Source of the DNA: Robiginitomaculum sp.
GTDB taxonomy: Bacteria; Pseudomonadota; Alphaproteobacteria; Caulobacterales; Maricaulaceae
Direction: 5' to 3'
Length of the DNA stretch: 64,000 nucleotides
NCBI GenBank assembly: GCA_002733495.1
Contig: NVVV01000001.1
Location: 115,795-179,794, forward strand
Notes under the pieces: model-generated
Databases searched by the model: none
The model's input: only the letters and a program-made list of their open reading frames with translations
Told to the model about the DNA's origin: nothing
Shown here: positions 1 through 64,000 of the stretch, one piece after another
Position numbering within the stretch: position 1 is the first letter of the stretch
How the letters are laid out: every line of letters starts with the position of its first letter
Translations under genes and position numbers: made by a program

Positions 1-643
1 GCGGCACAATATCCGCCACAATCAACTTGGCCCCGGCGGCGTGCAATTGTTCGCATACATCCCAACCCACTTTACCAAGGCCTTGAACACTAACGGTTAA
101 TCCGTCCAGTTCACCTGTGTTAAACGCGCGGCGCACACAGGCACGCAGGCCCAGAAACACCCCTTGCGCCGTTAGCGGCGAAGGATCACCCATGCCACCA
201 TGGCTGACGTCCAGCCCAACGACATAATCGGTTTCCTGTGCCATATTTTCAGCGTCTTCAACGCTGACATTCATGTCTTCGGCGGCGATATAACGCCCAC
301 CAAGGGAGTGCACTGCCCGGCCAAAGGCACGGAACAAATTGGCCCGCTCCTCGCCCGCATGGCGCGGATCACCGGCCCATGATTTTGGTGGAATAATCAC
401 TGATTTGCCGCCGCCAAGCTCCAGCCCGGCCAAAGAATTTTTAAAACTCATACCCCGAGACAGACGCAGCACATCTTCCAGCGCCTCGCTAGAATTGGCA
501 TAGTTCACCACACGACAGCCGCCCAGCGCCGGGCCAAGCACCGTGGAATGAATAGCGATAATGGCCTGCAGGCCGGTGGCTTCATCGTTGTAAAAGTGGA
601 CTGAATCATGATGCAGAAATGCATCATTTTCAAAAACGCTCAT
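1..643 (-). CDS. Leu/Phe/Val-type amino acid dehydrogenase, C-terminus truncated by window edge
   Basis: Reverse-strand reading from ATG at 643: MSVFENDAFLHHDSVHFYNDEATGLQAIIAIHSTVLGPALGGCRVVNYANSSEALEDVLRLSRGMSFKNSLAGLELGGGKSVII..., with the Glu/Leu dehydrogenase GGGK motif. Open to window position 1; absent from the ORF track because it is truncated. Confidence 0.9.
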   Translation of the reverse strand, partial: MSVFENDAFLHHDSVHFYNDEATGLQAIIAIHSTVLGPALGGCRVVNYANSSEALEDVLRLSRGMSFKNSLAGLELGGGKSVIIPPKSWAGDPRHAGEERANLFRAFGRAVHSLGGRYIAAEDMNVSVEDAENMAQETDYVVGLDVSHGGMGDPSPLTAQGVFLGLRACVRRAFNTGELDGLTVSVQGLGKVGWDVCEQLHAAGAKLIVADIVP

Positions 644-704
644 GGGCTTGCTCTCTCTACATAGGCCGCCTTGGCGGCAATATGCACCGGAGCTGTGTTT
701 ATTG

Positions 705-1652
705 TTATATCAGCTCATCGGCACGGGGCTTGATGACTTCTATTCGATAAACCGCCAGCGCGCCGCGCTCAAGAGCCTTTAGGCGGTTTTTTGCTGCTTT
801 TTGCTCACAATTGAAATGATCCGCCACTGATTTCAGTTCCGGCGCCTGTTTCATTGCTTTTTGTAGTGGCTCAAGACGTTGTTCTGCCTCATCTAAGGCT
901 TTACGCAGCGCCCGCAAATGCGCACCCGTGCGCTCCCGGATCGGCCCAAGCACAAATCCATTGCGCCGCAAAATTGCTTCTTGCTCGTCCAGGCGCAACC
1001 ATTGCGCCCCGGCCCCGCTGCGCGCCATCCAGCCATTTTTGATTTCGCGCAAAGGCAGCGTTGGCGAATCGGTGGCCAATTCTTCCAGGATCAGGGTGCC
1101 GCCCGGCTCCAGCGCCAGACGCGCCCAGCGCAACAAATCGGCCCCGGCCTGTGTAAAAATCGGCTCAACGCCCAGCATGCAGCCACACCGAATCGGCGGC
1201 GGCAACATTACCCCCATATTAACCTCATGAAAGGTCTTGTCTGTTTGCAAAGCGCGATCGCGCTCCAGCCGCCAGCGCGACACATCCGGGCGCCAGTCAA
1301 ATTCTGTGATTTCCGCAGTTGGCACCTTATTCGCAACCACATCAGCCCAGCCGCCAAGGCTAGCACCAAGTATGCCGATACGCGTGCCCTCACCGGCCTG
1401 CCAGGGCAAGCTGTTTTCACTCACCACATCTTGCGGCCAAAGTCGGTTTGGCCCCCACAATAAATGGGCTGCCACCAAATCTGGCGGGCCGGAAAAATCT
1501 TCTTGCGGCAGCATTTTTTCTTCGACGATAACGTCCACCGACCTTTGGGATTTCACCCTGCGCTTAGGCTTGGGCGCTGGTGCCGCCTTGCCCCATAAGC
1601 CAGAGAATAGTGAGTTCGATTTTTTAACCGCGTTTTTCATGCCTGCCACCAT
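705..1652 (-). CDS. SAM-dependent methyltransferase-like protein
   Basis: 315 aa ORF; GTRIGILGASLGGWADVV resembles motif I, followed by ALEPGGTLILEE. Confidence 0.6.
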   Translation of the reverse strand: MVAGMKNAVKKSNSLFSGLWGKAAPAPKPKRRVKSQRSVDVIVEEKMLPQEDFSGPPDLVAAHLLWGPNRLWPQDVVSENSLPWQAGEGTRIGILGASLGGWADVVANKVPTAEITEFDWRPDVSRWRLERDRALQTDKTFHEVNMGVMLPPPIRCGCMLGVEPIFTQAGADLLRWARLALEPGGTLILEELATDSPTLPLREIKNGWMARSGAGAQWLRLDEQEAILRRNGFVLGPIRERTGAHLRALRKALDEAEQRLEPLQKAMKQAPELKSVADHFNCEQKAAKNRLKALERGALAVYRIEVIKPRADELI

Positions 1653-1793
1653 AGGCTAAAGGCGTAACCGCCAGATTGAGAGACATGGTTAAAAGGGTAT
1701 GAAAACAGATATGTGCATAAAAAGACATGGCCCAAACACGCCTTGCGTTTCTCTTTTGCACGGTGCACGGTGCTCAAAAATCAAGGAAAAACC

Positions 1794-2516
1794 ATGCGCC
1801 GCGATGCCCGCCCCAAATGGCTATACGATCTTGAAAACCATTTCTGGAATTGGTGGACGGCGCGCTTTGTTGCGCCGCGCTTTGATGCCCTTGGCCCCTA
1901 TGCCAAATTCATTGGCCCACGCCATGTCCATCTGTTTGGCCGTGGTGTGCGCGCCGGCAAAGCCCTGCATGTAATTGCCTCATCGGATGCGCCGGTGCGC
2001 CTGACCGTCTGGGCCGCACCCGAAAAAAACGGCGAGATTATCTTGGGCGATTGTGTACTTCTGACCGGCGGCACGCGCATTTTGGCGGCTCGTAAAATCA
2101 CCATTGGCGATGGCTGTATGCTGGCCCGCGATGCCACAGTAAGCGATTGTGACTGGCACGGCCTTTATGACCGCACCAATATTGATGACAATGCCAAACC
2201 CGTCACCCTGGCCGACAATGTCTGGCTTGGCGATGGCAGTTTTGTCGGTAAAGGCGTCAGTATCGGGCAAAACAGCATTGTTGGGGCCCGCGCCGTGGTC
2301 ACACGCGATGTGCCGGCTAATGTGGTGGTGGCCGGTAATCCGGCTAAAGTCGTCAAGGATCTGGACCCGGACGCCGAATTTTGCACCCGCATGGACCTTC
2401 TGGCTGATCCGCCCTCGCTGGATCGCTTTATGGACAAGGCCTATACTCATATGCTTGAAAACAATACCCTGCTTGACTGGCTACGCAGCCGGATTGCCCC
2501 GGGGTTGGAGGATTAA
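1794..2516 (+). CDS. Left-handed beta-helix (hexapeptide repeat) acyltransferase
   Basis: Hexapeptide pattern ...VWLGDGSFVGKGVSIGQNSIVGARAVVTRDVPANVVVAGNPAKVVKDL. Start chosen at MRRDARPKW; the ORF extends upstream to 1713. Confidence 0.8.
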   Translation: MRRDARPKWLYDLENHFWNWWTARFVAPRFDALGPYAKFIGPRHVHLFGRGVRAGKALHVIASSDAPVRLTVWAAPEKNGEIILGDCVLLTGGTRILAARKITIGDGCMLARDATVSDCDWHGLYDRTNIDDNAKPVTLADNVWLGDGSFVGKGVSIGQNSIVGARAVVTRDVPANVVVAGNPAKVVKDLDPDAEFCTRMDLLADPPSLDRFMDKAYTHMLENNTLLDWLRSRIAPGLED

Positions 2517-2519
2517 ACC

Positions 2520-3758
2520 ATGATCAGCAAACGCGAACTTCTGGCCCTTGGTGGCCTTGCCGGACTGGCCAGTGCCTGCACAAGCAAGGCCGCGCCTTCG
2601 TCCCTTTCTAGCATGACCAAAAACGCCAAGCCGATTGGCGTGGCCGAGCGCAAGGCCCGCATCGCAAAACTGCAAGCATTGATGCAGGAACAAGGCATTG
2701 CCGCCACACTGCTGGAGGCCGGATCGGCCCTTGTCTATTTTACTGGCATTCGCTGGTGGCGCTCCGAGCGCTTCACCGGCGCAATTATCCCCGCCGAAGG
2801 GGAAATGGCGGTGGTTACACCCTATTTTGAGGAACCCTCTATTCGTGAAAGCATGACCTTTGGCGAGGATGTGCGCACCTGGAACGAACACGAAAGTCCC
2901 TTTGCCCTGGTGGCGGGCATATTGGCTGATCGGGGCCTGAGCGGCGGTAAAATCGCTATTGAGGAAACCGTGCGCCATTTCATCGTCACCGGCGTGCAAA
3001 GTGTCGCCCCCAATTTTGAAATTGTCTCGGGCGCGCCGGTAACAAGGGGCGTGCGCATGTTTAAGACCCCGGCGGAACTGGCCCTGATGCAAACCGCCAA
3101 CGACATCACCATGGCGGCTTATAAAGCCATTCACCCCCATATTGCCGCCGGCCAGACCTCGCAAGACATCACCACGATGATGAGTGAAGCCACCCGCGCC
3201 CTTGGCGGGGCGGTACAGTTTTCCATGGCTTTGCTGGGCGAAGCTAGCGCCTATCCTCATGGATCTAAAAAACCGCAGGAGGTCCGCATGGGCGAAATTA
3301 TTCTGATGGATTGCGGCTGTTCGGTGCATGATTACGAATCCGATATTTCGCGTACCTTTGTCTTTGGCGAGCCGAGCAAGAAGCAACGCAAAGTCTGGCA
3401 AACCGTCAAAAATGGTCAGGAGCTAGCGCTGGAAACCATGCAAATCGGTACGCCTGCGGGCACGGTGGATGATGTGGTGCGCACCTATTATGAAAGCGAA
3501 GGTTATGGCCCGGGTTATAAAACCCCCGGCCTGTCACATCGCCTTGGCCATGGCATTGGGCTAGACGGACACGAGCCGGTGAATTTCGTCCATGGCGAAA
3601 CCACTAAACTGGCCCCCGGCATGTGCTTTTCCAATGAGCCGGGCATTTATATTTTTGGTGAATTTGGTGTGCGCCTTGAAGATTGTTTGTATATGACGAA
3701 GGACGGACCCAAGCTGTTCAGCGCCCTCTCCCCCTCCATTGATGCGCCTTTTGGCTGA
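2520..3758 (+). CDS. Xaa-Pro peptidase family (M24) protein, probable exported lipoprotein
   Basis: N-terminal MISKRELLALGGLAGLASAC lipobox-like signal; M24 motifs MDCGCSVHDYESDISRTFVFG, HRLGHGIGLDGHE, SNEPGIY. Confidence 0.88.
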   Translation: MISKRELLALGGLAGLASACTSKAAPSSLSSMTKNAKPIGVAERKARIAKLQALMQEQGIAATLLEAGSALVYFTGIRWWRSERFTGAIIPAEGEMAVVTPYFEEPSIRESMTFGEDVRTWNEHESPFALVAGILADRGLSGGKIAIEETVRHFIVTGVQSVAPNFEIVSGAPVTRGVRMFKTPAELALMQTANDITMAAYKAIHPHIAAGQTSQDITTMMSEATRALGGAVQFSMALLGEASAYPHGSKKPQEVRMGEIILMDCGCSVHDYESDISRTFVFGEPSKKQRKVWQTVKNGQELALETMQIGTPAGTVDDVVRTYYESEGYGPGYKTPGLSHRLGHGIGLDGHEPVNFVHGETTKLAPGMCFSNEPGIYIFGEFGVRLEDCLYMTKDGPKLFSALSPSIDAPFG

Positions 3759-3793
3759 TATATTTATACGTTTTCATACCCCTGCCCCTCTAT

Positions 3794-3856
3794 CCTTAGG
3801 GCAAGCTCAGGATGAGGTGGCGTTGTCTATGCCCTCATCCTGAGCTTGCCCTAAGG
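3794..3856. repeat. Perfect 24-bp inverted repeat, family C palindromic repeat (CTCAGGATGAGG core)
   Basis: ccttagggcaagctcaggatgagg ... cctcatcctgagcttgccctaagg, 15-nt loop, between convergent genes. Confidence 0.9.
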
Positions 3857-3913
3857 GTGCGTAGGCGTTGCCCAGATAGTTTTGATAAAATTGTCGGGAA
3901 CCCTGCGGCGTTT

Positions 3914-4531
3914 TTAGCCCTTCTGTCCACACGGACGCGCCAGCATCCGCGCGCGCCACGCGAGCAGATTTGGCAACTCATCCGCATCGGGTTTCCATTT
4001 GGCCACCCGGGCAAAGCCCACCGAGGCCATGGCGGTAATATCGGCGATGGTGAAGCGATTCCCGGCAACAAAATCACGGCTTGTCAGCTCCCCATCCAGC
4101 CATTTGGCAAAAAAGCGAAAGGATTTTTCCCCGCGCGGGGCCAGTTCGGCAATTTGCTTCTCAATGGCGGTAAAGGCAGGATGGCCGTGGCGTATCCACC
4201 AAGCCAATGGCAACAGGAACATAAATTCCACCCGCCGGTCCCACATTTCGATAAAGGCAGTTTCTTCATAACCTACGCCAAAGAGATTAGGCTCCGGATA
4301 TACCCCTTCCAGATAGCGGCAAATGGCCCGGCTTTCGGTCAGCACACGCCCATCATCCAGTTCCAGCGCCGGGATTTGCGCAAACGGGCTGAGCGCCCGG
4401 TAATCGTCTGATTTATGCTCCCGCTCCATGATGTTCATCTCGACCATTTCCAGATCATCCACACCCTTTTCACGCAAAAACATACGCACACGTTCCGGGT
4501 TGGGGGCAAAGGCTGCCGTATAAAGCTTCAT
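3914..4531 (-). CDS. Glutathione S-transferase family protein
   Basis: MKLYTAAFAPNPERVRMFLREKG...SPFAQIPALELDDGRVLTESRAICRYLE, GST thioredoxin-like N-domain. Confidence 0.92.
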   Translation of the reverse strand: MKLYTAAFAPNPERVRMFLREKGVDDLEMVEMNIMEREHKSDDYRALSPFAQIPALELDDGRVLTESRAICRYLEGVYPEPNLFGVGYEETAFIEMWDRRVEFMFLLPLAWWIRHGHPAFTAIEKQIAELAPRGEKSFRFFAKWLDGELTSRDFVAGNRFTIADITAMASVGFARVAKWKPDADELPNLLAWRARMLARPCGQKG

Positions 4532-4644
4532 GGATTTTCTCCGCTTTTTTTTTCATATTGTGCGCGTTAAACACCATTCATCTGTGCAAATGGCAAGGCC
4601 GGTTTTTGTTTGTCCTGCAAACAAAACTGCATGAAATCCATGCC

Positions 4645-5655
4645 TTAAAGTGGCTGCGCCTGACCCAAATCATTATGACAGGCAATGGCCGCCCGCAAAA
4701 CATTGATCGCCAAGGCTGCCCCCGATCCATCACCCAGGCCAAGGCCAAGGTCTAAAATCGGCTGTTTGCCAAGCCGGTCAAGAATCGCCCGGTGTGAATC
4801 GCGCGGCGTTACCGACCCGGCGACACAATGATCCACCGCCGCCGGATTGATCCGGTGCAGCACAGCCGCTGCGGCGCAAGTGGCAAAGCCATCCAGCACA
4901 ACCGGCACCCCCTGATGGCGTGCCGCCAGAATAGCCCCGGCGGCCCCGGCCATATCGCGCCCGCCAACACGGCGCAAAACCTCCAACGGGTCATCCAGAT
5001 TACCACTGTGATAATCCACCGCCGCGCCAATAATTTTGGCCTTGGCGGCCAGCATGTCTTCGTCATCCACCGCAGAGCCAGCCACGGCCCAAAAGGCCGG
5101 CGTACCCCCATAAAGCGCCAACGCCATGGCCCCGGCTGCTGTGGTGGCCCCGGCCCCGACCACGCCAATGCTCAGCACATCGGGCTTGTCCTCCAGAACC
5201 TGCATGGCATAGGCCATAACGGCAGCGCAATCACGCTCGGTCAGAGCGGCATTTTGGGTAATGTCCGGCGTTGCTTCTTCCAGTGCCAGCTCAAACACCT
5301 TCAGACCGGCCCCTGCGGCTTTGGCGATCTGGTTGACCGCGCCTGTACCTTGCAAAACCGCATCGGCCATTTCGCGCGCGCGGGCCGCATCATAACGCGA
5401 CACACCCTGTGCAGCGATCTGGTGACTGGAGGCAAATACCGCCACCATGGGGCGATCTATGTGCGGCGCATCGCCCTCCTGCCAACCGGCCATCCAGATT
5501 GCCAGATCAGCAAGACGCCCCAATTCCCCGGCAGGCAAGGCAATCTGCTCCTGCCGCAACCGCGCCCGAACCCGCGCCTCCTCATCGGCATCCGGGCTTT
5601 TCATAATCAAAGCCCGCAGATCATCAAAGGGTGCGTTTTCGAGTGCGAAGGCCAT
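4645..5655 (-). CDS. cobT: Nicotinate-nucleotide--dimethylbenzimidazole phosphoribosyltransferase
   Basis: Full-length CobT-like: VGAGATTAAGAMALAL, VGGRDMAGAAGAILAARHQGVPVVLDGFATCAAAAVL, PILDLGLGLGDGSGAALAINVLRAA. Confidence 0.88.
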   Translation of the reverse strand: MAFALENAPFDDLRALIMKSPDADEEARVRARLRQEQIALPAGELGRLADLAIWMAGWQEGDAPHIDRPMVAVFASSHQIAAQGVSRYDAARAREMADAVLQGTGAVNQIAKAAGAGLKVFELALEEATPDITQNAALTERDCAAVMAYAMQVLEDKPDVLSIGVVGAGATTAAGAMALALYGGTPAFWAVAGSAVDDEDMLAAKAKIIGAAVDYHSGNLDDPLEVLRRVGGRDMAGAAGAILAARHQGVPVVLDGFATCAAAAVLHRINPAAVDHCVAGSVTPRDSHRAILDRLGKQPILDLGLGLGDGSGAALAINVLRAAIACHNDLGQAQPL

Positions 5656-5868
5656 GGCTGTTCCTGTGATTCCCGCGTTCAGTATGCCTTATATACACGC
5701 CCCTATACAGGTTCGGGCATGACTTTTTTGTGAGAAGTCAATATTTTTATCTCGCGGCTAAATGCTGCGCACACGCCTCCGACGGGGCGGCGAACGGTCG
5801 CCGGGGCGCGGTCGCACCCTTTGTTTCGGTTCGGTCATATATGTTGTATACTCGGCCTCAGCTCACGC

Positions 5869-6351
5869 CTAGCCCTGTTTTGACCAGCGCCCTTGCGCAT
5901 CCTGTCGCCAGTAAGAGGCAATTGCCCCCTCTGCGCGCGCCGATTTCCAGCGCTCTCTTGCCAGAGCCAGCGCATTTTGGTCTGCACCATCAAACATGGT
6001 GATACAGCGCTCGACCCCATCCAGAGCGGGCATCTCCGCCCCGTGCAGAAGGATAATAATCTGCGCGTTGTTTTCGTTATCGGCACTTTGCGTCAATAAA
6101 ATAGGCTGGGTTTCTGCCCGTGGCTCGGTGCTTAGCCCATGGGGCAGAAAGCTGTCTGGTCTATGGGTCCATAAATGCTTGTCCAGCGCCATCAGCGTCG
6201 CTGCATCAGTAGAGCGAACCATGGCGCGCCAGCCCCGCTGCAACACCTTTTCCAGCAAAGGCGGCAGGGCATTTTGCGGGCCCTGCCCTTCAAGATGATA
6301 AAACCAATGTTCGGTCGCTACCAATTCAGCCTTCGCACTGCTCAGAAACAA
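5869..6351 (-). CDS. holC: DNA polymerase III subunit chi
   Basis: ATEHWFYHLEGQGPQNALPPLLEKVLQRGWRAMVR...LWTHRPDSFLPHG; adjacent to pepA as in many proteobacteria. Confidence 0.92.
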   Translation of the reverse strand: MFLSSAKAELVATEHWFYHLEGQGPQNALPPLLEKVLQRGWRAMVRSTDAATLMALDKHLWTHRPDSFLPHGLSTEPRAETQPILLTQSADNENNAQIIILLHGAEMPALDGVERCITMFDGADQNALALARERWKSARAEGAIASYWRQDAQGRWSKQG

Positions 6352-7798
6352 AATTGTCCATCAGACGCACCCCATAGCCCGTCGCCCAGACCGGCTCGCG
6401 CGGATCATCCGAGCTGTCTTTCCAGGCGGTGCCGGCAATATCCACATGCGCCCAGGGTGTGTCTCCCACATAACGGTGCAGGAATTGCGCCGCCGTGATA
6501 GAGCCAGCGCCGCGCCCGCCAATGTTTTTCATGTCTGCATATTTGCTGTCGATCAGCTTGTCATAGCCGGCCCCGATCGGCAGACGCCAGACGGTTTCAC
6601 CCGAGGCCTTGCCCGCACTGTCCAGCGCCCCGGCCAGTGCATCATCATTGGAAAAAACACCTGCGTTTTCATGACCAAGGGCAATAATAATGGCCCCGGT
6701 AAGTGTTGCAAAATCAATGATTTGCTTTGGCTTGAAGCGCAGGCCATACCAGAGCGCATCGACCAGAACCAGACGCCCTTCGGCATCGGTGTTTTGCACT
6801 TCAATGGTTTGGCCATCGGCGGAGGTGATAATGTCGCCGGGACGGGTCGCCGCCGCATCGGGCATATTTTCAACAAGACCGATAATACCAATAACATTGG
6901 CGCGGGCCTTACGACCAGCCAGCGCCCGCATGGTGCCCGTAACCGCCGCTGCGCCGCCCATATCGCCTTTCATGTCCCACATGCCCGCACCGGGTTTTAG
7001 CGAAATACCGCCCGTATCAAAACAAACGCCCTTGCCCACCAGCACTAATGGAGCCTCTTTGCGATCCTTGGCCCCAAACCATGACATGACCGCCAGTTTT
7101 GAGCCATAGTTAGAGCCTTGACCGACGCTCAGTAGAGCATTCATGCCAAGCTTTTTCATGTCTTTTTCGTCAAGGATTTGCACCTCGAGGCCATACTCCT
7201 CAAGATCCTGCGCCTTTTTGGCAAAGGATTCTGGATGCAACACATTGGCCGGTTCGGAAACCAGATCACGGGCCAGTATGACGCCCTCAGCCGTCTCTTT
7301 CAGCGGCGCATAAGCGCTCTTGGCGGCTGCCGAATCACTGCAAATTACGCGAACAGCGGTAATGGACGGCTTTTTGTCGTCCTTTAAGGTGGTGCGATAC
7401 TTATCAAAGCGATAGGCCGCCAATTGCGCACCAAAGACAGCGCGCGCCGAAGCCGGGGCATCCAGATCGCGCATATCAAAAACCAAAGTCTTGGCACCAG
7501 AACACTGCACGCTTTTAAGCGCCCGCGCGCCAAAAGCCTCCCAGTCAAGAACACCCACAGCGTCACGATCGCCAACACCACCCAGAAAAACTGTCTGGGC
7601 AGCAATCCCTGAAGGGGCATTGATTACAATTGTTTGCCCGTCTTTTCCATGAAAGCGGGAGCCTTTTTGCGCGCGGCTGATGGTGCCACCCGTAGCTTCG
7701 TCCAACGCATCCGCGCCTTTGCTGTGGCGGTTATCCAGAAAAACAGGAACGGCAACAGCGCCTTCATATTTTGCAGTATTGGAAAATGAAACTTTCAT
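6326..7798 (-). CDS. pepA: Leucyl aminopeptidase (M17)
   Basis: M17 signature NTDAEGRLVLVDAL; start chosen at MKVSFSNTAKYEG (the ORF extends to 7855). Confidence 0.93.
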   Translation of the reverse strand: MKVSFSNTAKYEGAVAVPVFLDNRHSKGADALDEATGGTISRAQKGSRFHGKDGQTIVINAPSGIAAQTVFLGGVGDRDAVGVLDWEAFGARALKSVQCSGAKTLVFDMRDLDAPASARAVFGAQLAAYRFDKYRTTLKDDKKPSITAVRVICSDSAAAKSAYAPLKETAEGVILARDLVSEPANVLHPESFAKKAQDLEEYGLEVQILDEKDMKKLGMNALLSVGQGSNYGSKLAVMSWFGAKDRKEAPLVLVGKGVCFDTGGISLKPGAGMWDMKGDMGGAAAVTGTMRALAGRKARANVIGIIGLVENMPDAAATRPGDIITSADGQTIEVQNTDAEGRLVLVDALWYGLRFKPKQIIDFATLTGAIIIALGHENAGVFSNDDALAGALDSAGKASGETVWRLPIGAGYDKLIDSKYADMKNIGGRGAGSITAAQFLHRYVGDTPWAHVDIAGTAWKDSSDDPREPVWATGYGVRLMDNFVSEQCEG

Positions 7799-7953
7799 CT
7801 TTTCTTCACCCCATGATGTTTTGCACAAACCTAGGGCTTTCGCCTCCAAAGGCAAGCGCCGCTATACAGGTCTTGTGTTCATCAGCACCGCACCATATCA
7901 GCTATGGGAGCCATAATAAGCCAGAGACAAATCAGGGAGGGGGACGTTAAAGC

Positions 7954-9066
7954 ATGAAAACGCTGCAAAGCTATTTCATCCGCGAGACATTTCGCCCCTT
8001 CGTGCTGACAACACTGGTGTTAGGGGCGCTGGCATTGCTGACCCAAAGCCTGGCGGCGCTGGATATGATTGTTGATGATCGTGCCAGTTTTCTTGCCTAT
8101 CTGGAAATTACGCTACTGGCCTTGCCGCAACTGGTATCCATTATTCTGCCCTTCGCACTTTTTATCGCTGTGGCCTATGCGGTACAGCGCCTGCACACCG
8201 ATAATGAATTCATGGTCGCCTTTGCCGGGGGCATGACCCGCTGGGCGGTGATTACCCCCATTTTACGCATTGCCGTACTCGCCGTGCTGGTCAATCTGGT
8301 GGTTAATACCTGGGCACAGCCTACGGCCTATAAGGCCATGCGCGAAATTATCTACAAAGTCCGCACTGATCTGGCGGCTTCAATCATCCGCCCCGGTGAG
8401 TTTGTCACGCCGGCCCTGAACCTGACGATATTTGCCCGCGACGTACAAAATGGCGTATTAAGCGACGTGATGATCCATGATGGGCGTGATCACAAAAAGC
8501 CGCACACGTATTTTGCCAAATCCGGCGTTTTTGTTGAAACGCAACAAAACCCGGCCTTGTCCCTGACCAATGTTACCCGGCAAAGCATCAGTGGTGATGG
8601 AGCGTTGGAAATCCTGGAATTTTCGCGCACCACATTTGAGCTTCGCGGGGTGATTGAGCCGCAAGGCGCGCTTTTGTACAAACGATCTGACCGCTATCTG
8701 GGCGAGCTGTTCCACCCTGACCCGACCAATTACTGGGATCGGGAAAACACTGCTGCGCTTTATGCCGAGGGCCATGCGCGCCTATCTGCGCCACTCTATA
8801 ACATCGCCTTCGCTCTTCTTGCACTGGTGGCACTTTTGGGGGGCGATTACAGCCGCATGGGCTATGGACGCAGACTGATGGTGGCTGGCAGCCTAGCCTT
8901 GTTTGTTCGCCTTGTCGGCTTTTCTATCGAGGCTGCCTCGGCGGAAATCCCGGTGCTCAATCTTGTCCAATATGCTTTGCCCGTTTTGCTGGGCAGCGTG
9001 AGCTTATGGCTCGTTCTGGATACCTCACGCTTGCGTAAGCCCGCAGGAAGGCTGGCAGCCACATGA
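7954..9066 (+). CDS. lptF: LPS export ABC transporter permease LptF
   Basis: YjgP/YjgQ family topology (SYFIRETFRPFVLTTLVLGAL...); followed by lptG and lptD. Confidence 0.93.
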   Translation: MKTLQSYFIRETFRPFVLTTLVLGALALLTQSLAALDMIVDDRASFLAYLEITLLALPQLVSIILPFALFIAVAYAVQRLHTDNEFMVAFAGGMTRWAVITPILRIAVLAVLVNLVVNTWAQPTAYKAMREIIYKVRTDLAASIIRPGEFVTPALNLTIFARDVQNGVLSDVMIHDGRDHKKPHTYFAKSGVFVETQQNPALSLTNVTRQSISGDGALEILEFSRTTFELRGVIEPQGALLYKRSDRYLGELFHPDPTNYWDRENTAALYAEGHARLSAPLYNIAFALLALVALLGGDYSRMGYGRRLMVAGSLALFVRLVGFSIEAASAEIPVLNLVQYALPVLLGSVSLWLVLDTSRLRKPAGRLAAT

Positions 9067-10163
9067 TCCACCTGTTATTTCGTTATCTCTTGCGTGAGAT
9101 TACCAAGGGTATTGCCCTAGCGCTGAGCGTTATCGGATCACTGGTCTTTATCGTTGATTTTGTTGAGCTATCACGGCGCATGGATGCACAACCAGATGTG
9201 ACATCGCTGCAAATCCTGCGACTGACTTTGCTAAAAATGCCAAGCATGATCGAACAGACCCTCCCCTTCATTGTGCTCTTTGGCGTGATGTTGGTAATGT
9301 TCCGCCTGAACCGGCGCAGCGAATTGGTGGCCATGCGCGCCGCCTCGATGTCGGCCTGGCAGTTTGCCTTGCCGGCCGTACTGGTTGCCGTTCTAATCGG
9401 AATCTTTGGCACTGCGGCTCTGAATCCTCTGGCGGCGCGGCTTGCCACCCAGTTTGAACAGGAACGCATAGCCCTGTTGCAAGACGAAGATGTAGAAGCC
9501 AAAATAATCCGCAAAGCCCTATGGTTCCGTGAAGCCGTTGATGATGGCATTGTGGTCATCCGGGCCGGAAATGTTATCGCACAAACGGCCTCACTTTATG
9601 ACCTGACGTTCTTTTACTATACACTGGCCGAAGATGGCACACCAATTGTGGGGCATCGTATTGACGCCAAAAATGCCGTTTTAAATCCAGGCTTCTGGCA
9701 ACTGAAAAACGCGACCCAGCGATCACAATTTGATCCCCCAAAACACTATGAAACTCTGGCTATGCCCACTAAAATCCCCCCCTCTGCACTCCTCGGCAAT
9801 TCTGTACGCGCCTCGAGTTTCTCCATTTATGCCCTGCCCACTATGATCGCAGAATCGAAAAAGGCTGGATTTGGCACCCGCCGCTATTCGCTGCAATGGC
9901 ACCAGCTATTATCCCTGCCGCTAACTCTGGCCGCTATGGCCCTGATCGGTGCAGCATTTTCGTTTAAGCTGGTGCGCCTTGGCGGCACATTGCGTATGGC
10001 ACTAACCGCTGGTGCAGCAGGCTTTGCGCTTTATTTTGCCAGCGACCTCTTGCAAACGCTGGGGGCGACACAAGTCCTGCCGCCGGTCATTGCCATATGG
10101 GCTGCGCCGGTGTTCGTCTTCATTGCCGGGCTGGCCCGGTTCACCATTTTGGAAGATGGGTGA
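9063..10163 (+). CDS. lptG: LPS export ABC transporter permease LptG
   Basis: YjgP/YjgQ family; 4-bp overlap with lptF. Confidence 0.93.
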   Translation: MIHLLFRYLLREITKGIALALSVIGSLVFIVDFVELSRRMDAQPDVTSLQILRLTLLKMPSMIEQTLPFIVLFGVMLVMFRLNRRSELVAMRAASMSAWQFALPAVLVAVLIGIFGTAALNPLAARLATQFEQERIALLQDEDVEAKIIRKALWFREAVDDGIVVIRAGNVIAQTASLYDLTFFYYTLAEDGTPIVGHRIDAKNAVLNPGFWQLKNATQRSQFDPPKHYETLAMPTKIPPSALLGNSVRASSFSIYALPTMIAESKKAGFGTRRYSLQWHQLLSLPLTLAAMALIGAAFSFKLVRLGGTLRMALTAGAAGFALYFASDLLQTLGATQVLPPVIAIWAAPVFVFIAGLARFTILEDG

Positions 10164-10321
10164 GAAACAGCGATCAGCCATGGACGCCCCCCCGCAGTTC
10201 GGTTATGAAATCGCCACACTTGCCTTGCAAGAATAAGAATGAAAAAAATAAAATGCTTTGGAATTACAGGCATTTTATCGCGTAAAAGCTGGGATTGGGA
10301 TAGAGGACGCATTAACTGGCC

Positions 10322-12631
10322 ATGAAACAAATTCCAACCCGCTTTCTGATACCCATACTTTGTACCCTTGGGGGTTTTGCAGGCTTCTCACATACGGCTA
10401 TGGCAGAAGATGCGCCCAAAGCGGTTACAGAAGAAAACCAACCTGTTTTGCTGGAAGCCGATGAGCTGATCGATGATGCACAAAACAACCGTTATATAGC
10501 ACGCGGCAATGTGGAGGCTCATTTTGATGGGCGCATCCTGACAGCCGATACCCTTTATTACTATCCAGAAACCAAGCGAATTCATGCCATTGGTTCGGTC
10601 GTTATAGTTGATACGGGCGGCAAGGTTGAATTTGCCGAAGAGATGGAGCTGACCGACAATCTCAGTTCCGCCGTGGCACTGGCCTTTTTTGCTCGCCTTG
10701 CCAACAATGCCACTATTGGGGCGACCCAGGCAACGCACTCGAAAGACGGCAAACGCAACACTTTGACCAAGGCGTTTTATACCGCCTGCAAGGCCTGCGC
10801 AGGCAAGGATGGGTCGCACAAGCCGACCTGGCGTTTGCGCGCCCGCAAAGTCGTACAGAACCAGGAAACCAAAATGATCAATTACCGTGATGCGGTTCTT
10901 GAGGTGAAGGGCATTCCGGTTTTTTACTCGCCATTTTTTTCGCATCCTGACCCTGAGGCCGGGCGACGCTCTGGCCTGTTATTCCCCCAGGTGCGCCAGT
11001 CTGGAAAATATGGTTTTTCCTATGAACAACCTTATTATCAGGTTCTTGGCCCCTATGCCGATGCCACACTGACCCCACGGGTGTTCACCAAATTAAACCC
11101 GCTGATTTTAGGGGAATACCGTCGTAATTTCCATACGGGCCAGATCAGGACCAATGGAAGTCTGACCTATGAGCAGGATTTCGATGGTCAGGGCACCACG
11201 TTTGGCAAACAAAAATTTCGCGGTCACATTTTTGCAGAAGGTAAATTCAAACTCTCTGATACGTGGGTATGGGGTTTTGGCGCTGCTGGCGTAACCGATG
11301 ATCTCTTTTTGCGCCGCTATGATATTCAAGGGGAAAATACGACACGGGGAATCTATCGCACTAATTCCCTGCGCCTGAACAACCAGATTTACGCCCAGGG
11401 CCAGAGCGAACAGTTTTTCGCCCAAGCCGGCATTCTTCGCTTTCAGGGCCTGCGTGCCGGCGACGTTGATGACCAATTCCCCATCGTTGGCCCCTTGTTC
11501 GATATGCGCCGCAAAGTCAAAGACCCGGTGTTTGATGGCACCCTAATGTTACGCGCCAATACCGTGACGCTAACGCGTATTGATGGCACAGACAGCCGCC
11601 GCGCCTCTGTTTCGGTCGACTGGTCCCGGCGGCTCGTTTCAAAATCTGGCATGATTTTACGCCCCTTTGCCCAGGGACGCACCGATCTCTATCAGGTCCA
11701 CAATCCAGATTTCTTTGCCGACCTTGGTAGCAATAACCGCTCGATTGCCCGTGCGCTAGGCGTTGTTGGTGCTGATTTTCGTTGGCCATTTTTCCGGCCA
11801 GGCCGGAATGTTAGCTGGACGATCGAACCATTGCTGCAACTGGCCGCCAGCCCCAACGGGGACGGGGTTGGCACCTATAACAGCTTTACCACGGACAGCA
11901 GCGGCAACGTCGTGGCCACACAACGCTCAATCATTCCCAATGAAGACAGCATTGCGGTTGAGTTTGACGGATCCAGCCTGTTTTCAACCAATCGTTTTTC
12001 CGGCTTTGATCGCTGGGAAGGCGGTGTGCGCGCCAATGTCGGCGGTCGCATTGCCGGGCGGTGGGGCAAAAATGGCGAAGTTTCCTTGCTTGCCGGGCAA
12101 ACCTTTCGCACGCGCGTCAATACGGATTTCACGTTGGCCTCGGGCCTGCGGGAAAAAACCTCTGACTATGTAAGTACCTTTTCAATTTCCCCAGGACCCA
12201 TTTTAAAACTGCGTACCCACGCACGTTTTGATAAAAACGATTTTAGCGTCAGGCGCGTAGAAAGCGATGTTACCGTTAGCCTGCGCAAAGACCAGATGGG
12301 GCCATTGGGCAAGGTCCTGCACAGCTTTAACGCCTCGGTGGGGTATTTAAATTTTGATGATGCCATTGCCTCTGGCCGTCCCAGGGAAGAAGTCCGTGGC
12401 CGGGCCACGGTGGGGTTGACCGAACATTGGTCAGTGATGGGCAGCGCAACACGCAATCTGGCCTCAAAACGCGCCACCGGCATTAATCTTGGCATTATTT
12501 ACAAGGATAATTGCTCAAGTCTGGAAATTACCTATCGCAACAACAATACCACCGACCGGACCCTGACGCCTAATGCTTCAATTGGCATCCGCTTCACTCT
12601 GGTGACTTTGGGTTCATTTGGATCACCCTAG
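10322..12631 (+). CDS. lptD: LPS-assembly protein LptD
   Basis: 769 aa with signal peptide, OstA-like N-domain (LLEADELIDDAQNNRYIARGNVEAHFDGRILTADTLYYYPETKRIHAIGSV) and LptD beta-barrel (RRSGLLFPQVRQSGKYGFSYEQPYY). Confidence 0.95.
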   Translation: MKQIPTRFLIPILCTLGGFAGFSHTAMAEDAPKAVTEENQPVLLEADELIDDAQNNRYIARGNVEAHFDGRILTADTLYYYPETKRIHAIGSVVIVDTGGKVEFAEEMELTDNLSSAVALAFFARLANNATIGATQATHSKDGKRNTLTKAFYTACKACAGKDGSHKPTWRLRARKVVQNQETKMINYRDAVLEVKGIPVFYSPFFSHPDPEAGRRSGLLFPQVRQSGKYGFSYEQPYYQVLGPYADATLTPRVFTKLNPLILGEYRRNFHTGQIRTNGSLTYEQDFDGQGTTFGKQKFRGHIFAEGKFKLSDTWVWGFGAAGVTDDLFLRRYDIQGENTTRGIYRTNSLRLNNQIYAQGQSEQFFAQAGILRFQGLRAGDVDDQFPIVGPLFDMRRKVKDPVFDGTLMLRANTVTLTRIDGTDSRRASVSVDWSRRLVSKSGMILRPFAQGRTDLYQVHNPDFFADLGSNNRSIARALGVVGADFRWPFFRPGRNVSWTIEPLLQLAASPNGDGVGTYNSFTTDSSGNVVATQRSIIPNEDSIAVEFDGSSLFSTNRFSGFDRWEGGVRANVGGRIAGRWGKNGEVSLLAGQTFRTRVNTDFTLASGLREKTSDYVSTFSISPGPILKLRTHARFDKNDFSVRRVESDVTVSLRKDQMGPLGKVLHSFNASVGYLNFDDAIASGRPREEVRGRATVGLTEHWSVMGSATRNLASKRATGINLGIIYKDNCSSLEITYRNNNTTDRTLTPNASIGIRFTLVTLGSFGSP

Positions 12632-12821
12632 GCGCGGACAGAAACGCCAGAAGGTCTTTTTGTTCAGGAACGTTATTGGTGCAGTCCAGCCGATTGCGCT
12701 TGGCCATCTTTGCGTTATGTTAGCGCCGTATCACGGGCCGGAAGTCTTAATCCATCGGACCGCACTTATTAAACTTTCAAACGGCCCGAATTTTGCCCTA
12801 TTTCCTGACTAAAGCGTTTCT

Positions 12822-14054
12822 ATGCTCATGAAAATATTGCTTTTTATATCATCTATTTTTCTATCCCTACTGGGTGTTGGATTGACGTCGGCTATGGCAC
12901 AAGTCTCCGAAGGTGTTGCGGCCATTGTTAATGATCAGGTGATCTCGACTTTTGATGTGCGCCAACGCATGCGCATGATCATTTCATCTTCCCGTGTTAA
13001 ACCGGACGAGCAAACTCTGGCCCGCATCAAGCAGCAAGCTTTGCGCGGCCTGGTAGACGAACGTCTGCAGCTTCAGGAAGCTGGAAAATACGAAATCAAG
13101 GTGGATCAGTCTGAAATTGATCAGGCCATTGGACGTATCGCGCGGCAAAACAATGTGACGCTTGAAGATGTGAAGAATGATTTACGCAAATCTGGTATTT
13201 CACCAAGGACACTTGAAGGCCAGATTCGCGCAGAACTTGCCTGGCAAGTTTTGGTCAATGGTCGTTATGGTGGCCGTGTGCGTGCCAGCAACAACCAGAT
13301 CGCAGAATCAAAAACCCGTATGGAGGCGGCTCTTTCCAAACCCCAATATCTGATCTCCGAGGTGTTACTGGAATCCCCCTCCCCCGAACAAGATGCCGTC
13401 ATTTATCAGGGCTCGCTTTCTTTGATCCAGCAAATGCGTGACGGCGCACCCTTTCAAGCCGTTGCCCGACAATTTTCCTCAGCCCCTTCAGCGGCGCAAG
13501 GCGGTGATGTCGGCTGGGTTCACAAGGGTGATCTGCCCGAGGCCATTCAAACCGTAATAGGCCAGATGCAGCCTGGTACGATCTCGCCGCCTATTCAGGT
13601 GCCTAGTGGTTATTACATCATCGCGCTTCGTGACCGCAAGGATGGCAGCGCGCCTATGGTCGTGAATTTTCGCCAGATTATTGCCCCGGTTGAGCAGACC
13701 AGCAGGGTACGGAGTTTTATGCGTAAGGTTAAATCCTGTAATGACGTTGAACCCATCAAGAAATCTATCACAGGTGCATTTTCCAACGCCTTTGAAGAGG
13801 TCGCTCTGACAAACCTGGCCCCCACAGTCCGCACAATTCTGGAAAGCTTGCAACCAGGCCAATCCTCTGCGCCAGCAGAAGGCCCCCAAGGCGCAACAGC
13901 TTTCATGCTTTGCAGCCGGCATTATGCCGAAGGGGCAGGCATCCCCAATGACGAGCAGATTGCCGATCAGTTGATCAATACGCGTATTGCCATGCTGTCC
14001 CGGCGCTATTTGCGCGATTTGCGACGGGATTCAACGGTTGAAATCCGCAAATAA
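12822..14054 (+). CDS. surA: Periplasmic peptidyl-prolyl isomerase/chaperone SurA
   Basis: Signal peptide, SurA N-domain (GVAAIVNDQVISTFDVRQRMRMII), parvulin PPIase domain (FSSAPSAAQGGDVGWVHKGDLPEAI). Confidence 0.92.
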   Translation: MLMKILLFISSIFLSLLGVGLTSAMAQVSEGVAAIVNDQVISTFDVRQRMRMIISSSRVKPDEQTLARIKQQALRGLVDERLQLQEAGKYEIKVDQSEIDQAIGRIARQNNVTLEDVKNDLRKSGISPRTLEGQIRAELAWQVLVNGRYGGRVRASNNQIAESKTRMEAALSKPQYLISEVLLESPSPEQDAVIYQGSLSLIQQMRDGAPFQAVARQFSSAPSAAQGGDVGWVHKGDLPEAIQTVIGQMQPGTISPPIQVPSGYYIIALRDRKDGSAPMVVNFRQIIAPVEQTSRVRSFMRKVKSCNDVEPIKKSITGAFSNAFEEVALTNLAPTVRTILESLQPGQSSAPAEGPQGATAFMLCSRHYAEGAGIPNDEQIADQLINTRIAMLSRRYLRDLRRDSTVEIRK

Positions 14055-15081
14055 TTTAACGCCACTGCCCATTGCGCTTAGTATGGGTGATCCGGCCGGT
14101 ATCGGGCCTGAAATCACGGCGCTGGCCTGGGAAAAACTGAAAAACGATAATATCCCGTTTTTTCTGATCGGGGAGCTGGAGCAGGCGCGCCAGCATGCAA
14201 AGGCTCTTTCCCATCCTGAACCAATTGCCATTAGCGCCCCTGAAGAGGCCACCACCATCATGCCCCGGGCCTTGCCGGTGCTGCCCCTGACGCTCACTGC
14301 CCCTGTCCTGCCCGGGAAGCCAAATACACAAAATGCCCCCGCCACCATTCGGGCAATTGAAATTGCCGTAGAGCTAGTCCTCTCGGGCAAAGCGGGTGCC
14401 GTTGTCACCAATCCCATTGCCAAGTCTGTGCTTTACAAGTCAGGTTTTTCCTATCCGGGCCATACCGAGTTTTTGGGCGAACTGGCCAAGGCGACGGCGC
14501 ACTGGCCCGCGCCCCATGGCCCGGTCATGATGCTCAGTGGTGGTGGCCTGCATGTGGCGTTGGTGACCGTACACATGTCGTTACGCGATGTACCGGACGC
14601 CATCACCAAGGATGGTATTATCAACGCCGCCAACGTCTTACACCACGCGCTCGTGCAGGATTTTAGCCTGCCAAACCCGCGCCTGGCTTTGTGTGGCCTA
14701 AACCCCCATGCCGGTGAAGACGGGGCCATGGGCAAAGAAGAAACTACCATCATCAACCCTGCGGCGGCGGCTTTGCGGGCCATGGGTATCACTATCACCG
14801 ATGCCCAGCCTGCCGATGCGCTTTTTCGCGAAGAGGCGCGCCAGAGCTATGATGCGGTGCTGGCGCTTTATCATGATCAGGGCCTGATCCCGGTCAAAAC
14901 CCTGGACTTTCACCGGGGGATCAACACCACTTTGGGCCTGCCCTTTATTCGTGTTTCGCCTGATCATGGCACTGGCTTTGCCATTGCCGGGCAAGGCCTT
15001 GCCCGCCCGGATAGCCTGATCGCCGCACTTCGCGCCGCCGCCATGATGGGCAAGAACAGACAATCCCATGTCAACGCTTGA
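14038..15081 (+). CDS. pdxA: 4-hydroxythreonine-4-phosphate dehydrogenase
   Basis: PIALSMGDPAGIGPEI and SPDHGTGFAIAGQGLARPDSLIAAL. Proposed TTG start at 14038 within surA; start uncertain. Confidence 0.93.
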   Translation: MKSANNLTPLPIALSMGDPAGIGPEITALAWEKLKNDNIPFFLIGELEQARQHAKALSHPEPIAISAPEEATTIMPRALPVLPLTLTAPVLPGKPNTQNAPATIRAIEIAVELVLSGKAGAVVTNPIAKSVLYKSGFSYPGHTEFLGELAKATAHWPAPHGPVMMLSGGGLHVALVTVHMSLRDVPDAITKDGIINAANVLHHALVQDFSLPNPRLALCGLNPHAGEDGAMGKEETTIINPAAAALRAMGITITDAQPADALFREEARQSYDAVLALYHDQGLIPVKTLDFHRGINTTLGLPFIRVSPDHGTGFAIAGQGLARPDSLIAALRAAAMMGKNRQSHVNA

Positions 15082-15925
15082 AACCCTGCCCTCCGTTCAG
15101 GACTGTTTGAAACAGGCTGGACTTAACGCCAATAAGGCGCTGGGCCAGCACTTTTTGTTTGATCTGAATTTGACGCGAAAAATCGCGCGCTCTGTCGGCA
15201 TATCCCAAGATGATCTGGTGATAGAGATCGGCCCCGGCCCGGGCGGTCTGACCCGGCCTTTGCTGGAACAGGGCGTCCACGTCATTGCTATCGACAAGGA
15301 CACCCGCTTCACCCCCATTTTGGACGACATCCGCGCGGCCAGCGAAAACCGCCTTGAGGTCCATTTTGAAGATGCCTTGCGCAGTGACCTTTCCCGCTTC
15401 GCCAGCGCCGATCGACCCATAAAGATTGTCTCCAACCTGCCCTATAATATCGGCACCCAATTGCTCATCGGCTGGCTGACCACCAAACCGATTTTTTGGT
15501 CCTCGCTGACCTTGATGTTCCAAAAGGAAGTGGCGGAGCGCGTTGTCGCCCTGCCCGGCACGACCGGCTATGGCCGTTTGGCGGTTTTATGTGCTGCTGT
15601 GGCCGATGCCCATATGCTGTTTGGCGTACCAGCCGAAGCCTTTACGCCACCGCCCAAAGTGGACTCGGCGGTAGTGCACCTGACCCCTAAGCGCGAAGCC
15701 GAGCGCTTTGCCGATCTGGAGGCGCTGGAACAGATCACCCGTGCCGCCTTTGGCCAGCGCCGCAAGATGCTGCGGGCCAGCCTCAAAACGCTGGCCAAGC
15801 CTGCCAAAATGAATGTGGCTGACTGGTTGGACGAAGCCGGCATTGACCCCACCGTTCGCCCTGAAACCCTTGCCCCGCAAGATTTTTTTGCTCTGGCACG
15901 GCTCTGGCGAGCCGCGACGTTGTAA
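15068..15925 (+). CDS. rsmA: 16S rRNA (adenine1518-N6/adenine1519-N6)-dimethyltransferase
   Basis: LGQHFLFDLNLTRKIARSVG, EIGPGPGGLTRPLLEQG, SNLPYNIGTQLL (KsgA motifs); overlaps pdxA by 14 bp. Confidence 0.95.
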   Translation: MSTLETLPSVQDCLKQAGLNANKALGQHFLFDLNLTRKIARSVGISQDDLVIEIGPGPGGLTRPLLEQGVHVIAIDKDTRFTPILDDIRAASENRLEVHFEDALRSDLSRFASADRPIKIVSNLPYNIGTQLLIGWLTTKPIFWSSLTLMFQKEVAERVVALPGTTGYGRLAVLCAAVADAHMLFGVPAEAFTPPPKVDSAVVHLTPKREAERFADLEALEQITRAAFGQRRKMLRASLKTLAKPAKMNVADWLDEAGIDPTVRPETLAPQDFFALARLWRAATL

Positions 15926-15984
15926 CACGCATAACGTCATGATGTAGGCACGACGAAACTCATACCCTACATCTTTTATAAAAA

Positions 15985-16016
15985 GCGAGGATAAGAGGCA
16001 TTTATCCCCGTTTTTT
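15985..16016 (+). terminator. Rho-independent terminator downstream of rsmA
   Basis: gcgaggataagaggcatttatccccgtttttt stem-loop plus T-run. Confidence 0.7.
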
Positions 16017-16049
16017 AGGGTCAAAAAAGGGTCAAATAAGGGTCAAATA
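16017..16049. repeat. Three tandem 11-bp direct repeats (agggtcaaa[at]a)
   Basis: agggtcaaaaa-agggtcaaata-agggtcaaata between convergent rsmA and gmk. Confidence 0.85.
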
Positions 16050-16105
16050 AGAGAAATTAAGCGAAAATAATGTCAATTTAAGGGGCAAAATTATGCTTAA
16101 AAGTT

Positions 16106-16744
16106 CTAAAATGGGCGGATCAGATTGCGGACAAAATCATTCAGCCAGGGCTGGCGTTTGCGCAAACGCCGCTCAGCGGCCAGGATCGCGCGCAAATCAT
16201 TCATCGAATGCTCGACATCTTCATTGACGATCACATAATGGTATTCGCCCCAATGGCTGATCTCGTCGCGGGCGCGGCTCATCCGGTCTTCAATCACCCC
16301 ATTGCTGTCCTGATCGCGTTTGCGCAGACGCGCCTCCAGCTCTTTAAGGCTTGGCGGCAGAACAAAAACTTTGACCAGATCGCTGGCGGCAGATTGTTTG
16401 AGTTGTTGCGCCCCCTGCCAGTCAATATCAAACAACACATCGCGCCCTTCGCTTAAGGCCTCTTCAACTGCGGCGCGCGGTGTGCCGTAATAGGCGCCAA
16501 AAACCTCTGCCCATTCTAAAAAGGCATTATTTTTGGCCATTTCACGAAACGTGTCTTCGTCGATAAAATGGTAGTGCTCCCCATCTACTTCGCCGGGACG
16601 CGGTTTGCGGGTGGTGGCCGATACCGACAATTCCATATCTGCATATTCGCTAAGCAATTTACGGCTGAGCACGGTTTTCCCGGCCCCGGAAGGGCCAGAG
16701 AGGATCAGCATCAGGCCCCGGCGGGCACGGTCTTTATTCAACAT
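16106..16744 (-). CDS. gmk: Guanylate kinase
   Basis: P-loop LSGPSGAGKTVLSRKLL, VSATTRKPRPGEVDGEHYHFI; start chosen at MLNKDRARRG (the ORF extends to 16795). Confidence 0.95.
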   Translation of the reverse strand: MLNKDRARRGLMLILSGPSGAGKTVLSRKLLSEYADMELSVSATTRKPRPGEVDGEHYHFIDEDTFREMAKNNAFLEWAEVFGAYYGTPRAAVEEALSEGRDVLFDIDWQGAQQLKQSAASDLVKVFVLPPSLKELEARLRKRDQDSNGVIEDRMSRARDEISHWGEYHYVIVNEDVEHSMNDLRAILAAERRLRKRQPWLNDFVRNLIRPF

Positions 16745-17618
16745 TGGCGGCTTGCTCCCGAACCTGATCAATCCTAGTTTTGAGCGCCAGTCCAATGTCG
16801 GTCAAGACCATGTCAGATGATTTTGAACACAAGGTGTTGGCTTCGCGGTTAAATTCCTGCGCCAGAAACTCCAGCTTGCGGCCAACTGGTTCGCTCTGCC
16901 CCAGCAAAGCCCGCCCCGCCGTAATATGCGCATCCAGCCGATCCAGCTCCTCGCGCACATCGGCCTTGACCGCCATCAGGGCCGCCTCCTGTGCCAACCG
17001 ATCTGCATCAAAACCCTGACCATCCAGCAAAGCGGTAATTTGTTCATGCAAACGCGCCTTGATCGCCGCCGCTTGCGCGCCATCACAGGTGCGTGCCTTG
17101 GCGACCAGCGTTTCAATCTCGTCTAGTGCCGCCTCTAAAACACTGGCCGTTTCGGCCCCTTCTGTATTTCGGGCCACACTCATGGCCGCCATAAGCGGCG
17201 CAATGCCTGCGGCCATGGCCGCCTCAATTGCGGCCAGATCGTCCGGATTATCGCCAATACGCGGCGTATCGAGAATACCGCGAACCCCCAAAAGGCCATC
17301 CACACGCGCCGGGCGCGCCAGCCCTTCGTCTACCAAAGGCTGTAGCGCCAAAACCAGCGCCCGGGCGGTGTCTTCATGGACCACCAGGTCATTGCTTTTG
17401 TTTTCGCGTTGATATTGCAGGCTGATTTGCACATTGCCCCGGCGCAAAGCGGCCTTGGCGGCGGCCCGCACCTTGCCTTCCAGTGTCTCAAAGCCATTAG
17501 GGATGCGCAAACGAACATCCAGGCCACGGCCATTGACGCTGCGCGCTTCCCACGCCCAGGTCCACCCCGAATGGGCGCCCTCGATACGGGCAAAGCCGGT
17601 CATGCTGGCAATACTCAT
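16734..17618 (-). CDS. YicC/YloC family endoribonuclease-like protein
   Basis: MTGFARIEGAHSGWTWAWEARSVNGRGLDVRLRIPNGFE and C-terminal GRKLEFLAQEFNREANTLCSKS. Confidence 0.93.
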   Translation of the reverse strand: MSIASMTGFARIEGAHSGWTWAWEARSVNGRGLDVRLRIPNGFETLEGKVRAAAKAALRRGNVQISLQYQRENKSNDLVVHEDTARALVLALQPLVDEGLARPARVDGLLGVRGILDTPRIGDNPDDLAAIEAAMAAGIAPLMAAMSVARNTEGAETASVLEAALDEIETLVAKARTCDGAQAAAIKARLHEQITALLDGQGFDADRLAQEAALMAVKADVREELDRLDAHITAGRALLGQSEPVGRKLEFLAQEFNREANTLCSKSSDMVLTDIGLALKTRIDQVREQAANVE

Positions 17619-18700
17619 TTGTTCTTTTTATTCCTTTTGCGCTGGCGTTCAATCTTGCGCCATTGGCTGACATTGCGCAAATGCGCCCGATAGCTGGCGG
17701 CAAAAATATGCCCCCCCGTGCCATCCGCAACAAAATAAATATCTTTTGTCGGGGCCGGATGAGCCACGGCCAGCAAGGCATCACGCCCCGGATTACAAAT
17801 CGGCGTCGGTGGCAAACCGTCAATCTGATAGGTGTTCCACGCGGTTTTGCGGTCTATTTCTGAACGCCGCAGCCCCCGCCCCAAAGGCTGGCCCCCGTTC
17901 AGCCCATAAAGAATGGTCGGATCACTTTCCAGACGCATGGGGCGGCGCAGACGATTGACAAAAACTGCGGCCACTTGCGGACGCTCGGCGGCAATGCCAG
18001 TTTCCTTTTCCACGATGGAGGCCAAGATCAGCATTTCATTTTTGGTGCGCAAAGGCAGTTTAGGGTCGCGGCCCTCCCAGGCCTGATCCAGCACCGCCTT
18101 CATGTCGGCCTGCATACGCGTAATCAGCGCTTTGCGCGTCGTGCCCCGCGTCACAAGGTAGGTTTCCGGCAAGAGCGACCCTTCGGGCGGCACCTCGGTC
18201 AGATCCCCGATCAGAACCGGGCTGGCGCGCACAATGTCCATGATTTCGCGCACCGTTCGTCCTTCGGGAACGGTCACCGCATGTTGAACGATCTTGCCGC
18301 TTTGTAATTGCGCAAAAATTTCATTGACGCTGGCCTGTGGCTTGATGCGATATTCGCCAGCCTTCAGGGTTACCCCTTCGCCCGCCAGCCGTGTTTTCAT
18401 TTTAAATAGAAAATCATGGTGGATCAGGCCTTTGGTCTCGAGTTCTCGGGCAATTGCGCCGGCGCCGCTGCCGGGTTTAACGGTAAAGGCTTTGACCACC
18501 AGTGATGGGCCAGGCACAGCCATGGCCTTGATAATCTTTTCTTGCCAGATCAGCCAGCCGCCCGCCGCCAGCGCGCCGATAAAAATTAGAAAAAAAAGTG
18601 CTATTACGCCATAAAACCGCCCCTTACCCGGCAATTTCACGGGCTTTTTGGCGGCGCTATCCTGCGCTGTGTCTTTGGAAGGTGTCTTGTCTTTGCTCAC
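17615..18700 (-). CDS. mltG: Endolytic transglycosylase MltG
   Basis: YceG family: ASIVEKETGIAAERPQVAAVFVNRLRRPMRLESDPTILYGL. Confidence 0.93.
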   Translation of the reverse strand: MSKDKTPSKDTAQDSAAKKPVKLPGKGRFYGVIALFFLIFIGALAAGGWLIWQEKIIKAMAVPGPSLVVKAFTVKPGSGAGAIARELETKGLIHHDFLFKMKTRLAGEGVTLKAGEYRIKPQASVNEIFAQLQSGKIVQHAVTVPEGRTVREIMDIVRASPVLIGDLTEVPPEGSLLPETYLVTRGTTRKALITRMQADMKAVLDQAWEGRDPKLPLRTKNEMLILASIVEKETGIAAERPQVAAVFVNRLRRPMRLESDPTILYGLNGGQPLGRGLRRSEIDRKTAWNTYQIDGLPPTPICNPGRDALLAVAHPAPTKDIYFVADGTGGHIFAASYRAHLRNVSQWRKIERQRKRNKKNK

Positions 18701-19986
18701 GGATAAGCGGTCAGCACCAGAGACGCATTGGTGCCGCCAAAGCCAAAGGAATTGCTAAGCGCTGCGCGCACGGTTTTTTTCACAGCCTTGTGCGGGGCCA
18801 GATTGATCTTTGTTTCCATCGACGGGTTATCCAGATTTAGCGTCGGTGGGCAGATGCCATCACGAATGGCCAGTGCACAAAATGCCGCCTCGACCGCGCC
18901 CGCCGCGCCCAGCAAATGCCCGATAGAAGATTTGGTCGACGACATGACAATATTTTCGACCTCATCGCCAAACATGCGCTCGACGGCTCTTAACTCGATC
19001 TCATCGCCCATCGGCGTCGACGTGCCATGGGCATTGACATAATCAATATCTTTTGGCTCCAGACCCGCGTGCTTCATGGCCATTTTCATGGACCGATAGC
19101 CGCCATTACCATCAGGGGCCGGGGCGGTGATGTGATAGGCATCACCCGAAAGCCCATAGCCGCTAACCTCAGCAATAATATTGGCACCACGCGCCAGAGC
19201 ATGTTCCAGTTCTTCCAGAACAAAAACGCCCGCGCCTTCACCCATGACAAAGCCATCGCGGTCCTTATCCCAGGGGCGGGATGCCTTTTCCGGGTTGTCA
19301 TTATTGGCCGTTGATAATGCCCGTGAAGCGGCAAAACAGCCAATGCCAAGACGACAGATTGAGGCCTCTGCCCCCCCGGCAATCATCACATCAGCATCGC
19401 CGCGCATAATGACATATGCCGAATCGCCAATGGCGTTGGCCCCGGTGGAACAGGCCGAAACCACGGAATGGTTCGGGCCTTTAAAGCCATAACGCATAGA
19501 CACCTGGCCCGAGGCCAGATTGATCAGCATGGACGGGACCACAAAGGGGCTAAGGCGACGGGCGCCTTTCTCGTGTATTGTCAGGGACGCATCATAAGTA
19601 GTTTTAAGGCCACCAATGCCCGACCCGATCATGACACCTGTGCGCTCACGCGATTCTTCATCCTCGGGGGTCCAGCCGGCGGCCTTGATAGCCTCATCAG
19701 CCGCCGCAATGCCATAAAGGATAAATTCGTCCACGCGCCTTTGATCACGCGTAGACAGAACGCTGTCGGGGTCAAACGCACCAGCTTCACCCGGTGCGCC
19801 GCCGCCCCGTCCATCCACACGCGGGACATAGCCCGCAACTTTGCAGCTAAGATCCGACGTGTCGAAGTTTTCAATAGGGCCAATGCCTGATTGCCCGGCC
19901 AGCAAGGCCTGCCATGTTGGCTCAACGCCTGCCCCCAAAGGGGTAATCAGGCCAATTCCGGTTATGACGACGCGACGTTCAACCAT
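18697..19986 (-). CDS. fabF: Beta-ketoacyl-ACP synthase II
   Basis: VVITGIGLITPLG, VVSACSTGANAIGD, YVNAHGTSTPMGD, SSTKSSIGHLLGAAGAVEA. Confidence 0.95.
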   Translation of the reverse strand: MVERRVVITGIGLITPLGAGVEPTWQALLAGQSGIGPIENFDTSDLSCKVAGYVPRVDGRGGGAPGEAGAFDPDSVLSTRDQRRVDEFILYGIAAADEAIKAAGWTPEDEESRERTGVMIGSGIGGLKTTYDASLTIHEKGARRLSPFVVPSMLINLASGQVSMRYGFKGPNHSVVSACSTGANAIGDSAYVIMRGDADVMIAGGAEASICRLGIGCFAASRALSTANNDNPEKASRPWDKDRDGFVMGEGAGVFVLEELEHALARGANIIAEVSGYGLSGDAYHITAPAPDGNGGYRSMKMAMKHAGLEPKDIDYVNAHGTSTPMGDEIELRAVERMFGDEVENIVMSSTKSSIGHLLGAAGAVEAAFCALAIRDGICPPTLNLDNPSMETKINLAPHKAVKKTVRAALSNSFGFGGTNASLVLTAYP

Positions 19987-20007
19987 CAGAGATACCGCCC
20001 AAAAGCG

Positions 20008-20244
20008 TTAGCCGGTTTTTTCAGTAATGAATTTAACCGCATCACCGACTTTTTGGATGTGCTCGGCGGCATCATCGGGGATTTCAATGTCAAATTCTTC
20101 TTCAAAGGCCATGACCAGTTCTACATTGTCGAGCGAATCGGCACCCAAGTCATCAATAAAGCTGGCGCTTTCGGTGACCTTGCTGTCTTCAACGTCCAAA
20201 TGCTCGATAACAATCTTTTTAACGCGATCCAAAATGTCTGACAT
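20008..20244 (-). CDS. acpP: Acyl carrier protein
   Basis: 78 aa with [21 protein letters not shown] phosphopantetheine site. Confidence 0.97.
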
Positions 20245-20402
20245 GCTCGTGCCCTTTTTCTCTGTTTTGGCTTCATTTTAAGTGTACGCCGTCCGGGCGC
20301 ATGGTGTAAATATCCGCATCATGTGCGTCTGCGGCGACGCCTATCATACTTTTCTTCGCTGCGCCAAGCGTTGACGTGAGAAAACCGTGTAAAAGGCCCT
20401 GG

Positions 20403-21143
20403 CTAAAACATCGCCATGCCGCCATTAACGTGCAGGGTCTGGCCGGTGACGTAACCGGCCTCATTCGATGCCAGATACAGAGCGGCGGCAGCAATGTCGT
20501 CGCCAGCGCCCAATTTTCCGGCTGGAATGGTGCCCAAAATGGCTTCGCGCTGTTTGTCGTTCAGGGCATCGGTCATGGGCGATTCTATAAAACCCGGCGC
20601 GATACAGTTCGCCGTAATGCCCCGCTTTGCGGTTTCTGCGGCGATGGCCTTGGTAAAGCCGATCATGCCGGCCTTGGAGGCAGCATAGTTCGCCTGGCCC
20701 GGATTGCCGGTCACGCCAACAATAGAGGAAATGCCGATAATGCGGCCCCAGCGCGCCTTCATCATGCCGCGTAATGCGGCGCGGGTCAGGCGAAAATAGG
20801 CCTCCAGATTGACTTTGAGGACCAGATCCCAGTCTTCGTCTTTCATCCGCATCAATAGCCCATCGCGGGTCAGCCCGGCGTTTGATACCAGAATATCCAG
20901 CCCGCCCAGTGCATCCACCACTTGGCCCGGCAGCGCGTCCACACTGTCCGCATCACTAAGGTTGGCAGGCAGAACCGCAACGCGCTCGCCGCCCAACTCA
21001 TCAGCCAACGCGTCCAGTTTTTCCACCCGCGTGCCCGACAGGGCCACATGTGCGCCTGCGGCATGCAAGACCCGCGCAATATCGCCGCCAAGGCCACCCG
21101 TTGCGCCGGTAACCAGCGCCCGTTTTCCGCTTAGATCAAACAT
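20403..21143 (-). CDS. fabG: 3-oxoacyl-ACP reductase
   Basis: SDR: ALVTGATGGLGGDIARVL, NYAASKAGMIGFTKA; between acpP and fabD. Confidence 0.95.
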   Translation of the reverse strand: MFDLSGKRALVTGATGGLGGDIARVLHAAGAHVALSGTRVEKLDALADELGGERVAVLPANLSDADSVDALPGQVVDALGGLDILVSNAGLTRDGLLMRMKDEDWDLVLKVNLEAYFRLTRAALRGMMKARWGRIIGISSIVGVTGNPGQANYAASKAGMIGFTKAIAAETAKRGITANCIAPGFIESPMTDALNDKQREAILGTIPAGKLGAGDDIAAAALYLASNEAGYVTGQTLHVNGGMAMF

Positions 21144-21154
21144 AGTTTCAGCCT

Positions 21155-22123
21155 TTATTCCTGCTCGTCTTGCTGTCCGGCGGTGTTTATAGCCTCAGCA
21201 AAATCAGCAATGGATTGCGCAGTATTCAGCGCCACGCCTTTTGAGTCTTTGGAAATGCGCCGCACCAGTAATGTCAGCACCTTGCCAGCCCCTGGCTCGG
21301 CAAAAGTATCAACGCCATTGCTGACCATCCAGCTCACACTCTGGCGCCAATGCACGCGCCCGGTGATCTGTTCGACCAGTTGGCGGCGAATGGTTTGCGG
21401 ATTGATAGTCGGGGCCGCAGCAATATTGGTTACCACCGGCACTTTTGGCGTTAAAATGGTCACATCGGCCAGCGCCTCTTCCATTTCCTGTGCTGCCGGT
21501 GCCATCATCGAGGAATGAAACGGTGCCGAAACAGGCAGAATGACCGCCTTTTTCACGCCGTGCGCTTTGGCGGCAGCGGCGGCAGTTTCAATCGCCTTGG
21601 TGGCGCCAGAGATCACCACCTGGCCCGGCGCGTTGTCATTGGCCAGCTCGCACACGCCGTGCACGCTGCCCAGATTGCAAAGTTCAATCGCCTGTTCCTC
21701 GGTGGCCCCCAAAAGCGCCGCCATGGTGCCCTGCCCCACGGGAACGGCCCGTTGCATGGCTTGCCCGCGATGGCGAAGCAAAATCGCCGCGTCAGATAAG
21801 GTCAGCGCCCCGGCGGCAGCCAAGGCGGTATATTCGCCCAAAGAGTGCCCGGCCACATGAGACGCGGCCTGCGCATCAATGCCGTATTCGTTTTTTAACA
21901 CCGCCATAACGGCCATGGATGTTGCCATCAAGGCCGGCTGTGTGTGCTCGGTCAGTGTTAAGGTGTCTTGTGGCCCTTCCCAGATGATGCGCGAGAGATT
22001 GTCGCCCAGCGCCTCATCCACTTCGTCAAACACAGCTTTTGCCGATGCAAATGACTGTGCCAGATCCTTTCCCATACCGACGACCTGGCTGCCCTGGCCC
22101 GGAAAAGTGAAAGCGATTGCCAT
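21155..22123 (-). CDS. fabD: Malonyl CoA-ACP transacylase
   Basis: FTFPGQGSQVVGMGKDL, VAGHSLGEYTAL, VSAPFHSSMM. Confidence 0.95.
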   Translation of the reverse strand: MAIAFTFPGQGSQVVGMGKDLAQSFASAKAVFDEVDEALGDNLSRIIWEGPQDTLTLTEHTQPALMATSMAVMAVLKNEYGIDAQAASHVAGHSLGEYTALAAAGALTLSDAAILLRHRGQAMQRAVPVGQGTMAALLGATEEQAIELCNLGSVHGVCELANDNAPGQVVISGATKAIETAAAAAKAHGVKKAVILPVSAPFHSSMMAPAAQEMEEALADVTILTPKVPVVTNIAAAPTINPQTIRRQLVEQITGRVHWRQSVSWMVSNGVDTFAEPGAGKVLTLLVRRISKDSKGVALNTAQSIADFAEAINTAGQQDEQE

Positions 22124-22333
22124 TCAGATACCCCATGATTGTTAATCCTGCCAAAACCGTTATAGCAATTCCGCGCCTGTGTGAATATGCCAAGAGCGCA
22201 CAGCGCATATGTCATTTATGCGCCTTTCCCCTTGCCAGTACAGGCTTTGCCCCTATAGTGCGCCGCCTTAATGGATGCGGTCTTTATCAGCGCAAAAGTC
22301 AGGCACAGGGCCTTGCTTGCTGTGAAGAGCCAC

Positions 22334-22366
22334 CGTGATGCGGAACACACCCTGTCCGCCGTCACG
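22334..22366 (+). promoter_or_regulatory. Candidate S6:S18-binding RNA motif in the rpsF leader
   Basis: CGTGA-TG-CGGA-acacaccctg-TCCG-CCG-TCACG: two paired helices separated by an asymmetric internal loop with CCG on the 3' side, 24 bp upstream of the rpsF ATG. Confidence 0.75.
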
Positions 22367-22390
22367 CCGCGCCAGAAAAAAGGGAAGCCA

Positions 22391-22744
22391 ATGCCACTAT
22401 ACGAACACGTCCTTATTGCGCGTCAGGATATTTCCTCGACCGAAGTGGACACCATTAATGAAGGCCTGAAATCCTTCATAGAAGAGAATGGCGGCAAAGT
22501 CGCCAAGGTCGAATATTGGGGCCTGCGCTCCATGGCCTATCGCATGAACAAAAACCGCAAGGGTCACTACACCCTTTTGGCCATCGAAGCGCCATCCGAA
22601 GTGCTTCAGGAAATGGAACGCAAGCTGCGCATTAATGAAGACATCCTGCGCACGCTGACCATCCGCGTAGATGAGTTCAGCGAAGACCCGTCACCTATTC
22701 TTATCAAGCGCGAAGAGCGCAAACGTCGCCAGGAAAGGTATTAG
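22391..22744 (+). CDS. rpsF: 30S ribosomal protein S6
   Basis: [25 protein letters not shown]...[19 protein letters not shown]; true start inside the longer ORF 22271..22744. Confidence 0.97.
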
Positions 22745-22748
22745 GATC

Positions 22749-23000
22749 ATGAAAATTAACATTACCAACCTGCCTTCCAAGCGGCCATTTGCCCGTCGCC
22801 GCAAGGTTTGCCCGTTTTCTTCAGACAAGTCTCCGAAGATTGATTATAAAGACCCCAAATTGCTGCAACGCTATATGTCAGAGCGTGGCAAAATTGTGCC
22901 TTCACGCATCACTGCGGTCTCCATCAAAAAGCAACGCCAATTGTCTCGTGCCATAAAACGCGCGCGGTTTTTGGGCCTGTTGCCTTATGCTGTGAAATAG
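22749..23000 (+). CDS. rpsR: 30S ribosomal protein S18
   Basis: [65 protein letters not shown]. Confidence 0.98.
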
Positions 23001-23011
23001 GGAGAGCGATT

Positions 23012-23644
23012 ATGGATATTGTTCTTCTTGAACGCGTAGAAAAGCTCGGCTCCATCGGCGACGTTGTCACCGTAAAAGACGGCTTTGCCCGTAACTTCCT
23101 TTTGCCGCAAGGCAAGGCCCTTCGTGCCAACAAAGCCAATATCGAGCGCTTTGAACGGGAACGCGAAGTCATCGAGGCCCACAATGCGGAAAAACGTAGC
23201 CTTGCGGAAACCGAAGGCAAGGCACTGGACGGCAAAAACTTTATGCTGATCCGCCAGGCCGGCGAATCCGGACACCTTTATGGTTCGGTCTCTGCCAAGG
23301 ATATTGCCGAAGCCATTGGCGACGGCATTACCCGCTCGCAGATTGTGCTGAACAGCCCGATCAAAGCCGTTGGCATTCACGACGTCCGCATCACCTTGCA
23401 CCCCGAAGTGTTTGTCACTGTCGGCGTCAATGTGGCGCGCACAGCGGACGAAGGCGAACGTCAGGCCGCTGGCGAAAACGTCATTGATGCTTCTCGTAAT
23501 GACGATCGCGCGGCAGACAAGGAAATGGCCGACGATCAGGCTGCCGCCATGTTTGACCCCGAAGCAGAAATTGAGCTGGAAAATACCGGCGAAGATGGCG
23601 AAGCCCCTGCGGATGCAGAGACGGAAGAGGCCAGCGAAGACTGA
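23012..23644 (+). CDS. rplI: 50S ribosomal protein L9 with acidic C-terminal extension
   Basis: MDIVLLERVEKLGSIGDVVTVKDGFARNFLLPQGKALRA; Glu/Asp/Ala-rich C-tail. Confidence 0.97.
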   Translation: MDIVLLERVEKLGSIGDVVTVKDGFARNFLLPQGKALRANKANIERFEREREVIEAHNAEKRSLAETEGKALDGKNFMLIRQAGESGHLYGSVSAKDIAEAIGDGITRSQIVLNSPIKAVGIHDVRITLHPEVFVTVGVNVARTADEGERQAAGENVIDASRNDDRAADKEMADDQAAAMFDPEAEIELENTGEDGEAPADAETEEASED

Positions 23645-23668
23645 TTTTTGTCTTTAGCTAAATTCAAG

Positions 23669-23701
23669 AAAAAGCGGGTCCTTTGTGGCCCGCTTTTTTT
23701 G
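23669..23701 (+). terminator. Rho-independent terminator of rpsF-rpsR-rplI
   Basis: aaaaagcgggtcctttgtggcccgctttttttg. Confidence 0.9.
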
Positions 23702-23742
23702 TGGGTGGCGAATATTTGAACACGCGCGACATATCTATTTGA

Positions 23743-23835
23743 GTCGTCGTGCTCCGGCTTGACCGGAGCATCCATTGGTAAGCTTACCACCCAACCCTGC
23801 ACTATGGACCCTCCGGTCAAGCCGGAGGGCGACGA
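23743..23835. repeat. Family B bipartite palindromic element
   Basis: Hairpins gctccggcttgaccggagc and cctccggtcaagccggagg, mutually reverse complementary, with gtcgtc...gcgac ends. Confidence 0.85.
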
Positions 23836-23876
23836 AGAAGCCAGCGCAGACTGACTTTATTCAGACTTAAAAACAA

Positions 23877-23908
23877 GAAAAGCGGGTCTTTATGGCCCGC
23901 TTTTTTTG
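23877..23908 (+). terminator. Second, near-identical terminator (duplicate)
   Basis: agaaaagcgggtctttatggcccgctttttttg; resembles the 23669 terminator. Confidence 0.8.
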
Positions 23909-24150
23909 TGACTTAGGGAGTGAAATTTATATCGTAACATCTTCACAGGCATTGCCCACTCGGTATAAAGGTTTTTATACTGTAATAGCAGGGAGATATG
24001 AAATGGTTTCGAGTGATAAGTTTAATCTTCTAATTGATCACATACAAAAGGGTATTACCGAATGACGTAGAGGTACACCTTCTCCCCAAGGCGACGAGGG
24101 TTCTGGGTGGGTAGAAAAACATACAGCGGCACAGACTATATACGCCATAT

Positions 24151-24248
24151 CCCCTCACCTCAATCCTCTCCCCAAGGGAGAGGAAGAACCGTCCAGTAAA
24201 CCGAGACTCTTTCTTTCCCTCTCTCGAGGGGGAGGGTTAGGGGCTAGG
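24151..24248. repeat. Family A repeat (cccctcacc..ctctcccc/gggagagg), two inverted copies
   Basis: cccctcacctcaatcctctccccaagggagaggaagaacc and ccctctctcgagggggagggttaggggctagg. Confidence 0.8.
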
Positions 24249-24334
24249 AAAGCACTAGAACAAAATCAAGACCTATGGACTTTTGCGCAAAACCACCGCA
24301 CCTTTGGTAAAAACAAACAAAGGGAAATGTCATC

Positions 24335-25966
24335 ATGTTCAGAGCACCAGTTAAACTTGTATCCATGTGCGCCTGCCTGGCCATATCCGGCGCGGCACAG
24401 GCACAAGAGGCCGTTGATCTTGATATGGTCAATCGTATTCGTGATGAGGGGTTTAATCACTCCCACGTCATGGACAATCTGGGCTATCTGACCGATGTGA
24501 TCGGCCCGCGCCTGACCGGCTCACCACAGCTTAAAGAAGCCAATAACTGGACCCTGGAACAATTTGAGGGCATGGGCCTGAAAAATGGCGAACTGGACGG
24601 CTTTGACTTTGGTCGTGGCTGGTCATTTTCAAAATCTGTGGTGACCATGGCCGCGCCGCGCGAGGCACAGCTCTATGCCCTGCCTCTGGGTTGGCACCCA
24701 GGCACCAATGGTCCGGTCACCGGCGATGTTATGAAAGTGAGCATTAGCTCTGAAAAGGATTTTGAGAAATACGAAGGCAAGTTGGAAGGCAAGATTGTGT
24801 TGCTCAGCAAAGCCAAAAAGAGCAGGCCCGGCAAAGACCCCCGCATGCCAACGTTTAAACGCCTGACCGATGAAGACTTGACAAAACGGGCCGGTTTTAA
24901 CGTACCCGTGGGCGCGCCACAAAATTTGGCCAAATTTGAGAAAAAATTCCTGTTTGAGGAGGAGCTTTACACCTTTTTGCAAAAGGAAGGCGCCGTTGCC
25001 GCGATCAAGCGCAGCCCCCGTGATGCAGCCCTAATCGAAGCTTCGGCCTACCTTTATAAAACCGGGCACACGCCGCAAATTCCGGGCGTATCCATGTCCA
25101 CCGAAGATTATGAACGGATTTTGCGCCTTCTGGATCGCGACAAAACGGTCAGCATCAGCCTGGACGTCGTGGCGCAATATTATGACGAAGACCCCAAGGC
25201 CTATAACACCATTGCGGAAATTCCCGGCAAAGGCTCCAACCCCGAAGTGGTTATGGCCGGTGCTCATCTGGATAGCTGGTTTGTCGGTGATGGCGCTGCT
25301 GATAACGGGGCTGGGTCGGCAGTGATCATGGAGGCGGCACGTATTTTAAGCGCCCTGAATATCAAGCCCAAACGCACGATCCGCTTTGCCCTTTGGGGCG
25401 GCGAGGAACAGGGCCTTTATGGCTCCGCCCATTATGTGCGCACCCATTTTGGTGACCGCCCGGTGATCGACGATGAAGAGCGCGCTCAATTGCCCTCTTT
25501 TTTCTGGTTTAATGAAACATGGCCCATCACCACCAAACCTGAGCACAAAAAGCTGTCGGCCTATTTTAATTTTGATAATGGGTCCGGCAAAATTCGTGGC
25601 ATATATGGTGAAGGCAATGCCGCAGTACGGCCTATATTTGAAAGCTGGTTCAAACCGTTTGAGGATTTGGGTGCCAGCACCATTTCGCTTAACAAAACCG
25701 GCGGCACGGACCATCTTTATTTTCAGTGGGTGGGCCTGCCCGCGTTTCAGTTCATCCAGGACCCGCTGGATTACGGTGCCCGCATCCACCACAGCCAGAT
25801 CGACACGCTGGACCACGTTTCCGAAGCTGATCTGAAACAGGCCTCCGTCATTATGGCCACATTCCTTTATAATGCCGCCATGCGTGATGAACGCCTGCCG
25901 CGCAAACCGCTGCCCACCGAACCGCCTAAAAAGAAGAAGGCCAAAGATGACGAGGATGAGGGATAA
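24335..25966 (+). CDS. Secreted M28 family metallopeptidase
   Basis: Signal peptide; PA-like region; MAGAHLDSWFVGDGAADNGAGSAVIMEAARIL, WGGEEQGLYGSAHYV, TGGTDHLYFQWVGLPAFQF. Confidence 0.9.
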   Translation: MFRAPVKLVSMCACLAISGAAQAQEAVDLDMVNRIRDEGFNHSHVMDNLGYLTDVIGPRLTGSPQLKEANNWTLEQFEGMGLKNGELDGFDFGRGWSFSKSVVTMAAPREAQLYALPLGWHPGTNGPVTGDVMKVSISSEKDFEKYEGKLEGKIVLLSKAKKSRPGKDPRMPTFKRLTDEDLTKRAGFNVPVGAPQNLAKFEKKFLFEEELYTFLQKEGAVAAIKRSPRDAALIEASAYLYKTGHTPQIPGVSMSTEDYERILRLLDRDKTVSISLDVVAQYYDEDPKAYNTIAEIPGKGSNPEVVMAGAHLDSWFVGDGAADNGAGSAVIMEAARILSALNIKPKRTIRFALWGGEEQGLYGSAHYVRTHFGDRPVIDDEERAQLPSFFWFNETWPITTKPEHKKLSAYFNFDNGSGKIRGIYGEGNAAVRPIFESWFKPFEDLGASTISLNKTGGTDHLYFQWVGLPAFQFIQDPLDYGARIHHSQIDTLDHVSEADLKQASVIMATFLYNAAMRDERLPRKPLPTEPPKKKKAKDDEDEG

Positions 25967-26008
25967 AGGCCTTACCCCGCTGAAACCGAGGGGCAGCACT
26001 ATTGGCGT

Positions 26009-26109
26009 GTCATCACCCGGTTTATCCGGGTGATCCAGTTCAGCAAGGCCATTAGGGCTGGATTACCAGAACAAGCTTGTGCCCGCGCAGGCGGGTATCC
26101 GGTAATGAC
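26009..26109. repeat. Family B bipartite palindromic element
   Basis: gtcatcacccggtttatccgggtgatccag ... ctggattacc ... cccgcgcaggcgggtatccggtaatgac. Confidence 0.8.
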
Positions 26110-26149
26110 ATGGCGGCGGGTTTCCCTCACAAAAAACCTGCCAATCGCC

Positions 26150-26854
26150 TCAGCTTTCTACATTATCAAGCACAGTAATAATGACTTTTCGCTTCTCTGG
26201 GTCAGGCTCATCCTCAATGCATGAGCGAACTTTTTGGGTAATAAGCGCATTAAAGAGTTGAGGTTTATGTTCCGGGAGTGCCATTAAAACGAGCATAAAT
26301 GTTACCGGACAAGACGGTACATCTTGTCCTATTTCTGCCATCACCTGATAGTGTTCAGACAACAGACTTAACATTGCTTTGTCCCCCATAGTGGGGTGCT
26401 CTGTGATATATGTACTGGCCAAAATATTTGCAATTTCATCGCCAGTATAGTGGCAATCCTGATGCGTTCTCGCGTTGAAACGTGCTGCCAGATAATGCGG
26501 CTTTTTCTGCTTGGCTTTGGGGTCTAAAAGTGAACCTCTATAGAAATTATTATACAAGGCCCCTGTCAGTAATATGCCGCACTGATCATGGGCAATCACA
26601 AAGTCTGAGTGCAACCCCTGCACACGCTGGGCCATTTCATTGATAAAGCTGAACATGGCATCCTTGCCACGGCTCTTGGCCTCTTCAATTTCCTGCGCCT
26701 CCACCAGATTGGCGTATTTATCCATCAGAACCTGACAGGAAGCCCCCTCATCAAAGGTTCTGGGAAATGATGAAAAACACGATTGCGTCTGCTCACCGGC
26801 TGAAGAGCACCCGTAAAGGACAAGGCCCAGAATTATGATGATGAAATGACGCAC
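26150..26854 (-). CDS. Hypothetical lipoprotein
   Basis: 234 aa; MRHFIIIILGLVLYGCSSAGEQ lipobox; no family recognised. Confidence 0.6.
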   Translation of the reverse strand: MRHFIIIILGLVLYGCSSAGEQTQSCFSSFPRTFDEGASCQVLMDKYANLVEAQEIEEAKSRGKDAMFSFINEMAQRVQGLHSDFVIAHDQCGILLTGALYNNFYRGSLLDPKAKQKKPHYLAARFNARTHQDCHYTGDEIANILASTYITEHPTMGDKAMLSLLSEHYQVMAEIGQDVPSCPVTFMLVLMALPEHKPQLFNALITQKVRSCIEDEPDPEKRKVIITVLDNVES

Positions 26855-26857
26855 GCC

Positions 26858-27160
26858 CTAGTTCAGCTTACCCAGCGGCAAGCCCCGCCCGAAGACGCCG
26901 AGCAATCCAGCCCCCAGCAATCCCGTGAAAGCCGCTTGCAGGAAGACACTCACCAAAGCCATTGGAAAGTATTTCAGGGCCTCAACCGTGGTCCCCACCT
27001 TCACCCCGAACATGGATATTTTTGCAGGGTATAAAATAGAAATGGGCAGCCATAGCAGCATTATAAATGCCCATGGCAGGAGGGTCGCCCAAAATATAAT
27101 CTTGAACAATCCAAAAAAACTGAGTTGAGAAAACTCTATAGTATTATTTTCTATATTCAT
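26858..27160 (-). CDS. Hypothetical small membrane protein
   Basis: 100 aa, two hydrophobic segments; directly upstream of and co-oriented with the lipoprotein (3-nt gap). Confidence 0.6.
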   Translation of the reverse strand: MNIENNTIEFSQLSFFGLFKIIFWATLLPWAFIMLLWLPISILYPAKISMFGVKVGTTVEALKYFPMALVSVFLQAAFTGLLGAGLLGVFGRGLPLGKLN

Positions 27161-27254
27161 GCGTTGTAGAATACAGGAGTGAATTTCAAAGTACCAGTTA
27201 TTTTTATAATAACTACTCTAAACATGATCACCTTATCTTGAAACCAAAAAACAT

Positions 27255-27286
27255 CAGCCCGGCGAAGACCGGGGACCGCAATGACC
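27255..27286. repeat. Family B palindromic element (partial)
   Basis: cagcccggcgaagaccggggaccgcaatgacc. Confidence 0.6.
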
Positions 27287-27312
27287 AAGCTAGAGCAAGT
27301 TTTCCACGCCCC

Positions 27313-27354
27313 ATCCCCTCACCTCAATCCTCTCCCCTTGGGAGAGGAAGAACC
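27313..27354. repeat. Family A repeat
   Basis: atcccctcacctcaatcctctccccttgggagaggaagaacc; matches the copy at about 24150 except for 2 nt at the hairpin tip. Confidence 0.85.
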
Positions 27355-27375
27355 ACTGGATATGCAGAAAGTATC

Positions 27376-27443
27376 GTCACCCCGGCGAAGGCCGGGGCCT
27401 ATTTTGATGCATCACAATGGATTGCGGCCTTCGCCGGAATGAC
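27376..27443. repeat. Family B bipartite palindromic element
   Basis: gtcaccccggcgaaggccgggg...attgcggccttcgccggaatgac. Confidence 0.8.
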
Positions 27444-27468
27444 GCTTTTTTGAAATTGGCACCCGCAC

Positions 27469-28884
27469 CTAAACGTGGATCACCTTGCCATAGGCATCCA
27501 GCACGCTTTCGTGCATCATTTCCGACAGGGTCGGGTGCGGGAACACCGTTTCCATCAGCTCGGCTTCGGTGGTTTCCAGCGTGCGGGCGATGGTATAGCC
27601 CTGGATTAGTTCGGTGACTTCTGCGCCGATCATGTGCGCGCCCAGCAATTCGCCGGTTTTGGCATCAAACACGGTTTTGATCAGGCCCTCGGCCTCGCCC
27701 AGCGCAATGGCCTTGCCATTCCCCATAAAGGGAAAGCGGCCCACCTTGACCTTATGCCCGGCGGCCTTGGCGGCGGCTTCGGTAAGGCCCACCGAGGCCA
27801 CTTGCGGGCGGCAATAGGTACAGCCCGGTATATTGCCATGATCGAGCGGGTGCGGATTGTTGCCGGCGATTTTTTCAACGCAAATTACCCCTTCATGGCT
27901 GGCCTTGTGCGCCAGCCATGGCGGCGCAGTGAGATCGCCAATGGCATAAAGCCCGGGCACATTGGTGTGCGAGAATTCATCCACCACCACATGGGTGCGG
28001 TCGGTTTTTACGCCCAAAGCCTCCAGGCCTAAATTTTCAACATTGCCGACAATGCCAATGGCCAGAATAATGCGCTCTGTCGCGATTCTCTGCACCTTGC
28101 CGTCTTTGGTTTTCACACTGGCGGTGATGGTGGCCTTGCCGGGGGTAACCTTTTCCACTTGCGCCGAGGTGAGGATTTTCATGCCTGCTTTTTCAAAGGC
28201 CTTTTGCGCGTGCTGGCTAATCTCGGCATCTTCGACCGGCAAGACCCGGTCCAGCATCTCAACCACGGTCACATCGGCCCCAAGGGCGTTATAAAAGCTG
28301 GCAAATTCGATACCGATTGCGCCCGAGCCAATCACTAAAAGTGATTTGGGCATGACGTCCGGGGTCATGGCTTCCCTTGCCGTCCAGATGAACTTACCGT
28401 CCGGGGCGAGGCCCGCCGCAGGGATGGCGCGCGCGCGCGCGCCGGTGGCCAGTATGACATGGGCGGCGCTATAGGCGCTCTCTGCGCCGGCCTTGTCTTT
28501 GACGATCACTTTTGGGGCCTTGGCGCGGCGTTCCAGCCTTGCAGCACCGTCAATCACTGTGACTTTATGTTTTTTGAGCAAATACTTCACCCCGCCGGAA
28601 AGCTGCCCGGCGATCTGGCGCGAGCGTTTCACCACCTTGTCCAGATCAAAATCAGGCTTGGTGCAACTAAGACCGAAAGCGGACGCATTTTCCATCAGCT
28701 CTAAAACTTCGGCAGAGCGCAGCAGCGCCTTGGTCGGGATACAGCCCCAGTTCAAACACACACCGCCCAGATGCTCGCGCTCGACAATAGCGGTTTTCAG
28801 TCCCAATTGCGCCGCGCGAATGGCCGCGACATACCCGCCGGGACCGGCACCGATTATTATTAAATCAAAAGTTTGCGAAGCCAT
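27469..28884 (-). CDS. lpdA: Dihydrolipoyl dehydrogenase
   Basis: GAGPGGYVAAIRAAQLG, redox motif GGVCLNWGCIPTKALL, HPHPTLSE C-terminal motif. Confidence 0.96.
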   Translation of the reverse strand: MASQTFDLIIIGAGPGGYVAAIRAAQLGLKTAIVEREHLGGVCLNWGCIPTKALLRSAEVLELMENASAFGLSCTKPDFDLDKVVKRSRQIAGQLSGGVKYLLKKHKVTVIDGAARLERRAKAPKVIVKDKAGAESAYSAAHVILATGARARAIPAAGLAPDGKFIWTAREAMTPDVMPKSLLVIGSGAIGIEFASFYNALGADVTVVEMLDRVLPVEDAEISQHAQKAFEKAGMKILTSAQVEKVTPGKATITASVKTKDGKVQRIATERIILAIGIVGNVENLGLEALGVKTDRTHVVVDEFSHTNVPGLYAIGDLTAPPWLAHKASHEGVICVEKIAGNNPHPLDHGNIPGCTYCRPQVASVGLTEAAAKAAGHKVKVGRFPFMGNGKAIALGEAEGLIKTVFDAKTGELLGAHMIGAEVTELIQGYTIARTLETTEAELMETVFPHPTLSEMMHESVLDAYGKVIHV

Positions 28885-28885
28885 C

Positions 28886-29662
28886 TTAGTCTTCCTTGTT
28901 CAGTGGTGGTGCCGGGGTGGGCTTACCGTCCTCGCCCAGCGCCACCATAATAAATTCGCCGATCGTGGCTTGCCTGCGCGCGCCGGTTTGCAAGTCCTCG
29001 GCACACAGCGTCACCGCCACCCGCATCGAAGAGCGGCCCACGCTGGCCACATGGGCGGAAATTTCAATCATCTCGCCCACATGAATGGGGGCGGCAAAGT
29101 CGATCTCTTTGAGGGCGGCCATCACCACCGAGGTACGCGCATGGCGACTGGCCGCGACAAAGGCGGCCTTTTCCATCAAGTTTAGCGCCCGGCCCCCGAA
29201 CAACATGCCCCGGTGATCGGTATCGCCCGGAAACACCAGCTCGTTCGTGCGGGTCACATTTGCTGGCCCGGATGCGTAGTCCGGCACCGGCGGCAAAGGC
29301 GTTGTATTGGTTTTGCGGTCCGTGGCCACCATGATGAAATCGCCCTGGGTGGTCAGGCGGCGCTCTCCGGTCAGCAGGTTTTCCGCCCACAGGCTGACGC
29401 GCACATTCATCGAGCTTCTGCCGACGCTGCGCACTTCGCCCGAAAGGTCCACCAGCTCACCCACCAGTACCGGGGCCTTGAAATCCATGCGCTCGACCGC
29501 GGCGGTGACAAAGCCGCGCCGGGCCAGACGCGCGGCGGCCAGAAAGGCCACCTTGTCCATAAACGCCAGCGCCGCACCGCCAAACATATCGCCCTGATGA
29601 TTGGTCTGGTCCGGGAACACCAGATCGGCAAGGCGAACTCTGTATTGCGGCTGATCACTCAT
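28886..29662 (-). CDS. Double-hotdog acyl-CoA thioesterase
   Basis: Two internal hotdog repeats: VFPDQTNHQGDMFGGAALAFMDKVAF... and VFPGDTDHRGMLFGGRALNLMEKAAF...; start at MSDQPQYRVRL. Confidence 0.88.
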   Translation of the reverse strand: MSDQPQYRVRLADLVFPDQTNHQGDMFGGAALAFMDKVAFLAAARLARRGFVTAAVERMDFKAPVLVGELVDLSGEVRSVGRSSMNVRVSLWAENLLTGERRLTTQGDFIMVATDRKTNTTPLPPVPDYASGPANVTRTNELVFPGDTDHRGMLFGGRALNLMEKAAFVAASRHARTSVVMAALKEIDFAAPIHVGEMIEISAHVASVGRSSMRVAVTLCAEDLQTGARRQATIGEFIMVALGEDGKPTPAPPLNKED

Positions 29663-29672
29663 AAAATTTCCC

Positions 29673-30323
29673 TTAGGCAAAAAACACGTTTTTAATGCCA
29701 TCAAAAATGAGCTGTACGGAAAGCGCCGCCAGAATAACGCCAAATACTCGGGTGATCAGCGCGCCCACGGTGTGCCCCATCACCCGCAAGAGCCACGGCG
29801 CAATCAGCATAAGGATAAGGGCAATAATCAAGTTCGCCAGCATGGCCCCAACCACAACCATCTGTGCCAGCGGGTGTTCGTGCTGTTGCGACATAAAAAT
29901 CATGATGGCCGCAATGGAGCCTGGCCCGGCAAGCAGCGGAATGGCCAGTGGAAAGACGGAAATGTCATCTGGCCCATCTTCGTCCTCCAGCATGGTTTCC
30001 GCGCGGCTTTCGCGGCGCGCCTGACGTTTCTCGAACAGCATTTCAATGGACATCAGCAACATGAGCAGCCCGCCCGCCGTGCGAAACGCATCCAGACTAA
30101 CCCCCATGCGCGAAAGCAGCCATTCCCCGCCAAAGGCGAAAGCCAGCAATAATCCACCCGCATAAATGGTGCCCCGAATAGCCATAGAGCGGCTGTGCGC
30201 CGCACTGGCACCTGCCGTCAGTGTGGCAAAAATGGGCGCAACGCCCAGCGCATCGATCACCACAAACAGGGTGACAAAGCTCGCAATAAAAAGATCTAGC
30301 ATGGCCATGTCCATTAGCAACAC
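29673..30323 (-). CDS. MarC family integral membrane protein
   Basis: FVTLFVVIDALGVAPIFATLTAG, IPLLAGPGSIAAIMIFMS. Confidence 0.9.
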   Translation of the reverse strand: MLLMDMAMLDLFIASFVTLFVVIDALGVAPIFATLTAGASAAHSRSMAIRGTIYAGGLLLAFAFGGEWLLSRMGVSLDAFRTAGGLLMLLMSIEMLFEKRQARRESRAETMLEDEDGPDDISVFPLAIPLLAGPGSIAAIMIFMSQQHEHPLAQMVVVGAMLANLIIALILMLIAPWLLRVMGHTVGALITRVFGVILAALSVQLIFDGIKNVFFA

Positions 30324-30344
30324 CCCAAACCTTGAGTTTGCCGA

Positions 30345-30450
30345 AGAACCTCATCCTGAGATTCCTCATCCTGAGGAGGCCCAAAGGGCCGTCTCGAAGG
30401 ACGAAGGATGGTCGCCAGTTTCCATGGTTCGACAGGCCCACCATGAGGGT
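30345..30450. repeat. Family C repeat, rearranged copy
   Basis: cctcatcctgagattcctcatcctgaggaggcccaaagggccgtctcgaaggacgaaggatgg...ggttcgacaggcccaccatgagg. Confidence 0.6.
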
Positions 30451-30568
30451 GGTGTTGCGTCTTAGCGTGAAAGATTGAGGGACCATATGGGCAAAATGCA
30501 GGGACGCAAGAGTACTCTTGCGCGGAGGTGCTATGCAAAATTGCAAAGCCTGTACCACGCCCCTGACT

Positions 30569-30650
30569 GTCATTACCCGGTTTATCCGGGTAATCTAGCA
30601 CCCCTCCATAAAAGCCGGTCTGGATTGCCGGGACAAAGCCCGGCAATGAC
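30569..30650. repeat. Family B bipartite palindromic element
   Basis: gtcattacccggtttatccgggtaatctag...ctggattgccgggacaaagcccggcaatgac. Confidence 0.85.
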
Positions 30651-30720
30651 AACCCTGAAGACCAAAAACACTTCAGCCACCCGCGCAAAACCATAAAGGT
30701 AGTATGGAGAGGGTAAATTT

Positions 30721-32004
30721 TCACAACAGCATCATGGCCGGGTTTTCGATATAGCGTTTGAAGTATTTTAAAAATTCCGCGCCAATGGCCCCGTCCACCA
30801 CCCGGTGATCGCAGGTCAGCGTCACCGTCATGATGGTGGCAATACCCAATTCATCGCCTATGACTACGGGGCGTTTTTCGCCTGCACCAATGGAGAGGAT
30901 ACAGGCCTGTGGCTGGTTAATGATGGAAGCAAAGGATTTTATGCCCATCATGCCCATGTTTGAGATGGTAAAGGTGCCGCCCTGATACTCTTCGGGCATC
31001 AGTTTACGCGCCTTGGCGCGGCCCGCCAAATCCTTGACCTCGGCAGAGATGGCGGCAAGGCCCTTGGCTTGTGCCTGTCTGACCACCGGGGTGATCAAAC
31101 CGCCCTCAATGGCCACGGCCACGGCAATATCCACATCATGCCATAACTTAAAGCCCTCGGGCGTATAGCTGGCATTGGCGGCGGGCACGTTTTTTAGCGC
31201 CAAAGCACTGGCCCTGATGACGAAATCATTGACCGAGATTTTAATGCCATCCTCGGCAGCCGCTTCGTTTATGTCTTTGCGGGCGGTCAGCAGCGCATCC
31301 AGCTTGCAATCGATATTCAGCGGGAAATGCGGCACATCACGAAAGGATTCGGTCATGCGCGCGGCAATGACCTTGCGCATACCGTCCAGCGGCACAAGGT
31401 CAAAGCCGCCGGGTGCTTGTGGTGCTGTGGTTGCCGGGGCAGTCGCAGCACTGGCCGGCGCAGTCTTTATGTCGCGTTTGACAATCCGGCCACCCGGCCC
31501 GGTGCCGATAATGGTGGCAAGGTCCAGCCCGGCCTCTTTGGCCAGCCGTTTGGCCAGCGGCGACGCCTTGGTGCGGGCTCCCCCCTCACCCCGACCCTCT
31601 CCCCGCCGGGGAGAGGGGGAAGTGTCAGCAGATGATATTTGAGGCGTTGAAGCTGGCTGTGCGCGCACTCCCTCTCCCTGGGGAGAGGGTTGGGGTGAGG
31701 GGCTGGGGCTTTGGACAGCAGGCGCAGCAACATCCGCGCCCTCAAGTGCTGAGGCATCTTCGCCCTCTTCCAGTATCAGCGCAATCACCGTATTAATCGC
31801 CACATTTTCCGAGCCACCGGGAATAAGGATTTTAGCCAAAACCCCCTCTTCCACGGCATCGACCTCCATGGTGGCCTTGTCGGTCTCAATTTCGGCAATC
31901 ACATCACCGGCATTGATTTCATCGCCTTCCTTGACCAGCCATTTGGCCAGCGTACCCTCTTCCATGGTGGGCGATAATGCAGGCATGAGAATTTGTATCG
32001 GCAT
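30721..32004 (-). CDS. pdhC: Dihydrolipoamide acetyltransferase (pyruvate dehydrogenase E2)
   Basis: Lipoyl domain with [13 protein letters not shown]3-binding domain [32 protein letters not shown], catalytic C-terminus [16 protein letters not shown]. Confidence 0.95.
31580..31620. repeat. Family A repeat inside pdhC coding sequence (copy 1)
   Basis: ccccctcaccccgaccctctccccgccggggagaggggga, encoding ...[14 protein letters not shown]. Confidence 0.85.
31668..31713. repeat. Family A repeat inside pdhC coding sequence (copy 2, opposite orientation)
   Basis: ccctctccctggggagagggttggggtgaggggctggggctttg, encoding [15 protein letters not shown]. Confidence 0.9.
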
Positions 32005-32013
32005 GGGTCTTCC

Positions 32014-32412
32014 TTACGCCAGATGGACCAGTGCGTCTGCATTGGCCTCCCAGTTCTGGCCGTCAAACGGCTCTATGGTGATGGATTTGAAGTCTTCGGC
32101 ATTGAGGCAGCGCAGATTAACCGACCAGCCATCAGGGTTGGAGCGGGGCACGTAAAACGCCTTCACGCCACAGGTTTTGCAAAAGAGATGGCGCGCCGTG
32201 CCAGTGTTAAAGCGATAATCAGTCAGGCTTTCCTCGCCCGTGCGAAGATCAAAGCGATCCTTGGGCACGATCAGGTGCAAAAAGCCTGTCTTGGCACAGA
32301 TCGAGCAATTGCATTCGGAGGCCACAATATCATCAGGCAGCGACACCGCAAAGCATACCGCGCCGCAATGGCAAGCCCCTTCACGCCAAGAGATGTTGGA
32401 TGCCTTAACCAA
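32014..32412 (-). CDS. GFA-family (glutathione-dependent formaldehyde-activating-like) protein
   Basis: [39 protein letters not shown] zinc-cysteine pattern; [27 protein letters not shown]. Confidence 0.9.
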
Positions 32413-33802
32413 CGTAACAAACCCCTTTGACGGCCTTTACAATATCGTCCGCGCCCGGCAGAGCCAGCGCCTCGAGATTACCGGCATAGGCCAGCGGCGC
32501 CTCGACCTGATGCACCCGCGCTGGCGGCGCATCCAGATAGTCAAACGCACCAATGGTGACGGCGGCGGCAATTTCCGCGCCCACGCCCATACAGCCCCAG
32601 GCCTCTTCGGCGGTCACCAGACGATTGGTCTTTTTAACTGAGCTGATCACGGTTTCCATGTCCAGTGGACGGATGGAGCGCAGGTCGACCACCTCGGCAT
32701 CTATGCCCTCGCCCGCCAATGTCTCGGCAGCGGCCAGCGCAAAACCCACCATGCGTGAATAGGCAACGATGGTGACATCCGATCCTTGGCGCGCCACGCG
32801 GGCCTTGCCGATGGGCAGCACCCAGTCCTCGACGTCCGGCACGTCAAAAGTTTCGCCGTAAACCAGCTCGTGCTCTAAAAACACCACCGGGTTCGGATCA
32901 CGAATAGCGGCCTTCAGTAGGCCCTTGGCATCGGCGGCATCATAGGGGGCCAGAACGATCAGACCGGGAATATGACCATACCAGGGGGCATAATCCTGGC
33001 TGTGTTGTGCACCCACCCGACTGGCCGCCGCATTAGGGCCACGAAAAACGATAGAGCAAGCCATTTGTCCACCGGACATATACCTTGTTTTAGCCGCAGA
33101 ATTAAGTATATGATCAATAGCTTGCATCGCAAAATTAAAGGTCATAAATTCAACAATTGGCTTCAGTCCACCAAAGGCCGCGCCGACACCCAAACCGGCA
33201 AACCCATATTCGGTAATCGGCGTATCAATCACTCGTTTAGGGCCAAATTCATCCAGCAAACCACGGCTGACTTTATAGGCACCCTGATACTCGGCCACTT
33301 CCTCGCCCATCAAAAATACCCGCTCGTCGCGGCGCATTTCTTCGGCCATGGCATCACGCAGGGCATCGCGCACGGTGAGGGACACCATGGCTGTGCCCGC
33401 CGGAATGGCCGGGTCTGATGCGCGCCCTGATCCTTCGACAAGCTCAGGATGAGGAGAAGGATTTACCCCCTCTCCCTGGGGAGAGGGTTGGGGTGAGGGG
33501 CTGGGGCTTTGACTAATAGGCGCAGAGACATCCATCCCCCCCAGTGCCGAAGCATCCTCGCCCTCCTCCAGCAGAATGGCGATGGGCGTATTGATGGAAA
33601 CGTTTTCACTGCCCCCGGGAATGAGGATTTTAGCCAGCACGCCCTCGTCCACGGCCTCAACTTCCATTGTGGCCTTGTCGGTCTCAATCTCGGCAATCAC
33701 ATCGCCGGAGGTGATGGTGTCGCCTTCTTTGACCAGCCATTTGGCGAGCGTGCCCTCTTCCATGGTTGGTGACAGGGCTGGCATCAGGATCTGCGTTGGC
33801 AT
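32405..33802 (-). CDS. pdhB: Pyruvate dehydrogenase E1 beta subunit with N-terminal lipoyl domain
   Basis: [22 protein letters not shown] lipoyl domain, then [45 protein letters not shown]... Confidence 0.95.
33432..33454. repeat. Family C half-repeat inside pdhB coding sequence
   Basis: ccttcgacaagctcaggatgagg, encoding PHPELVEG. Confidence 0.9.
33466..33511. repeat. Family A repeat inside pdhB coding sequence
   Basis: ccctctccctggggagagggttggggtgaggggctggggctttg, 44-nt perfect match to pdhC copy 2. Confidence 0.9.
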
Positions 33803-33856
33803 GTTTCTTACATTCCCATTAAAACATTGTGCATCGCCTTGCCGACGGTACAAACT

Positions 33857-34258
33857 TTACTTTTTACGAGCGGCGCCTTCCAGCTTTGCCCGAAACGCGT
33901 CCAGATCGGCCTTCAGGGCATCAATATCGCGTTGCGATTTTGCAATTTCTTCCTGTCCGCCGTTAAAAACCACATTCTGTAATGTGCGCAAATCGCCACC
34001 GGCTTCGCGCTCCACGCAGTCAGCAAAACTTTGCTGGGCGAGCGAATAGGCCTCATAGGCCAGAACGGCGTTTTGGTAATCGTCCTCACCGCCCCCTTTG
34101 ACTTTTGGTTTTTTGGGGCGCTCGCACGCAGTGACCTTGTACTTCATCTCAGGCTTGATCTTTTCGCCATTGACCTTTCCGGCAAAGGCCGTGGCTGGTA
34201 ATACCGCAAGCACCAAAGCACAAACGAGTGGCGAAAGAACTGTATTTTGTCGGGCCAT
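33857..34258 (-). CDS. Hypothetical exported protein between pdhA and pdhB
   Basis: 133 aa, signal peptide LSPLVCALVLAVLPATAFAG, coiled-coil-like C-terminus. Confidence 0.6.
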   Translation of the reverse strand: MARQNTVLSPLVCALVLAVLPATAFAGKVNGEKIKPEMKYKVTACERPKKPKVKGGGEDDYQNAVLAYEAYSLAQQSFADCVEREAGGDLRTLQNVVFNGGQEEIAKSQRDIDALKADLDAFRAKLEGAARKK

Positions 34259-35268
34259 TATTCTGCTCCCGGAGCCAATATGTCCGTCAGAAGCGCGCTG
34301 GCATCGGGCTCAGGGCTGTCCTTGGCAAAGTCAGCGGCGTCGTTAACAATGCCACGCACCGCTTTGTCGATTGCCTTTAAGGCCGCCTCATCAGCCCAGC
34401 CCTCGCCCAGAAGGCGCGCCTTGGCATGATCAATCGGATCATGGTGCTGGCGCATTTCATTGACCTCTTCGCGGGTACGATATTTGGCCGGATCAGACAT
34501 GGAATGCCCGCGATAACGATAGGTCTTCATCTCCAATATCATCGGCCCCTTGCCAGCCCGCGCGCGCTTGACCGCCCGCAAGCCCGCATCACGCACCGCC
34601 AGAACGTCCATGCCGTCCACTTCCTCGCCGGGAATGCCAAAACTGGCCCCGCGCTTGTAAAGATGGGTTTCCGACGACGAACGCTCGATCGAGGTACCCA
34701 TGGCATATTGATTGTTCTCAACTACAAACACCACCGGCAGATCCCACAGCTTGGCCATGTTAAAGCTTTCATAGACTTGGCCCTGATTGGCAGCCCCATC
34801 GCCAAAGAAGGTCAGGCTGACGCTGCCATCGTCCTTATACTTGTCGGCAAAGGCCAGCCCGGTGCCCAATGGCACCTGCGCCCCGACAATGCCGTGCCCG
34901 CCATAAAAATTCTTCTCGACAGAAAACATATGCATGCTGCCGCCTTTGCCGCGCGAATACCCGCCAACGCGCCCGGTCAGCTCGGCCATGACGCCCGTTG
35001 GCTCCATACCCAGCGCCAGCATATGCCCGTGATCCCGATAGCCGGTAATCATCTGATCGCCGTCACGGATAGCCGCTTTCATACCCGTCACCACGGCCTC
35101 CTGGCCGATATAGAGATGGCAGAACCCGGCGATCAGGCCCATGCCATAAAGCTGGCCTGCCTTTTCCTCAAAGCGGCGGATCAGCAGCATTTGCCGATAG
35201 TATTCCAACATTTCCGCTTTGTTGGTTTTGCCGGGCGTCGATGGTTTTTTTTGAGTTGATTTTGCCAT
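34258..35268 (-). CDS. pdhA: Pyruvate dehydrogenase E1 alpha subunit
   Basis: EMLEYYRQMLLIRRFEEKAGQLYGMG, TPP motif GDGAANQGQVYESFNMAKLWDLPVVFVVENN, YRYRGHSMSDPAKYRT. Confidence 0.96.
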   Translation of the reverse strand: MAKSTQKKPSTPGKTNKAEMLEYYRQMLLIRRFEEKAGQLYGMGLIAGFCHLYIGQEAVVTGMKAAIRDGDQMITGYRDHGHMLALGMEPTGVMAELTGRVGGYSRGKGGSMHMFSVEKNFYGGHGIVGAQVPLGTGLAFADKYKDDGSVSLTFFGDGAANQGQVYESFNMAKLWDLPVVFVVENNQYAMGTSIERSSSETHLYKRGASFGIPGEEVDGMDVLAVRDAGLRAVKRARAGKGPMILEMKTYRYRGHSMSDPAKYRTREEVNEMRQHHDPIDHAKARLLGEGWADEAALKAIDKAVRGIVNDAADFAKDSPEPDASALLTDILAPGAE

Positions 35269-35395
35269 TACTTCACATGTGAATTAGATTGCGCATATAG
35301 ACCTGTCTAACCCAGCGTTCGTTTCTCTGCAAGCTATCGATTGCCGGGTTAGAGTGTTTTGCATTGAACTGGCTTCCGCCATATGCCCTGCTGAT

Positions 35396-35475
35396 GTCAT
35401 TGCCGGGCTTGTCCTAGGTAATCCAGAAAATGTGTAAAACTAGAACTGGATCACTCGAACCAGTCGGGTAATGAC
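35396..35475. repeat. Family B bipartite palindromic element
   Basis: gtcattgccgggcttgtcctaggtaatccag...ctggatcactcgaaccagtcgggtaatgac. Confidence 0.75.
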
Positions 35476-35502
35476 AATTGTGGCTGGCGTCTGTAAGTCA
35501 CC

Positions 35503-35583
35503 GTCATTCCGGCGAAGGCCGGAATCCAGTTTTAAACGTATCTCACCTTGAAAGAACTGGACCCCGATTTTCATCGGGGTGAC
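35503..35583. repeat. Family B bipartite palindromic element
   Basis: gtcattccggcgaaggccggaatccag...ctggaccccgattttcatcggggtgac. Confidence 0.85.
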
Positions 35584-35599
35584 GCGCAGTGTATCGCCT

Positions 35600-37801
35600 T
35601 TATTCCACCCAGTTTGGTTTAGACGTGGCCAGTTGCGCTTCTATAGCGGCACGTTGCTTAGCAATATTCTCAGCCATGCGTTTTTCGCGGGTCTTAAATG
35701 CTGGCGCATCGCGCAAAGCATCAAAGGCAGGGTTAATCAAAAACAGGGTATCGGCAAAGCCCAAATCCAAAAACTGGTCAATCCAGGCATAGGCCTGTTG
35801 CGGTTGTTGTTTGGCCATCTGCAAAACAGCCCCGGCTTGCAGGTCTGACGGCAGTGACACGTCGGACGGGTCGTCACTGCCCAGATAGGCATCCACTTTG
35901 TTGATGAGAACTTCCGCATCCGCATCGTTTTCATGGCGAAGCAGAAAGGCGACATTAGCCACCGAATATGCACTGCTGTTAATGCTGGTGGAGGTGATCT
36001 CTTGCTCCAGCCAGAATTTTCTGACGGCAGGTACGCTGAACCCTTGATAAACTGTGTTTAATTCACCCATTAAATACAAAAACACGCCCAGATTAGGGTC
36101 CTCAGGCTTGTCTTGATAGAGCGCCAGTATTTTCTGATATTCCCCACGCAGCAAATATATGAACGATCGGTTGAAATCTAATTTGACAATTTTTTCTGCC
36201 CTTTCCAGCATGCCAAGCTGAATATATATCGAAGCAAGAATTTCCCGGCTACTATTACCTTTGGCATTCAAAGCCTGCGCATCCTTGAAAAGGCTATGCG
36301 CCCCGGCCAAATCCCCTTCCTCCAGAAGCATACGACCAAGCCCGCTTGCGCCAAAGGGACTATCCGGATTCCACCGCATATTGATTTCCATTGTTTTTCT
36401 TGCCCCGGTGCGATCCCCGAGAGCCATTTGCGTATCGCCAATATTAATCAAGATGACGGCGGAAAGCGGATCCAGCGCCCGGGCTTGTTGCAACACTTTA
36501 AGCGCCTCTTTTGGTCGTCCCGACGCAAAAAGTGCCCGGCCCTTCCTTAAGTAAGCATCGGCATAGTTGGGGTTGGCGGCGATGGCCTGATCGGCAAAGG
36601 CAATGGCCTCGTCGTATTTATTCTCATTATTGGCCAGAAGCGCAGCGGAGGTCAGGGCCTCGGCGGACTGGGGGGCCAGCTCCAGCGCACGCTTGATATT
36701 GGGTTTGGCCAGATCAAGGGATTCCTGATTATCCAGCTCCGTATACCCTGACATAAGCAAATAGGTGTCAGCCAGGCCGGAAAAAGCCGGGGCAAATTCA
36801 GGATCGAGCGCAATCACCTGTTGATAATTTTTCAAGGCCGCGCGCAGACTGTCCGGCAGACGTTTGTTCATTTGCTGCCGCGCCCGCAAATACAGCTCAT
36901 ACGCTTCCAAAGAGGCGGTGCGTGCCGAGGTCGGTTCAGCGGCAAGGGAGAGTTTTCCCTTGATCTTGTCCACAATAGCGGCGGCGATCTCGTCCTGTAT
37001 GGCAAAGATATTGTCTGCGGTTAAAGGCCGATCGTAAGTTTGCGACCACATATGTTCATCAGATTTAGTGTTGATGAGTTGTGCGGTGATACGCAAAGTG
37101 CTGCCAGCTTTGCGGATACTGCCCTCCAGAACATGGTCAACATTTAGCGCCTCGGCGATCTCACCAATACTGGCCTCGCGGCCCTTAAAGGCAAAGGCCG
37201 AGGTGCGCGACGCCACCCGCAAGCCTTTGATTCGTGCCAGCACATTCAGTAATTCCTCGGATATGCCATTGGCGAAATATTCCTGATCCTTGCCTGAGGA
37301 AAAATCCGCGAACGGCAATACGGCGATGGAAGGGTCGGCGTTTGTGGCTGTGTTCTGGTCCTTCGAGGCTCCCTTAGCCCCTTCGACAAGCTCAGGGTGA
37401 GGTTGGGAGTTAGTTGGGCTAGTTACCTCATCCTGAGCTTGTCGAAGGATGGGTGCAGGCCGCACGCCCTGCCAGATCACCAAACCAGCCACCAGCACCA
37501 GTCCAACCACAATCACAACATCCAGCGTGCGCGCAGGTTTGGCGGCAATGCTCCCCTCATCCGCTATGGCTTCGGTGCGTTTCATCCCTTCCGGCGTCAT
37601 CTCGAACGCCCAGGCCAGCAACAGCGCAATGGGAAAGCCAATGAGTAAAAAACTGACCACGATGGTGTCAAACCAAGGTGGCAGACCAAGTGCATTTTCC
37701 AGCACCCCCGCCAATTGCATCAGCACCCAGCCAACCACGGCAAAGACCCCGGCGACCCGAAAGATATTGCGGCGACGTAGTTCGGTGAAAAGCTTGTTCA
37801 T
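35600..37801 (-). CDS. Membrane-anchored TolB/FlgO-like N-domain plus TPR repeat protein
   Basis: Two N-terminal hydrophobic segments (RVAGVFAVVGWVLMQLAGVLE...), then PSIAVLPFADFSSGKDQEYFANGISEELLNVLARIKGLRVASRTSAFAFKG, then multiple TPRs. Confidence 0.8.
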   Translation of the reverse strand: MNKLFTELRRRNIFRVAGVFAVVGWVLMQLAGVLENALGLPPWFDTIVVSFLLIGFPIALLLAWAFEMTPEGMKRTEAIADEGSIAAKPARTLDVVIVVGLVLVAGLVIWQGVRPAPILRQAQDEVTSPTNSQPHPELVEGAKGASKDQNTATNADPSIAVLPFADFSSGKDQEYFANGISEELLNVLARIKGLRVASRTSAFAFKGREASIGEIAEALNVDHVLEGSIRKAGSTLRITAQLINTKSDEHMWSQTYDRPLTADNIFAIQDEIAAAIVDKIKGKLSLAAEPTSARTASLEAYELYLRARQQMNKRLPDSLRAALKNYQQVIALDPEFAPAFSGLADTYLLMSGYTELDNQESLDLAKPNIKRALELAPQSAEALTSAALLANNENKYDEAIAFADQAIAANPNYADAYLRKGRALFASGRPKEALKVLQQARALDPLSAVILINIGDTQMALGDRTGARKTMEINMRWNPDSPFGASGLGRMLLEEGDLAGAHSLFKDAQALNAKGNSSREILASIYIQLGMLERAEKIVKLDFNRSFIYLLRGEYQKILALYQDKPEDPNLGVFLYLMGELNTVYQGFSVPAVRKFWLEQEITSTSINSSAYSVANVAFLLRHENDADAEVLINKVDAYLGSDDPSDVSLPSDLQAGAVLQMAKQQPQQAYAWIDQFLDLGFADTLFLINPAFDALRDAPAFKTREKRMAENIAKQRAAIEAQLATSKPNWVE
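37380..37448. repeat. Family C full palindrome inside the TPR-protein coding sequence
   Basis: ccttcgacaagctcagggtgagg...cctcatcctgagcttgtcgaagg, encoding [24 protein letters not shown]. Confidence 0.92.
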
Positions 37802-37876
37802 TTACACTTATTCCGGCCCGGCGCACATTTGCACACGCTCTAATACCGTATAGCCCAGTCTATAAGCAAGTATCGC

Positions 37877-38224
37877 TTAATTTGCGCAAGGTAATGAAGC
37901 GGGGTTGGCCGTATTTGTTTTTGTTTTCGTATTGACCGTCAGGACTATATCGCGCGGATCAGCCATAAAGAGAACCGCATGGGCGCGTTCTTCCAGATAA
38001 TCCAGATCAAGGTTCTGATCACTCAGCAAGGCAATGCGGGTTTCATAGCTGGCGCGGCAACGCTGTAATTGTGTTAGTTTCTGGCTAAGTGCCACTTCGC
38101 GCTGCTGGTAGACAATCAGATTGCGCATGCCTTGCTCACCCGTCATGGCGTGATAAGCAAAATAGGCAATCACCCACAAAAAGATAACGACAGGCAGAAA
38201 TTGTTTAAGTCGATTCATATCCAA
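37877..38224 (-). CDS. ftsB: Septum formation initiator family protein (FtsB-like)
   Basis: 115 aa, single N-terminal TM then coiled coil, YLEERAHAVLFMADPRDIV; located between PDH genes and eno as is typical. Confidence 0.8.
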   Translation of the reverse strand: MDMNRLKQFLPVVIFLWVIAYFAYHAMTGEQGMRNLIVYQQREVALSQKLTQLQRCRASYETRIALLSDQNLDLDYLEERAHAVLFMADPRDIVLTVNTKTKTNTANPASLPCAN

Positions 38225-38343
38225 CCATTCACCGTCACGCGTTCTGCATTGTCCGGCTTTGAAAGCGCCAATTTCTTGCGCAAGAACAACAATGCGACGA
38301 AATGGTAAAAAAGCGGTTAGAGAATAAATTTTTACTGCCGAAC

Positions 38344-38376
38344 AAAAAAACCCGGACCAATTGGCCCGGGTTTTCG
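38344..38376 (-). terminator. Rho-independent terminator of the DUF2147-like gene
   Basis: Reverse strand: gaaaacccgggccaattggtccgggtttttttgtt. Confidence 0.85.
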
Positions 38377-38397
38377 TAAGAGGTTGGAATTTCGACT

Positions 38398-38802
38398 TTA
38401 ATCAGACGGTGCCCGAGACCAGGTTTCAGACCGACACATCACCTTCATCATACACCCTGACATTTTCACCGTATTGTCGTCTATAACTTTGACGTGGCCA
38501 GCATAGGTGCCACCACCGACCGGATCATACATTTTGCCTTTCCAGCGGTTATCATCAACTTTTTCCAGATCAAACAGCATGTTAACGCCGACAACCGGGC
38601 CGCCGGAATTCTTGTCCACGCCTTCGCCCGACGTCACCTTGCCGCACAATTTATCTTCACACATATAGAAATTAACGATCCAGCCTTCTGATGAACGCAC
38701 CCAGTCCCCCAGGGCCTTGTCCGCCATATCGGCCAGAGCCGGACCCGCACTTAAGGCAGAAAAGGCAAACGCCCCGGCCAGCATTACAGATTTAAGTTTC
38801 AT
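38398..38802 (-). CDS. DUF2147-like exported protein
   Basis: Signal peptide; ALGDWVRSSEGWIVNFYMCEDKLCGKVTSG...WKGKMYDPVGGGTYAGHVKV. Confidence 0.75.
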   Translation of the reverse strand: MKLKSVMLAGAFAFSALSAGPALADMADKALGDWVRSSEGWIVNFYMCEDKLCGKVTSGEGVDKNSGGPVVGVNMLFDLEKVDDNRWKGKMYDPVGGGTYAGHVKVIDDNTVKMSGCMMKVMCRSETWSRAPSD

Positions 38803-38909
38803 CGTATGTCCTCCCCGACATTATGAATAGTAAGCCCCGGTCATTGCCGGAACCATGTATGCATAGCATCTAATATTAGAAAGACCAAATATGGTTAAAA
38901 AGTCTTAAT

Positions 38910-40241
<1,332 letters not shown>

Positions 40242-40260
40242 TTATGCGTCATAGGCAAGC

Positions 40261-40304
40261 AAAAATAGCCGGGCGCCTCTGTTTGAAGCACCCGGCTATT
40301 TTAA
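40261..40304 (-). terminator. Rho-independent terminator of rpmF
   Basis: aaatagccgggcgcctctgtttgaagcacccggctatttt inverted repeat between eno and rpmF. Confidence 0.85.
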
Positions 40305-40341
40305 TTCTTTACAAAGCAGACTGTGAAAGCCGCGAAGAAGG

Positions 40342-40521
40342 CTAGTCTTTGGCGTCCAGAATTTGACGGCCACGATACATGCCGGTCTTCAGGTCAATGT
40401 GATGCGGACGGCGCAATTCGCCAGAATCTGCATCTTCGATATATGTGGCAGCGGCCAGACGGTCGTGGCTGCGGCGCATGCCACGGCGGGATTTAGTAAT
40501 TTTACTTTTGGGGACAGCCAT
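40342..40521 (-). CDS. rpmF: 50S ribosomal protein L32 (59 aa, below the ORF-track cutoff)
   Basis: Reverse-strand translation [59 protein letters not shown]. Confidence 0.97.
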
Positions 40522-40922
40522 TGGACCTATCCTTTACATCAATGAGAATCTCGAAGGCGAACACATGCCCACCAAGCGCGCGGACATAGCGCAAAGTACG
40601 AAATGGCACAAGCGTTTAGTGCATGGAAGGACGTCAAAAAGAGAAAACCGTGCATTTTTCCTTATTTTATGTTATACTCTGCACTGGCCGTCCCCTCTGA
40701 CGCGCAACCGCAAACAAACCCAGGAACCCAGGATTGTCGCGGCTCAGAGAAGACGGCCTATTTTTACGTTTCTCAGACCCCAATCCCCTTCTGCATAAAA
40801 TTTAAAATTATTGCTTGTCGATATGGAAATTATCGTATAACAATATTTTTTTATCGAAAATCGTGCGGATTTTGAGTTGGCATCACGGCCACCGCTGTAC
40901 GGTTAAGCAGTGGGGTTGTCAC

Positions 40923-41789
40923 GTGCTCAGTATTTCCAATATCTCAAAGTCTTTTGGCAAAATTAAAGCCATCAAGAATGTCTCTCTTGATCTTAAACCG
41001 GGCATGTTTGGCCTTTTGGGGCCAAATGGCGCGGGCAAATCAACCCTGATGCGCTCCATCGCCACCCTGATCCAACCGGACACGGGCACTATTAAATTGA
41101 ACGGCACAGACATTGCCAAAAACCCGCAAGTCATGCGTGAAACCTTGGGGTATCTGCCGCAGGATTTTGGTGTTTACCCGCGTATGAGCGCCATGGCCCT
41201 TCTTGACCACCTGGCAATCCTTAAAGGCATCAGCAATGCCAAGGAACGCCGCAAACAGGTTGAAGAATTACTGCGTGCCGTAAATTTGTGGACCATGCGC
41301 GGTGCCGCCGTGGCCACCTATTCCGGTGGCATGAAGCAACGTTTTGGCGTAGCGCAGGCGCTGCTTGGCGACCCCAAAGTGCTGATTGTTGATGAACCCA
41401 CCGCCGGTCTGGACCCTTTTGAACGTCAACGTTTTCTGGATCTTCTTAGCGAGGCCGGAGAAGACAAAACTATTATCCTCTCCACCCATATAGTCGATGA
41501 CGTGCGCGATATGTGCCCGGACATGGCCATTATGGGCGAGGGCGAGATTGTCGCGCGCGGCGCGCCCGAAGACCTGATTGCCAAAATCAAAGGAAAAGTG
41601 TGGCGAAAAAAAGTGGAAAAGGGCGATGTCGATGCCCTGAAGGAAAAATATAAAGCGCTTTCCACGCGCTTGCTTATGGGCGGAGTCATCATCAGCGTTC
41701 TGGCTGATGCCGCACCTGAATCTGGCTTTGAGGCGGACGATCCCAACCTTGAAGATGCCTATTTCGCTCACCTGTATCGCATGGTCTAG
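40923..41789 (+). CDS. ABC transporter ATP-binding protein
   Basis: Walker A GPNGAGKST, signature YSGGMKQRFGVAQALLGDPKVLIVDEPTAGLDP; GTG start chosen at 40923. Confidence 0.93.
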   Translation: MLSISNISKSFGKIKAIKNVSLDLKPGMFGLLGPNGAGKSTLMRSIATLIQPDTGTIKLNGTDIAKNPQVMRETLGYLPQDFGVYPRMSAMALLDHLAILKGISNAKERRKQVEELLRAVNLWTMRGAAVATYSGGMKQRFGVAQALLGDPKVLIVDEPTAGLDPFERQRFLDLLSEAGEDKTIILSTHIVDDVRDMCPDMAIMGEGEIVARGAPEDLIAKIKGKVWRKKVEKGDVDALKEKYKALSTRLLMGGVIISVLADAAPESGFEADDPNLEDAYFAHLYRMV

Positions 41790-41798
41790 GAGCGTATT

Positions 41799-44700
41799 AT
41801 GTTAAGTAAACTCATAGGTTTTGAGATAAAATTCCACACCCGACAAGTTGGGTTCTGGATTACCATTGCCATCATGTTCGCAATCGGCGTATTGGTCATG
41901 TCCACAGACGCCATTACCATTTCCTCTGCCACAGGTGAAAAGGTCAAGGCCAATGGGGCCATCACACTGGCCTTGCAGGTTTCTGTCCTCAGTCTGATCT
42001 CCATATTTTTTGGCGCTATCTTCGTCGTCAGTGGCGTCATGCGCGACAGCGTCTATAAGGCGCTGGAGATGGTGCATTCTACCCCCGTGACAACGCGCGA
42101 TATGACGCTTTCACGCATGATCGGTGTTTATGTCGCCACCTTTTTATGTATTTTTGGTGTCGTGCTCGGTCTTTTTGCCGGACAATTTGCCCCGTGGATT
42201 GACAAGGAAACACTGGGCCCAATTAATCCGCTATATTTTCTGCAACCGACTCTGGTTTATGTCGCCGTTAACACCCTGCTGGTCAGTGGTCTTTTCACCA
42301 TTATCGCCGCCACCACCCGCAATCGGGCGCTGGTTTATGTTAGCGCTGTCGCGCTCTTTATTTTCTATACCATGAGCGGTTTTTTTGTTGGTCAGGATGC
42401 GTCTGACTTAGTCACGTCTTTGTCAGATCCGTTTGGGTCAAATGCTTTGGCCGTCGTCACAGAGTTTTGGCCTGCCGCCGAGCAAAATACCCATATGTCG
42501 CCACTGGGCGGCTATATCGGCCTGAACCGGCTGTTGTGGGGCGGTATCGGTATTGTTCTGTTCATTGCCAGCTTCAGCCTGTTTAAACGCGGTCTTGTGA
42601 CCGGCAAGGTAAAAAAGCGCGCTGTTGAAGATGCATCGAGCCATACCGGGCGCATCGTTCTGCATCCGGTGAAAACCCGCCAGGCTCCGTTTGCCGCTTT
42701 TTGGGCACGTTTGCGTTATGAATACCTGACCACGGTCAAAAGCATTCCTTTTGTCATTCTGACGCTTCTGGCCATCGCGCTCTTTGGCCTGACGGTATAT
42801 GTGCAGATGGAGTTCCTGCCCAACCCGGCTTTACCCACCAGCCTACAAATGATCCAGACGGTGATTGGCTCTTTAGCTATCCCGCTTCTGATTATTATGG
42901 TGTTTTTTAGCGGCGAGATTATCTGGCGCGACAGCACCTCAGGCATTACCGAAATTCTGGACGCCAGCCCGGTTAAAAACTGGCCGCTCATGGCCAGCAA
43001 ATGGCTCTCTCTGATCCTGGTAACACTGACGATCATGGCCATAGGCATAGTCTTTGGCATGATTGCCCAAATGGTTCTTGGCGATGTGCCGGTGAATGCA
43101 GCGATTTATCTGAAATTCACCTTCATGACGTTTGCACCGCGTATCATCTTGTTCAGCATGCTGGTCCTGTTTATCCAGAACTTTATGCCGAACCGCGTGC
43201 TGGGCATGTTGGCTTCGGGCGCGCTGGTGATCTTTTTCTTCTTCATCATCGGCAATCTGCCATTTTCGCATCCGCTGATGGTATTTGGGGGCATGGCAAC
43301 GGGACGGCTTTCAGAAATCAATGGCTTTGCCGACCTGACCCGCTTTAAGTGGTTTGGCCTCTATTGGGGGTCTCTGGCGGCGCTCTTTGCCGTGTTGAGC
43401 ATCTGGCTATGGCGACGTGGCCTGCAAAGCAGCTTACTGATCCGTCTCAAATCGCTAGGCAAACGACTGAATGCGCCCTCTGCGCTTCTGGCAAGTGTGT
43501 TCCTGCTTACCTTTGTTGGTTCGGGCTATACGATCTACAAGGCCTTTGGCGACAATAACTTCCGCACACAAAAACAACAGGAACTGGCACAGGTTAGCTG
43601 GGAAAAACTACTTGGGGATGAGTTGAAAAAACCGCAAGCAAAAGTGCGATCAGTTGAAGCTGATATCACCCTCAACCCGTCTAAAAAGACGGCTCTGATC
43701 AAAGGGAAATACGTGATTGAAAACACGACGGGCACGCCCTTGCGCGATATTTATGTGAACATGCCCGTCGATAAGAGAGAAGACAATCGTAATCTTGTTC
43801 TTAAAGGCGCAACCGAGGTCACTGATGCTGAGAGCATCAAGGAGATCAACAGCTATAACGTGCGTATTTATCGCTTTGAGCCGCCATTATCTCCCGGCGC
43901 AAAAACGACAATGACGTTTGAAACCTTCATTCGTGCCCCCAGCCTGGGCGATAATCAGCCGATTTTGCACAATGGGACCTTTGTCAACAATCAGGCCACC
44001 ATGCCGCAGATCGGCCTGCAGGATAGCCGTCTGAGAAATCCTGACAAGCGTCGCAAATATGACCTGCCCAAGTTGGAAAAACGTGCGGATCGCACCGATG
44101 TTGCGGCGCGGCAAAGGCACTTCATCAGTTCTTCGTCTGACTATGTGGATTTCATGGCAAAAATCTGTACCGACAAGGGACAAATTCCCATTGCGCCGGG
44201 CAAAGTGATGCGCGAGTACGAAGAAAACGGCAAAGCCTGCCGGGATTACCAGACCATTAATCCAATCCTGAACTTTACGTCCTTCCTGTCAGCAGACTTT
44301 ACCGTCAAAAGGGATGTCTGGAAAAACCCCAATGGACGGGATATTCCCCTGGCGATCTATTATCACAAGCCGCACAACTATAATGTTAATTTGATGATCG
44401 AGGCGATGAAAAACGCGCTTGGAACCTATACCAAAACCTTCGGCCCGTATCAGTATAATCAGGTCCGCATTCTGGAGTTTCCCTATGGCGGGTTTGCCCA
44501 GTCCTTTGCTGGCACCATCCCGTTCTCGGAACGTATTGGCTTTGTCATGGACCCGGGTGACCCTGAAGATAATGAAAATCTGGATCTGGCAACTTATGTG
44601 GTCATGCATGAAATTGGTCACCAATGGTTCGCCCACCAGATTGTACCGGCAAACACCAAGGGCTTTAACGTGCTCTCCGAAGGGTTGACGGAAAATGCCG

Positions 44701-45437
44701 CCATGACCGCCTATGAAGCGGCACTGGGCTGGCAAAAGGCGCGCCGTGTACTGGAAGTACGCTCTATTCAGGCTTACTTGACGGCTCGTACCGCAGATCG
44801 TGATACCGAGCCGCCTCTGGCCCTGGCGGAGCAACAGCAATACCTTGATTATAACAAGGCCAGCTGGGTGTTCTGGGGTCTGAAGCAATATATGGGCAAA
44901 GAAAAAATGCAGGGTGCTATTCGTGGCTTCTTGCAGGCGTTTGGCTCCAAAGGCCCGCCCTACCCGACCACCAAGGAACTGGTTGATGCCCTGCGCGCTG
45001 CTGCTGGTCCCAAGTGGCAACAATTGATCACCGATTACTGGGATCGCATCACCTTCTGGGAGCTAAGCTATGATGGCGATGTTTCCATCAAGCGTAATGA
45101 AGCTGGTGGTTTCACCGTGAACTTCACGGCGGTAGTGGATAAGAAAATCGCCTCGGAAGAAGACGGTAAGGAAACGTCGGTCACGGAAATAGAAGGCGAG
45201 AACCTTGATGAATGGGTGGAAATTGGGTTTTATGACAAGGATCCAAAAGAAACCCTTGGTGATGAATGGATGAAGCTGGAAAGGGTGCATATTACGGGTC
45301 CTAAAACCGAGCTGTCCTTTGATCTGGATAAACGCCCTGCCTTTGTCCTTCTGGACCCACGACGTCTGTTGATCGAGCGTAATGTCAAAGACAATGTAAA
45401 AACATTGACTAAGGATAAACTTGCTTCCAAATCTTAA
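41799..45437 (+). CDS. ABC transporter permease / M1-family aminopeptidase fusion
   Basis: 1212 aa; ABC-2-type TM segments over the N-terminal half, C-terminal MHEIGHQWFAHQIVPANTKGFNVLSEGLTENAAM zinc peptidase motif; paired with the upstream ATPase. Confidence 0.9.
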   Translation: MLSKLIGFEIKFHTRQVGFWITIAIMFAIGVLVMSTDAITISSATGEKVKANGAITLALQVSVLSLISIFFGAIFVVSGVMRDSVYKALEMVHSTPVTTRDMTLSRMIGVYVATFLCIFGVVLGLFAGQFAPWIDKETLGPINPLYFLQPTLVYVAVNTLLVSGLFTIIAATTRNRALVYVSAVALFIFYTMSGFFVGQDASDLVTSLSDPFGSNALAVVTEFWPAAEQNTHMSPLGGYIGLNRLLWGGIGIVLFIASFSLFKRGLVTGKVKKRAVEDASSHTGRIVLHPVKTRQAPFAAFWARLRYEYLTTVKSIPFVILTLLAIALFGLTVYVQMEFLPNPALPTSLQMIQTVIGSLAIPLLIIMVFFSGEIIWRDSTSGITEILDASPVKNWPLMASKWLSLILVTLTIMAIGIVFGMIAQMVLGDVPVNAAIYLKFTFMTFAPRIILFSMLVLFIQNFMPNRVLGMLASGALVIFFFFIIGNLPFSHPLMVFGGMATGRLSEINGFADLTRFKWFGLYWGSLAALFAVLSIWLWRRGLQSSLLIRLKSLGKRLNAPSALLASVFLLTFVGSGYTIYKAFGDNNFRTQKQQELAQVSWEKLLGDELKKPQAKVRSVEADITLNPSKKTALIKGKYVIENTTGTPLRDIYVNMPVDKREDNRNLVLKGATEVTDAESIKEINSYNVRIYRFEPPLSPGAKTTMTFETFIRAPSLGDNQPILHNGTFVNNQATMPQIGLQDSRLRNPDKRRKYDLPKLEKRADRTDVAARQRHFISSSSDYVDFMAKICTDKGQIPIAPGKVMREYEENGKACRDYQTINPILNFTSFLSADFTVKRDVWKNPNGRDIPLAIYYHKPHNYNVNLMIEAMKNALGTYTKTFGPYQYNQVRILEFPYGGFAQSFAGTIPFSERIGFVMDPGDPEDNENLDLATYVVMHEIGHQWFAHQIVPANTKGFNVLSEGLTENAAMTAYEAALGWQKARRVLEVRSIQAYLTARTADRDTEPPLALAEQQQYLDYNKASWVFWGLKQYMGKEKMQGAIRGFLQAFGSKGPPYPTTKELVDALRAAAGPKWQQLITDYWDRITFWELSYDGDVSIKRNEAGGFTVNFTAVVDKKIASEEDGKETSVTEIEGENLDEWVEIGFYDKDPKETLGDEWMKLERVHITGPKTELSFDLDKRPAFVLLDPRRLLIERNVKDNVKTLTKDKLASKS

Positions 45438-45450
45438 GATGCCCCCTTAA

Positions 45451-45480
45451 ACTGTAAGCAGCCCAAACGGGCTGCTTACA
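45451..45480 (+). promoter_or_regulatory. Perfect 13-bp inverted repeat just upstream of tdk (terminator/attenuator-like)
   Basis: ctgtaagcagccc-aaac-gggctgcttacag, extendable with CCCCC(45442-45446)/GGGGG; no T-run. Confidence 0.7.
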
Positions 45481-45490
45481 GGGGGAGTTC

Positions 45491-46072
45491 GTGTCCAAGC
45501 TATATTTCAGTTATGCCGCCATGAATGCGGGTAAATCCACGGTCTTGTTGCAGGCCGCACACAATTACGAAGAGCGCGGCATGCAAACCTGCCTCTTCAC
45601 AGCGCGGCTGGACCAGCGCGCCGGCGAGGGCCGCATTGCCTCGCGTATCGGCATCGCCAAAAGTGCCCACACTTTTACCGAACATGATGATTTGCGCCAG
45701 ACCGTAGAGCGCCTGCACACTGAGGCCCCCTTTAGCTGTGTGCTGGTTGACGAGGCACAGTTTCTAAGCCCCGATCAGGTCTGGCAATTGGCCAGTATTG
45801 CTGATGATCTTGGCCTGCCGGTGCTGTGTTATGGCTTACGTACAGATTTTCAGGGAAAGCTATTTCCCGGCAGTGAAACCCTGCTTTCCATTGCCGATCA
45901 GTTGCGCGAGATCCGGACCATTTGCTGGTGCGGCGCCAAGGCCATTATGGTCTTGCGCCTTGATGAGCACGGTCAGCCAGTTCATGAAGGCGCACAGGTT
46001 CACATTGGCGGCAATAACCAATATATATCCCTGTGCCGAAAGCATTGGAAAACCCAGCAACTTTCACCATAA
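45491..46072 (+). CDS. tdk: Thymidine kinase
   Basis: SYAAMNAGKSTVLLQAAHNYEERGM, VLVDEAQFLSPDQVWQLASIAD, VLCYGLRTDFQGKLFPGS. Confidence 0.95.
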   Translation: MSKLYFSYAAMNAGKSTVLLQAAHNYEERGMQTCLFTARLDQRAGEGRIASRIGIAKSAHTFTEHDDLRQTVERLHTEAPFSCVLVDEAQFLSPDQVWQLASIADDLGLPVLCYGLRTDFQGKLFPGSETLLSIADQLREIRTICWCGAKAIMVLRLDEHGQPVHEGAQVHIGGNNQYISLCRKHWKTQQLSP

Positions 46073-46095
46073 CATAACCTAAAGACAGGAGCACG

Positions 46096-47301
46096 ATGAT
46101 GATCAGATTATGGCTTACACTTTCTACGCTCTGCCTGATGGCCTGGGCTTCCTTTGGGTATGCTCAAGAGGTTTCCCCCACCTGCGAGCAGCGTGCCAAG
46201 GCAATTGATGTTCTCCAGCAAAAAATAGAGGATACGCGCAAAGCCTATGATGAGATCGCTAAAAAGGTCGGCGCGCGCATTAGCCTTACCAACGAGGCCG
46301 TCAAGAAAAAAGAAGATCTGAGCGTCTTATGGGCTGATGTTCTTGCGGCCCGTGAGGAAGCCCTGCCTCAGGCAAAGCTGGCTTTGGGTACGCTGAATAC
46401 AGGCTTTGCCCAGATGCAAGAATTCATCGCAGCAGGGTGCGCAAAAACAACGGCGAGCGAGCTAGAAAAGCGGCGCAAACGCAGTGCCCGGCACTATGAG
46501 GATAATATAAAGGCCATGAAGAACCTGCCTGATGATGCGCTAACATTCTATGCCCCTCCGCCTCCACCAGATCCGGCCATATGTATGGCCCTGGACGAAG
46601 CCCGTAAAACCGCCGAGGCCAAAGCCAAAGCCCACAGCCTGAAAAATGATGCTAAAATCATGGCGTATCGCAAAGCCAGAGCCGCCGTTAATAACGCCAT
46701 AGATTTTAAGCGCCCCTTTAAAAAAGAATGGAATACACTGGTCAATGCCAGAAATGAGACCCTGCAACCTACTGAAGAATATATAAAATTGATTCGCAGT
46801 CTTTTTGAGCCTGTAAAAGAAGGGCTGGACAATCACTGTGTCCAGATGAGCGCGCAAGAAGAAAGCAAATATGCCAAAAGCACAGCTAAAATTCTAAAAG
46901 AAGTTAGCACCAGCTATCGCGCTATTAAATTTATGCCCCTTGATCGTGAAGAATACCGCCTGAAAAGAAATCTTTCAACCTCTGCCCGCGTCGCTATTGT
47001 CAACAAAACAAGCCATATTTTATGCTTTCATCTTGGTGATACGGCCCCAGGCAAGTGCGTGATAAAACCACACGGAGAAAAGTTGGTAGAATTGCCTGTT
47101 AATGAAAAGGGCGAGCCAAACGCGCCCCTTATTATCACCGGGGGCGTAGAGTGGAAGAAAAATAATCCAGAATTCCCCCAGGTTAAGAGCGTAAGTGTTT
47201 GCAGAAAACGTATGTTTGAGCACAAGACAGGCAGTAAATTATGGGAAATCACCGAAGGTCTTGATGAGGACTGCACAGTGCCTGCACCCGCAGACGAATA
47301 G
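46096..47301 (+). CDS. Hypothetical exported protein
   Basis: 401 aa, signal peptide MIRLWLTLSTLCLMAWASFGYAQE, coiled-coil-rich; C-terminal NKTSHILCFHLGDTAPGKCVIKPHGEKLVELPV domain. Confidence 0.65.
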   Translation: MMIRLWLTLSTLCLMAWASFGYAQEVSPTCEQRAKAIDVLQQKIEDTRKAYDEIAKKVGARISLTNEAVKKKEDLSVLWADVLAAREEALPQAKLALGTLNTGFAQMQEFIAAGCAKTTASELEKRRKRSARHYEDNIKAMKNLPDDALTFYAPPPPPDPAICMALDEARKTAEAKAKAHSLKNDAKIMAYRKARAAVNNAIDFKRPFKKEWNTLVNARNETLQPTEEYIKLIRSLFEPVKEGLDNHCVQMSAQEESKYAKSTAKILKEVSTSYRAIKFMPLDREEYRLKRNLSTSARVAIVNKTSHILCFHLGDTAPGKCVIKPHGEKLVELPVNEKGEPNAPLIITGGVEWKKNNPEFPQVKSVSVCRKRMFEHKTGSKLWEITEGLDEDCTVPAPADE

Positions 47302-47438
47302 TATCATCTTCAATTCCTGTGTGCCCTGACCTCGGTCAGTTACAAAGAGCAAACCTTCTGCCGTCAAGAGTGAATATGCCACATGCCGCATTTGCCACAA
47401 GTGCGGTAGGGTCCTGCTATGCAACACGGAGGAAACGC

Positions 47439-47675
47439 ATGTCACATGTCCAGCACGAACTGGCCCAGAAGTTCCCTGAAAAGACCGATCGCATCCATGC
47501 GTTAAAAACGGGTGATGCCCATTTTTCACGCTTGTTCGATGAATACCACGACCTGAACCGGCACATTCACCGTATCGAATCACGCGGAACGGATCGCAGT
47601 CGCGAAATGATGAAGGAACTGAAGCTACAACGCATCACTTTGCTAGACAAACTCACCGCAATGCTGAACACCTAG
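47439..47675 (+). CDS. YdcH/DUF465-like small protein
   Basis: MSHVQHELAQKFPEKTDRIHALKTGDAHFSRLFDEYHDLNRHIHRIES...LKLQRITLLDKLTAMLNT. Confidence 0.85.
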   Translation: MSHVQHELAQKFPEKTDRIHALKTGDAHFSRLFDEYHDLNRHIHRIESRGTDRSREMMKELKLQRITLLDKLTAMLNT

Positions 47676-48634
47676 CCGCAAATTTTTATTTTTGCGGACT
47701 CATATTCTTTGATCAAACGGGCAACCAGATCGCCTGCGCCGGGCACATCATGAATGGCACCAATGCCCTGACCGCAACCCCATATATCGCGCCACGCCTT
47801 GGCATCAGATTTGCCGCCTGAGCCAAAATTCATTGATGAGGGATCGGCCTTGGGCAAATTGTCCGGGTCCAAGTCGGCAGCCCGAATTGAAGGCGCCAGA
47901 TAATTTCCATGAATGCCGGTAAAGAGCGATGAATTAACAATATCGCTAGCGTTAGAGTCCACCACCATCTGCTTATAGGCCTCCTGGGCGCGGGCCTCTT
48001 GCGTGGCAATAAACAAAGACCCGGCATAGGCTAGGTCTGCGCCCATGACCTGCGCGGCCAAAATGGCACCGCCCGTGGCAATAGAGCCGGAAAGCAAAAG
48101 CGGCCCATCAAACCAGTCGCGAATTTCCTGTATCAGGGCAAAAGGCGATAACGGTCCCGCATGGCCACCTGCCCCGGCGGCCACGGCAATCAGGCCATCG
48201 GCTCCCTTCTCAATCGCCTTGTGGGCAAAACGGTTATTGATAATATCATGCAAACAGACCCCGCCATAAGAATGTACCGCCTCAAAAACTTCGGGCCGTG
48301 CGCCCAGCGAGGTGATCACCACCGGCACCTTGTGCTTCACACACAGAGCCACGTCTTCTTCCAGACGCGCATTCGAGCGATGCACGATCTGGTTTACCGC
48401 AAAAGGCGCCGAGGGGGCATCGGGGTTGGCCGCATCATAGGCCGCCAGCTCTTCCCTGATTTGCACCAGCCAGTCATCGAGCTGTTCAATGGGGCGCGCA
48501 TTCAGGGACGGGAACGCGCCAACTATGCCGGCTTTACACTGGGCAATCACCAGTTCCGGACCGGACAGAATAAACATTGGCGCACCGATTAAAGGCAGGC
48601 GCAGACGCTCTTTTAAAAACGAAGGTAAGGACAA
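47672..48634 (-). CDS. Nitronate monooxygenase (2-nitropropane dioxygenase-like)
   Basis: LIGAPMFILSGPELVIAQCKAGIVGAFPSLN, AAGAGGHAGPLSPFALIQEIRDWFDGPLLLSGSIATGGAILAAQVMGADLAYAGSLFIAT; start position uncertain (the ORF extends to 48694). Confidence 0.9.
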   Translation of the reverse strand: MSLPSFLKERLRLPLIGAPMFILSGPELVIAQCKAGIVGAFPSLNARPIEQLDDWLVQIREELAAYDAANPDAPSAPFAVNQIVHRSNARLEEDVALCVKHKVPVVITSLGARPEVFEAVHSYGGVCLHDIINNRFAHKAIEKGADGLIAVAAGAGGHAGPLSPFALIQEIRDWFDGPLLLSGSIATGGAILAAQVMGADLAYAGSLFIATQEARAQEAYKQMVVDSNASDIVNSSLFTGIHGNYLAPSIRAADLDPDNLPKADPSSMNFGSGGKSDAKAWRDIWGCGQGIGAIHDVPGAGDLVARLIKEYESAKIKICG

Positions 48635-48710
48635 ATCAAAGGCTCCAAAAACACATAAAAACCATACCAACACTGTCCCACTGGCAAGGGCCAAAGTCTA
48701 GATATCTCTT

Positions 48711-48786
48711 CCATCCTTCGACAAGCTCAGGATGAGGCAGAGTTGAATCAAAATATCGACCTCATCCTGAGCTTGTCGAAGGATGG
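48711..48786. repeat. Perfect 27-bp inverted repeat, family C
   Basis: ccatccttcgacaagctcaggatgagg...cctcatcctgagcttgtcgaaggatgg. Confidence 0.93.
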
Positions 48787-48802
48787 GAATATACAACGCT
48801 CC

Positions 48803-51800
48803 CTAATCCACCAAATCCGCGATTTCCCGCACTGCCATTTCCACCCCGCGCAGGCGCTGCACTGGCTCGGGCCAATTGCCGCGCATCACCAGTTTTTGAT
48901 CCGGGCGCAGCTTATAACTGTTTGGATTACGGCCCATTAGATCCACAAGGCCCAGCGGGTTGGCAAAGGCCGCACCCCGGAAGGTCAGCACCACGCCTTT
49001 TGGTCCGGCATCCGCCTTTTCGATCCCCGCCTTTTTGCACAGGGCCTTGATTTGCATCACGCTGAGCAAATGTTTGGCCTCATCGGGCAGAGGCCCAAAG
49101 CGGTCGATCAGCTCGGCGGCAAAGGCCTCGCGCTCCTCGGCGCTTTCAGTCCCGGCAAGACGGCGATAAAGCTGTAGGCGCACATCCAGATCGGGCACAT
49201 AATGATCGGGGATAAGGACGCTGACGCCAGTATTGATTTGCGGCGTCCATTCGGAATCACTCTGCGCATCGCCGGTTTTCATCTCGGCCACGGCTTCTTC
49301 CAGCATCGCCTGGTAAAGCTCGACCCCTACATCGCGAATTTGGCCCGACTGTTCCTCGCCCAGCAGATTGCCGCCGCCGCGCAAATCCAGATCATGGCTG
49401 GCCAGCATAAAACCCGCCCCCAGCGTATCCAGCGAGGACAGCACTTTTAAACGCGCCTCGGCGGTTTTAGTGATTTTGAACTTTGCCGGAATGGTCAAAT
49501 AGGCATAGCCGCGCACTTTCGAGCGCCCAACCCGGCCCCGAAGCTGGTATAATTGTGACAGGCCAAAACGGTCAGCCCGGTGCACGATCAGTGTATTGGC
49601 GGTGGGAATATCAAGGCCAGATTCGATAATCGTGGTCGAAAGCAGCACATCATAACGTCCCTCGTAAAAGGCGGTCATAATGTCTTCAAGATCGGACGGA
49701 TTCATCTGCCCATGGGCAACGATATAACTGACCTCGGGCACGCTATTGCGCAAAAATTGTTCTATCTCATCAAGATCAAGAATGCGCGGCACCACAAAAA
49801 AGCTCTGCCCACCGCGAAAACGCTCGCGCAGCAGGGCTTCGCGCACTGTCACCTCATCAAAGGGCGCCACATAGGTGCGCACGGCCAGGCGGTCCACCGG
49901 CGGCGTAGCGATCAAAGACAGCTCACGAATACCGCTAAGCGCCATTTGCAAGGTGCGCGGGATCGGCGTGGCGGTCAGAGTCAGCACATGCACATCGGCG
50001 CGTAGGGCTTTGAGTTGCTCTTTGTGGCGCACCCCAAAATGCTGTTCCTCGTCAATAATCATCAGGGACAGATCGCGAAACTTGATCTGCTTTCCAAGAA
50101 GCGCATGAGTACCGATCACAATGTCCGTCTGGCCCGAGGCCAGACCTTCGCGAGTGGCCTTGGCTTCCTTGGTTGGCACCAGACGTGATAGCCGCCCGAT
50201 CTTGACCGGCCAGCCAGCGAAGCGGTCCTTGAACGTGCGGTAATGCTGGCGGGCCAGCAATGTCGTTGGGGCCACCACAGCCACTTGACGCCCGGTCATG
50301 GCCACCACAAAGGCGGCGCGCAGCGCAATCTCGGTCTTGCCAAAGCCGACATCGCCGCAAATCAGCCGATCCATGGGACGACCCTTGCCCAGATCATCCA
50401 GCACATCAGCAATCGAAGACAATTGATCATCAGTTTCAACGAACGGAAAACGGGCACAAAACTCGTCCCACTCCCCGGCAGGCGGCGTGATTACATCGGC
50501 GGTGCGCATTTCACGCGCTGCCGCAATCTCGATCAGCTCTCCGGCCATATCACGCAGGCGGTTTTTGGCCTTGGCCTTGCGCGCCTGCCAGGCAGCACCC
50601 CCCAGCTTGTCCAGATTGGCATTGGCCGATTCGCTGCCATAGCGCGACAAAAGCTCTATATTCTCTACGGGAAGGAACAGCTTGTCCCCACCGGCATAAT
50701 GCAATTCCAGACAGTCATGGGGCGCTTCGCCCACATCCAAGGTCGTCAGCCCGATAAAGCGCCCAATCCCATGATCGACATGCACCACCAGATCTTCCGG
50801 GTGCAGGCTGGCCACTTCGGCAATAAAATTGGCGGCGCGTTTTTTACGCCGCGCATGGGCCAGCCGGTCGCCCAGAACATCCTGTTCGGCAATAACCGCA
50901 AAGTCTTCAGTTTCAAAACCATGATCCAGAGGCAGGACCGCCCGCCCAATAACCTTGGCAGGCAAGGCCCTAAAATCACCAAAGGCCTCTATGGCACGAA
51001 TGCCCGTAACCCCATGATCTTCTAAAACCCCGGCGGTGCGCTCTGCCGATCCGGTGGACCAGCCCGCAATCAGCACCTTTTTACCGGCGGCGCGAAGAGC
51101 ATTGATATGGCCACGCACCGCATCATAAACATTGGTATTGGCGGCGCTGCGCTCAGCAGCAAAGATCCGCCCGGACTTGCCTTTGGCATCTACATGGGCA
51201 TCACCCGGTGGTAAAGCGAAGGGCGAAAACTGGCGCAGGTCCAGCGGCAAAATGGCTCCATTAAAGGCATCTTCATTCAGATAAAACGCGTCCGGGTCCA
51301 GCGCCCGATAGGCCGGGGCCGATAGCGCCGATGCATGGGCCTGCGCTGCGTTTTCCTTGCGCGCGGCATAATAGTCCTCGACCATTTTCACCCGCTCGCC
51401 AAGAGACTCACTGGACAGATGGTCCAGGGCAAACAGCACGCCTTGGCCAAAATAATCAAACACCGTCTCGGTCTGCTCGTAAAACAGCGGCAACCAGTGC
51501 TCGATCCCCTGAGGACGCGCGCCAGCACTGACCGCATCATAAAGCGCGTCATTCTGCGCCGGGCCAAAATTACGCACAAAGCCAGAGCGAAAACGCGATA
51601 TGCTTTGCGGCGTCAGCAATATTTCGCTCACCGGGGCCAATGCCCCTTGCCCCAGCGTTTTTAAGGACCGCTGGGTTTGCGGATCAAAACTGCGCATGCT
51701 TTCCAGCGTGTCACCAAAAAAGTCGAGCCGCACTGGCTCTGATTGCCCCGGTGCAAACACATCCACAACACCGCCGCGCACTGCATAATCGCCCGGCTCC

Positions 51801-52285
51801 ATCACCGTACTGGCCCGCGCATAGCCATTGATTTGCAAATGTGCCGTCAGCGCTTCCATGCCAATGCGGGCGCCCGGACGCACCGCAAACCCGGCCTTGC
51901 CCAGTTCCGCCCGTGGCGGCACACGCTGGGTCAACGCATTAATGGTTGTCACCACAAGGCGCGTCGCTGGCTGGTCTTCCTGAACTAGCGCCCACAGCGT
52001 CCCGGCCCGCATGGCCGCCAGATCCACCGCAGGCGATACCCGGTCATAGGGCAGGCAATCCCACGCCGGCAAACGCAGCAAATCAATATCAGGGGCAAAA
52101 AAAGCGCACGCGCTGGCAAAGGCGGCGGCGCGGGCATCATCACGCGCCACAAAAACACTAAGCCCGCCACGGGCACGGGCCGCATCGCAAAAGAGCAACG
52201 CATCATAGCCCTCTGGCGCGCCGCCAATGCTCAGCGCACCCGGCGCAGAGGCAATGCGCGTCAAGACCTCAGACAGCCCGGCCAT
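48803..52285 (-). CDS. mfd: Transcription-repair coupling factor
   Basis: 1160 aa; UvrB-like N-terminus, CarD-like RID, helicase motifs GDVGFGKTEIALRAAF, IIDEEQHFGVRHKE. Confidence 0.97.
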   Translation of the reverse strand: MAGLSEVLTRIASAPGALSIGGAPEGYDALLFCDAARARGGLSVFVARDDARAAAFASACAFFAPDIDLLRLPAWDCLPYDRVSPAVDLAAMRAGTLWALVQEDQPATRLVVTTINALTQRVPPRAELGKAGFAVRPGARIGMEALTAHLQINGYARASTVMEPGDYAVRGGVVDVFAPGQSEPVRLDFFGDTLESMRSFDPQTQRSLKTLGQGALAPVSEILLTPQSISRFRSGFVRNFGPAQNDALYDAVSAGARPQGIEHWLPLFYEQTETVFDYFGQGVLFALDHLSSESLGERVKMVEDYYAARKENAAQAHASALSAPAYRALDPDAFYLNEDAFNGAILPLDLRQFSPFALPPGDAHVDAKGKSGRIFAAERSAANTNVYDAVRGHINALRAAGKKVLIAGWSTGSAERTAGVLEDHGVTGIRAIEAFGDFRALPAKVIGRAVLPLDHGFETEDFAVIAEQDVLGDRLAHARRKKRAANFIAEVASLHPEDLVVHVDHGIGRFIGLTTLDVGEAPHDCLELHYAGGDKLFLPVENIELLSRYGSESANANLDKLGGAAWQARKAKAKNRLRDMAGELIEIAAAREMRTADVITPPAGEWDEFCARFPFVETDDQLSSIADVLDDLGKGRPMDRLICGDVGFGKTEIALRAAFVVAMTGRQVAVVAPTTLLARQHYRTFKDRFAGWPVKIGRLSRLVPTKEAKATREGLASGQTDIVIGTHALLGKQIKFRDLSLMIIDEEQHFGVRHKEQLKALRADVHVLTLTATPIPRTLQMALSGIRELSLIATPPVDRLAVRTYVAPFDEVTVREALLRERFRGGQSFFVVPRILDLDEIEQFLRNSVPEVSYIVAHGQMNPSDLEDIMTAFYEGRYDVLLSTTIIESGLDIPTANTLIVHRADRFGLSQLYQLRGRVGRSKVRGYAYLTIPAKFKITKTAEARLKVLSSLDTLGAGFMLASHDLDLRGGGNLLGEEQSGQIRDVGVELYQAMLEEAVAEMKTGDAQSDSEWTPQINTGVSVLIPDHYVPDLDVRLQLYRRLAGTESAEEREAFAAELIDRFGPLPDEAKHLLSVMQIKALCKKAGIEKADAGPKGVVLTFRGAAFANPLGLVDLMGRNPNSYKLRPDQKLVMRGNWPEPVQRLRGVEMAVREIADLVD

Positions 52286-52287
52286 GC

Positions 52288-52566
52288 TTATCCGCTCCGG
52301 CCATCACTAAGGGTGTCGGCCAGTGTAGAAAAATCACGGATTTCTGCCATGATCGGCGTTTCAAACGCGGAAGGCATCTCCACCTTGCCAGTAATCCAGT
52401 GATAAAGCGGGCCATCTTCCTCGGCCAGAATCGCCTCGAACTGATCCAGCTCATCGGCGTTCAGCGTCTTAAGACGCCGATCGGCAAAACTGCCTAAAAT
52501 CAGGTCCATTTCCTTAAAACCCCGGTGCCAAGCCCGAAAGCGCATTCGTTTTGTTCGCGTGTCCAT
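52288..52566 (-). CDS. sdhE: FAD assembly factor SdhE (succinate dehydrogenase assembly factor 2)
   Basis: RMRFRAWHRGFKEMDLILGSFAD...FEAILAEEDGPLYHWITGK; next to mfd. Confidence 0.93.
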   Translation of the reverse strand: MDTRTKRMRFRAWHRGFKEMDLILGSFADRRLKTLNADELDQFEAILAEEDGPLYHWITGKVEMPSAFETPIMAEIRDFSTLADTLSDGRSG

Positions 52567-52749
52567 GGGGCATGGCTATAGGCTAGATTTTGCATAAAAC
52601 AAACGGATTTTTGGTGTAATATCAAAGGAAATGCCAGTGTCATACCAATGCCATAATATTCTAGTTACCTTGGCGCGTATGATGACCTATGCTCACAGAG
52701 GTATAAACATATATAGTGCCAGAACGGGCCATTAGGGCAAAACAGGATT

Positions 52750-53745
52750 ATGACTATGCGGGGTATGCAAGCCTTGATCTTTTTTGGTGTCTGGTTGCTG
52801 TGTGCACACAGCGCCCAGGCTGCCGACGCCGTTGCGCCCCGAGTTTTGCGCGTACTGACCTATAACATCAATGCCCTGCCCAGCCCGGTAAAGCGGCACA
52901 AAACCGTGCGTTTGAACCGTATAGCGGAAATCTTGAAAGAACGCAGAGCCAAGGGCACTCAGCCAGACATTGTGGTCCTGCAAGAGGCCTTTGGCTCGCG
53001 CTGTGACGTGATCATCGAGCAAAGCGGTTACAAATATGTAGTGCGTGGCCCGGGCCGAAAAAGCGGGAAAAATGGCCGGGGAACGCCATGGGGTGTTGAA
53101 GGTGGACACTCCTATAACAAACCTGCAAAAACGCAAAAATTTATGGGCAGCGGCCTGATTATCCTCAGTGACTATAAGATCACCAATCCGGTTTTCACAA
53201 CCTTTGGCGGCAAGGCCTGCGCCGGTCTGGATTGTCTGGCGAATAAAGCCATCATGATGACAGAAATTAGCATTCCGGGCCTGAAAGAGCCGGTAAAACT
53301 GGTCACATCGCATTTTAATTCCAACCGTTCGGCCAAGGCCCCTGGTGCGGTGCGTCTGCGCGCCCATCAAAAGCAGACGGATATTCTGGCCAAATTTCTC
53401 AGTCGGACAACAGATATGCAGGCCCCGGTGATCTTGGCCGGCGATTTCAACACCAAACTGCCGGTGCGCTATCAGTATTTTCGTGAAGAAATTAATGCGC
53501 TGGATGCGGCAGAAATCTGCCTTGCAACCGGCATGTCCTGTGCCCTTGGGGATCAGACCATCCCCTCGGAAATTCTGTATCTGACAGATGACAAACAGTT
53601 TTACCGCTCGGGCAGCGCCACATTGCTGACACCTGTCTTTATCGAACGAAATTTTCGCGAATCGATTGAGGGGCGCGCCCTCTCCGACCATACCGGCTAT
53701 GAAGTGCACTACGCACTGGATACACGCGATAATACTGGGAAATGA
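52750..53745 (+). CDS. Secreted endonuclease/exonuclease/phosphatase-fold hydrolase (sphingomyelinase/DNase I-like)
   Basis: Signal peptide; VLTYNINALP, DIVVLQEAF, GSGLIILSDY, VTSHFNS, VILAGDFNTK, LSDHTGYEV. Confidence 0.85.
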   Translation: MTMRGMQALIFFGVWLLCAHSAQAADAVAPRVLRVLTYNINALPSPVKRHKTVRLNRIAEILKERRAKGTQPDIVVLQEAFGSRCDVIIEQSGYKYVVRGPGRKSGKNGRGTPWGVEGGHSYNKPAKTQKFMGSGLIILSDYKITNPVFTTFGGKACAGLDCLANKAIMMTEISIPGLKEPVKLVTSHFNSNRSAKAPGAVRLRAHQKQTDILAKFLSRTTDMQAPVILAGDFNTKLPVRYQYFREEINALDAAEICLATGMSCALGDQTIPSEILYLTDDKQFYRSGSATLLTPVFIERNFRESIEGRALSDHTGYEVHYALDTRDNTGK

Positions 53746-54599
53746 ACGTGCCTTCTGTGTCTTGCGTTTTACGGTCCCAGACCATCGTCTTTTTGATTAG
53801 TGTCTTTGCCGTTCCCAGCGCCCATGCCGATGTGCGCACGTCACCCATTGGGCCACCAATATATATCAAGGCCACCGAGCTGGACCTTGGGGAAAAGGAC
53901 GATAAGTGGCATGGCCGTTATGGGGTGGGACTAGCGCTGGTGCCAGAATTTGCCGGATCAGATGGTTATGCCCTGGACATTGATCTGGATCTTAAACTCT
54001 TTTGGAAAAACACCTTTTTCTTTGAAAACGGTACGTTGGGAGTCATCACCTTTAACAATCGCATCTGGCGCGCCGGGGTTATGCTGCGCGGGGTTGATGG
54101 CCGAAGACGACGCAATCTGCCTGTGCCGCTGCAGGGTCTGGGCAAGGTAGATGTCAGGCTGGATGGCGGGGCCTTTGTCGGCATGTCGCTTTATAAATTC
54201 TATCTAACCGGCGAGGTCTTTACCGATCTGTCTGGTGTGACCAGCGGCCAGACCTTTAATCTGGAAGGCGGCTATACCAAGGAACTCAGCCGTAAGGCGC
54301 GCCTGGTGCCCTATGTGCGCTTAAAATGGGGATCAAATGCGCATATGCAAAGCTTTTTTGGTGTCACGTCTGCCCAGTCTGCGGCAACCGGGTTGACCGC
54401 GTTTCGCGCCCATGCCGGGCTTTATGAAAGCGCCATTGGGGCGATTTTTGAAAATGATCTGGGCCAGCACTGGCGACTGGGGGCCAGCGCCAATCTTGGG
54501 TTGCTGAGCGGCGCGGCGAGTAACAGCCCCATCACCCGCAGCCGCTATGGCAGTCGTGGGCAATATAGCCTGCGCGTCAAATTACTGAAAACATTCTGA
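53742..54599 (+). CDS. MipA/OmpV family outer membrane protein
   Basis: Signal peptide; RYGVGLALVPEFAGSDGYALDIDLDLKLFWKNTFFFENG...; C-terminal Phe; overlaps the upstream gene by 4 bp. Confidence 0.8.
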   Translation: MNVPSVSCVLRSQTIVFLISVFAVPSAHADVRTSPIGPPIYIKATELDLGEKDDKWHGRYGVGLALVPEFAGSDGYALDIDLDLKLFWKNTFFFENGTLGVITFNNRIWRAGVMLRGVDGRRRRNLPVPLQGLGKVDVRLDGGAFVGMSLYKFYLTGEVFTDLSGVTSGQTFNLEGGYTKELSRKARLVPYVRLKWGSNAHMQSFFGVTSAQSAATGLTAFRAHAGLYESAIGAIFENDLGQHWRLGASANLGLLSGAASNSPITRSRYGSRGQYSLRVKLLKTF

Positions 54600-54647
54600 A
54601 CGCAAAACCAGTGGCAAATTCGCGCCATTCTGGTTTATGATACCCCC

Positions 54648-56729
54648 ATGCGGCCACAAATTCTCTTTCCTCTTTTTGCCGATACAGACGTTCTTGCGGG
54701 TGTGGGGCCGAAGGTTGCGCAAAATCTGGAAAAGCTGGGCGCGCGCCATGTTCTGGATTTGCTGTTCATGATGCCGGTTTCGCTAACCGATCGCCGCTCG
54801 CGGCCCGGCATTGCCAACGCCATTGATGGCCAGATCGCCAGTTTTGAAGTGGAGATAGAAGACCATAACCCACCGCCCCGGCGCGGCCTGCCCTATCGGG
54901 TGCGCGCCTTTGATGACACCGGCTATCTGACCCTGACATGGTTTCACGGTCGCCCGGATTATTTAATGCGCCAATTGCCACCGGGCCAGCGCCGCATTGT
55001 CAGCGGCAAGGTCGAACGCTTTAGCGGCGAAATTCAAATGCTGCACCCGGACTATATTGTGCCGCTTGATCAAGCGGCTGATATTCCCCCAATCGAGCCG
55101 GTTTATCCCATGACCCAAGGATTGGCCGCCAAAACCCTGCGCAAGGCCATTGCCGGGGCGCTGGAGCGCACGCCAACGCTGGACGAATGGATTGATCCGG
55201 GCCTTTTGGCGGAACGAAACTGGCCCGACTGGCGCGCGGCGCTTTTTGCCCTGCACCAGCCCACAGACTTACAGGTTTTGGATGAAGAAAGCCCGGCGCG
55301 CTGCCGTCTGGCCTATGATGAACTTTTGTCGCGCCAACTGGCACTGGCGCTGGTACGAGCCAAACGGCGTGCAAAACCGGGTCTTGCCTTGACCGGCGAT
55401 GGGCGCAAGGTTCAGGCCATACTGGATGCCGCCCCCTTCACGCCGACGGGCGCGCAAACCCGCGTCTTTGCCGAGATCGAGGCCGATATGGCCGCGCCGG
55501 AACGCATGATGCGTCTGTTGCAAGGCGATGTGGGCGCAGGCAAAACCTTTGTTGCGGCATTGGCTGCAGCCCGCGCCGTCGAAGCTGGCGGGCAATGCGC
55601 CCTGATGGCCCCCACGGAAATTTTAGCCCGCCAGCACGCTCGCTCGCTGGCGCCATTATTGGAGGCGGCGGGCTTGCGCCTTGGCATTTTAACCGGGCGC
55701 GACAAGGGCAAGGAACGGGTGCGCATTCTGGCCCAGTTAAAAAGCGGCGACATTGATGTGATTTGCGGCACCCATGCGCTGTTTCAAGACGGGGTGGAGT
55801 TTCACAATCTGGCTTTGGCCATTATTGATGAGCAACACCGTTTTGGCGTTTCTGACCGTTTGCGCCTAAGCCGCAAGGGGGCACGGCCTGACTTGCTGGT
55901 GATGACCGCAACGCCCATTCCGCGCACGCTGGCACTGGCGGTGTATGGGGATATGGATTTATCAAAACTGGATGAAAAACCACCCGGGCGCAAACCCGTC
56001 ACCACGCGGGTGATGCCGCTGGACCGGCTGGAAGATGTGATCAACCGGCTGGGGCAATTGATCCAGGATGGTGGGCGCGCCTATTGGGTTTGCCCACTGG
56101 TTGAGGAAAGCGACAAGGTGGACATGGCCGCCGCCGAGGATCGTTATCACGATATGAAAGCCCGTTTTGGAGACCGCATTGGCCTGATCCATGGCCGTAT
56201 GCCGGCGCAGGAAAAAGAACGCCTGTCGCAAGCCTTCAAGGATGGGGAAATACAAATACTGGTGGCCACCACCGTGGTCGAAGTGGGCATGGATGTGCCT
56301 GAGGCCAGCGTGATGGTAATTGAACAGGCAGAACGCTTTGGTCTGGCGCAATTGCACCAGCTACGGGGCCGCGTCGGGCGTTCAGAACAGCTCTCCGCCT
56401 GTCTTTTGCTCTACAAGCCCCCCCTTAGCGAGACGGCGCGCAAGCGCCTGGAAATCCTGCGCAATACCGATGACGGATTTCTGATTGCCGAAACAGACTG
56501 GCAATTGCGCGGCATGGGCGAATTGCTGGGCATGCGCCAAAGCGGTATGCCGCGCACCCGCTTTGCTCGCCTTGAGCGGGATACGGAGCTTTTAGAAATC
56601 GCCAACACACAGGCGCGCCTGATTGCCCAAACCGACCCGGACTTGACCGGCAAACGCGGCGCGGCTCTGCGCACGCTGCTCTATCTCTTTGAACAGGATC
56701 AGGCGGTGCGCTTGCTCTCGTCAGGCTGA
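54648..56729 (+). CDS. recG: ATP-dependent DNA helicase RecG
   Basis: GVGPKVAQNLEKLGARHVLDLLFMMP, GDVGAGKTFVAALAA, IIDEQHRFGVSDRL, QLRGRVGRSEQLSACLLL. Confidence 0.96.
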   Translation: MRPQILFPLFADTDVLAGVGPKVAQNLEKLGARHVLDLLFMMPVSLTDRRSRPGIANAIDGQIASFEVEIEDHNPPPRRGLPYRVRAFDDTGYLTLTWFHGRPDYLMRQLPPGQRRIVSGKVERFSGEIQMLHPDYIVPLDQAADIPPIEPVYPMTQGLAAKTLRKAIAGALERTPTLDEWIDPGLLAERNWPDWRAALFALHQPTDLQVLDEESPARCRLAYDELLSRQLALALVRAKRRAKPGLALTGDGRKVQAILDAAPFTPTGAQTRVFAEIEADMAAPERMMRLLQGDVGAGKTFVAALAAARAVEAGGQCALMAPTEILARQHARSLAPLLEAAGLRLGILTGRDKGKERVRILAQLKSGDIDVICGTHALFQDGVEFHNLALAIIDEQHRFGVSDRLRLSRKGARPDLLVMTATPIPRTLALAVYGDMDLSKLDEKPPGRKPVTTRVMPLDRLEDVINRLGQLIQDGGRAYWVCPLVEESDKVDMAAAEDRYHDMKARFGDRIGLIHGRMPAQEKERLSQAFKDGEIQILVATTVVEVGMDVPEASVMVIEQAERFGLAQLHQLRGRVGRSEQLSACLLLYKPPLSETARKRLEILRNTDDGFLIAETDWQLRGMGELLGMRQSGMPRTRFARLERDTELLEIANTQARLIAQTDPDLTGKRGAALRTLLYLFEQDQAVRLLSSG

Positions 56730-57415
56730 CGGCCCGCCCCATTGGGATAGACCAGCCCCGCAGAAAGGATAAGCTTGGCCCCGGCATCCACCGGCATGTC
56801 CAGATAGGTCAGGTTCTTTTTTTTCTCGTAAATCAGAAAGCCCGACGTTGGGTTAGGCGCAGTCGGGATGAACACCCCCACCACATCTTCGCCTAAAGAG
56901 GCCGCAATTTCACCCTGCGCCGGGGCGGAAACAAAGCCCACCGCATAGGTGCCTTTGCGCGGGTATTCAATCAGCACAACTTTGTCAAAAGACTGTTCCT
57001 GTTGTGAAAGAACGGTTTGCACGATCTGTTTAACCGTGCCGTAAATACTGCTGACCAAAGGCACCCGTTCAACAATACGTTCTCCCATACCAATTAGGGA
57101 ACGGCCAAAAATGTTCGCAGTGATTGCCCCCAGAAAGGTCAGCGCCACCACCGAAATAATAAGCCCAAGGCCCGGTATCGCGACGGGAAGGTAGTTTTCT
57201 GGGTTATATTCAGCCGGTATCAACGGCACCACACGCCCATCCACCCAGCGCAAGAAGCTCCAGACCAGCCACAGGGTCGCACCGATAGGCGCAGACACCA
57301 CTATGCCGGTCAGAAAACTGTTGCGCAGCCATAGCAACAGGCCATGACGTTTGGAAGGTTTAACCAGTGTCGTCTGCTCATGTTCTTCATGCTCTTCATT
57401 ATTTTTATTATGCAT
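56699..57415 (-). CDS. DUF502 family membrane protein
   Basis: FLTGIVVSAPIGATLWLVWSFLRWVD, VPLVSSIYGTVKQIVQTVLS; start chosen at MHNKNNEEHEE; overlaps the recG 3' end by 31 bp. Confidence 0.9.
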   Translation of the reverse strand: MHNKNNEEHEEHEQTTLVKPSKRHGLLLWLRNSFLTGIVVSAPIGATLWLVWSFLRWVDGRVVPLIPAEYNPENYLPVAIPGLGLIISVVALTFLGAITANIFGRSLIGMGERIVERVPLVSSIYGTVKQIVQTVLSQQEQSFDKVVLIEYPRKGTYAVGFVSAPAQGEIAASLGEDVVGVFIPTAPNPTSGFLIYEKKKNLTYLDMPVDAGAKLILSAGLVYPNGAGRQPDESKRTA

Positions 57416-57540
57416 TTTCTCACCAATGATGCGGCCTATGCCGTAAATGGGGTGCAATTGCGCCCAAACAAGTCCACATTTGTCACTCTATATAGACCCT
57501 GTGGCACAATTATGCTCTGATTCGGGCACGGAAATGAGAC

Positions 57541-58722
57541 ATGAACAGACCGAGCGATAAAATCATCCAATACAGCCTTTATGGTGCAGCGGCCTTTGTG
57601 GTCCTTCTGACGCTCTTTGCCTTTGTGTCGCGAGATAATCTTTTTCGATTCCTGAATGATCCGCGCATTCCCTTTCAGACGTATATCCCCCCCGCAGCTC
57701 CGGATTATACCGACCCGGCGGCCTGGCTGATCCCCCCGCAGGCGACCAAAGAGGCCAGCGTTTTTGTGGTGCTGCCCACCAGTTATTGGGGCGGCAAGAA
57801 CTGGAACATGCCATTGGGCAGCGACGTAGGCGTGGCACGCCTGAAACGCGTGGCCCTGCCCAATTGGGCAGCCCCCTTTGCCGATGCAGGCACCATCGCT
57901 GTGCCGCTTTATCGGGCGGCCTCGCTTTATTCCTTTCTCACCGTGCGCGGCGATGCCCGCGAAGCGCGCAGTCTAGCCTATCGCGATGTTCTGACCGCCT
58001 TTGATGTCTTTCTTGCCAAAACCGGCGACAAGGGGCCGATTATACTGGTCGGAGTGGAACAAGGCGGCCTGCATGTGTTGGGCCTGTTACAGGACCGCTT
58101 TAACGATCCCTATGTACGCGAACGGCTGGCCGTCGCCTATGTGGTGGATTTTGCCGTACCGCTGGACCTCTTTGATGGGGCGCTTAGCGGCCTTGCCCCT
58201 TGCGCCAACAAGGAGGATTCGCGCTGCATTGTCACCTATGGCGCGTTTCATCCAAAAGAAAAATCAGAGATCACACGTTTTACCGATCGCAGCATGGTGT
58301 GGGGCCAAAATGGCCTGTTGCAACAGGTCAAGGACCGCCCGCTGGCCTGTGTGAACCCCTTGCTTGGTGGGACCAGCACAGACTTTGCCCCCAAACGCCT
58401 GCACAAGGGCGCCGTCGCCGCCACCGGGCTGGAATGGGGCGCCACACCCGCCCCCATGCCCGCGCAAACCTCGGCGCAGTGCGTGGATGGGATTTTGCTG
58501 GTTGATCGGCCAAAATCACACGCCTTGCGCAAGCCATTGGGGTTTGGCAAACGCTTTAAGCCCGATCCGTTCAATCTTTTTTATGAAGACCTTTCCAGCG
58601 ATGCCAAGCGTCGGGTGGACAATCTGAACAAACGTTTTGCCATTGAGGGCCGTCTGGCTCCGCCCTTTAAAAACGCGATTGAAATCATCGACAGCCCGAT
58701 CCGCAGCGTGCCCGGGGGCTAA
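57541..58722 (+). CDS. DUF3089-like alpha/beta-hydrolase-fold protein, nucleophile Ser apparently replaced by Glu
   Basis: ASVFVVLPTSYWGGKNWN..., IAVPLYRAASLYSF, AYRDVLTAFDVFLAKTGDKGPIILVGVEQGGLHVLGLL. Confidence 0.7.
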   Translation: MNRPSDKIIQYSLYGAAAFVVLLTLFAFVSRDNLFRFLNDPRIPFQTYIPPAAPDYTDPAAWLIPPQATKEASVFVVLPTSYWGGKNWNMPLGSDVGVARLKRVALPNWAAPFADAGTIAVPLYRAASLYSFLTVRGDAREARSLAYRDVLTAFDVFLAKTGDKGPIILVGVEQGGLHVLGLLQDRFNDPYVRERLAVAYVVDFAVPLDLFDGALSGLAPCANKEDSRCIVTYGAFHPKEKSEITRFTDRSMVWGQNGLLQQVKDRPLACVNPLLGGTSTDFAPKRLHKGAVAATGLEWGATPAPMPAQTSAQCVDGILLVDRPKSHALRKPLGFGKRFKPDPFNLFYEDLSSDAKRRVDNLNKRFAIEGRLAPPFKNAIEIIDSPIRSVPGG

Positions 58723-58725
58723 CCT

Positions 58726-59109
58726 TCAGATATTTTGCCCAATCCGCCACAACACGCCCGTGGGATCAATAACAACAAAATCGCGCATGCCCCAAGGCTG
58801 GTCTTCGACCTGGGTAATCTTAACATTATATTTTTCGCCAAGGCCTGATGACATAACTTTCCGGAACCAGGCATCCACATCCTCAACCAACAAATGCATC
58901 ATGAAATTATTTGCGTGATCAGCAACGTAAAAGTCTTGCAACAAGAAGCTGCAATTTCTGTGATGAAAATATGCCATCCCGTCGGAATCCCAGCCTTTGG
59001 TAAAACCCATGTCTTGATAAAATGACTTGGAAAGCTCAAAGTCTTTGCAAGGAATAAACGCCTTGATTTCTACCGATTTCAAATTTCTCATAGTTTTCAC
59101 TTTTATCAT
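58726..59109 (-). CDS. VOC-fold (glyoxalase/bleomycin resistance-like) protein
   Basis: IKAFIPCKDFELSKSFYQDMGFTKGWDSDGMAYFHHRNCSFLLQDF...WGMRDFVVIDPTGVLWRIGQ. Confidence 0.88.
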   Translation of the reverse strand: MIKVKTMRNLKSVEIKAFIPCKDFELSKSFYQDMGFTKGWDSDGMAYFHHRNCSFLLQDFYVADHANNFMMHLLVEDVDAWFRKVMSSGLGEKYNVKITQVEDQPWGMRDFVVIDPTGVLWRIGQNI

Positions 59110-59119
59110 TTGACGTGTT

Positions 59120-60151
59120 TTATCGGCGAGTCGGCGGCGTGATGATGTTTAGCGTTCCGGCCACTTCATTGGTGACATAGATTTTGCCACCAAATTCACG
59201 CATGACAATGGGCTGTTGCCCCGTGACTAGCGCCCCAATGACGGCTTTGCTAGCCATGTCGATCACGCTCACCGTGTCCCCGCCGGCATTGTTGACGTAG
59301 GCAAAACGCCCGCCATCGCCGGTTAAAACCGCAAACGGGCGCGGCCCAAGGCCTGTTGTGCGGTAGGTATCTTGATAATCCCCTGTATTAATCCATAAAA
59401 CCACGTCATTACAGGCCGCCAGATACCATTTTTCGTCGGCGGAGAGATCGCCGCCCTCTGGCTCTGCACAATTGCCAATATGCGCCAGCTCGCGTCCCTG
59501 AACCAGATCATAAACCTGCACAGCATTTTCACCGCGAAGCGGAATAAAGGCGACGGAGCCATCCGCCAGAACCGATGCGGGATATGGGCGTTTTCCGGTT
59601 TTTACAATCTGAATATCTGTGCCGGTTTGCGCATTAAAAAGCGTCAATTGATCAGCAAACTCGCTAACGATTGACCATTTTCCCTGACCTTTATAATTTG
59701 AGAACAAGGACGGACTTTTGCCAGCCTCTATGCTTTGCAAAATTTTGCCGCTTTCATTCACCCGCACCACGGCGGTGCTCATGAATTGCGCCACCCAATA
59801 GCCACCACCCGGTGCCGGACGAGCGTCCAGTGGTGTATTGGCCACCGCAATTGAAGGTAGAAATTCTGGTGCACCGCCAAAGCTATCCAGATCAAGACGC
59901 GCCAGCCTGTCTTCGCCGGAAACCGCAATGACAAGGCTTTGTCCCAATTTCCACATACCATGTGGCGCATCACCGATTTTAATGGGCGAGGACACCCTGA
60001 ACTGGTCAATGATGCTCTTTGTCTTCGCGCCCTGCGCATTTGCCGCCACGGCGCCTATAAGAAAAGCCAGTAACCCGAGAACCAATGTGCGCATGTTTTC
60101 CCCCAAGCATTCAAATGCTATCCTGCATAACCGTATGGGCGAACAAGGCAA
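59120..60151 (-). CDS. YncE-like beta-propeller protein
   Basis: Repeated WD40/YVTN-like blades: GRFAYVNNAGGDTVSVIDMASKAVIGALVTGQQPIVMREFGGKIYVTNEVAGTLNII; signal peptide. Confidence 0.8.
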   Translation of the reverse strand: MPCSPIRLCRIAFECLGENMRTLVLGLLAFLIGAVAANAQGAKTKSIIDQFRVSSPIKIGDAPHGMWKLGQSLVIAVSGEDRLARLDLDSFGGAPEFLPSIAVANTPLDARPAPGGGYWVAQFMSTAVVRVNESGKILQSIEAGKSPSLFSNYKGQGKWSIVSEFADQLTLFNAQTGTDIQIVKTGKRPYPASVLADGSVAFIPLRGENAVQVYDLVQGRELAHIGNCAEPEGGDLSADEKWYLAACNDVVLWINTGDYQDTYRTTGLGPRPFAVLTGDGGRFAYVNNAGGDTVSVIDMASKAVIGALVTGQQPIVMREFGGKIYVTNEVAGTLNIITPPTRR

Positions 60152-60208
60152 GTCGCGCCCATCATCCTTGTCTACAACAACGCGTGAGATAAAGAAATTT
60201 ATCTTTAA

Positions 60209-60610
60209 TTACAACACAGTGGCAACGCGCCCAAGGGCCGCGCGCGCGGCCTCTTCCTGATTGGCTTTGACAAACAGATAATCCGTATCGTGCGTGGAAA
60301 GCGCATAGAGGCTAATGTCGGCCTCGGCCAGCGCGCCGCTAAGCCGTGCCAATATGCCTACCAGCGCAAAATCCAGAACACCCAGCACCCGAAAGCCGAC
60401 CCAGCTGCTTTCGCATTGATCCACCGTCAGGTTTCGCCCTTCAGGGTAGACCAGTGAGAGTTCATCATCGGAACGGGTTACCGAAACGAACCCCTCCCCG
60501 GCAAAAAAATCTACCGGGATAGCGCTTTGAGGTCCAAGACGTGCCACGCAATAGCGCCCGGGCATAAGCGCAAGGCGCAGCGCGGGATCAGACTGTTTTT
60601 GATTTGGCAC
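60209..60610 (-). CDS. ACT-domain-containing small protein
   Basis: GFRVLGVLDFALVGILARLSGALAEADISLYALSTHDTDYLFVKANQEEAARAAL. Confidence 0.88.
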   Translation of the reverse strand: MPNQKQSDPALRLALMPGRYCVARLGPQSAIPVDFFAGEGFVSVTRSDDELSLVYPEGRNLTVDQCESSWVGFRVLGVLDFALVGILARLSGALAEADISLYALSTHDTDYLFVKANQEEAARAALGRVATVL

Positions 60611-62918
60611 GGGATTTTTTACGGGGCTTGGCCGCCGCTTTGCGTTTTGGCTCTTCGGGAAAAATATCGAACTTCAACTTGTCTTTGTCCTCTTGGTCAA
60701 TATCCACTTTCACCAGGCCGCCGTTTTTCAGCTCGCCAAACAAAATGGCGTCTGAAAGCGGTTTCTTGATGTGCTCCTGTATGGTGCGCGACAGGGGTCG
60801 TGCGCCAAAGGCCTCGTCATAGCCCTGGCCACCCAACCAGTCACGGGCGGCGTCGGTAAGCTCGAAGCTGATATTGCGCTCTTCGAGCTGGAATTCCAAC
60901 TGCATCATAAACTTCTCGACCACCCGACCAATGGTATCCTGACCCAGCGCGCTAAAGGCGATGGTGTCATCCAGACGATTGCGAAATTCCGGCGCGAACA
61001 GCCGTTTGATGGCTTCGGTATCTTCGCCTTCGCGCTTGCCCCGGCCAAAGCCGATGGCATTTTTCGCCGCATCGGCCGCCCCGGCATTGGTGGTCATGAT
61101 CAGGATCACATTGCGAAAATCAACGCGCTTGCCGTTAGAATCGGTCAGCGTGCCGTTATCCATCACTTGCAGGAGTATATTGAACACATCGGCATGGGCT
61201 TTTTCGATCTCATCGAGCAACAGCACGCAATGCGGATGCTGATCAACCTGCTGGGTCAGCAAGCCGCCCTGATCAAAGCCGACATAGCCCGGCGGGGCAC
61301 CGATCAGGCGCGCCACGCTGTGCCGTTCCATGTATTCAGACATATCAAAGCGCAACAACTCGACCCCAAGGATCGAAGCCAATTGCCGCGCCACTTCGGT
61401 TTTACCAACCCCGGTGGGGCCGGAAAAGAGGTAACAGCCAATGGGTTTTTCCGGTTCACGCAGACCTGCCCGGGCCATTTTAATGGCCGATGCCACCTGG
61501 GAAATGGCTTTGTCCTGACCAAACACAACACGGGCCAGATCGTCCTTGAGATTGCGCAGAGACTTTTCATCATTCTTGGAGACGGACTTGGCCGGAATGC
61601 GCGCCATTTTGGCGACGATGATCTCTATATCCTTGACGCCAATGGTTTTTTTACGCCGTGAGGGCGGTAATAAACGCTGGCCCGCGCCCACTTCGTCGAT
61701 CACATCAATGGCCTTGTCTGGCAATTTTCGATCATTGATATAACGCGACGACAGGGTCACAGCGGTTTTTAGCGCGTCCAGCGTATAGCGCACATCGTGG
61801 AATTTCTCGAAATAGGGCTTCAAGCCCGCAAGAATTTTGACGGTATCGTCCTCACTGGGTTCCACCACATCAATTTTCTGGAACCGTCGCGCCAGCGCCC
61901 GGTCTTTTTCAAAATGCTGGCGGTGTTCTTTATAGCTGGTCGAGCCCATGCAGCGCAGGGTCCCTGATTGCAGAGCCGGTTTTAGAAGGTTCGAGGCGTC
62001 CATGGCCCCGCCAGACGTGGCCCCGGCCCCAATCACCGTATGAATTTCATCAATAAAGAGGATGGCCCCTTCGGTCGCTTCCAGTTCCTTGACCACGGTT
62101 TTCAGCCGTTCCTCGAAGTCACCGCGATAGCGTGTGCCAGCCAGCAAGGATCCCATATCCAGCGAAAAAATGGTGCATTCACGCAAAATTTCCGGGGTTT
62201 TGCCCTCGATAATATTGCGCGCCAGCCCTTCAGCAATGGCGGTTTTGCCCACGCCGGGATCGCCAACCAGAAGCGGGTTGTTTTTGCGGCGTCGGCACAG
62301 AACCTGAATACAGCGCTCCACCTCAGCGGTGCGGCCAATCAGCGGATCAATATCCCCGGCCCTGGCCTTTTCATTGAGGTTGACGCAATAGCTTTGCAGG
62401 GCCGTTGGCTCTTTTGGCGTTTGAACCTCGTCATCATCATCGTCATCATCAAAGAGCGCGATGGGCGGGCTGTCCTGTCCCTTGGGCACACCGTGGGACA
62501 GATAACGCACCACATCAAAGCGAGTGACATCCACCTCGTGCAAAAAGAACACCGCATGGCTTTCGCGCGCCGCATAAAGCGCAACCAGCACATTGGCACC
62601 AGAGACTTCGTCGCGATTGGCAGACTGGACATGAATAACGGCCCGTTGCACCACTTTGTGAAAACCGGCGGTGGGCCGCGCATCGCCATTGTGGTTTTCC
62701 ACCACCAGAGTTTGCAAATCCCCATCAATGTAGTCCAGCACGCTTTCGCGCAAAGCCTCCATATCCGCTTCGCAGGATTTGAACACCTCAACCGCGTCCT
62801 CATCATCCATCAGGCTGAGCAGCAAATGCTCCAGCGTGACATATTCGTGGCGGCGCGCGTTCGCATAGGCGACGGCGCGTTGCAGGCTTTCTTCAAGGGC
62901 TGGGGTGAATGAGGGCAA
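60588..62918 (-). CDS. clpA: ATP-dependent Clp protease ATP-binding subunit ClpA
   Basis: Two AAA+ domains (GDPGVGKTAIAEGLARNI, SGPTGVGKTEVARQLASILG); next to clpS. Confidence 0.97.
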   Translation of the reverse strand: MPSFTPALEESLQRAVAYANARRHEYVTLEHLLLSLMDDEDAVEVFKSCEADMEALRESVLDYIDGDLQTLVVENHNGDARPTAGFHKVVQRAVIHVQSANRDEVSGANVLVALYAARESHAVFFLHEVDVTRFDVVRYLSHGVPKGQDSPPIALFDDDDDDDEVQTPKEPTALQSYCVNLNEKARAGDIDPLIGRTAEVERCIQVLCRRRKNNPLLVGDPGVGKTAIAEGLARNIIEGKTPEILRECTIFSLDMGSLLAGTRYRGDFEERLKTVVKELEATEGAILFIDEIHTVIGAGATSGGAMDASNLLKPALQSGTLRCMGSTSYKEHRQHFEKDRALARRFQKIDVVEPSEDDTVKILAGLKPYFEKFHDVRYTLDALKTAVTLSSRYINDRKLPDKAIDVIDEVGAGQRLLPPSRRKKTIGVKDIEIIVAKMARIPAKSVSKNDEKSLRNLKDDLARVVFGQDKAISQVASAIKMARAGLREPEKPIGCYLFSGPTGVGKTEVARQLASILGVELLRFDMSEYMERHSVARLIGAPPGYVGFDQGGLLTQQVDQHPHCVLLLDEIEKAHADVFNILLQVMDNGTLTDSNGKRVDFRNVILIMTTNAGAADAAKNAIGFGRGKREGEDTEAIKRLFAPEFRNRLDDTIAFSALGQDTIGRVVEKFMMQLEFQLEERNISFELTDAARDWLGGQGYDEAFGARPLSRTIQEHIKKPLSDAILFGELKNGGLVKVDIDQEDKDKLKFDIFPEEPKRKAAAKPRKKSRAKSKTV

Positions 62919-62941
62919 TAATATCTCCGGTTATTCGTGGT

Positions 62942-63325
62942 TCAGGCTTTTTCCATCGTGCATTGCAAAGGGTGTTCGTGTTGGCGCGCAAGGGCATCAA
63001 CCTGCGCCACCTTGGTCTCGGCCACATCAAAGGAATAGACGCCGCAAACCCCGACGCCGCTTTGGTGCACGTTTAGCATCACCGCCACAGCTTCATCACG
63101 GGTTTTGTGGAAAATCTGCTCCAGAATTTCGACAACAAATTCCATCGGCGTGTAATCATCATTAATCAGCAAAACCCGATACATGGAGGGACGCCGGGTA
63201 CGCGTGCGCGTCTTTTCAACGACACCGATCTGGGGGCCATCGCCCTCGTCATGGTCGTTCTTATCGCCCGCTATAATGTTTTTTCGCTCACTCACGCTTA
63301 TTTTCCGCCACCTGAATACCATCAA
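62942..63325 (-). CDS. clpS: ATP-dependent Clp protease adaptor ClpS
   Basis: [59 protein letters not shown]; a GTG at 63295 (VSERKN) may be the real start. Confidence 0.95.
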
Positions 63326-63458
63326 CCTGCATCATAGATATAAATAGGTTAGTTGTGGCCGATGAAAAGAGCAAATACTGGCAATTTTACGGCAAAGCGT
63401 GAAATGGGGCGTAATTATCTGTTTTGGGTTGAAATATTTCTGCCTTGGCCAGCCCTAC

Positions 63459-63491
63459 AAAAAAAGCGCCGCACGTTCGCACGACGCCTTT
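63459..63491 (-). terminator. Rho-independent terminator downstream of the M23 peptidase ORF
   Basis: Reverse strand: aaggcgtcgtgcgaacgtgcggcgcttttttt. Confidence 0.65.
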
Positions 63492-63508
63492 AACTGCTTG
63501 AACTCTGC

Positions 63509-63910
63509 TTATTGCTGGACCGGCCAGACGTTAAGCGGGTCTACCCGCTCGCCAGCCTTGAATGTCTCTATATGCACGTGCGGGCCAGTGCTTTTGCCAG
63601 TATTACCAACGGCGGCAATACGCATGCCTTTCTGGACGCGTTGCCCCTGTTGAACCTCATAGCTATCAAGATGCGCGAACAGTGTTTGTGTTTTGCTAGA
63701 CGATTGAAAGACCAGCACTTTGCCATAGGCAGGCTTGCCATCATAAATATCCGTCGCGGCGACAATGACCCCATTGCTGGGTGCATATATTGGCGTGCCC
63801 TGAGGAGCGGCAATGTCTATACCATTATGCTTTTTTGCCTTGCCCGTTTTAAACGGATCATACGACTTGCCATAAGGCGCGCTTATATGGCCCGAAACCA
63901 TAAAACACAA
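63509..63910 (-). CDS. M23 (LytM/Gly-Gly) peptidase domain, possibly N-terminally truncated
   Basis: SGHISAPYGKSYDPFKTGKAKKHNGIDIAAPQGTPIYAPSNG...KTQTLFAHLDSYEVQQGQRVQKGMRIAAVGNTGKSTGPHVHIE; begins with TTG, no signal peptide, in-frame TAG just upstream. Confidence 0.75.
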   Translation of the reverse strand: MCFMVSGHISAPYGKSYDPFKTGKAKKHNGIDIAAPQGTPIYAPSNGVIVAATDIYDGKPAYGKVLVFQSSSKTQTLFAHLDSYEVQQGQRVQKGMRIAAVGNTGKSTGPHVHIETFKAGERVDPLNVWPVQQ

Positions 63911-63913
63911 GGT

Positions 63914-63947
63914 GCTAACCTAGATAAGAAGGATTATCTAGGTTAGC
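63914..63947. repeat. Perfect 14-bp inverted repeat upstream of the M23 ORF
   Basis: gctaacctagataa-gaagga-ttatctaggttagc, followed by ggaatgac as in family B ends; coordinates within a few nt. Confidence 0.85.
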
Positions 63948-64000
63948 GGAATGACAAGAAGGCGTTGTAAAATAAGCATATATAAGCAATCAAAGTTGCT

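Follow-up and report, generated by a model that had tools for sequence, protein, structure and literature searches.

The gene of ribosomal protein bL9, rplI, is followed in a Robiginitomaculum-type alphaproteobacterial genome (82 contigs, 5% estimated contamination) by a terminator, a long palindrome and then by what looks like a second copy of its own 3' end and terminator, and the question arises of how this gene came to have two tails. The window, that is the whole stretch of 64,000 nucleotides that was analysed, had been read in an initial annotation as carrying a tandem duplication of roughly 209 bp at this place, with which the palindrome was mobilised or which it had triggered. Partial gene duplication occurs at rearrangement or illegitimate-recombination joints. 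The interval between rplI and the gene of an M28 peptidase shares with such joints the repeated 3' gene ends at a synteny breakpoint and a possible microhomology; it differs in that the second copy still has the appearance of a working rplI end whose terminator is intact, and this copy may stem from a related species. On balance we consider it probable that the rplI–M28 interval represents a composite recombination scar, the left joint of which coincides with the end of a REP dimer, both sharing the motif GACGA. The features concerned are compiled in Table 1.

Table 1. Features between rplI and the M28 peptidase gene; positions are those of the window.
Feature	Position	Strand	Description	Basis
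rplI (ribosomal protein bL9)	23012..23644	+	intact, 210 aa; final 21 nt form tail copy 1	Pfam L9_N and L9_C; orthologues across genus
Terminator 1	23668..23703	+	rplI's own terminator; loop of 6 nt, like those of G002, G006, G012	fold -18.4 kcal/mol, z -4.9; orthologous terminators
Spacer	23704..23743	.	~40 nt, present once; no repeat after terminator 2	sequence; alignment ends at TGTG
CGTC-tagged REP dimer	23744..23835	.	92 bp, TCGTC...GACGA, two inverted REP units of ~32 nt	repeat comparison; hairpin -60.9 kcal/mol; class in PMC3733652
Tail copy 2	23831..23854	+	GACGAAGAAGCCAGCGCAGACTGA, rplI C-terminal codons ..DEEASAD-stop; first letters overlap GACGA end of REP dimer	alignment, genus search
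Terminator 2	23876..23911	+	unbroken stem; loop of 5 nt (TTTAT), the same as in the rplI terminator of relative G004	fold -19.1 kcal/mol, z -5.7
Orphan ORF	23892..24065	+	57 aa	no homologue found
Displaced 3' tail of hemB	24084..24114	+	in frame with stop (..PKATRVLGG-stop)	matches hemB 3' end of same genome on C24
M28 peptidase	24335..25966	+	first gene of the block brought beside rplI by rearrangement	Pfam PF04389; neighbour of hemB in G004

The similarity of the second rplI tail to the first is far above chance. The coding ends, GAAGAGGCCAGCGAAGACTGA (23624-23644) and GAAGAAGCCAGCGCAGACTGA (23834-23854), are identical at 19 of 21 positions, and a local alignment of 23620-23703, comprising the rplI 3' end and the hairpin terminator, with 23831-23910 gave 70 identical columns out of 86, gaps included; in a DNA search of 18 congeneric genomes, the identity between the two tail copies amounted to ≈ 81%. 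With the terminators removed, the tail alignment scored 20; 2000 dinucleotide shuffles averaged 8.2 and reached 17 at most, and the best score among 3740 other segments of the window was 15. The initial annotation was therefore right that the rplI 3' end and terminator recur downstream and that the second segment should align better than random, as it does against every shuffle and every other window segment sampled; merely the start of the repeat had been placed one base too late, at 23625 instead of 23624.

The differences between the copies are distributed in an uneven manner, with 2 of 21 positions changed in the coding end and 2 of ≈ 33 in the terminator, that is 4 of 54 for both together, compared to 11 of 28 in the linker. 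For a freely drifting copy, ≈ 10 changes would be expected in those 54 positions (P 0.012, for a simple model with few sites), and the same uneven pattern is seen when functional rplI ends are compared across species. Such divergence looks more like that between two rplI alleles than that of a dead copy. We infer that the second tail was for a long time a working rplI end, be it a relative's allele or an old copy with its terminator still under selection. On folding, both terminators form a strong hairpin with an intact stem, followed by a U run, and terminator 2 shows the GC-rich hairpin with subsequent T run of an intrinsic terminator; it is 98% identical over 41 nt to the rplI terminator of relative G004 (G004:C10:28243-28283) in the search of the 18 congeneric genomes. 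A simple consensus terminator scan listed neither terminator 1 nor terminator 2, and a sub-threshold match of both to the Rfam family L20_leader was treated as chance.

When 23834-24334 was used as a query in the DNA search of the 18 congeneric genomes, its first 77 bases matched rplI 3' ends only, while the remaining matches were to dispersed repeats and to M28-side sequence further along the query. These matches to rplI loci only trace the second copy to an rplI 3' end, in agreement with the initial annotation, and a remnant rplI tail with a tandem terminator, itself intact, has been left at the site. At present the second tail likely acts as a back-up terminator at most. In the seven relatives checked, the interval from rplI to the next conserved gene contains no second rplI tail, and these single-copy relatives show that the second tail is derived in this lineage; the comparison with relatives, which the initial annotation had put forward, is informative to that extent and says nothing on the mode of origin. 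Tree placement of 85 bp (curated columns) gave the best likelihood with tail 2 outside the line of its own genome (G000), and sisterhood of the two tails was not rejected (p-AU 0.18); the genus tree thus slightly favours an origin outside the species' own line. Tail 2 scores 49 with tail 1 and 48 with the best relative's rplI end, and it may be an old self-duplicate or an arrival from a relative, ≈ 85 bp being too short to choose. No donor or intermediate chromosome for the second tail was found in the genome collections.

The gene order around the joint is unusual for the genus, in which rplI is normally followed by dnaB, either directly or after inserted genes, and in which a conserved block consists of enoyl-CoA hydratase, an acyl-CoA-dehydrogenase-like gene (acdh), hemB, (M28) and lpd (G004, G012, G017, G003), with hemB directly preceding M28 in G004. 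In the present genome, it is M28/lpd that adjoins rplI. The dnaB gene is found on contig C8, preceded by a transposase-like gene and with foreign sequence beside it, and hemB on contig C24 (site at G000:C24:5516-5543) no longer has its native stop; its frame continues into foreign sequence, which begins with an accessory-gene fragment; the Agrobacterium relative of this fragment adjoins the defence gene dsr1 on a plasmid. Judged by gene order, the rplI–M28 site is a lineage-specific synteny or rearrangement breakpoint, and the displaced tail of hemB lies within it. The simple local event assumed in the initial annotation is not supported, because the second rplI copy sits at such a breakpoint, together with a hemB tail. 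Both lpd and rplI look native by identity to relatives; a foreign origin of the M28/lpd block was considered and rejected, lpd being closest to G002, G006 and G012, like fabD and dnaB. For the orphan ORF, no Pfam match and no relative in 137 family and 385 class genomes, plasmids or phages was found, and it is apparently a 3' fragment of an accessory gene. The idea that it might be the missing C-terminus of the fragment after hemB was dropped, as the full-length Agrobacterium relative matched the N-terminal fragment, not the orphan.

In this context, a survey of the rplI–dnaB interval in G003, G004, G010, G012 and G017 revealed accessory genes that differ by species, and G003 and G012, which are not close, share an antitoxin-like gene there (90%). 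This suggests that the rplI–dnaB interval is a variable exchange site; a literature search for an rplI–dnaB insertion hotspot found nothing. Upstream of dnaB in the present genome (positions 1-2400 of locus L156, on G000:C8), a Fic-type and a transposase-like gene, both named by eye, are found instead of rplI.

The palindrome had been described as lying exactly between the copies, which is correct for its right end, abutting the second tail with zero gap, but not for its left end, located ~40 nt from terminator 1. It is intergenic, and it starts with TCGTC at 23744 and ends with GACGA at 23835, as most copies in the genome do in like manner; the REP unit reads GTGCTCCGG-CTTGA-CCGGAGCAT followed by CCAT, in accordance with the stem of 8-9 bp, the loop of 4-5 nt and the CCA-fitting tail by which CGTC-tagged REPs are defined. 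There are 58 matches in the genome, arms and strands counted, and 16 near-complete dimers (this copy and 15 others) were examined, in addition to many single units. A class of CGTC-tagged REPs had already been described by Di Nocera et al. (2013; PMC3733652), with no dedicated transposase reported for it. The dimer at hand shares with this class the CGTC ends, the short stem, the 5-nt loop CTTGA and the CCA-type tail, and the inverted dimers with variable spacers and many copies in an alphaproteobacterial host, and here, too, no REP units lie beside the Y1 transposase genes of the genome; the element itself differs in nothing, the unusual feature being the copy of a gene tail abutting one of its ends. 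With the REPIN/RAYT systems of the GTAG type (PMC3116915) it has in common that two inverted REPs form one hairpin of ~100 nt. Assignment as a REPIN with cognate RAYT was rejected in view of the CGTC tag and of the two Y1_Tnp loci of the genome, one of them at a contig edge, beside which no REP units are found. By its sequence the element between the rplI tails is thus a member of a known repeat class and no new kind of element. A match of the Rfam family mir-m21-1 to the dimer (window 23752-23827, both strands), far below the gathering score, probably arises by chance from the long hairpin and was treated accordingly. In relative G012, a decayed REP dimer occupies the corresponding position behind the rplI terminator; it scores 34 with the present copy and at most 24 with other copies. 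The age of the dimer at this position is nevertheless uncertain, because no REP dimer follows rplI in G002, the sister of G012, or in G006.

How, then, did the second tail come to lie at the REP end? One route would be a local duplication, in which replication was halted by the REP hairpin and the polymerase went back from the GACGA end to the similar letters in rplI, so that tail and terminator were recopied, with the copies drifting apart thereafter and the rearrangement following later as an unrelated event. The exact abutment of the second tail on the REP end, the strong hairpin (Table 1), the resemblance of tail 2 to tail 1, which equals that to any relative's rplI end, and the sister placement that the tree test leaves standing are all consistent with such a course, for which we would allow perhaps one chance in a few. 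Against it speak the divergence, uneven as between functional alleles, and the best likelihood, with tail 2 outside the line of this genome. Furthermore, a tandem copy should have brought along spacer and REP; the unit of ~209 bp proposed in the initial annotation is unsupported, because spacer and palindrome both occur once and nothing after terminator 2, where the similarity ends at TGTG, resembles the spacer. As a general trigger the palindrome likewise lacks support, because only one of the 15 other near-complete REP dimers has flanks with a similarity above all mismatched-flank controls, and this one is situated in a REP array.

That the repeated gene ends are attachment-type ends of an element integrated into the 3' end of rplI and later deleted nearly completely, with the hemB tail as the same type of scar at a second site, is improbable. 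It would explain why both duplicated segments are gene 3' ends and why hemB on C24, devoid of its own stop, runs into a foreign gene with an Agrobacterium plasmid relative beside a defence gene. Yet neither an integrase gene nor any other mobility gene lies at the joint or between the copies, just ~130 bp separate the two rplI copies, and the end repeats are ~81% alike, where an island would show an integrase and matching end repeats; those relatives checked that have genes between rplI and dnaB consistently lack a far-end rplI copy. We regard it as similarly doubtful that the rplI–M28 joint is an assembler artefact. The 82 contigs, the 5% contamination and the short repeats at the joint, REP among them, would invite a chimeric assembly, but these repeats are not long and match imperfectly (32 exact bases at most), both sides look native by identity, and the hemB break on C24 provides an independent trace of a real rearrangement. 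At an equally low level of confidence one may speculate that REP hairpins are fragile joints which capture 3' gene ends from related species, so that displaced tails such as those of rplI and hemB would mark a repeatable route of exchange or rearrangement in the genus.

For the composite recombination scar that we favour, a CGTC-type REP dimer would at the outset have stood beyond the rplI terminator. Illegitimate joining at the right end of this dimer, via the shared GACGA, may then have added a further rplI 3' end with its terminator. In a rearrangement specific to the lineage, this second tail would have been fused to the hemB locus on its M28 side, with the hemB tail carried along. We infer both the order of these events and the microhomology step; the shared GACGA comprises only 5 letters, and the match to the present tail 1 needs a one-base gap.

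While this is otherwise ordinary genome evolution, the scar shows a repeat-rich boundary that was rewired while an essential ribosomal-protein gene and its stop signal stayed intact, and the pairing of two displaced gene tails, of rplI and hemB, is of modest interest. Before a local duplication is invoked for repeated gene tails in one genome, these should hence be set against the sequences of neighbouring species. Beyond the hemB tail, at 24144-24260 of the window, there is a second dispersed short repeat family of the CTCTCCC...GGGAGAG type, members of which occur in most genomes of the genus, often in many copies each.
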